This document shows, piece after piece, positions 1 to 26,796 of a DNA stretch of 26,796 nucleotides. This stretch comes from a virus. The position numbers and the translations under genes were made by a program. Location: positions 1 through 26,796 of the IMG/VR virus record IMGVR_UViG_3300047550_000540; one strand, written 5' to 3'. The notes beneath the pieces were generated by a model, which saw only the letters and a program-made list of their open reading frames with translations, did not search any database and had not been told where the DNA came from. Position 1 is the stretch's first letter. Every line of letters starts with the position of its first letter.

Positions 1-1228
1 CTTTAGTAAATAGACCATCACCAAAGTTAGACTCAACACGAACTAAGGGTACTTCATATTCATTTATTAACTTAACAATCTTATTTAAAGTATTGTCATC
101 ATAGCCTCCAGGAATTCCTAGTAACTCGTGTATAAATGTAGTACCACTAAGAACTGAGGCTATACATACTCCAGTTTCATCAGAACCTCGGCCACTAGGG
201 TCTATACATAAGTGCATATGTTGATAAGGTAAATAATTATTACTTATGTACATAGGTTCACACACTAGATCACCTGAGATACCAAAGCTAGGCATGTCTT
301 TCAAAGGATTCTGCCCTTGCCACACTAGTTTATCTGGTCCGATCTCTGGATCTAAATCCATGACTATTAGATCTCGTAGCTTTAGTGGATATCTGTCCGC
401 ATCAGCTAGAGAGGTAATTAACTTGTATTGTAGAGCGTAATGACTAGGGCCGATTTTAGCCCGTCTGGAGGCAAGCTCCTCGGTATTGAATCTCTCAGGC
501 TGGGTAGCCTCCCCTGGCTCTATATCCAATCCTAGGACCCAAGGAGCCACGTCCTCGGCTTCGGCTGGTATAGAAACATCTGGCATCTCGGCTGGATACT
601 TGATCATTGGATAGGATTCCTTAAGAACATTGTAAATAGAATCCTGATAATGGGGTGTACCTAAGAAGATTACCCTAGATCCTTTATTTCTAATAGACTC
701 TAATTCTGCCAGTTTTTTAAGTAATGTTTCTTTGCCTACTGGAGTTTCGTTTTTACCAGCAATTTCAATGTCGTCTAGAACAACTCGGTCAGCGTGTAGA
801 CCTGTTATCTGACCTGTAATACCTCGGGCAGCACAGTTTAAGTCTTGTGTAAACTTGGTTCTAACCGCTAGGTTAAAACCAAGAGCATTGTCTTTATCCA
901 CATCCCTAGGGACCATATATTGGCAATAAGGAACTACAGATAAAATCTTTCTAGCCTGAGATACAAAGTCAATAGCCTTACCTTGGGTATTAGATAATAC
1001 TAGAAAGGTTAAATTAGGATCTTTTAACCATTCCCAACTGGCTAGGCAAGCGGTAATAGTAGACTTACCAGTACCTCGTCCTGCGGCTATAATAGCATCC
1101 TGAGGACCTTCTTGAATCTCTCGGGCTAGTTCATATTGAATGCGTGTAGGTTCCCCAAGACCAAGATGCTTAAAACAAAAGTACAAATGGTTTCTAAAAT
1201 CATCAATAACTTCTTGGGGAACTTTCAT
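1..1228 (-). CDS. Terminase large subunit, T7 gp19-like (C-terminus cut by window edge)
   Basis: This is the ATPase/nuclease that packages DNA into the prohead and cuts concatemers, working with the small subunit and docking on the portal. I translated it from the sequence; 409 residues are visible and the frame is open at base 1. A Walker A motif GRGTGKST lies at residues 50-57, and a Walker B RVVLDDIE around 148-155. The RNase H-fold nuclease begins with CIDPSGRGSDE (Asp343), and a second acidic residue lies in VRVESNFGDG (Glu399). T7 gp19 is 586 residues, so roughly 180 are probably missing to the left. The ATG (1228-1226) shares one base with the stop of the small subunit (TAATG), which fixes the start and suggests coupled translation. 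Family assignment is firm. Confidence 0.95.
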   Translation of the reverse strand, partial: MKVPQEVIDDFRNHLYFCFKHLGLGEPTRIQYELAREIQEGPQDAIIAAGRGTGKSTITACLASWEWLKDPNLTFLVLSNTQGKAIDFVSQARKILSVVPYCQYMVPRDVDKDNALGFNLAVRTKFTQDLNCAARGITGQITGLHADRVVLDDIEIAGKNETPVGKETLLKKLAELESIRNKGSRVIFLGTPHYQDSIYNVLKESYPMIKYPAEMPDVSIPAEAEDVAPWVLGLDIEPGEATQPERFNTEELASRRAKIGPSHYALQYKLITSLADADRYPLKLRDLIVMDLDPEIGPDKLVWQGQNPLKDMPSFGISGDLVCEPMYISNNYLPYQHMHLCIDPSGRGSDETGVCIASVLSGTTFIHELLGIPGGYDDNTLNKIVKLINEYEVPLVRVESNFGDGLFTK

Positions 1229-1449
1229 TAGTATGCTGCTTTCTTAATCTTAAATGGTACAGCATCCTTCATAGCAGCCTCTACGGCTTCAATAGACTCA
1301 CTAGGAATGGTATTAACCTTATCCTTATGGTCACTTAGGATACCACGAACTACAGTATATAAACCTGGAGTTCGACGATCTGGATCGTTTAAATCATTAA
1401 TTAAACAATCTAATAATTTTTCTTGAATATTATTTAATTTTTCTTTCAT
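1228..1449 (-). CDS. Terminase small subunit, T7 gp18-like
   Basis: A 73-residue protein directly upstream of the large terminase, the same position as T7 gp18. The stretch NDLNDPDRRTPGLY followed by GILSDHKD resembles, from memory, the T7 gp18 region around ADLSDHERRSPQLYNAI, with the same spacing from acidic cluster to RR-S/T-P to LY to an HK pair. In this family the small subunit recognises DNA and regulates the large subunit at the start of packaging. It is a little shorter than T7 gp18 (89 residues). The start overlaps the upstream stop as ATGA, and its own stop overlaps the next ATG as TAATG. The identification rests on motif and position, not on an alignment. Confidence 0.82.
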   Translation of the reverse strand: MKEKLNNIQEKLLDCLINDLNDPDRRTPGLYTVVRGILSDHKDKVNTIPSESIEAVEAAMKDAVPFKIKKAAY

Positions 1450-2744
1450 AAATTTCCTTGTAAAATAATACCTGTTTGATTTCCTAATATACTTGAACCT
1501 GGAATATTACTTCCTAATGGCTGTGATTCATCAGATACCAAAAGTCCAGTTAAACGAGGATCGTCTTTCTTTACAATATCAATCTTAGTAGTGTTAAAAT
1601 CATTAAGTACTTTAAAATTCAATGTAACAATCAACACCTCTCCACTTCTATATGATTTATCTCCAGGTTCGCACAACCAACTATGCCTTGCATTTCCATC
1701 TTTTGGAATAGTTACTTCATTTATATTAGTTGCACCAACAAGCGGAAATCCGTTTACCATCCCTTTAGGTGCGCCTGTGGTGTTAATACTCATAAGCTCA
1801 AGTACAGTATTATCCCATACAAAGTTAGTGGAAACAGAAGCAATAAATTGTGGTTTTGTTTCTGGTTTGATCATTATCTTGACTGGAACTGTATCTCCTG
1901 CCTTAAACTTTGTAGTCGGTGCGGAAAGATAATGTGCAACCTTGTATATCGGTGGAGCACCAAACATAATTTGCTCACCTTCGGATCGTGTTTCACCAAG
2001 AACATTTGTACCAATGGTTGGACTGCCATCTACTTTGGTTGTAATGGTTGCACCTTGATAAGTTGTAGACGGGAGAATACGAATGAATGACCTTTGCGAT
2101 CCCCAAGAAGGAAGATAATAATCATCCTTGACTTTGAATTGCAAAGTACCTAACAAACGATATCCACCTTGCCACAAGTACCCATCAAAATTCCATTGAT
2201 AATATTGAGACTTAAGTGCTGGTATGCGGAGTTCTGGTGCTTTTAGAACTTCACCATGATATACTATAAGTCCATCACCAAGTGTAGTAATTTTTGTTTT
2301 ACTTGCATCCATTACAGTAGGATCAAATCCAATTCCATTTGCTCCAGCAGGCAATAACTCAAGACGAGTGTAATCATATTGAATCACAACATCGCTGCTG
2401 CGATATACACTCCACTTGTACACTTGTTTCTGAACTCCATTTACCATAAGTGTCAGAGGTGGAGTTGGTAATGGCATAGCGAGAATGTTTGCTGTTATAA
2501 TGGAATCTTTGAATCCATATTGACCATTCTTTACTCCACCATTCCAACTTTTTTGAGCCCATCCTGATTCTAAATATAAACGATATTTGATTACTGGATC
2601 AATATAATATGGTGTATAAACAAAAGCTGGTGGCACGGGAACCAATTGAATAGTTCCATCTGGTTGTAAAACTTTTGTTGGTGGAACAGTTTGTGCAAAA
2701 ACACTAGTAGAAATTAACAATAAAAATAAAATAATTAATCTCAT
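1446..2744 (-). CDS. Secreted protein with two cohesin-like beta-sandwich halves
   Basis: A 432-residue protein with a clear Sec signal peptide: MR, a hydrophobic run (LIILFLLLISTSV), then FA before QTV, so cleavage by signal peptidase I after about residue 17 is expected. The mature part seems to hold two related halves. Each has a line like VVIQYDYTRLELLP (first half) or STNFVWDNTVLELMSI (second half), followed later by a strand such as LLGTLQFKVKDD or VLIVTLNFKVLND. That pattern matches cohesin-type domains, in which a 'YDptvLel' strand precedes a 'g-L-a-x-i-x-F-k-v' strand. No enzymatic motif is seen. It sits between a lipoprotein and the small terminase, ATGA-coupled to the latter and to the lipoprotein stop. 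Export to periplasm or surface is well supported; the cohesin likeness is inference and the function is unknown. Confidence 0.75.
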   Translation of the reverse strand: MRLIILFLLLISTSVFAQTVPPTKVLQPDGTIQLVPVPPAFVYTPYYIDPVIKYRLYLESGWAQKSWNGGVKNGQYGFKDSIITANILAMPLPTPPLTLMVNGVQKQVYKWSVYRSSDVVIQYDYTRLELLPAGANGIGFDPTVMDASKTKITTLGDGLIVYHGEVLKAPELRIPALKSQYYQWNFDGYLWQGGYRLLGTLQFKVKDDYYLPSWGSQRSFIRILPSTTYQGATITTKVDGSPTIGTNVLGETRSEGEQIMFGAPPIYKVAHYLSAPTTKFKAGDTVPVKIMIKPETKPQFIASVSTNFVWDNTVLELMSINTTGAPKGMVNGFPLVGATNINEVTIPKDGNARHSWLCEPGDKSYRSGEVLIVTLNFKVLNDFNTTKIDIVKKDDPRLTGLLVSDESQPLGSNIPGSSILGNQTGIILQGNL

Positions 2745-2992
2745 TTAGATTCCTTTTCTAATGGTCGTATATCTTTAACAAAAGAAGGTGGTACACAATA
2801 CCATCCTTCTGGTATTCGGATATTATTATTACTAAGTATCCATTGTCCTTGTTGTAAGGTATAAACTCTAGAAAATGTATTTGGTCCAATTCTAATTGGA
2901 CTGTCCTCTGGAATGAAGACTGTCCTGCTCCCGCAACCACTCATCAATCCTGCGACCAGCAGTACGAAGACGATTAATATCCACATCAGCAT
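2741..2992 (-). CDS. Small lipoprotein of the lysis region
   Basis: The open frame extends back to 3073, but the lipoprotein signal begins at the ATG at 2992 (or the ATG at 2986). The product is about 83 residues: a hydrophobic run MLMWILIVFVLLVAG, then LMSGC, a lipobox-like site (Met at -3 is unusual), then a short soluble domain containing SPIRIG and IPEGWYCVPPS. I recall small phage lipoproteins with this 'P-x-R ... V ... P-x-GWY-x-x-PP' pattern, of unknown function, often near holins. It could be an outer-membrane spanin (Rz1-like), but the mature part is not strongly proline-rich. Its first ~100 bases overlap the preceding 61-aa gene in another frame. Its TGA overlaps the next ATG (ATGA). 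Confidence 0.7.
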   Translation of the reverse strand: MLMWILIVFVLLVAGLMSGCGSRTVFIPEDSPIRIGPNTFSRVYTLQQGQWILSNNNIRIPEGWYCVPPSFVKDIRPLEKESK

Positions 2993-3077
2993 CAACCGCA
3001 ATCTTACCAGCTTCAATTCTTTTAATGAGTACATCAAATAATCCCATTGCAATTTGGTAAAGAACTTTATCAAACAT
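2892..3077 (-). CDS. Small hypothetical protein overlapped by the lipoprotein gene
   Basis: A 61-residue protein with a hydrophobic N-terminus (MFDKVLYQIAMGLFDVL), a basic turn and an acidic/basic helical stretch (VDADVDINRLRTAGRR, then IDEWLRE). The composition looks like real protein. Its ATG lies inside the last codons of the holin-like gene (aATGttTGA), so it may rely on translational coupling, because I see no good Shine-Dalgarno sequence. The start of the lipoprotein lies within it, out of frame, giving a nested pair. I recall similar short phage proteins with an 'RLR-x-AG-R-I-x-x-W' core, but know no function for them. No obvious membrane helix. Confidence 0.6.
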   Translation of the reverse strand: MFDKVLYQIAMGLFDVLIKRIEAGKIAVDADVDINRLRTAGRRIDEWLREQDSLHSRGQSN

Positions 3078-3276
3078 TAGTAGTAGTTGAATCAGTTTTA
3101 TCTACGATTTTAGCATCTTTAGCTAAAATTAAACCAACACCAGCAATTACAGCTGCAATAGCAGAAGCAAAGTCAGCATTTGTTGATGGATCACCATCAA
3201 ATGCAGCAGTTAATACCCCACCAATTGCTACACAAATTGCACCAATACCAGCCATAGTTGTATTACGATTATTCAT
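3070..3276 (-). CDS. Holin-like small membrane protein
   Basis: A 68-residue protein with two likely membrane helices: residues 8-26 (MAGIGAICVAIGGVLTAAF) and about 37-53 (FASAIAAVIAGVGLILA), joined by a short polar loop DGDPSTNAD and ending in a charged tail (KDAKIVDKTD). Small size, two helices and position after the tail fibre fit a class II holin-type protein such as T7 gp17.5, which permeabilises the inner membrane at lysis. Two-helix proteins of this sort are also found in phages without proven holin activity, so the role is inferred. A Shine-Dalgarno AAAGGA precedes the ATG, which overlaps the preceding TGA (ATGA). Confidence 0.65.
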   Translation of the reverse strand: MNNRNTTMAGIGAICVAIGGVLTAAFDGDPSTNADFASAIAAVIAGVGLILAKDAKIVDKTDSTTTNV

Positions 3277-3530
3277 TGTTTTTTCCTTTCAAGTTCTATA
3301 ACTCGTTGTTTTAAATCATCCAGCAAAGCACTATGCCTTGCATCATTAGATGATATTTGAATTTGAGCTTTAACTAGGTCTTGAACTATAGTTCTAAGTT
3401 CACTTAGGTCTTTATCAGTCTTATCTATTAATTGAGATCTTTTACCTATATCTACAAAAAATCCACCAACACCTACCCCTAATATTAATAACTGACCTAA
3501 TTGCATTAAATCTTGTTTTGAGTTAGCCAT
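3273..3530 (-). CDS. N-terminally anchored coiled-coil protein, possible inner-membrane spanin
   Basis: An 85-residue protein with one N-terminal hydrophobic segment (about residues 11-27, LGQLLILGVGVGGFFVD) followed by a charged helical stretch with heptad-like spacing (DKDLSELRTIVQDLVKAQ, then LLDDLKQRVIELERKKQ). One membrane anchor plus a periplasmic coiled coil is the build of Rz-type inner-membrane spanins. A holin-like gene and a lipoprotein follow downstream, so a lysis role is plausible. The hydrophobic segment is glycine-rich and only moderately hydrophobic, and many phage proteins share this shape. It lies 12 bases after the fibre stop, and its TGA overlaps the next ATG. Confidence 0.6.
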   Translation of the reverse strand: MANSKQDLMQLGQLLILGVGVGGFFVDIGKRSQLIDKTDKDLSELRTIVQDLVKAQIQISSNDARHSALLDDLKQRVIELERKKQ

Positions 3531-3542
3531 GAATATCCCCCA

Positions 3543-6500
3543 TTATTCACTAGTAGCCGAAGAATTAAAACCAGAAGCATCTAATAATGATACTGAACCA
3601 TCTGTATTTAAAACTGATACTTTAATCCATAAAGTACTTGGTAAACCAATTCTTGTAAATTTTACAGCACATTCATTTCTACCAGAAATAAAACTATGTG
3701 TATATGCAGATCCAACAGTATTGGTAATAAATTCATCTGGACTATATCTATATATAGTTGTATCATAATTAGGAGAGTCATAAAAAAGACCTACTAAAGT
3801 TCCTGTTTTATTTAGAGTAAGTAAATCAGAAAAAGTCCAAGGACCTCCATCTATTTCAGTATCAGCAGTATTAGAACTATATTGTTTATAAACACCCGTT
3901 CTGTAGATTCTAGCATAACCTATAGATTTTAATCTAGGTATAATTATTCCTAAAGTTATTACATACCTAGTATCGCTTCCAATAGTTTCAATTGTTTCAT
4001 TTTTAACATATACCTTTAAATTGTTTTTGTTTAAGAAAGACATTACTCTATTAGGTCCTGGTCTTAATGTACCTTGCTGGAATATATCATTTAAGTTTGT
4101 TAATGCTGTAGTATTACTTGCATTTGTACTATCGGTAAATCCATACTCTAGTATAATACTAGATTTTAAAGAGTTTGGATAGTTTGTAGTATCTCTAAAA
4201 TAACTTGTTAGATTTTTCTTAAGTACAATTCTATATACATACTCATCTACAGGATCTGGTATAAAGTTAGTGGATTGAGAGAATAATTGATTTGCATCAA
4301 TATTTAATTGATGTGTTCCTACTAAATTATAAGAAGTATAATTTGGTTCAGTTCCACTTCTTATTTCATTTGGTCTTCTCCAGTATGGAAATAAACCTTT
4401 ATTACCACCACTTGAAATTCCAGTAGTAGATAAATTAGCATAAACGGGTAAATCAGTATCGTTACTATCTAACCTAAATAAAGTAAGAGCTGTTGATGAT
4501 GTAGTTAATCCGCGACATAACCAATCAATGTCGGCTTCATTAAATCTATGATAACTAAGGTCTGAACCTGGGTTTGGATCAGTGTCCCATTTTTGACACC
4601 AATCTGACCAATAAGCATCAGCTTTAAAATATTTACCTTGTCCGTCCGCTAAAATAGTACTAGTTGTATTTGTAGGTGTTCCTAATAATTTTGAATAACC
4701 TGTAAACCTTACACTAATATTTGATAAATTAGCATCTGTATCATATGGTCCACCAGTTCCAGGTACTCCTAAAGCTAGTGCAGCTTGGTTATAATAAATA
4801 ATTTGTTTTGGAATTTTCCACAAACACGATAAAGACGATCCACTAGTATCTTCTAATCTTTTAAATAATTTATTTGTTAATCCATTATATGTTGCTTTGA
4901 TAAAGTAACTTTTTTTAAGCCTTGATACGTTATCTTTACCTTTAACGGTACTAGTATTAAGATTTGAGGTTGGCCTAGATCCAGCAAAAGCTAAATCTCG
5001 TAAACCCATTAAATAAAAATCTCTATATGAACTAGCATCTTCATCACCAATTGCGGTTAGGGAGGTTATTAAACCATTTATATCTGGACTAGCTGGACTT
5101 ACTCCAGGTGCAAAATATTCAGTAGTTGAGTGAGCTGCTGGAAGTCCTGCAAGGCAAGATGTATGGCATTCTGGTATACTTAGGTAAAAACTTTTAATTC
5201 CATATGTTTGTACTTTAGAAGCATAACTTTGTTGTACGTTTGATTGATTTAAAGTTTGAAAAAAATAAGGGGATGTCCTATATTTTAAGGTTCCATTATT
5301 TACTCCATGATATTTTATTGGAGTTGGAGCACCTAAATTGTATCCAGCAGTGTTATATAATTCATCTGGATCATCCCAAAACATAGAAGGAGTATCACTA
5401 AGATAATCTAAACCACCCGAATCTTGTATATTAGTTCTATTTAATCCCAATTGCCAGTAAAGTTTTGCTTTTACTGGATTAGTAATATTAGCAGATAAAC
5501 CAACTAAAGCAGTGTTTACATAACTTAAGAATGTTTCTGGATCTTGACTGCCACTTTGATTTGGAGATGGGATTAATTCTTTTACTATATGATATACAGT
5601 TGGGGGATCGGTTAAAACCCATTTATTATTATTATTTTTAAACTTAGTTAAAAAACTTTTAGATGAAACATCTACAGAAGCTGCACCATTAGTATAAGAA
5701 GTGGTGGTTGCGTTGTTATAAAAAGTTCTATCTGCAAATATTAAATTTGCTGCTGATAAGTCCGCAATACTTGGACTTTTCAATATCCATTGACTAGATG
5801 CTGAACTATAACTTATAATATCATTATTACTAGGATTAGTAGCAGTAACATCAGATAGACTATCTAAAGTTCCTGAGAATGTATTAGTTACAAATTGAGT
5901 ACCATTCCAAACTAAAGCACTTCCTACTGAAAGACTTGATAAATTAAAAACTACTGGATTTGGACCACCTTGAATTAGAAATCCACTATAATTAAGATTA
6001 GTAAGTAATGACCAATTTGCATTTGGTGGTGGAGATGTACTTGTATGATTAGCAATACATATATATAGATTATTATTATAAGAAACAGTTTGACCAATTG
6101 TATAAGAAATTGGTATATTCCATGCAGGAAAAGAAGAGGAAGTTAATGGATAGAAATAATTTAATGTAGATCCTGCAAATTCTTTTTCTTGCACCATAAA
6201 TAGTAACTGATGCAATGAAGCATTTAGTTGTTGTGCCGTTAATTTAGCTCCATCATTAAACTTAAATAACATTCTTTGGGATGGTGTAGTTCTTCTAATA
6301 ACAACATATCCTGATGGTGCACTTGTAAAATTAATAGTACTTGTAGATGTATTAATAGTGTAATCAGTATTATAAATCTTAAGTGTTTCGGTTCCAGTTA
6401 AACTTGGTTTTGTATATACCAGTATTTGTTCATTAACAGGAAATTCACAAATCCACGCAATTGAACTAAATGAATAAGATGTTCCACTTACTGCATAGAC

Positions 6501-6560
6501 TATTTCTATGTTATTATTGTAATTTATATTTGCATTAGAACTATAACTATAACAGGCCAT
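3543..6560 (-). CDS. Tail fibre protein with T7 gp17-like N-terminal adaptor
   Basis: A 1005-residue tail fibre. Residues 1 to about 140 match the T7 gp17 N-terminal domain that attaches the fibre to the tail: VYAVSGTSYSFSSIAW, then a 'V-x-V-Y' strand, YTINTSTSTINFTSAPSG, VVIRRTTP, FNDGAKLTAQQLNASLHQ and finally a QE. After it come Ser/Thr/Asn-rich beta regions and a common phage-fibre motif (LDSLSDVTATNPSNNDII, then W). The distal ~750 residues are unlike anything I recognise and probably carry the receptor-binding part. At almost twice the length of T7 gp17 (553), it is a large fibre. It follows gp12 directly, with no gp14-gp16 genes between. The start is ATG at 6560 preceded by AAGGAGAAACC. 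Confidence 0.88.
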   Translation of the reverse strand: MACYSYSSNANINYNNNIEIVYAVSGTSYSFSSIAWICEFPVNEQILVYTKPSLTGTETLKIYNTDYTINTSTSTINFTSAPSGYVVIRRTTPSQRMLFKFNDGAKLTAQQLNASLHQLLFMVQEKEFAGSTLNYFYPLTSSSFPAWNIPISYTIGQTVSYNNNLYICIANHTSTSPPPNANWSLLTNLNYSGFLIQGGPNPVVFNLSSLSVGSALVWNGTQFVTNTFSGTLDSLSDVTATNPSNNDIISYSSASSQWILKSPSIADLSAANLIFADRTFYNNATTTSYTNGAASVDVSSKSFLTKFKNNNNKWVLTDPPTVYHIVKELIPSPNQSGSQDPETFLSYVNTALVGLSANITNPVKAKLYWQLGLNRTNIQDSGGLDYLSDTPSMFWDDPDELYNTAGYNLGAPTPIKYHGVNNGTLKYRTSPYFFQTLNQSNVQQSYASKVQTYGIKSFYLSIPECHTSCLAGLPAAHSTTEYFAPGVSPASPDINGLITSLTAIGDEDASSYRDFYLMGLRDLAFAGSRPTSNLNTSTVKGKDNVSRLKKSYFIKATYNGLTNKLFKRLEDTSGSSLSCLWKIPKQIIYYNQAALALGVPGTGGPYDTDANLSNISVRFTGYSKLLGTPTNTTSTILADGQGKYFKADAYWSDWCQKWDTDPNPGSDLSYHRFNEADIDWLCRGLTTSSTALTLFRLDSNDTDLPVYANLSTTGISSGGNKGLFPYWRRPNEIRSGTEPNYTSYNLVGTHQLNIDANQLFSQSTNFIPDPVDEYVYRIVLKKNLTSYFRDTTNYPNSLKSSIILEYGFTDSTNASNTTALTNLNDIFQQGTLRPGPNRVMSFLNKNNLKVYVKNETIETIGSDTRYVITLGIIIPRLKSIGYARIYRTGVYKQYSSNTADTEIDGGPWTFSDLLTLNKTGTLVGLFYDSPNYDTTIYRYSPDEFITNTVGSAYTHSFISGRNECAVKFTRIGLPSTLWIKVSVLNTDGSVSLLDASGFNSSATSE

Positions 6561-6569
6561 GGTTTCTCC

Positions 6570-9326
6570 TTATTCAATACTGGTATTTCTTCCTCGGAAG
6601 TTTCCAAGAATTTCTATATTTGATATATTACATGGTGTTGGGTAATCTGATTTAATAAAGATTTTACATTCTTCAGAGTATGATAATACTTTTGTAAGGT
6701 GTTCACCAACAATATCTATTTTTAGTTGATCATTTCTACTAAGTAAACTGTTGATATTCAATGGATAAAAAGATGTAAGTGTAGAACTTCTGCCATTTCT
6801 TTCTATCTCAATATCATAACTACCTGAATATAGGTGTCTTGTAGTAATTCTTTTTAGGTTTAAAACCCCTTCAAATGGTGTAGAACCAGTTGTATCTTGG
6901 GTATTTCTATAAACCTGTGGGGACAGTTCTATATTCATTTCATAAGACCTACCGATGTATACTGGATTTGCGGTTAAATCACCCGTTACAGTTGCTTTAG
7001 TAAGTCCAGAAATATTATCAACATAGACACTTGTTAAGTTATAATCAGTGTAAGCCTGTGTTGACCATTCTGGTGCTTTAATAGCATAATCAATTTCTGG
7101 ATCATAATACGGTAAAGTAAATGTAGTTTGATTATTACTATAGGACATGTTTGCTACAGGTACTTTTACCAACCAATCTAACATTGGTGTTGCAGCTGGT
7201 ACTGTTTCTAAAGATGTAAAGTAAACAGCAAGTTTATGAGTAGAAGAATTTTGAGTTATAATTCTTTTAGTTATAATATAAAAATCTTTTTCATATGCTT
7301 TTAGAGCCTTTACATCATCATAAGTAGAAAGAATCCACCTATGTAATGCGTTTTGGACAATCTTATCACCATTTGTTCTAAAAGTAAAATTATATATATA
7401 ATTGGTATTATCAGCATCAACACAGAAGATAGTATTAGTTGCTGAAGATACAGCAGTTGCTCCTATATTTTCTGGTAAGTATCCTCTACAATGTTGGGTT
7501 ACTTCCATAGAAGTCGAAAACTCATCACTAAATCCGCTACCGCTTAGGTACATGTATATCTTACTAGCATTAATAAAAAATACGTTATTTGAGAGTTTTT
7601 GTGGAGCAGTTAACTTAGATGTTGAATAAAAAGAAGTTGGTCTAAATTCAACATTAAAAGGAGACATTCCAGTATCAATTGAACCACCTCTTACTTCAAA
7701 CTGAACCGAACCAGAACTTAAAGCAAATAGTAAATTTTGAAAAGGTACAATATGACTAAGTTTATTATATGCACCTACACTAGCTTGGATATCAATTGGA
7801 TCTGTTTCTACTATATTTTGAACATCATCAATCCAGAAATTATAAAAGTTATTTGTTCTACTTGCTAAAATAGTATTGTCAGTGGCAATCCATAATCTAC
7901 TTTTCCAAATAGCCATAGATTGTATTTTTTCTTTTCTTTCTAAAGCTTTTGGACCAGGATTACTAAGGCTTGTTCCTGCTCTTCGCGGGAATAAAGGCAT
8001 TGTTTTAATTCTCCACTTACCATCTGTAGCAGTATCTTTATAGATTATTAAAGGAAATCTTCTATGATCAAATACTGAATTTGGTCCTTCAGATCTAATA
8101 CGCTCAAAATATGGATTTTTAGAATATCTTGTAGCTCTATAAAATCCAGCAGGAAAGGTTAAATAAGGAGTTCTAGCATAATATACCTTACCTAATCCAT
8201 AATAATTTGAGACATCATAATCTCTACTTTCAGCTGTTAATGGAGAACTTAAGTAATAATGATCTTTGGTCCAATCAATTGTTCCATTAGTTATTGGAAT
8301 AATTCTTGGATTATCATAATAATGATGCATCATTCTCCATGCTCTATATCCATTAGCATCTCTTACATCATTGTAAACTTCCGAAGCTGGGTATTGTGGA
8401 ATTATAGAAAAGTTTTCTACATTCTGTCCTATTTCTTCTTCTTCTAGGGTATTTGGATCTATTTCAAATTTAATATCATCTCTTACATTTGTCCAATATC
8501 CTGATATATCATTTAGATCATTCTCTAAAGCTGGATTGGGTGTTTGAGGTGGTATTGTTATTTTATAATTAACAACATCTCCAGAGTGAATAAATTCATT
8601 TGAAGATATTGAAGTACCCCAGTTACTGCTATTATAAACACTTTCAAGATTTGAATTATCTGGGAGATAGTCTAATTTAATTAATTTATTCCATAAAATA
8701 CAACCAACATCAAAATCTATAGATCCAAATGTATTTGATATGGAAGTTGCTTGTACTCCAGTTACAGTTGATCCAGCAATTTTATAGGATGTTGTTACAT
8801 TCTTATTTCCAAAAGTAAGATACTCAAATATAGCTCTATTAAAACCACTAGTATTTCCAGAACCGTATCCAGCATTATCTCCATAAGTTAAGTCCACATC
8901 TTCTTTAATCCACTCTGTTGGTTCAATTCTATATACTGTTAAAAAGGTATCTAACTTAATTGTGACTCCATTTACAGTAAAAGAATTAGCAACAACAGGA
9001 TCAAAGGTATACGCAGCTCGATTTATTATAATACAATATCTATTATATCCATCAATATCTAACCAATGAAAATATAAATTATCTGTATTAAAATTAGTTG
9101 ATCCACTATTTGTAAATGTAGTTACTGCATCAATATTATTTAAATCAAGATAACAATCACTATTGCCAGACTTTACCATACTTAGTGGTGGTCTTTTTTC
9201 GACAGATTTTTCCAAAGTAACTAAGCAATTATCAATATTTTCGGCTTCACTTACTAATCTTTTAGTTGGTGCTTGCCTACCTACTCCTCCGCTAAGTGTA
9301 TTAATGGTTAGTCTTGCAATAGTCAT
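6570..9326 (-). CDS. Tail tubular protein B, T7 gp12-like (nozzle)
   Basis: A 918-residue protein. The N-terminus (LSGGVGRQAPTKRL, then AENIDNCLVTLEKSVEKRP) is the hallmark of gp12, in which a 'GGVSqqp...r-x-x-x-q-x-x-x-x-N' line precedes an 'x-x-x-x-xKRPp' turn. The rest is beta-rich and includes SMAIWKSRLWIAT, LLFALSSGSVQFEV and VFFINASKIYMY, which resemble the repeated 'F-q-n-R-L' and 'T-x-x-x-Q-F' strands of the nozzle propeller. T7 gp12 is 794 residues. It forms the tip of the short tail, below gp11, and holds the fibre adaptors. The ATG shares a base with the gp11 stop (TAATG), which fixes the start. Confidence 0.93.
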   Translation of the reverse strand: MTIARLTINTLSGGVGRQAPTKRLVSEAENIDNCLVTLEKSVEKRPPLSMVKSGNSDCYLDLNNIDAVTTFTNSGSTNFNTDNLYFHWLDIDGYNRYCIIINRAAYTFDPVVANSFTVNGVTIKLDTFLTVYRIEPTEWIKEDVDLTYGDNAGYGSGNTSGFNRAIFEYLTFGNKNVTTSYKIAGSTVTGVQATSISNTFGSIDFDVGCILWNKLIKLDYLPDNSNLESVYNSSNWGTSISSNEFIHSGDVVNYKITIPPQTPNPALENDLNDISGYWTNVRDDIKFEIDPNTLEEEEIGQNVENFSIIPQYPASEVYNDVRDANGYRAWRMMHHYYDNPRIIPITNGTIDWTKDHYYLSSPLTAESRDYDVSNYYGLGKVYYARTPYLTFPAGFYRATRYSKNPYFERIRSEGPNSVFDHRRFPLIIYKDTATDGKWRIKTMPLFPRRAGTSLSNPGPKALERKEKIQSMAIWKSRLWIATDNTILASRTNNFYNFWIDDVQNIVETDPIDIQASVGAYNKLSHIVPFQNLLFALSSGSVQFEVRGGSIDTGMSPFNVEFRPTSFYSTSKLTAPQKLSNNVFFINASKIYMYLSGSGFSDEFSTSMEVTQHCRGYLPENIGATAVSSATNTIFCVDADNTNYIYNFTFRTNGDKIVQNALHRWILSTYDDVKALKAYEKDFYIITKRIITQNSSTHKLAVYFTSLETVPAATPMLDWLVKVPVANMSYSNNQTTFTLPYYDPEIDYAIKAPEWSTQAYTDYNLTSVYVDNISGLTKATVTGDLTANPVYIGRSYEMNIELSPQVYRNTQDTTGSTPFEGVLNLKRITTRHLYSGSYDIEIERNGRSSTLTSFYPLNINSLLSRNDQLKIDIVGEHLTKVLSYSEECKIFIKSDYPTPCNISNIEILGNFRGRNTSIE

Positions 9327-9994
9327 TAGAATCTAGTCCTTGTAAAATAAGGATCATTTGATAAAATACCACGTCTATCTACTGCTGCTTGAGTTCCATA
9401 ATCTCCACCCCAGAATATATTTCTATGTTTTTTAAATATATCTGAAGCCCTACCTCTAGCTACATGGTATTGTTCTCTTACTGCCATTCGTTTATCTACA
9501 TCTAAATCACCTTGAGTAATCATTTGATATTCTCTTGCTGCAGATTCCATGATACTTCTTTGCAAAGCTGAGTCTAAATCATTCCATCCATATGGTGGAT
9601 TATCTGACTCTAAACCAAGAGTTACAATTACTTCTATTTTTAATTCTTTTTCAAAAATATCAGTTTGCTTGGTGATGTTGAATAACCTTGTTGGATTGGA
9701 CTTAATTGTAGTCTGGATCACCTCCCCCGTCGTAGAATCAAACAGAGGTTCAACAACTTGAGCATAACAAGCAGTGTCTGGTAAAAGAATGGTTCCATTG
9801 TTCTCTAATTCATAAGTATCAACAAATCTATTATTAGCTACGCCTCTAACTATAGCAGTTTTAATTGTTTGTTTTAATATAAACTGAGCTACGCTTGTAT
9901 CAACTCCAGCATCGGTTGTTAGATCACTAACAATATGTTCTCCTGAAGTTAAAAGCATATGGTTAACAGCATCTGTATAGCTATATAACCCCAT
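9326..9994 (-). CDS. Tail tubular protein A, T7 gp11-like (adaptor/gatekeeper)
   Basis: A 222-residue protein beginning MGLYSYTDAVNHMLLTSGE, the typical gp11 start in which an N-terminal helix carries an 'AvN-x-x-L' segment and a 'GE-x-PV' turn. The mid-section (YELENNGTILLPDTA) and the helix ESAAREYQMITQGDLD also fit the family. gp11 forms a twelve-fold ring under the portal and joins it to the gp12 nozzle. It is slightly longer than T7 gp11 (196). The gene follows a 56-aa protein through a TAATG overlap and runs into gp12 through another, so the three are probably translated as a coupled unit. Confidence 0.92.
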   Translation of the reverse strand: MGLYSYTDAVNHMLLTSGEHIVSDLTTDAGVDTSVAQFILKQTIKTAIVRGVANNRFVDTYELENNGTILLPDTACYAQVVEPLFDSTTGEVIQTTIKSNPTRLFNITKQTDIFEKELKIEVIVTLGLESDNPPYGWNDLDSALQRSIMESAAREYQMITQGDLDVDKRMAVREQYHVARGRASDIFKKHRNIFWGGDYGTQAAVDRRGILSNDPYFTRTRF

Positions 9995-10164
9995 TACTTA
10001 CCCCCTTTCTTACCGTATGGTACTAATCGGTTAAGTGTTTCTTGTCTTTTCTGACATCCACAATTTTCTGTTTTTTTAAAACCTAACTTGTTTGTTACTT
10101 TTGCTATTGTATCTCCTAAACCTCTGGATGATTGTGAAACTGGATTAAATGGTTTTAAAGACAT
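9994..10164 (-). CDS. Small Cys-motif protein upstream of the tail adaptor
   Basis: A 56-residue protein read directly from the sequence. It begins MSLKPFNPVSQSSRGLGD and ends NRLVPYGKKGGK, with a central ENCGCQKRQETLN. A C-G-C followed by basic residues, a short helix and a 'P-Y' end is a pattern I recall from small phage proteins of unknown function near head or tail genes. There are only two cysteines, so any metal binding would need a partner. It has a good Shine-Dalgarno AAGGAG six bases before the ATG. Its TAA overlaps the gp11 ATG (TAATG). It is the first gene after the major capsid terminator, so it is reached by read-through or by a promoter I do not see. Confidence 0.75.
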   Translation of the reverse strand: MSLKPFNPVSQSSRGLGDTIAKVTNKLGFKKTENCGCQKRQETLNRLVPYGKKGGK

Positions 10165-10178
10165 AAACTCTCCTTGCG

Positions 10179-10215
10179 AAAAAAATACCTAGGGGGCCTT
10201 TCGACCCCCTAGGTA
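10179..10215 (-). terminator. Intrinsic terminator after the major capsid gene
   Basis: On the minus strand an 11-bp perfect stem TACCTAGGGGG / CCCCCTAGGTA (10215-10205 with 10196-10186) closes an 8-base loop and is followed at once by seven T residues (10185-10179). It starts about 33 bases after the capsid stop codon. This is a textbook rho-independent terminator, placed where T7 also has its late terminator, just after gene 10. It would raise capsid transcripts relative to the tail genes. The A-run lies only on one side, so it is one-directional. Confidence 0.92.
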
Positions 10216-10248
10216 CAAATACCAAAATGTAATTAGCTAACGCTAGGA

Positions 10249-11574
10249 TTAGGCAACAGCGGTATAAGTTCCTTGAATTGCGCCACAAAGTTCTGGACGC
10301 AAGATACCAGCACCAGCCATAATGGAACTTACAGTAAAGTAAGTACCACGGCGAACATCTTTAACAGATTCAACCTTCATACCCTGAAGGCGTAGTGAAC
10401 AAATAGCTGACTTTTGCCAGATAAGAGCCTTAACTGGATTTAGAACAGCATTAGTTACAACAACACCAGCTGCGGTAATGGTAGTACCAGCTGATTGTTG
10501 GTGCCAGTTAAAGTCATACTTAGCATCACCAAGGTCAGTGATAACTGGAACAGTATCATTATTTGATAGACGACCAGTAGCAGTATCAAGACCAGAGATA
10601 GCTACGTTTATACCGCTATTGGTTTCAGAAGCAACCTGAGCATGGTCTAATTGTGCAAGGTGGTTGCTCTTAACAATCTTAACACCCATATACTCAAGGG
10701 TATCTTGGAGTGCAAACTTACTTTGATTTAGGCTAGCACCTAAACCACCAGCTTCGGATACACCACCGAAGAATGGACGACCAGCACCACCGACAAGACC
10801 AGTAGCATCACGAGCAATACCAAGAGCACGAATGTCATGGAAAGCTTGTGGAGATACAGCACAGTATACATCGGTAAGTGTAGCATCAATTTCAGAAAGA
10901 CGAACCATATAACGCTCTAAATAATCAAGAAGAAGTAGAGCAGCGTCAGTTCTTTCGGTTTGAGATGCACCACGAAGACCTAACATATTAAAGGCATTAG
11001 CTGGAGGAAGAACGGCTGGGGTATTGGTTGAAGCATTCATACCACCATAGTTTACACCAAATGGTGAACGAGCAACAGTAAATGCAGCCTTAGCAATCAT
11101 ACAAGCAATTTGCTTATCACGAATATAACTAAGTTGTAGACCAGCTTGGCGAGCTAGTTCTGAACGATAGTCCCACTGAGTGAGCATAAGATGAATATCA
11201 TCAAGTTCAAAGAATGCAGCCATTGGACGTTGATCTAGTGAAATATCAAACCAACCAGTACCACTTGCAGTAGAATCTCCAAGAAGTTCTTCGCCAGCTT
11301 TCCAGATACCCTTATGACCAATGGTTCCAGTAATTGGGAATCTTTTGGTAGTACCTGATTCAATGGTTTCTGTAGTAACCATTGGTTCAAAAAGATTATA
11401 TTGATCATAAGCGTTAATTACTTCACCTGACCAAATAGGAAGCCAATAGTTTTCAGTACCTACTGATGGTGAAGCTGAAGTAGATGCAGCGGCTGTACCA
11501 CCACCAATCCAGGAACCAGTAGTAGATGGAGTAGGATAAAGTTGTGCTGCTGTTAATGAATCACCTGAAGCCAT
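10249..11574 (-). CDS. Major capsid protein, T7 gp10-like
   Basis: A 441-residue capsid protein of the HK97 fold used by T7-like phages. Recognisable segments are GEVINAYDQYNLFEPMVTT (the 'E-v-x-x-a-f-x-x-x-s' helix near the N-terminus), RFPITGTIGHKGIWKAGEEL, FFELDDIHLMLTQWDYRSEL, and the C-terminal stretch AICSLRLQGMKVESVKDVRR. It assembles the icosahedral shell around the scaffold. Size (T7 gp10A is 345) and position between scaffold and gp11 support the call. There is no evident slippery site near the 3' end for a gp10B-like frameshift. A strong Shine-Dalgarno AAGGAG precedes the ATG and also forms one arm of an inverted repeat. A strong terminator follows. Confidence 0.95.
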   Translation of the reverse strand: MASGDSLTAAQLYPTPSTTGSWIGGGTAAASTSASPSVGTENYWLPIWSGEVINAYDQYNLFEPMVTTETIESGTTKRFPITGTIGHKGIWKAGEELLGDSTASGTGWFDISLDQRPMAAFFELDDIHLMLTQWDYRSELARQAGLQLSYIRDKQIACMIAKAAFTVARSPFGVNYGGMNASTNTPAVLPPANAFNMLGLRGASQTERTDAALLLLDYLERYMVRLSEIDATLTDVYCAVSPQAFHDIRALGIARDATGLVGGAGRPFFGGVSEAGGLGASLNQSKFALQDTLEYMGVKIVKSNHLAQLDHAQVASETNSGINVAISGLDTATGRLSNNDTVPVITDLGDAKYDFNWHQQSAGTTITAAGVVVTNAVLNPVKALIWQKSAICSLRLQGMKVESVKDVRRGTYFTVSSIMAGAGILRPELCGAIQGTYTAVA

Positions 11575-11578
11575 ATTT

Positions 11579-11636
11579 GTTTCTCCTTATATAGAAACTC
11601 TCTATTATATTAAAATTAAAACAACGAAGGAGAAAC
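11579..11636 (-). promoter_or_regulatory. Leader hairpin that could mask the capsid gene's ribosome binding site
   Basis: The 98-base gap between scaffold and capsid genes holds a perfect 10-bp inverted repeat. In the minus-strand message GTTTCTCCTT (11636-11627) pairs with AAGGAGAAAC (11588-11579), and the second arm is the Shine-Dalgarno of the capsid gene. The 38-base loop contains a smaller stem ATAGA/TCTAT (11605-11591). Pairing would hide the ribosome binding site. The loop also contains TATAAT (11609-11604), a possible -10 box, but I find no convincing -35. A transcript starting there would lack the blocking arm. The base pairing is seen; the regulatory role is inferred. Confidence 0.45.
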
Positions 11637-11672
11637 CCTTAATTGTTCCGTGTCCTTACGGATTATACGGAG

Positions 11673-12599
11673 TTAACGATTTCTGTAGCCGTAACGAGAT
11701 GAATTAATAACCATTGCTTCTACTGCTTTTCTGTAGTTGGCATCAACGCGATACCTTGGATCTCTTAAAGCAGCTTGTTGTTCAGCAAAGCTTTGAAACA
11801 CCTGTACGGATTGTGGAACCTGTGAGGGATTGACCCGATTATCCATTGACCTAGGTTCCTGTGAAGGGGCCTTTGGTGGGTTTTGTTGCTCAAAGCGTGC
11901 CTTAAGTCCCAGGAGGACATTCTTATAGGCATTAGTCTGGAGAGCACGATTAGTGGCTGCAACTTCTTCAGCTGTTAGATTATCTTGAGCCCATTTGAAC
12001 ATGCGTTTAAGATTGTCATTACCTCCGACAACCGAAGCAGCATCATCCCATGATTGCTTGGCAAGGGCCTTCCGACCCTTGATTAACTGCTCAATAATGA
12101 CCTCATCAGCCCCCATCTTGGATTCAATCTCCTTGCGTGTAGCTGCACTTACGGCACCCGTTGAGTCAATTTCCTTGCCCCAACGAAGCCAATCTTCTGC
12201 ACTGACACGACTAGATGATGGAGGCTGTACAGGTGGAGCTGAAATCTTAAGCTCTTCATTAATACCTGACAAGTCCTCGACTGGCTCTGGCTTTGTCTGA
12301 GCCTGAGGTGAATCCCCTGTGTAATTAGGATTGCTCACCCCGTTTTGATTGTACTGCTTCTTAAGCGAAGCGATCTCCTGTCTTGCCTGAGTAAACCCCT
12401 TACGGGCTTCTACAAGACTATTAAACCAGTCATCAGCAGACTTAAAGTTACTTGGAATTCTCTGTCCTTGATCTTGGACATACTTCATGAACATAGCACG
12501 CTCATGGGTGATCTGTGGATCTTCAGTCTGAACTGGAGTGGCTAACACTGGCTGAGTCTCGACAGGTTGAGATTGTTCAGCATTAATTGGTTCTGTCAT
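11673..12599 (-). CDS. Capsid scaffolding protein, T7 gp9-like
   Basis: A 308-residue acidic, low-complexity protein immediately upstream of the capsid gene. The N-terminus is rich in Pro, Gln and Glu. The middle has helical segments such as DNLTAEEVAATNRALQTNAY followed by KNVLLGLKARFEQQ, matching the gp9 pattern in which short helices precede an 'a-L-x-x-l-x-x-x-y' line. The C-terminus RDPRYRVDANYRKAVEAMV ends in basic residues, as gp9 does ('dPrY-x-x-D-x-x-YR-x-x-V'). Scaffold drives prohead assembly and leaves before DNA entry. T7 gp9 is 307 residues, almost the same length. A Shine-Dalgarno AAAGGAGAG lies before the ATG. Confidence 0.9.
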   Translation of the reverse strand: MTEPINAEQSQPVETQPVLATPVQTEDPQITHERAMFMKYVQDQGQRIPSNFKSADDWFNSLVEARKGFTQARQEIASLKKQYNQNGVSNPNYTGDSPQAQTKPEPVEDLSGINEELKISAPPVQPPSSSRVSAEDWLRWGKEIDSTGAVSAATRKEIESKMGADEVIIEQLIKGRKALAKQSWDDAASVVGGNDNLKRMFKWAQDNLTAEEVAATNRALQTNAYKNVLLGLKARFEQQNPPKAPSQEPRSMDNRVNPSQVPQSVQVFQSFAEQQAALRDPRYRVDANYRKAVEAMVINSSRYGYRNR

Positions 12600-12626
12600 T
12601 TAAATATCTCTCCTTTAGATTATTCG

Positions 12627-12740
12627 TTATTTAGAACGAGTCTTAGGTTTCTTTATTAGTGGTTTTTTTGTATCTGGCTTAGGGCCAGTCCTATTCTTTA
12701 CATAATCCAACTCTTCTTTGGTTGTCTTATTTATTTTCAT
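12627..12740 (-). CDS. Tiny lysine-rich protein (37 aa) upstream of scaffold
   Basis: Read from the sequence: it begins MKINKTTKEELDYVKNRTG and ends KKPLIKKPKTRSK. Nine of its 37 residues are Lys in the last half plus linker, with no cysteine and no hydrophobic segment. Its ATG overlaps the TGA of the Met-rich gene as ATGA, and it fills the gap to the scaffold leader. The evidence that it is translated is the coupled start and the tight packing. Function unknown; a nucleic-acid or scaffold-binding role is only a guess from charge. Confidence 0.55.
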   Translation of the reverse strand: MKINKTTKEELDYVKNRTGPKPDTKKPLIKKPKTRSK

Positions 12741-12910
12741 TTCTTCTTTGCCTTCTTGCTAGTCTTCTTCTTAGCTGGCTTTTTCTTCTTTGGCATTGGT
12801 GTTTCTTCCTCAGGCATTGGCATCTGAGCACCCATACCCATTTGTGATTCCATTATTCCTGGACCCATTCCAGTTGGCATTCCCATACCCATCATTGGCA
12901 TTCTTGACAT
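12737..12910 (-). CDS. Met-rich N-terminus, Lys-rich C-terminus small protein (57 aa)
   Basis: Read from the sequence. The first ~40 residues are made largely of Met, Gly and Pro (MSRMPMMGMGMPTGMGPG, then MGMGAQMPMPEEE), with about 14 methionines. The last ~18 are nearly all Lys and Ala (KKKKPAKKKTSKKAKKK). Such a split composition suggests a flexible linker with a polybasic tail that could bind DNA, RNA or the acidic scaffold protein. It lies between the last beta-rich paralogue and the scaffold. Its TGA overlaps the next ATG (ATGA). I recall Met/Gly/Pro-rich small proteins near phage capsid genes but no known function. Confidence 0.6.
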   Translation of the reverse strand: MSRMPMMGMGMPTGMGPGIMESQMGMGAQMPMPEEETPMPKKKKPAKKKTSKKAKKK

Positions 12911-12917
12911 ACTAACC

Positions 12918-13388
12918 TCATTTCTTAAGTTTATTCCAAATAGCTAAACCAGTACGATGATAAGCTCTTTCTATTTTTGTAACCGAATTATTACCACTTA
13001 TATCTCCACCAGCAATGTAATCTAGTTGTTTATGAGTATCATTATACCCAGTAAATATTGTATCATATCCATTTAATGCTGTATCACTTATAGCAGTACT
13101 TCTTGATACAAGTGTATATGCTGCTGAAGCTAAGTCTCCAAGTTGCGGTAAACTAGCAAAATCTAAAGAAGATGTTTGATTTACTGGAAGTGAAAAAGTA
13201 TGAAATAAACATCTAAGTCTATTGTTTGGTTTAGATGTTGTTGGATCTATACCAAAAATAGTAGTTCCATATGCATTAGTAACATTAAAACCATTTGCAG
13301 ATAAATTAAATGAACTATTTCCTAGTGTTGGATCAATATAAGCTCCAAAAGCTAAAGCTACACCTTGATGAAATGAAATTGCTGGCAT
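12918..13388 (-). CDS. Short paralogue of the beta-rich surface protein family (156 aa)
   Basis: A 156-residue protein that shares only its ends with its two upstream neighbours. The N-terminus PAISFHQGVALAFGAYI parallels the ISFPQ-x-F-x-L-x-KG-x-x-Y starts next door, and the C-terminus YHRTGLAIWNKLKK parallels YQITGLHLLKKLK. The central part is different and lacks the lectin-like WYANGNQ strand. The conserved ends with a variable middle suggest a common attachment or assembly part carrying different cargo. It starts 11 bases after the previous gene's stop, with AGGAAT as ribosome binding site. Probably a virion protein; function unknown. Confidence 0.7.
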   Translation of the reverse strand: MPAISFHQGVALAFGAYIDPTLGNSSFNLSANGFNVTNAYGTTIFGIDPTTSKPNNRLRCLFHTFSLPVNQTSSLDFASLPQLGDLASAAYTLVSRSTAISDTALNGYDTIFTGYNDTHKQLDYIAGGDISGNNSVTKIERAYHRTGLAIWNKLKK

Positions 13389-13395
13389 TTGTTAT

Positions 13396-13420
13396 TCCTT
13401 TATTTAAGTTTTTTAAGTAA
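13396..13420. repeat. Gene-boundary repeat, copy 1
   Basis: A 25-base segment identical at 24 positions to the one at 14572-14596. It covers the last codons (Leu-Lys-Lys-Leu-Lys), the stop codon and the ribosome binding region for the next gene. The match is consistent with tandem duplication of neighbouring genes, or with selection on the same protein tail. Confidence 0.7.
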
Positions 13421-14566
13421 ATGTAAACCTGTTATTTGGTAATCAATGTCTGTTTCTGTAACTTCTGTATCAGTATCTTCAAATCTATTTATAGGAACAT
13501 TAATACTTGATAAAGATCTGAATACAGCAGCTTCTTCGACACATATTGTAAAAGAACCTGGAGGAACTACAATAGATCCTCCTTTTATACTCATAACACA
13601 AGCATACATTGGGTTTTCAGTATTTGGATTAGTATTGCCGTCAAAAAAATGACCATTAGCTACTAAAGTTGAAATAGATGTTGTAGCAACTTGATTTCCA
13701 TTAGCATACCAAGTAATGGTTCCATTATTAAAAGTTACTTGAAGTTTATTAGAACCAAAAATACTAAGACCTGTGTTATGTGCAAAACAAAATGCAGTGT
13801 CCGATGTATTAACTTCATTACTTGCAATAACAACACAGTGCCAAGTAAAAGTTGTATTATTTAATCTAATACCAATAAATCCAAATCCTTTTGCTGTTCC
13901 TATAAATATAGGTAAAGGAACAGAACCTACATTAGCGTTTATACTTTGAGAATGAGCAAATCTATATCCAACATAAAATTGTGTATGATATCCTAATGGT
14001 AAGTTACTAGTAGGATCTATTGTATTAAAATTAAAATTTTCTACATATCCTTTAAAATATACAGAAGTAAAATCAGGGTCTTGTGGTTGAAGATATCCTC
14101 CAACAGTACCAGATTGTTCAGTAATTTCTGTTCCCGATCTTTGGTATTTAACATCATGAATTAAAGATCTATTAAGAAGACTAGTAGTTGGCCCACATGA
14201 TATTTTTAATACTTTTCCGTCTGAAAACACAGAACCACCCGTTGGTGCATTTCCATGTCTTTGTATTTGATACCAATTTCCTAAAGATTTTCCATTAGTC
14301 CATTTAATAGCTGTTTCAACTAAGTTTCCACCATATTTAAATATTAATCCAGCACTATCGGTATTCTTTGAATTACATAGAGAATAAACTGGTAAAGAAA
14401 CATTATAAAGGTTAGGAGCTGGAGTTTGAAAAGCTGGTTGTGTAAAAGAGTATCCAGAAGAATTTAATAAGGTTTTGATTGGTAGTCCAGTAAAACAAGC
14501 ATTAAATCTATAATGTGCTCCTTTATTTAAAGCAAATGCTTGTGGAAAAGAAATAATTCTAGACAT
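13400..14566 (-). CDS. Beta-rich, lectin-like paralogue B (388 aa)
   Basis: A 388-residue protein clearly related to the gene next upstream. Both begin with ISFPQ and KG-x-x-Y, both have a KTLL-x-(S/P)-x-G-(Y/F)-x-F segment near residue 35, both have IFKYGGNL, both have a GxITWYANGNQ strand in the C-terminal third, and both end in TG-x-x-LLKKLK. The ITWYANGNQVA strand next to an LQVTFNNG strand is typical of concanavalin/laminin-G-like sandwiches that bind sugars, so a surface or receptor-binding role is plausible. No signal peptide and no enzyme motif. Likely a virion decoration, head-fibre or tail-associated protein; the precise role is unknown. Confidence 0.8.
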   Translation of the reverse strand: MSRIISFPQAFALNKGAHYRFNACFTGLPIKTLLNSSGYSFTQPAFQTPAPNLYNVSLPVYSLCNSKNTDSAGLIFKYGGNLVETAIKWTNGKSLGNWYQIQRHGNAPTGGSVFSDGKVLKISCGPTTSLLNRSLIHDVKYQRSGTEITEQSGTVGGYLQPQDPDFTSVYFKGYVENFNFNTIDPTSNLPLGYHTQFYVGYRFAHSQSINANVGSVPLPIFIGTAKGFGFIGIRLNNTTFTWHCVVIASNEVNTSDTAFCFAHNTGLSIFGSNKLQVTFNNGTITWYANGNQVATTSISTLVANGHFFDGNTNPNTENPMYACVMSIKGGSIVVPPGSFTICVEEAAVFRSLSSINVPINRFEDTDTEVTETDIDYQITGLHLLKKLK

Positions 14567-14571
14567 ATAAA

Positions 14572-14596
14572 TCCTTTATTTAAGCTTTTTAAGTAA
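14572..14596. repeat. Gene-boundary repeat, copy 2
   Basis: Second copy of the 25-base boundary segment, differing from 13396-13420 by one C/T change. It spans the end of paralogue A and the ribosome binding region of paralogue B. Confidence 0.7.
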
Positions 14597-15757
14597 CTGT
14601 ATTCCCGTATTGTGATAATATAATTCATTATTATCTAAAGTATTTAATGTACTTGAAAAAGTAAATGGATATTCTTTATACTGTTTTGGATATACAATAA
14701 ATTCTTCTATAGTAATACTTTGTTTATTTGGTGGAACATTGGTTGGATTTGCTAGTGTAGATTTCATTTCTCTAAAGAAAACATAAGGTACTATAATTTC
14801 ATCTAAACTAGCATTAGCATAGGAAGTTATATTTTGCTGTGCTATTTGATTTCCATTAGCATACCAAGTAATTATACCATTGTTACTAATATTTACTTTT
14901 AATTCTTGACTAATATGTGCATTTAAGTTTGTATTTTGACTAAACCATACAACTGTAGCAACAGGAGTATCAAGATTAACTGTATGTATTATAGCCCACC
15001 AAGTGTATGATCCATTAGTAAAAAATGGCATAAAACCATAAAGTGCACCATTTAATCTCACAGTTGGACCAGTTCCTGGATTATAATTAAGAAAATTTCC
15101 TTCTCTGTGATCTCGACCTAAGCCAACACCAATTCGATAATCTCCATAAGAATTAACAGGATTTCCTTCTAATGGATTAACAAAACCTTTAAAATATATA
15201 GTAATATCTAAACCATTTACCTGATCTACCAGAATAAACTCACCTAATAATGGAGGAGTATAAGTATATTGATTAATATCACCAACACTGTTGGTAAATG
15301 AAGCAGTTAAACATCCTCTATTATGAAATCCTAATTCAGAAGTTAATACTAAATTTTTTCCATCTAGTTTATATGTTGAAGTTATACCACCGTCAACTGC
15401 ATTACTAGTTAACATTAATAGCATATCTCCTGCAAAAATTCGTGGACGTGTTGGGAATACAGTATCTTGTTTGTTTTTAATTACTGGATAATAAGTTAAC
15501 TTATCTTTTTTACCTAAGTTTCCACCATATTTAAATATTAGTTTAGAATCAAAAACATTAGTAGAATTACTAGTGGTATAGATTGTATTATCTGAATGTA
15601 TTCCTTGAACATAGTTAGTTAGTGGTACTGGATTAAAGGTAAATCCACCAGGACTTAATAATGTTTTATAGTTAATTGGTTTATTTGCTTTATTATACAG
15701 ATAGTTTACACCTTTAGTTAATGAAAATATTTGTGGAAATGATATAATTGTAGACAT
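14576..15757 (-). CDS. Beta-rich, lectin-like paralogue A (393 aa)
   Basis: A 393-residue protein beginning IISFPQIFSLTKGVNYLYN and ending TGIQLLKKLK, with the same internal landmarks as paralogue B: KTLLSPGGFTF near residue 35, LIFKYGGNL near 75, and ELKVNISNNGIITWYANGNQ near 290. The middle of the two proteins has diverged widely, while ends and landmarks are kept. Lack of a signal peptide and placement in the structural operon indicate a virion protein. The fold is predicted to be a carbohydrate-binding type beta sandwich. AGGAAAT precedes the ATG at 15757, eight bases after the previous stop. Confidence 0.8.
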   Translation of the reverse strand: MSTIISFPQIFSLTKGVNYLYNKANKPINYKTLLSPGGFTFNPVPLTNYVQGIHSDNTIYTTSNSTNVFDSKLIFKYGGNLGKKDKLTYYPVIKNKQDTVFPTRPRIFAGDMLLMLTSNAVDGGITSTYKLDGKNLVLTSELGFHNRGCLTASFTNSVGDINQYTYTPPLLGEFILVDQVNGLDITIYFKGFVNPLEGNPVNSYGDYRIGVGLGRDHREGNFLNYNPGTGPTVRLNGALYGFMPFFTNGSYTWWAIIHTVNLDTPVATVVWFSQNTNLNAHISQELKVNISNNGIITWYANGNQIAQQNITSYANASLDEIIVPYVFFREMKSTLANPTNVPPNKQSITIEEFIVYPKQYKEYPFTFSSTLNTLDNNELYYHNTGIQLLKKLK

Positions 15758-15765
15758 AATATTTC

Positions 15766-16275
15766 CTAACGTTGATATTCAAATACTGTAAAACAATCTG
15801 CAATAGATCCTAAAGCAGAACCCAGTATAGCAGGATAATGTTCAGTAACTTTAGTAATATCTGTTAAACTAATTGCTTCAATAGCAGATAAAGGTACATC
15901 AATGATTGCAGGAGCATTTGGATTAAAAGCTTTAAAAGCCTCACTATTCCACAAAGTTCTTGTCATATACATTCTAAAAGGAATACCAATTGGTATTAAT
16001 ACTGGAATTACAACAGCGGCAGTAATTTCTGTTATAGTAACTGTCCAAGTTATGCTTAGCCGAGTAAAAGTAGCTTTTCCAGTTAAAGTAGCATCACTTA
16101 CAGAATACATACAGTATTGTTTTGAAATTGGATTAAACAGTTCTGGTATTACAGTAGGTGGAAAACCTGATGTATAATTAACTACAGTTCCTGCTTGATT
16201 TACTAAACTAGGAGCACTTGCACCTAGAGATCCACTAAATACTTGACTAATTGGTTTTAGTTTATAGAATATCAT
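15766..16275 (-). CDS. Beta-rich putative virion protein (169 aa)
   Basis: I place the start at the ATG at 16275, which overlaps the TGA of the preceding gene (ATGA), instead of the upstream GTG at 16284. The product begins MIFYKLKPISQVFSG and is rich in Val, Ile, Thr and Ser, with strand-like lines such as FTRLSITWTVTITEITAA. A patch of AAVVIPVLIPIGIPF is hydrophobic but interrupted by prolines, so a membrane helix is unlikely. It shares neither the ISFPQ start nor the KLK end of the downstream paralogues. It sits in the inserted surface-protein block. Function unknown. Confidence 0.65.
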   Translation of the reverse strand: MIFYKLKPISQVFSGSLGASAPSLVNQAGTVVNYTSGFPPTVIPELFNPISKQYCMYSVSDATLTGKATFTRLSITWTVTITEITAAVVIPVLIPIGIPFRMYMTRTLWNSEAFKAFNPNAPAIIDVPLSAIEAISLTDITKVTEHYPAILGSALGSIADCFTVFEYQR

Positions 16276-16589
16276 AGTGACCACTTAAAAAAAGAAACTT
16301 GTGTTACTGTTGAAGCAATACTACCAACTGTTCCAGTAACTAATACAGAAGTACCTGGAACTATTGTTGTATATAACCTAACAAATTTTCCAATTGGAAT
16401 TCCTGTAATTTGGGTTGTACCGCCAGAAGCAGCTTTAAAAGCAAGAATACCATATTGTTCTGATAAGTTAGCAGCAGCTATAGTATTTCCTGCTATAATG
16501 TGTGTGGTTCCTACTGGTATACTTGTTTCAGTAGCAGATAAAGTTCCTGTAGAACCAAGAAATTCAAATCGTCCATTCTCTGGTATCAT
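16272..16589 (-). CDS. Small beta-rich protein (105 aa)
   Basis: A 105-residue protein dominated by Thr, Gly, Ile, Val and Ser (STGTLSATETSIPVGTTHII, then GTSVLVTGTVGSIASTVTQV), with a single aromatic end FFKWSL. The composition suggests a compact all-beta domain, as in capsid decoration or fibre-tip proteins, but I recognise no family. It is joined by ATGA overlaps on both sides: to a 21-aa peptide before it and to the 169-aa protein after it. That pattern argues for co-translation as one assembly set. Confidence 0.65.
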   Translation of the reverse strand: MIPENGRFEFLGSTGTLSATETSIPVGTTHIIAGNTIAAANLSEQYGILAFKAASGGTTQITGIPIGKFVRLYTTIVPGTSVLVTGTVGSIASTVTQVSFFKWSL

Positions 16590-16651
16590 TTCTTACCTCC
16601 ACATCCACATGACATCTTGGGTTTCTTCTTAGAAGACTTTTTCTTTTTCAT
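16586..16651 (-). CDS. 21-residue Lys-rich peptide ending in a Cys-Gly-Cys motif
   Basis: Read from the sequence: MKKKKSSKKKPKMS, then CGCGGKK and TGA. It is joined by ATGA overlaps on both sides (16651-16648 with the Trp/Cys-rich gene, 16589-16586 with the 105-aa gene), good evidence that ribosomes pass through it. Its C-G-C-G-G echoes the CGC of the 56-aa protein at 9994-10164. A peptide this small could be a basic cofactor of DNA or capsid, or simply a leader that couples translation. No function can be assigned. Confidence 0.5.
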   Translation of the reverse strand: MKKKKSSKKKPKMSCGCGGKK

Positions 16652-16887
16652 TTCTTTTTTCCTTTCTTCTTGGATTCCCAAGATACAGGTTTTGAGGATT
16701 TCTTGGCGCGAACGCCTTTGCTTGTGCATTGAGCCTTGGTTGGTCGGCAAGCGGGATAAGAGCCGCCAGACGAGGCAGACTTACGACCACATGGCCCACC
16801 TGTCTTACAGTTTACCCAGCCCTTACCGTTGTTCCGCTTGAACCAACCATGTAACCCTTGTTTTTTTTCAAGGGAGAAGTCTGCCAT
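16648..16887 (-). CDS. Trp/Cys-rich small basic protein (79 aa)
   Basis: A 79-residue protein with four cysteines. The core runs GLHGWFKRNNGKGWVNCK, then GGPCGRK, SYPACRPTKAQC and a basic tail ending KKKGKKK. I recall a widespread viral domain of unknown function with the same order: 'GWF-x-R', 'GW-x-D/N-C-K', 'PCGR', 'P-A-C-R-P-T-x-x-x-C' (a DUF5872-type family, named from memory). It is found in phages and in large algal viruses. The four cysteines could bind one metal ion. It is one of a row of tiny basic proteins and is ATGA-coupled to the 21-aa peptide downstream. Confidence 0.75.
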   Translation of the reverse strand: MADFSLEKKQGLHGWFKRNNGKGWVNCKTGGPCGRKSASSGGSYPACRPTKAQCTSKGVRAKKSSKPVSWESKKKGKKK

Positions 16888-16888
16888 A

Positions 16889-16963
16889 TCAGCAGCCCTT
16901 CTTCTTCATCTTCTTTGGTGCAGCCTTAGCTTTAGGCTTTGGCATTGATTTCTTCATCTTCAT
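16889..16963 (-). CDS. 24-residue Lys/Ala/Pro-rich peptide
   Basis: Read from the sequence: MKMKKSMPKPKAKAAPKK, then MKKKGC and TGA. Eleven of 24 residues are Lys, and it ends in Gly-Cys. A Shine-Dalgarno GGGAG lies nine bases before the ATG, inside the end of the upstream gene, and the next gene starts one base after its stop. The composition resembles histone H1-like or protamine-like tails. Coding evidence is the ribosome binding site and the tight fit between genes; length alone would not support it. Confidence 0.45.
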   Translation of the reverse strand: MKMKKSMPKPKAKAAPKKMKKKGC

Positions 16964-16964
16964 A

Positions 16965-17105
16965 TTAACGATCTCCCTTCTTGGTCTTATTACCCCAGTT
17001 TTTGGCTCCTACCTTACGGCATTTGACCATAGAACCCGAGGCATATGCACTATGCTTACCCTTATAGGCTTTCATAACTTTTTTGTAACAGGCATCTTTA
17101 GGCAT
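16965..17105 (-). CDS. Small basic protein of a widespread phage family (46 aa)
   Basis: Read from the sequence: it begins MPKDACYKKVMKAYKG and contains SAYASGSMVKCRKVGAKNWG. I recognise this combination, 'DACY-x-K-V ... SAYASG-x-x-V-KCRK-x-GA-x-NWG', from many small proteins of marine phages and some algal viruses, all without known function. Two cysteines at opposite ends of the core are conserved in what I remember. The strong family match makes it a real gene despite its size. It lies between the 57-aa and 24-aa basic genes. Confidence 0.8.
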   Translation of the reverse strand: MPKDACYKKVMKAYKGKHSAYASGSMVKCRKVGAKNWGNKTKKGDR

Positions 17106-17122
17106 AGATTCTAACTCCTAGG

Positions 17123-17296
17123 TTATTTGTTGAATCCTTTAAGAGTCTTTGCAAGGTTGCATTGACGCTTGGTTTGAGTTGTTAACTTACCACCTTGACA
17201 ATAGGATGATATTGATTTACCAGCTGCTTTGGCTTTCTTTGTTAAAGCTCCTGGTCTTTTAATTGCACCTTTAATCCAATTCTTTTTACTTGCCAT
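17123..17296 (-). CDS. Small basic protein of a widespread phage family (57 aa)
   Basis: Read from the sequence: MASKKNWIKGAIKRPGALTK, then KAKAAGKSISSYCQGGKLTT and QTKRQCNLAKTLKGFNK. This pattern, 'WI-x-x-AIK-x-PGAL-x-K-x-A-x-x-AG' followed by 'T-x-x-x-x-RQ-x-x-LA-x-T-x-K', occurs in small proteins of many phages and large DNA viruses, as I remember them. It is helical and strongly basic, with two cysteines. AGGAGAT precedes the ATG. The function is unknown; DNA or capsid binding would suit the charge. Confidence 0.82.
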   Translation of the reverse strand: MASKKNWIKGAIKRPGALTKKAKAAGKSISSYCQGGKLTTQTKRQCNLAKTLKGFNK

Positions 17297-17305
17297 GATA
17301 ATCTC

Positions 17306-17704
17306 CTATAAACCTAGAATTTCATTTTTTCTTTGTTCTGTTAGTAAACCAACACTAACTAAATAATCCATTCCCTGTAGTGTCATTGGATTACTAGTAT
17401 CTATTTCTTGGGCTGCTTGGGCTAATTGTAAAAAGTCTGCAACAAAAATATCAGTTATTGCGGCGTTTCTAATTGCAGCTCTTTCTTCAAGTGTTAAGCG
17501 TAACATAAATTGATAAGCCGTAAACACTAATTGATGATTCTGTTTAATAAATCTTGGGTTGCTGTTTGAATCAAATAAATAATTAATCTCACAATATTCG
17601 TTATCCAAAATCTCTATTAAATAACTTTCAAAAGGCCAATCAATCCCAGGATTAGCTTCAATTAGGTTAATAACAGTATTATTTAAAATTTCTGCATATC
17701 TCAT
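17306..17704 (-). CDS. Fibre-associated small protein with conserved helical C-terminus (132 aa)
   Basis: A 132-residue protein in two parts. Residues 1-55 form a beta-rich start (MRYAEILNNTVINLIE, then FESYLIEI) like the N-terminal part of many proteins encoded just after tail fibres. Residues 60-132 match a helical module seen in phage tail proteins: FTAYQFMLRLTLEERAAI, then VADFLQLAQAAQEID, and finally YLVSVGLLTEQRKNEIL. I know this 'F-x-x-RFT-x-x-Er-x-AI ... yL-x-x-x-GLLT-x-x-R-x-x-EIL' pattern mainly from genes beside fibres. It lies seven bases after the glycine-rich fibre stop, so it may be a fibre chaperone or structural partner. Role inferred. Confidence 0.7.
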   Translation of the reverse strand: MRYAEILNNTVINLIEANPGIDWPFESYLIEILDNEYCEINYLFDSNSNPRFIKQNHQLVFTAYQFMLRLTLEERAAIRNAAITDIFVADFLQLAQAAQEIDTSNPMTLQGMDYLVSVGLLTEQRKNEILGL

Positions 17705-17711
17705 TTGTACC

Positions 17712-20393
17712 TCATAAACTATATATAATAACTAATCCAGAACCGCCTAAACCACCTGTACCACCGCTAGTAGATGACCCTGCTCCTCCTCCACCTCCAC
17801 CAGATCCGTAGATTCCAGCACCTCCTGCTCCTCCAGCTCCTGCGTTATTACCACCTCCTCCAGAGCCTCCTACATTACCCCAATCATGGCTAGTTCCTCT
17901 TGTTGCAGTAGCAGCGGGTCCAGCCCCACCTCCAGCAGTTCCTGCTGTAGTGTTTGAGTCGTTGAATGGATACATACCAAAACAGTTACCACCAGCGGAA
18001 TGTGTATTAGAAGAATTGATTCCACCTCCACCACCTCCTCCATATGGTGAAAAAGATAAACCACCAGAAGAAGATGTTTGATTTCCTATAGAACCTGTAC
18101 CGCTTGCTCCGTTTCCTCCTGCACCACCAGTATAACCTTGTGCTCCTCCTCCACCAGCTGTTGAAGATGTTGATCCAACAGCTCCTCCTGATCCACCTAA
18201 TCCGTTAGCTCCCCAACATATTCTAGTTGTTCCTGCTATTCCATTAAAAGATGGGCTAGTAACCGTAGTAACTCCTCCTGATCCACCATTACTACCATTA
18301 GATCCGTTTGTTACTGCTCCACCGCCTTGGGAACCTCCAGTACCTATTGTAATTGTTAAAGGAGAAGCTAAAGTACTTACTAAATACGTTGCTATATTAA
18401 CTGAACCTCCACCTCCTCCTGCTCCTCCGCATCTATTGGAAGATGTAGAATTGCTTAGGCAACCTCCGCCTCCACCGCCTCCTCCACCAACGCAAATAAT
18501 TCTTAACATATTTGCTCCAGATGGAATTGTAAAAGAACCAGAACTTGTAAATACTGTTCTTTGTGGAGTAAATCCTCCGCTGATTGAATTAGCAACCCAT
18601 GCAGTACCGTTCCATTGTGGTACTTGGTTTAAACTTGCTCCGCTTTGTGTTATATTGCTAAGGGTGTGCGTATGTGATGATGCGGCTATACCAGCTGATG
18701 ATAGTGATTTGTTTTCCCATCTTAGAGTAGAATTATTCCATTGTAATAAATCTCCGTTAGCTACGGTATTTACATAAACATCACTGAGTTCATCTAGTTC
18801 GTTATAATTATGGACTTTTACAAATATAGAGCCTGCTCCTCCTCCTACATTACCTTTAACAACCCAACCAACAAAGGTTCCATGATTAGGAGCAGTAGGT
18901 AAACTTGTTCTCCATGCTCCTGCTGTAGTTTCTGACAGGTATATTCTTTGACCATCTGAATATCCAGTAGTAGTTACTCCATGTAATAAACCATAAGTAA
19001 CTACATAACCATCTGCATTATTATTTATATCTTCAGCAGCTAATCCAATTGTTGGAGCTGATGTTGCTTCAGCATTTGCTAAAGCCTTAGTTACTTTTAA
19101 TCTATCTACTCCTTGTGATCCACTAACATAAACAATATCTCCCTTGAGGATATTAACACCAGATTGATTTCTGACATGTTGATATACTGCAGTTCCAAGA
19201 GGAACATGAACAGTTGAGGATAATTGATATACAATTGTATTGTGGTCTGGGTCCCATGCTAATTCTCCCATACTTAGTGTTGGAGAAGCTACTGGCATAG
19301 TAAAGTTAAGTTGATCTACTGTTGCCTCATTGACAATAATAGCAGTAGGTAATCCCACAGTAATAACTGTTCCTACTGTAGTAACATCCACTTCATTTGC
19401 TGTACCAACTATAGTAGTTCCTGGAGTTACTATTCCAGTATCTTTTAATTTTAAACTAAAGAAATCTAAATTAAAAGAAATATCTTGGGGATTATTAGTA
19501 TTATTATTTTCAATATTAATACCACTAGTTAAATGTGAAGTTGGTATATTTGAAATAATAACATCTTCAGCTCCACCGTCCATAGTAAATCCAACACTAC
19601 TAGAAGATTTTTTTTGAATCTTTAAAATATACCATGTATTGGTTGTAAGTGTTGCATATTGATTAGAGAATACTCCAGAAGTGTCTTCAACCCTAGTATA
19701 AATTTTAATTCCCGTAACATCTTGTGTTATACGGAAAAAGATACCTTCAGTATATGAATCTACATTATCAAATAATCCTAATTTAATTTCATAATCATCA
19801 TTATATGGAAGTAGTTTAATTATAAAATAAGTAGTATTAAAATCACTAAAGGTGAAAGAATCCGTTGAAGGATCATTAACTAAAGAAAGATAACCATATC
19901 CATTTCCAGCTGGTAGTTTTATCTCTACAACACCAATATGATTTGTTTCTGAGTTAGCTTCAAATACCTGTAAAAATGTTGGAGTAAGTAATTGACTGGA
20001 GGTTGGTCGTGGTCCTCCAAATAACGGATAAGGAGTTACAGTACCTGACTCATCACCATTGCTTTGATTAATAAAGTTATCCCATAGAATAATTGGTTGA
20101 TCTGGATCTGTTGGATCTATTCCACCCCCACCACTTGGATTATTCTCAAGATCTGTAATTCTACTTTCCCACGATAAAGGATTACTTAGGTCTTTTTCAA
20201 CCATAAATTCAGAATAATTACTAACAGTAGAAAGACTTACTGATTGTAGTTTATTAGAAATATCAGAAAAATTTTGAGAAGAATATAGAATATGAGATGA
20301 TAAAGTTTTATTAGTAGAATTATCTACACTTCCAGTAAAAGTTTCTAAGTTTTTATTTAATCTTCTTGCAAATGCAGATTGTTTTCTATCCAT
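17712..20393 (-). CDS. Second fibre: HxH motif and glycine-rich adhesin C-terminus (893 aa)
   Basis: An 893-residue fibre without the gp17 adaptor. Order: a helical N-terminus with polar repeats; a beta-sandwich region with TWYILKIQKKSSSS around residue 270; a common phage-fibre section (VYQHVRNQSGVNILKGDIVY, then GYSDGQRIYLSE); the motif LDELSDVYV...GDLLQWN; a SSHTHTLSN metal-binding HxH site near 575; then from about residue 611 a 280-residue glycine-rich domain opened by FTSSGSFTIPSG and VGGGGGGGGG. That C-terminus is like the polyglycine-sandwich adhesins of T-even gp38, which define host range, and like 'glycine-rich domain' fibres generally. It sits between portal-side genes and scaffold, an unusual place for a podovirus fibre. 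TAATG overlap sets the start. Confidence 0.87.
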   Translation of the reverse strand: MDRKQSAFARRLNKNLETFTGSVDNSTNKTLSSHILYSSQNFSDISNKLQSVSLSTVSNYSEFMVEKDLSNPLSWESRITDLENNPSGGGGIDPTDPDQPIILWDNFINQSNGDESGTVTPYPLFGGPRPTSSQLLTPTFLQVFEANSETNHIGVVEIKLPAGNGYGYLSLVNDPSTDSFTFSDFNTTYFIIKLLPYNDDYEIKLGLFDNVDSYTEGIFFRITQDVTGIKIYTRVEDTSGVFSNQYATLTTNTWYILKIQKKSSSSVGFTMDGGAEDVIISNIPTSHLTSGINIENNNTNNPQDISFNLDFFSLKLKDTGIVTPGTTIVGTANEVDVTTVGTVITVGLPTAIIVNEATVDQLNFTMPVASPTLSMGELAWDPDHNTIVYQLSSTVHVPLGTAVYQHVRNQSGVNILKGDIVYVSGSQGVDRLKVTKALANAEATSAPTIGLAAEDINNNADGYVVTYGLLHGVTTTGYSDGQRIYLSETTAGAWRTSLPTAPNHGTFVGWVVKGNVGGGAGSIFVKVHNYNELDELSDVYVNTVANGDLLQWNNSTLRWENKSLSSAGIAASSHTHTLSNITQSGASLNQVPQWNGTAWVANSISGGFTPQRTVFTSSGSFTIPSGANMLRIICVGGGGGGGGGCLSNSTSSNRCGGAGGGGGSVNIATYLVSTLASPLTITIGTGGSQGGGAVTNGSNGSNGGSGGVTTVTSPSFNGIAGTTRICWGANGLGGSGGAVGSTSSTAGGGGAQGYTGGAGGNGASGTGSIGNQTSSSGGLSFSPYGGGGGGGINSSNTHSAGGNCFGMYPFNDSNTTAGTAGGGAGPAATATRGTSHDWGNVGGSGGGGNNAGAGGAGGAGIYGSGGGGGGAGSSTSGGTGGLGGSGLVIIYSL

Positions 20394-20692
20394 TATCCTT
20401 TACACTTTCTACCCTTAGGACAACTTTTTTTAGATCCTCCAGGCCCAGCCCAAAGATTCTTACAGGCCCAGTATCTAGCTGTTAGTTTATTATCTGCAGA
20501 GTCGCAGTTATGCCTAGCTTTGAAAGATTTACGAGCTTCCGAACTATAGTTGTGACCATAACCTGTTGCTCCAAAATGAATAATCTTTTCTTGTCCATTA
20601 GCACATGCTTTAACCATCTTTTTCTTACCAGGAGATGTTGATGGTCTAGGTTTATTACAAGGCATTGATTTCTTATCTGGTCTTTTAGCCAT
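20393..20692 (-). CDS. Cys-rich basic protein of a widespread phage family (99 aa)
   Basis: Start chosen at the ATG at 20692: the bases GGAGG that look like part of an earlier ATG codon frame (20707) make an ideal Shine-Dalgarno for it, and it overlaps the portal stop. Product begins MAKRPDKKSMPCNKPRPSTS and contains MVKACANGQEKIIHFGATGY, SFKARHNCDSADNK, ARYWACKNLW and a KSCPKGRKCKG tail. I remember this 'PCN-K-P-R ... VKAC-x-x-G-x-EK-x-I-x-FG ... FkARH-C ... YWaCK-x-W' pattern from small proteins of many marine phages. Its six cysteines and histidines could bind zinc. It is coupled to the glycine-rich fibre through TAATG. Function unknown. Confidence 0.82.
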   Translation of the reverse strand: MAKRPDKKSMPCNKPRPSTSPGKKKMVKACANGQEKIIHFGATGYGHNYSSEARKSFKARHNCDSADNKLTARYWACKNLWAGPGGSKKSCPKGRKCKG

Positions 20693-22289
20693 TTGGTTGT
20701 CCTCCAATTAATCCCATAACTTGGTCTTGAATTTCTGGTGGTATATTTGCCCCTCCAGTTTGTAATAAATCTTGTTGAGCAGCACCACCCATAGCATTGG
20801 CTGCAGCACCAGCAAACATTTTTTGCATTTCCATTTGTTGTTGGGCTTTTGCCATTTCCATTTTTTCTTGTTTGATTTCTTCAGCACTTCGTACCCAGTT
20901 ATTTGCGTCAAATCCCATGGATGTAATTAAGGCTCTAGCATAAGATTCCCACTTAAAAGAAGAAGCGGCTTCTGGTGGAAGATTGCGAACCATTTCACCC
21001 ATCTGTAGAAGTTTAGTAATATCGGATTCACGACTAAGGGATTGAAGTCCAGTTAAAATCTCTATATTAAGAATACCATTTTCTTCGTCAAACTGATCTG
21101 CCATTCGTTGATCAATTTCATTATTCTCAATCATTAAATAAATAGTACGTCTAATAATTGGAACCATAAAATCTCTAGCAATAGAAGAGAATGTGCCACC
21201 TAGAATTGTTTCTAACTCATTTCCTACAGCCCTTACAGCCGTAGCTGTTACACGATCTCCTGTTGGCATAGCGGCAGTCTGTAGTAAAAATCCTTGTCCT
21301 ACTTCTTTACGCATTGTATCTACAGCAGAAGCACATGCTTGTAATTGTGGATTAATAGTTTCACCTGGAGTAATTACAAACACATCTGCTTTTCTAGCAC
21401 CAACCCATTGACCATTCTGAGCTCCTGACAAATCATCTATTTCAGTAATTCCTGCAGGATCTACTCCCATAAAGAAGGTAGAACCAGCAGCCATTCCTTG
21501 AATCATAGCCCGACTATAGGACTCTAAGGTTCTAATGTCTGAGTAAATATCCTCAACATGTGATCTACCATAATCTTCCCCAGCAACACTAGCCCAGCGC
21601 AAAATAATATAAGGTAAAACAGTATAATAACCTCGGTCGATAATTTGACCATCCAATTCTTTTTCAACTTCCCACTTATCGTCTTCTGTTTTTGAGACTC
21701 TAATATATACCGTTTTAAAACCTGTTTGTTTTTCTTCACCCGATAAGAAATCATAGGCACTGGCTGGCTCCTCATTACTTGGTGATATAAACTCTAGATA
21801 AATAAATTCTTTAATTACTCCATTAACATCGCGTCTAACAACAAACTGATCAAGTCTTATAAGCCTAAATGAAAAATCATTTTCCATTACAATAAGAGCA
21901 TCGCCAACAACAATTAAATGTTGCATAGCTAAATACGATATCTCTCTTAAATTGTTTGAAATAAGTTTTCTATATACTTGGAATGATAACTTACTAAGAT
22001 ATTCTGATATTTCTGCAGTAGGTTCTCTACCATTTTTTAATCCAAAGGTAAAGAATGGTGTATCATTTAAAGGAATAAGTACACTAAGGATTTTACTGGC
22101 AAGTGAAGTAACTCCTCTAGATTGAACAGATGAATAAGTCTGAAAAAGATTATCTTCTCCAGTTAAAGATTGATATGGTAGTATTGTAGGAACAGTAAGA
22201 GCTGAACAAGCTCTTGATTTATTAAGTTTGGATTCTCTTTTTGCATTAAGAGTCCACCACCTATCTTTAATGGTTTTTTCAGAATTCAT
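20685..22289 (-). CDS. Portal (head-tail connector), T7 gp8-like
   Basis: A 534-residue portal protein. Landmarks of the gp8 family are the N-terminal YQSLTGEDNLFQTYSSVQSR, GVTSLASKILSVLIPLN (helix after the 'R-G-v-x-x-L-A' turn), FILE-like strand FIYLEFISPS, VGQGFLLQTAAMPTGDRVTA followed by TAVRAVGNELETILG, and an acidic helical C-terminus rich in Gln/Met (QQQMEMQKMFAG). It forms the twelve-fold ring through which DNA enters and to which gp11 binds. T7 gp8 is 536 residues, nearly the same. AAGGAGAGAC precedes the ATG at 22289. Confidence 0.95.
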   Translation of the reverse strand: MNSEKTIKDRWWTLNAKRESKLNKSRACSALTVPTILPYQSLTGEDNLFQTYSSVQSRGVTSLASKILSVLIPLNDTPFFTFGLKNGREPTAEISEYLSKLSFQVYRKLISNNLREISYLAMQHLIVVGDALIVMENDFSFRLIRLDQFVVRRDVNGVIKEFIYLEFISPSNEEPASAYDFLSGEEKQTGFKTVYIRVSKTEDDKWEVEKELDGQIIDRGYYTVLPYIILRWASVAGEDYGRSHVEDIYSDIRTLESYSRAMIQGMAAGSTFFMGVDPAGITEIDDLSGAQNGQWVGARKADVFVITPGETINPQLQACASAVDTMRKEVGQGFLLQTAAMPTGDRVTATAVRAVGNELETILGGTFSSIARDFMVPIIRRTIYLMIENNEIDQRMADQFDEENGILNIEILTGLQSLSRESDITKLLQMGEMVRNLPPEAASSFKWESYARALITSMGFDANNWVRSAEEIKQEKMEMAKAQQQMEMQKMFAGAAANAMGGAAQQDLLQTGGANIPPEIQDQVMGLIGGQPNG

Positions 22290-22304
22290 TGTCTCTCCTT
22301 ATTA

Positions 22305-22655
22305 TCACAATGGACGATCTTCTTGTTCGTATCCAGGTCTTTCTATTGTTGGCATATCAAGATTAAATCCACCACCAAAGTCACTTGATTCTTGTTTGGT
22401 TTGGCCAGTCATTTCTCTAAATACAGCTGCTTCTTGTTTTTCTTGAGATACCCGTTGAACTTCTTTATTACTTGCAGCTTCAGTTCTTCTTAGATACTCT
22501 TCTTGCTTTTGTCTTGCCTGTTCAGTACGGAACCTCTCTTCAGCTTCTCTCTGATATTGTTGTTGTAAAGCCATTTGACGTTCCATGAGTTTTTCTTGTT
22601 CACGCATTTGTTGTCTATAGTTGATTGATGGACCACCAGAAGATTTACCTCCCAT
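22305..22655 (-). CDS. Gln/Glu-rich coiled-coil protein upstream of portal (116 aa), gp7.3-like position
   Basis: The open frame begins at 22703, but I place the start at the ATG at 22655, one base after the upstream TAA and eight bases from AAGGA. The product begins MGGKSSGGPSINYRQQMREQ, continues as a long charged helix rich in Gln, Glu and Arg (MALQQQYQREAEERFRTEQA, then ARQKQEEYLRRTEAA), and ends in a flexible GGGFNLDMP tail. T7 carries gp7.3, a small protein needed for virion assembly, at this spot. The similarity is of position and general build only. A virion or tail-assembly role is plausible. Confidence 0.7.
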   Translation of the reverse strand: MGGKSSGGPSINYRQQMREQEKLMERQMALQQQYQREAEERFRTEQARQKQEEYLRRTEAASNKEVQRVSQEKQEAAVFREMTGQTKQESSDFGGGFNLDMPTIERPGYEQEDRPL

Positions 22656-22656
22656 G

Positions 22657-22830
22657 TTAACGCTTCCTTTCTTGTTGTTCAAAAAGAACTTTGAGTTTAG
22701 CAATAATCTCTAATTGACCAGCTTTTACACCTCGATCATAATCCTTTAACTTTAAATCGTTTGGGTTTAGTAGTATTGTCTTCTCCAGATACTGGATCAG
22801 TTCTTTCGATATTCTCAGTTCTTCTTTCAT
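22657..22830 (-). CDS. Small hypothetical protein (57 aa)
   Basis: I prefer the ATG at 22830, preceded by GGAATTAAAA, over the ATG at 22842 with no ribosome binding site. The product is MKEELRISKELIQYLEKTIL, then LNPNDLKLKDYDRGVKAGQL and EIIAKLKVLFEQQERKR. A 'YDRGVKAGQ-x-x-x-x-x-L' ending is one I recall in short phage proteins of unknown function. It reads as a natural helical protein. About 95 bases overlap the next entry in another frame. Its TAA is followed by one base and the next ATG. Confidence 0.6.
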   Translation of the reverse strand: MKEELRISKELIQYLEKTILLNPNDLKLKDYDRGVKAGQLEIIAKLKVLFEQQERKR

Positions 22831-22927
22831 TTTTAATTCCATTTATAAACGATAGACATAGCGAAAGGTCGGGGTCTTTGATAGACCCCTCCTTCCACCT
22901 CTTTAAAAGTATTTCAAGTTTGTTCAT
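22736..22927 (-). CDS. Small hypothetical protein (63 aa) overlapping the next gene
   Basis: A 63-residue frame: MNKLEILLKRWKEGSIKDPD, then LSLCLSFINGIKNERRTENI, and a hydrophilic end DNTTKPKRFKVKGL. It has an in-place start with GGTG before the ATG and overlaps the upstream gene by 14 bases. The first half looks like real coding sequence. The last ~35 codons overlap the 57-aa gene. Either both are translated, or the first half belongs to the other frame through a frameshift, or one is spurious. A hairpin (22871-22889) sits in the middle of this frame. Confidence 0.45.
   Translation of the reverse strand: MNKLEILLKRWKEGSIKDPDLSLCLSFINGIKNERRTENIERTDPVSGEDNTTKPKRFKVKGL
22866..22894 (-). other. 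Hairpin between the nucleotide-metabolism and virion genes
   Basis: A perfect 7-bp stem GGGGTCT/AGACCCC (22871-22877 and 22883-22889) encloses a 5-base loop, and further AAGG/CCTT pairing outside it extends the stem with a small internal bulge. In the minus-strand message no T-run follows, so it is not a simple terminator. It could be an RNA-processing site of the kind T7 has between transcripts, or a chance feature of the coding sequence. Confidence 0.4.
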
Positions 22928-23141
22928 TTGCTTTCACCATTATATTTAATTGAAAATCTTTTTCTTCTGGTATAATCTTATTTTGAATTAATTCATAATG
23001 CAGATTGTCCAAAAAAATTTCTACCATATGCATGTTATTGAATCCAATATTCAATGAACAATGTTTTAGCTTAACTAGTTTAATAGTTTCGGCTAACGCC
23101 TTATCCATATCATATTCAGATTGAACATACATAGTTGACAT
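22914..23141 (-). CDS. Hypothetical protein (75 aa)
   Basis: A 75-residue protein, MSTMYVQSEYDMDKALAETI, then KLVKLKHCSLNIGFNNMHMV and EIFLDNLHYELIQNKIIPEE, ending in FQLNIMVKANEQT. Mixed alpha/beta appearance, no membrane segment, no recognised motif. A strong Shine-Dalgarno AAGGAG lies six bases before the ATG, 10 bases after the ribonucleotide reductase stop, so it is likely co-expressed with that gene. Function unknown. Confidence 0.7.
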   Translation of the reverse strand: MSTMYVQSEYDMDKALAETIKLVKLKHCSLNIGFNNMHMVEIFLDNLHYELIQNKIIPEEKDFQLNIMVKANEQT

Positions 23142-23151
23142 ATTTAACTCC

Positions 23152-25065
23152 TTAGGTTATTTCACAACCATTAGCTGTACAAGCTAATGTTCGACTATTA
23201 GTTGTAGTATCTTCTGTTTCATACTTTGAAAGAAGACTAAAATCAACATCACTAGGCATAGCAATATTTAACTTATCATACTGTTCTTCTGAGATTGATT
23301 CAAAAGGTGCTTGCTGATATACATGGTTATTCTTTGGTAAGAATGAAATACCAGATACAAAATCCCAATGTCCCCATAGCCAACCACCAATATGAAGGAA
23401 GTCATTATCAGTATAGTTTACAGTAATACTAGGTTTATGATCACAATACCATACTTGATATGCTAACCACAAATTAAGGTGTCCAATTGCATTGATTTGA
23501 TTTTCTGTAATACCAAAGTCTGCTTTAATTGGAAAAGAAAATACTAGGGTATGTTCTGGTTTCATTACACATGGCTCATGTGGAATGTTTGAATCAATCA
23601 TAAACTTTGCCATAGGTGAATTCTTATCCATCCTAATGCGTCTAATATAGAACTTACTAAATCTTGGATGTAACCCAGAGGCAGTACCAGCAACACAGCT
23701 AGTAGTTCCTTCTGGTTTAATACAGGTAATAGACTTGGATGGATTGATGCCAAGATAGTCTGACCATTTATCGTTTGTTTTACGAGCAATGAATCTAAGA
23801 GCATTAAGTAGTTTTTGCAATTCTTCTGGGCCATGTCCACCATTGGTTAAATTATTATCAAATATACCAGTCATGGATACACCAAGTAATCTTTCTTCTT
23901 CACAATTAGCTTGGAATTCTGGAGAAGTATCTTTAAAATATGTAAAATTAGTAAGAGCAGATTGCAAAGTTCCTAAGATTGTTGCCATTCTGATCTTATC
24001 AATTAACTGTGGTGCTTGGTCTTCTGGTCTTACGGCAATAGTAGAAAGATTGCAGAATTGATTAGGTCTTAGAATAATCTCTGAACATGGATTAGTACCA
24101 AAATCATAATCAACCTTTCGCCCAGCTCTTTCAGCTATCTTACGCATGGCTTCTCTATTACAAATACCACGTTCACCTGAACGAGAATTGTATAAAGAAG
24201 ACCATTCATGCATAAACGAACCCATATCAGGCTTTGATTCATAGACTGCAGAGTTATTTGCTAATGCACGATGGCTTTCCTTTTCCCACCAGGGGCCACT
24301 TTTAGCATGTGCCATCTCATAATCGGATAGGTCAGAAAGACTAATTAGAGCTGAACGACGAACACCGCCAGAAATAATTGAATCAGCAATCTGACAAACA
24401 AGATCATGGACTTCAATAGACTTAAGTTTACGTCCTCTGGCTTCATAGAACACATTAGCAGTAAACTTAATCAACCTAATAAATGGTTCTGGGCCAGAAG
24501 CACGACCACCAAAAGTCTTAAGCCGAGCACCATTTGGTCTTATTTTACTTACGTCCACAGTAAAATGCTTACCATTGAACAGTTCGTCAATAAAACACTT
24601 ATAGGCATTTGCCCAACCCTCACGGGAATCCTCTACAACAATTACATTATCGGTCTTGACAATGGTATCATGGACTGCTGGAAAGTTATTGATATTCTTC
24701 TTTTCTACAGAAAAACCAACTCCAGTTCCACAAGCTAAAGTATAAAGAATATTAGCTAAGTCTTGTGTAGATTTAACGGCAATATAACAACAGTTATATG
24801 CTGCTACATCGTCTTTGTCCAAAGCAGGACCAGCCGTCATAAGAGCCCGCATAGACCCAAATACTTGACGATCTTTCATCATTTGCCTAGCCATTCCAAT
24901 CTCTTTCATCTCTTCTAGTGGAATTTTACTAGACAAATCTAGTCGATTGATTAAGTAATCAAAATACCTATCAACTGCCTCATTCCAGGTTTCTCTACGG
25001 TTTTGCTCAGGCAACCAACGGCAATACTTATCTACTGCTACAAAGTCTTCAAATATCTTGCTCAT
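23152..25065 (-). CDS. nrdJ: Ribonucleotide reductase, class II (adenosylcobalamin-dependent), monomeric type
   Basis: A 637-residue enzyme that makes deoxyribonucleotides with vitamin B12 as radical source. All catalytic residues known from the Lactobacillus leichmannii enzyme can be placed: Asn325, Cys327 (thiyl radical) and Glu329 in NPCSEIILR; the redox pair Cys338 (NQFCNLST, 11 residues later as in the reference) with Cys92 or Cys93 in AYNCCYIAV; and the C-terminal shuttle pair Cys629/Cys634 in LACTANGCEIT. Other family lines are GTGVGFSVEK, SGGVRRSALIS and KPEGTTSC. It is about 100 residues shorter than the 739-residue reference, mostly N-terminal to the active site. No small subunit is needed. 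The start has AAGGGAG before it and overlaps the exonuclease end by 17 bases. Confidence 0.95.
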   Translation of the reverse strand: MSKIFEDFVAVDKYCRWLPEQNRRETWNEAVDRYFDYLINRLDLSSKIPLEEMKEIGMARQMMKDRQVFGSMRALMTAGPALDKDDVAAYNCCYIAVKSTQDLANILYTLACGTGVGFSVEKKNINNFPAVHDTIVKTDNVIVVEDSREGWANAYKCFIDELFNGKHFTVDVSKIRPNGARLKTFGGRASGPEPFIRLIKFTANVFYEARGRKLKSIEVHDLVCQIADSIISGGVRRSALISLSDLSDYEMAHAKSGPWWEKESHRALANNSAVYESKPDMGSFMHEWSSLYNSRSGERGICNREAMRKIAERAGRKVDYDFGTNPCSEIILRPNQFCNLSTIAVRPEDQAPQLIDKIRMATILGTLQSALTNFTYFKDTSPEFQANCEEERLLGVSMTGIFDNNLTNGGHGPEELQKLLNALRFIARKTNDKWSDYLGINPSKSITCIKPEGTTSCVAGTASGLHPRFSKFYIRRIRMDKNSPMAKFMIDSNIPHEPCVMKPEHTLVFSFPIKADFGITENQINAIGHLNLWLAYQVWYCDHKPSITVNYTDNDFLHIGGWLWGHWDFVSGISFLPKNNHVYQQAPFESISEEQYDKLNIAMPSDVDFSLLSKYETEDTTTNSRTLACTANGCEIT

Positions 25066-25858
25066 GTATAACTCCCTTATCTAAATCCAAAATGTTTCTA
25101 ACTCCGTGGTTATTTGGACACCACAGGTTAATAGTACACAATTCTTTATTATAATCTCCATGACGGAGAATACGAACACATCTAGCTTGAGCTAGTGCAA
25201 ATTCTTTACGATACATATCAAGTGGACGCTTTTCTTCTGGCCTTTTAGCCCAATCTTCTTCCTGATACATCTCCATAATAACCTTATCCCAATCTTCTTT
25301 GGGTGTCTTATCTAGAATCTTTTTAGCCCTTGCTGGACCAATCTTCCATAATCCCCATACATTATCAGTAGTATCTCCAGTCATCCACTGTTGATAAAAG
25401 TACTTATCTGCATCGTCTTCAGTTACTTCAAATGGCTCTGATTCCTTATCTGGATTCCAATGCCACCCAGGAACTTGTCTTAAATCTTTGTCTACAGTAA
25501 CCCCAATTGCTTGACCAGAAGATACCATCATTCCAATAAGATCATCAGCTTCTAGTCTATTAACGCATCTAGTTACCATTCCAGAATTATAAATTTCTTC
25601 TAAAGCATATTGCATTGAATCTGGTGACTTAAAATCTTCTCTATGTTTCTTATACTCAGGCCAGAAGATTCGTCTAAAATTATTAGACCGTGGACAGGAC
25701 ATTGCAATATAGACCTGATCTATACCACTTGGTTTCCAGTTCTTTAAGTCTTCCTGAATTCGTTCAGGTAGATTATCTACACCTTCCTGATCAGCCCAAA
25801 AAGCAGCACGATAAGCAATAATATCTCCATCAAGAATTGCTTCAATTGGTTTCTTCAA
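25049..25858 (-). CDS. 5'-3' exonuclease, T7 gp6-like (FEN fold)
   Basis: A 269-residue nuclease. Metal-binding acids of the FEN/gp6 family are in place: Asp10 and Asp12 in ILDGDIIAYRAA, Glu103/Asp105/Asp106 in RLEADDLIG, Asp123/Asp125 in TVDKDLRQVPG, and Asp162/Asp165 in QWMTGDTTDN. The helix-hairpin element GLWKIGPARAKKIL (about 169-182) contacts DNA. T7 gp6 removes RNA primers, degrades host DNA for nucleotides and helps recombination and concatemer formation. T7 gp6 is about 300 residues. It is placed directly before the ribonucleotide reductase, so salvage and reduction of nucleotides are encoded side by side. Its start overlaps the kinase gene end by 17 bases. Confidence 0.93.
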   Translation of the reverse strand: MKKPIEAILDGDIIAYRAAFWADQEGVDNLPERIQEDLKNWKPSGIDQVYIAMSCPRSNNFRRIFWPEYKKHREDFKSPDSMQYALEEIYNSGMVTRCVNRLEADDLIGMMVSSGQAIGVTVDKDLRQVPGWHWNPDKESEPFEVTEDDADKYFYQQWMTGDTTDNVWGLWKIGPARAKKILDKTPKEDWDKVIMEMYQEEDWAKRPEEKRPLDMYRKEFALAQARCVRILRHGDYNKELCTINLWCPNNHGVRNILDLDKGVIHEQDI

Positions 25859-26483
25859 TGTATTCCTCTAATTCTAAATAACCAGCATCAAGCCAAGTTG
25901 TTATTGATTGCTTTACAATGGTTTCTAATTCTGATAAAGAATCATCATTAATAACAATAAAATCAAACAGATCGGTATAGTTTGAATTTTCAGAATCAAG
26001 ACTATCTTCTACATTATTACTGAGAACTTCACTTTCGTGTGTTCTCCAATCTGCTTTATGTTCTGGTAATTCTCTAAGACCTTGCGATACAAAAATCTGT
26101 GTAGCGGCTAAGTCTCTACCAAAAGTAATTTCATTCATATAACGAGTATCGTCTTGAATAATAATATACTCATAGTGTTTCTTATTGGCTTTTTTATTAT
26201 CAATTTCTTTGATCATGTACTCTTGAATTGTTTCAAATGATTTAACAATCCAGTAATCTTGATCATTTTTACGTTTTGATTCACCTAGTTTCTGACAAAA
26301 TTGACGATACTTCTTTGAGTCTTTATCTTTTGATAGACCCTCTAACTCAGCAGCCTTCTTTATACCATCTGCAAAAGGCAATAATACAGGATTATACCCT
26401 AAGTCAAATGAATACTTTGCAATTAACTGAGCAAGAGTAGTTTTACCTACTCTGCCCTTTCCACATATTTGAATAATTCTCAT
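25842..26483 (-). CDS. P-loop deoxynucleoside monophosphate kinase-like protein
   Basis: A 213-residue protein with an N-terminal P-loop, ICGKGRVGKTTLAQLIA (Gly8 to Thr16). The line LLPFADGIKKAAELEGL, followed by YRQFCQKLGESKR and a DQDYWI turn, is characteristic of phage deoxynucleoside monophosphate kinases, where it forms the nucleotide-binding part. YIIIQDDTRYMNEI resembles the strand with catalytic Asp and Arg. The end is acidic. It would phosphorylate dNMPs released by the exonuclease. Substrate is not certain from sequence. The start overlaps the previous small gene by 41 bases. Confidence 0.78.
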   Translation of the reverse strand: MRIIQICGKGRVGKTTLAQLIAKYSFDLGYNPVLLPFADGIKKAAELEGLSKDKDSKKYRQFCQKLGESKRKNDQDYWIVKSFETIQEYMIKEIDNKKANKKHYEYIIIQDDTRYMNEITFGRDLAATQIFVSQGLRELPEHKADWRTHESEVLSNNVEDSLDSENSNYTDLFDFIVINDDSLSELETIVKQSITTWLDAGYLELEEYIEETN

Positions 26484-26619
26484 CGTAAATCTCCTGCCAG
26501 TGTCGAATAATATAACCTAAACCAATTTCGCCACGGTTGTAATCAACAACAATTGGATGATTTGGATTAGAAGCTATAAACTCGTTTACTTGGCGCATAA
26601 AGTAAACTGCTTCAGTCAT
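26443..26619 (-). CDS. Small hypothetical protein (58 aa)
   Basis: I put the start at the ATG at 26619, with TTTGGAG five bases before it, although the frame opens at 26649. The product is MTEAVYFMRQVNEFIASNPN, then HPIVVDYNRGEIGLGYIIRH and WQEIYDENYSNMWKGQSR. It looks like a compact alpha/beta protein with no recognised motif. The last 41 bases overlap the kinase gene in another frame. It is the first gene after the promoter at 26673-26701, a common place for a small accessory gene. Confidence 0.6.
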   Translation of the reverse strand: MTEAVYFMRQVNEFIASNPNHPIVVDYNRGEIGLGYIIRHWQEIYDENYSNMWKGQSR

Positions 26620-26672
26620 CGTTACTCCAAATATAACTAAACATTGCATAGATTGAACTAACCAACAATAAC

Positions 26673-26701
26673 ATTGTACTGATAAAAATAAAAATTGTCA
26701 A
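26673..26701 (-). promoter_or_regulatory. Sigma70-type promoter upstream of the nucleotide-metabolism genes
   Basis: On the minus strand a perfect -35 box TTGACA (26701-26696) is followed by exactly 17 bases and a -10 box TACAAT (26678-26673). It lies in the largest gap at the right-hand end (about 78 bases between the HNH stop and the next ATG). Transcription would start near 26666 and run into the small gene, kinase, exonuclease and reductase. Its use by host RNA polymerase is likely from the sequence, but T7-like phages may also use their own polymerase for this region. Confidence 0.65.
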
Positions 26702-26796
26702 TGCTTACCTCTATTAGTAGACTTGGAAATTACACGAAGATTCTTTGAAGAATTGTTTCTAGGATTACCATCCTTATGATCAATATCTTTACCATC
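26698..26796 (-). CDS. HNH endonuclease, C-terminal fragment at window edge
   Basis: Thirty-two codons and a stop are visible: DGKDIDHKDGNPRNNSSKNL, then RVISKSTNRGKH. 'x-x-x-x-DHKDGN-x-x-N-x-x-x-NLR-x-x-x-x-x-x-NR' is the C-terminal half of the HNH nuclease active site of phage homing-type endonucleases: the first His is in DHKDG, and the Asn and NLR follow as expected. The gene continues beyond 26796. These free-standing nucleases are common between phage replication genes and cut related genomes. The -35 box of the promoter overlaps its stop codon. Confidence 0.85.
   Translation of the reverse strand, partial: DGKDIDHKDGNPRNNSSKNLRVISKSTNRGKH

Follow-up and report, generated by a model that had tools for sequence, protein, structure and literature searches.

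Phage proteins with fixed ends and variable middles between the portal and scaffold genes of an uncultivated T7-like clade

The late genes of the window, the whole 26,796-base IMG/VR virus record that was analysed, run along the minus strand in a T7-like order, from nucleotide kinase, exonuclease and ribonucleotide reductase through portal, a variable block, scaffold and capsid to tail tubes A and B and the fibre. The portal gene (20685..22289, minus strand; PHROG 449, E=2e-104) is the fixed upstream border of the locus described here, and the scaffold protein gene (11673..12599, minus strand; PHROG 1052, E=3e-26, and PF05396) is its fixed downstream border. The upstream part of the variable block encodes an 893-aa protein with a Gly-rich tip (17712..20393, minus strand), which matches PF21722 (E=4e-9) and tail or minor tail PHROGs. 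The major capsid protein (10249..11574, minus strand; PHROG 267, E=4e-23) was used as the phage clade marker. The 1005-aa main tail fibre (3543-6560) has the T7-type tail-fibre N-terminal anchor (PF03906) and its own carbohydrate-binding module (CBM). Cultured phages are distant even at their nearest, with portal and capsid proteins about 30% and 25% identical, respectively, and scans of 84,980 bacterial and archaeal genomes for the host with the A3 and capsid profiles gave no match.

Three tandem genes precede the scaffold gene, all on the minus strand and at the positions given in a preliminary description of this DNA. The last of them encodes a 156-aa protein (12918..13388), whose N-terminal signature, PAISFHQGVALAFGAY (13338..13385), and C-terminal signature, ERAYHRTGLAIWNKLKK (12921..12971), match the family profiles at 39.1 bits (E=4e-11) and 45.8 bits (E=3.4e-13). 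The second encodes a 388-aa protein with the same ends and a putative ConA-like beta-sandwich middle (13400..14566; homologues are known, and the middle is suggested by a weak model and its fold matches); its signatures are IISFPQAFALNKGAHY (14510..14557, 38.5 bits) and TDIDYQITGLHLLKKLK (13403..13453, 38.4 bits). The first encodes a 393-aa protein (14576..15757), a full-length paralogue of the 388-aa protein; it carries the N-terminal signature IISFPQIFSLTKGVNY (15701..15748, 34.8 bits) and a C-terminal signature that ends YHNTGIQLLKKLK (14579..14629, 36.9 bits). Membership of this end-signature family was defined by I[ST]xxQxx[AS]L within the first ~26 residues, by [HQ]x[TS]Gx5K[LI]K at the end of the ORF, and by location in the portal-scaffold block of a T7-like phage with a window-type capsid protein. 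All three window proteins have both terminal patterns, and the gene order of the window and its relatives places the array in such a block.

The common C-terminus proposed in the preliminary description is borne out. The C-terminal 25-mers of the three proteins give the top three scores among 276 window-protein pairs (46, 45 and 38, against 32 for the next-best pair), and these scores were reached by 0-1 of 5000 shuffles. The N-terminus, also described as common to all three, is supported for 388/393 (score 69, rank 1) and for 156/388 (31, rank 2; next 27), but not for 156/393 taken alone, where 463 of 5000 shuffles reach the observed score. Likewise, the claim of different middles applies to the 156-aa protein and not to the 388/393 pair, which are diverged full-length paralogues (28% identity over 418 columns, E=1e-28). 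The 156-aa protein showed no match to the 388- and 393-aa proteins outside the ends, and when profiles of the 156 and 388 families were compared with each other, only the last 24 columns aligned. Judged by these alignments, the 156-aa protein is the only one in the window with a truly different middle.

The composition of the array changes among relatives. Homologues of the 156-aa protein, 150-167 aa long, are encoded by the gene that directly precedes the scaffold gene. In IMG/VR contigs with a homologue of the 388-aa protein, the next gene downstream encodes a 156-type protein of 157 aa. Elsewhere among the relatives, the gene preceding the 156-type gene encodes an unrelated protein of ~1050 aa that has its own conserved C-terminus. 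A 393-type gene was not found beside the 388-type gene in four loci (L001-L004), and a similar paralogue of 390/392 aa is present in two others (L024/L035).

The fixed-ends pattern is real and is found far outside the window. When IMG/VR was searched with a degenerate DNA pattern built on the C-terminal signature alone, leaving the N-terminus out, 36 contigs were recovered, and on 30 of them the motif forms the C-terminus of ORFs of 88-1299 aa. The other six (L023, L039, L041, L043, L046 and L052) have neither an ORF that ends in the signature nor a capsid homologue, and were taken as chance matches. The N-signature I[ST]xxQxxAL, counted with a relaxed form of the pattern, stands at the start of 34 of the 36 distinct C-signature ORFs of at least 100 aa. 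The two exceptions are a 5'-truncated ORF (L026) and a variant, MSFPQMYALAYG (L050). Among ORFs without the C-signature it occurs in 2 of 326, both of them relatives, one a 388-type gene with a frameshift (L003) and the other a paralogue that has diverged (L049). The co-occurrence of the two signatures has a Fisher p of 6e-43, a value to be read as descriptive rather than strict because ORFs of related phages are not independent.

A reciprocal scan with the N-terminal pattern gave a matching picture, with 23 matches that have a C-signature end. A further match, cut by its locus (L093), was completed with more DNA to a 459-aa protein with the C-signature end GGDINGSGFLTQTEKNYHNTGVKIVSKLKK. Complete matches without the C-signature lie on contigs without the capsid gene, bar one frameshifted homologue. 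Absence of the signatures from homologues, the outcome that the preliminary description had set against its own proposal, was thus not what was found. Its statement that no described family has this C-terminal signature also holds, in that none among the Pfam, PHROG and PDB families covers the ends. The 388-, 393- and 156-aa proteins gave no match in 50,697 phage records (tblastn, E<=10), nor did a 1299-aa relative (L047; tblastn, E<=0.001), and no paper describing such an end-signature family was found among the literature searched. The pattern of fixed ends around an exchanged middle appears to be so far undescribed.

The end-signature family is restricted to one phage clade and one locus. 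The window's capsid protein was found in 16 of 16 tested new signature contigs at 63-81% identity and in none of the six chance-match contigs. Across relatives, the portal is 76-91% and the scaffold 69-88% identical. The clade's longest contigs measure 65-69 kb, and when N- and C-terminal profiles were run over the whole length of five contigs of 68-69 kb, clear family members appeared only between portal and scaffold. The end-signature genes invariably precede the scaffold gene and belong to a variable block rich in adhesin parts: Mtd_N with collagen repeats (L061), a carbohydrate-binding module (CBM_5_12, L042), RCC1 repeats in the 1299-aa member, and Gly-rich tips in the window. Each genome has one to three end-signature proteins, in tandem, and some have a small member alone (115-167 aa).

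Comparison of the middles provides evidence for exchange. After trimming of the ends, the middles form 14 clusters (BLASTP E<=1e-4). Small members of 115-136 aa align with the 156-aa protein end to end at 27-33% identity, with gaps, so some of them are merely diverged and the truly different cargoes are fewer than 14. Two larger proteins are, by their alignments, clearly 156-type with hundreds of inserted residues: in a 464-aa protein (L037), the stretches that match the 156-aa protein are residues 1-31 (59%) and 371-464 (32%), and a 547-aa protein (L029) matches the 156 type over its first 30 and last ~80-100 residues. A cassette of ~88 aa is common to 388-type proteins of 470-476 aa, where it lies directly before the C-terminal block, to a 195-aa member (L056) and to a truncated 271-aa member (L022). 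The insertions and the cassette in different frames are direct evidence that middles have been exchanged inside a fixed frame. The proposal of fixed ends around variable cargo is therefore upheld across the clade, by different middles, the cassette and the insertions, but not for the 388/393 pair of the window.

These comparisons also bear on ordinary paralogy, in which a single old family would have kept its ends as a fold core, with no docking role, while the middle diverged or gained insertions. The 388/393 pair are plain paralogues, and the small members (115-167 aa) that align end to end with gaps fit such a history. The 388 type and the 156 type, in contrast, have nothing detectable in common beyond the ends, and the occurrence of one cassette in different frames calls for exchange rather than divergence. 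As a full explanation, ordinary paralogy is considered unlikely.

The conservation of the ends was examined at the codon level. At identical end residues, codons agree in 10 of 17 cases for 388/393 (8.8 expected from codon usage) and in 7 of 13 for 156/393 (6.9 expected), and somewhat more often than expected for 156/388 (11 of 15, 7.1 expected). Since the agreement is mostly at the codon-usage expectation, selection on the amino acids is the simplest reason for the conservation. The ends might instead be conserved chiefly at the DNA level, where they would serve as joints for recombinational exchange of cassettes and would not share a function as proteins, a scenario suggested by tandem genes with similar ends and swapped middles and by short near-identical DNA stretches between the 388 and 393 genes. 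The codon test mostly fails to support it, the exception being the somewhat higher agreement of 156/388; the near-identical stretches lie partly in the middle rather than at the ends only, and across diverged genomes the conservation is at the amino-acid level. This scenario is rated very improbable.

Structural models give a lead on the middle of the 388/393 pair. The AlphaFold model of the 388 family has a mean pLDDT of 38, and that of the 156 family, at 36, is unusable; both values are too low for arguments about docking. In the weak 388-aa model, a central beta-sandwich (about residues 96-352; 13511..14281, minus strand) resembles ConA-like or jelly-roll folds, with a best Foldseek E of 2.7e-3 in the PDB, a VIA-align Z of up to 8.0, and a best E of 1e-5 in the BFVD, where several targets are named ConA-like lectin/glucanase. 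No relative was found when ten 388-type proteins were used for a sequence profile search of the PDB. A ConA-like sandwich in the 388/393 middle is thus a lead taken from a low-confidence model.

The C-terminal end is helical in both weak models. A dockerin type I (PF00404) or EF-hand identity of the C-terminal block was rejected, as seven 66-aa pieces gave no such match at E<=10; 4 of 25 members do contain a canonical EF-loop pattern, and GGDxNxxGxLSxxE, in several C-terminal blocks, is suggestive by eye. Neither C-terminal pieces nor whole proteins matched a C-terminal chaperone (endosialidase ICA/Peptidase_S74) in Pfam or PHROGs, and the T7 tail-fibre N-terminal anchor PF03906 had no match in the 156-, 388- and 393-aa proteins.

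The data show that both ends occur together, that middles are exchanged and that the family is confined to one clade and locus; a helical base, docking, a virion location and receptor binding are inferred. On balance, the two ends probably form a shared virion-docking base that carries interchangeable, probably receptor-binding external modules. The three genes would then encode a single virion-associated protein family consisting of a fixed frame and its cargo. Two short segments, the first ~15 residues (I[ST]xxQxxALxxGxY) and the last ~18 (ExxYHxTGLxLxKKLK), each probably helical, would fold back together to make a small base by which the protein docks at a common virion site. Because the genes are found among those for the head, this site most likely lies close to the head, neck or portal. 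Between the ends would lie an exchangeable module, probably receptor- or glycan-binding, displayed from this base: a ConA-like sandwich in the 388/393 pair, RCC1 repeats in one relative, and the mobile ~88-aa cassette in others. Duplication (388/393) and insertion or replacement of the middle may have produced the one to three tandem proteins per genome. Since the main tail fibre has its own T7 anchor and CBM, the end-signature proteins need not be the receptor binders, and the genomes with only a small member leave little space for a receptor-binding domain. The more specific arrangement, a modular host-range system in which a two-ended frame based at the head, neck or portal mounts one to three adhesins apart from the main tail fibre, is put forward tentatively and is doubtful as a whole.

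The ends could alternatively serve as an oligomerisation or folding module, such as trimerisation helices, for appendage assembly, with docking performed by another protein. It is well known for different tailspikes to have a conserved C-terminal chaperone or trimerisation module in common (PMC3742443), KP36-type proteins combine an anchor, a variable centre and a C-terminal chaperone (PMC6872550), and the helical C-terminal end of both models fits this theme. The conserved C-terminal block, however, has just ~18-35 residues and matches no known chaperone domain, and the N-terminus is conserved equally, which folding alone would not require. We regard this function as rather unlikely. The likeness to endosialidase-type tailspikes, with their N-terminal anchor and C-terminal ICA chaperone, lies in fixed ends around an exchanged middle (PMC3742443, PMC6872550). 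The ICA domain folds, trimerises and self-cleaves, whereas no such profile matches the short C-terminal block described here.

A further alternative places the proteins inside the head. The ends would act as a signal for packaging via the scaffold, in the style of T4 capsid targeting, and the middles would be ejected effectors. Small variable proteins would suit arms-race cargo, and the scaffold gene follows directly after the end-signature genes. The T4 capsid-targeting signal, however, is N-terminal and sits at one end only, whereas here both ends are conserved. The recognised middles are adhesin-like (RCC1, ConA-like), the largest member has 1299 aa, and tropism proteins are encoded next to the family in this block. 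The likeness to the T4 internal proteins is that of diverse proteins with only a short capsid-targeting sequence in common (PMC3012670); for the end-signature family, encapsidation is hypothetical, and this alternative is considered improbable. Sequence does not decide between docking, oligomerisation and encapsidation, and these readings, together with paralogy and recombination joints, overlap and are not mutually exclusive.

For the favoured docking frame, the closest parallels are the branched receptor-binding protein (RBP) systems of podoviruses with a T7/K1F anchor, among them K1-5, G7C and KP32, where a second RBP carries a short conserved docking peptide (PMC6872550). The proposed peptide is a hepta- or undecapeptide in K1-5 and has 29 residues in KP32 (PMC6872550). 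In both cases, a short conserved sequence and a proposed common docking site are combined with differing RBPs, and truncated members that retain just the peptide sometimes occur in the branched systems. No sequence match was found between these systems and the end-signature proteins. Their conserved peptide is N-terminal, whereas the end-signature family has both ends conserved with the cargo between them; its genes, up to three in tandem, also lie between portal and scaffold and not with the tail fibre. The portal, scaffold, capsid, tail tube and fibre set resembles that of marine T7-like podoviruses (pelagiphages, cyanophages and roseophages), to which the portal is about 30% and the capsid about 25% identical, but the contigs of the window's clade reach 65-69 kb, and their portal and scaffold genes are separated by an additional variable block.

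The two ends provide a simple sequence tag by which modules that are exchanged fast and probably recognise the host can be picked out in uncultivated phages distant from the cultured ones. They also suggest a docking scheme in which both termini are fixed, and not the N-terminus alone. If docking is true, domains inserted between the ends would be displayed on the virion, and the natural inserts would constitute a ready set of binding domains.

In several related IMG/VR contigs (L loci), the slot upstream of the gene for the 156-type homologue, occupied in the window by the 388-aa protein gene of the array, is taken instead by a family of ∼1050-aa proteins. Members were found in L009 (431-3565), L010 (2804-5989), L011 (2855-5989), L012 (343-3498), L016 (2807-5989), L020 (4614-7838) and L022 (5992-9126). 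Overall identity is just 34-52% among the three members compared, and most members end in a near-invariant QAKRTLSRYKTKILQ, a further fixed C-terminus. In L003 (1697-2698), a frameshift in the 388-type gene leaves a 333-aa ORF without the C-terminal signature, which may reflect an assembly error or real inactivation.

A mobile cassette of ∼88 residues is common to different frames (the conserved ends around exchanged middles), with 40-56% identity between copies. It is carried by proteins of L033 (7605-9035), L024 (4606-6033), L061 (13103-14518), L022 (9137-9949) and L056 (4454-5041); a 265-aa neighbour protein in L061 is similar to part of it.

Upstream of the array, the product of the window's 105-aa gene (16272-16589, minus strand) and 264-270-aa proteins at the equivalent place in L016 (2001-2795), L020 (3791-4603) and L061 (12284-13081) share a similar MIPxxGSxNxLxSSG start; these proteins are perhaps a further family in which the N-terminus is shared and the length varies. 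Directly 3' of the 156-aa gene lies a small Met/Lys-rich ORF (12740-12910, minus strand; MSRMPMMGMGMPTGMGPG...KKKKPAKKKTSKKAKKK), shorter than the usual ORF cut-off.

Some genes of these phages also encode cohesin and/or dockerin domains. Cohesin was matched in the window's 432-aa protein (1446-2744, minus strand; PF00963, 26.3 bits against a cut-off of 24.1) and in L001 (3924-4568, 26.7 bits). Dockerin type I was matched at E-values of 3e-8 to 5e-8 in L024/L080 (7185-7916 in L024), L061 (11095-11904) and L079 (8866-9627); matches in L042 (6859-7491) and L001 were weaker. A phage-encoded cohesin-dockerin assembly is a possible reading; a literature search turned up no paper on one.
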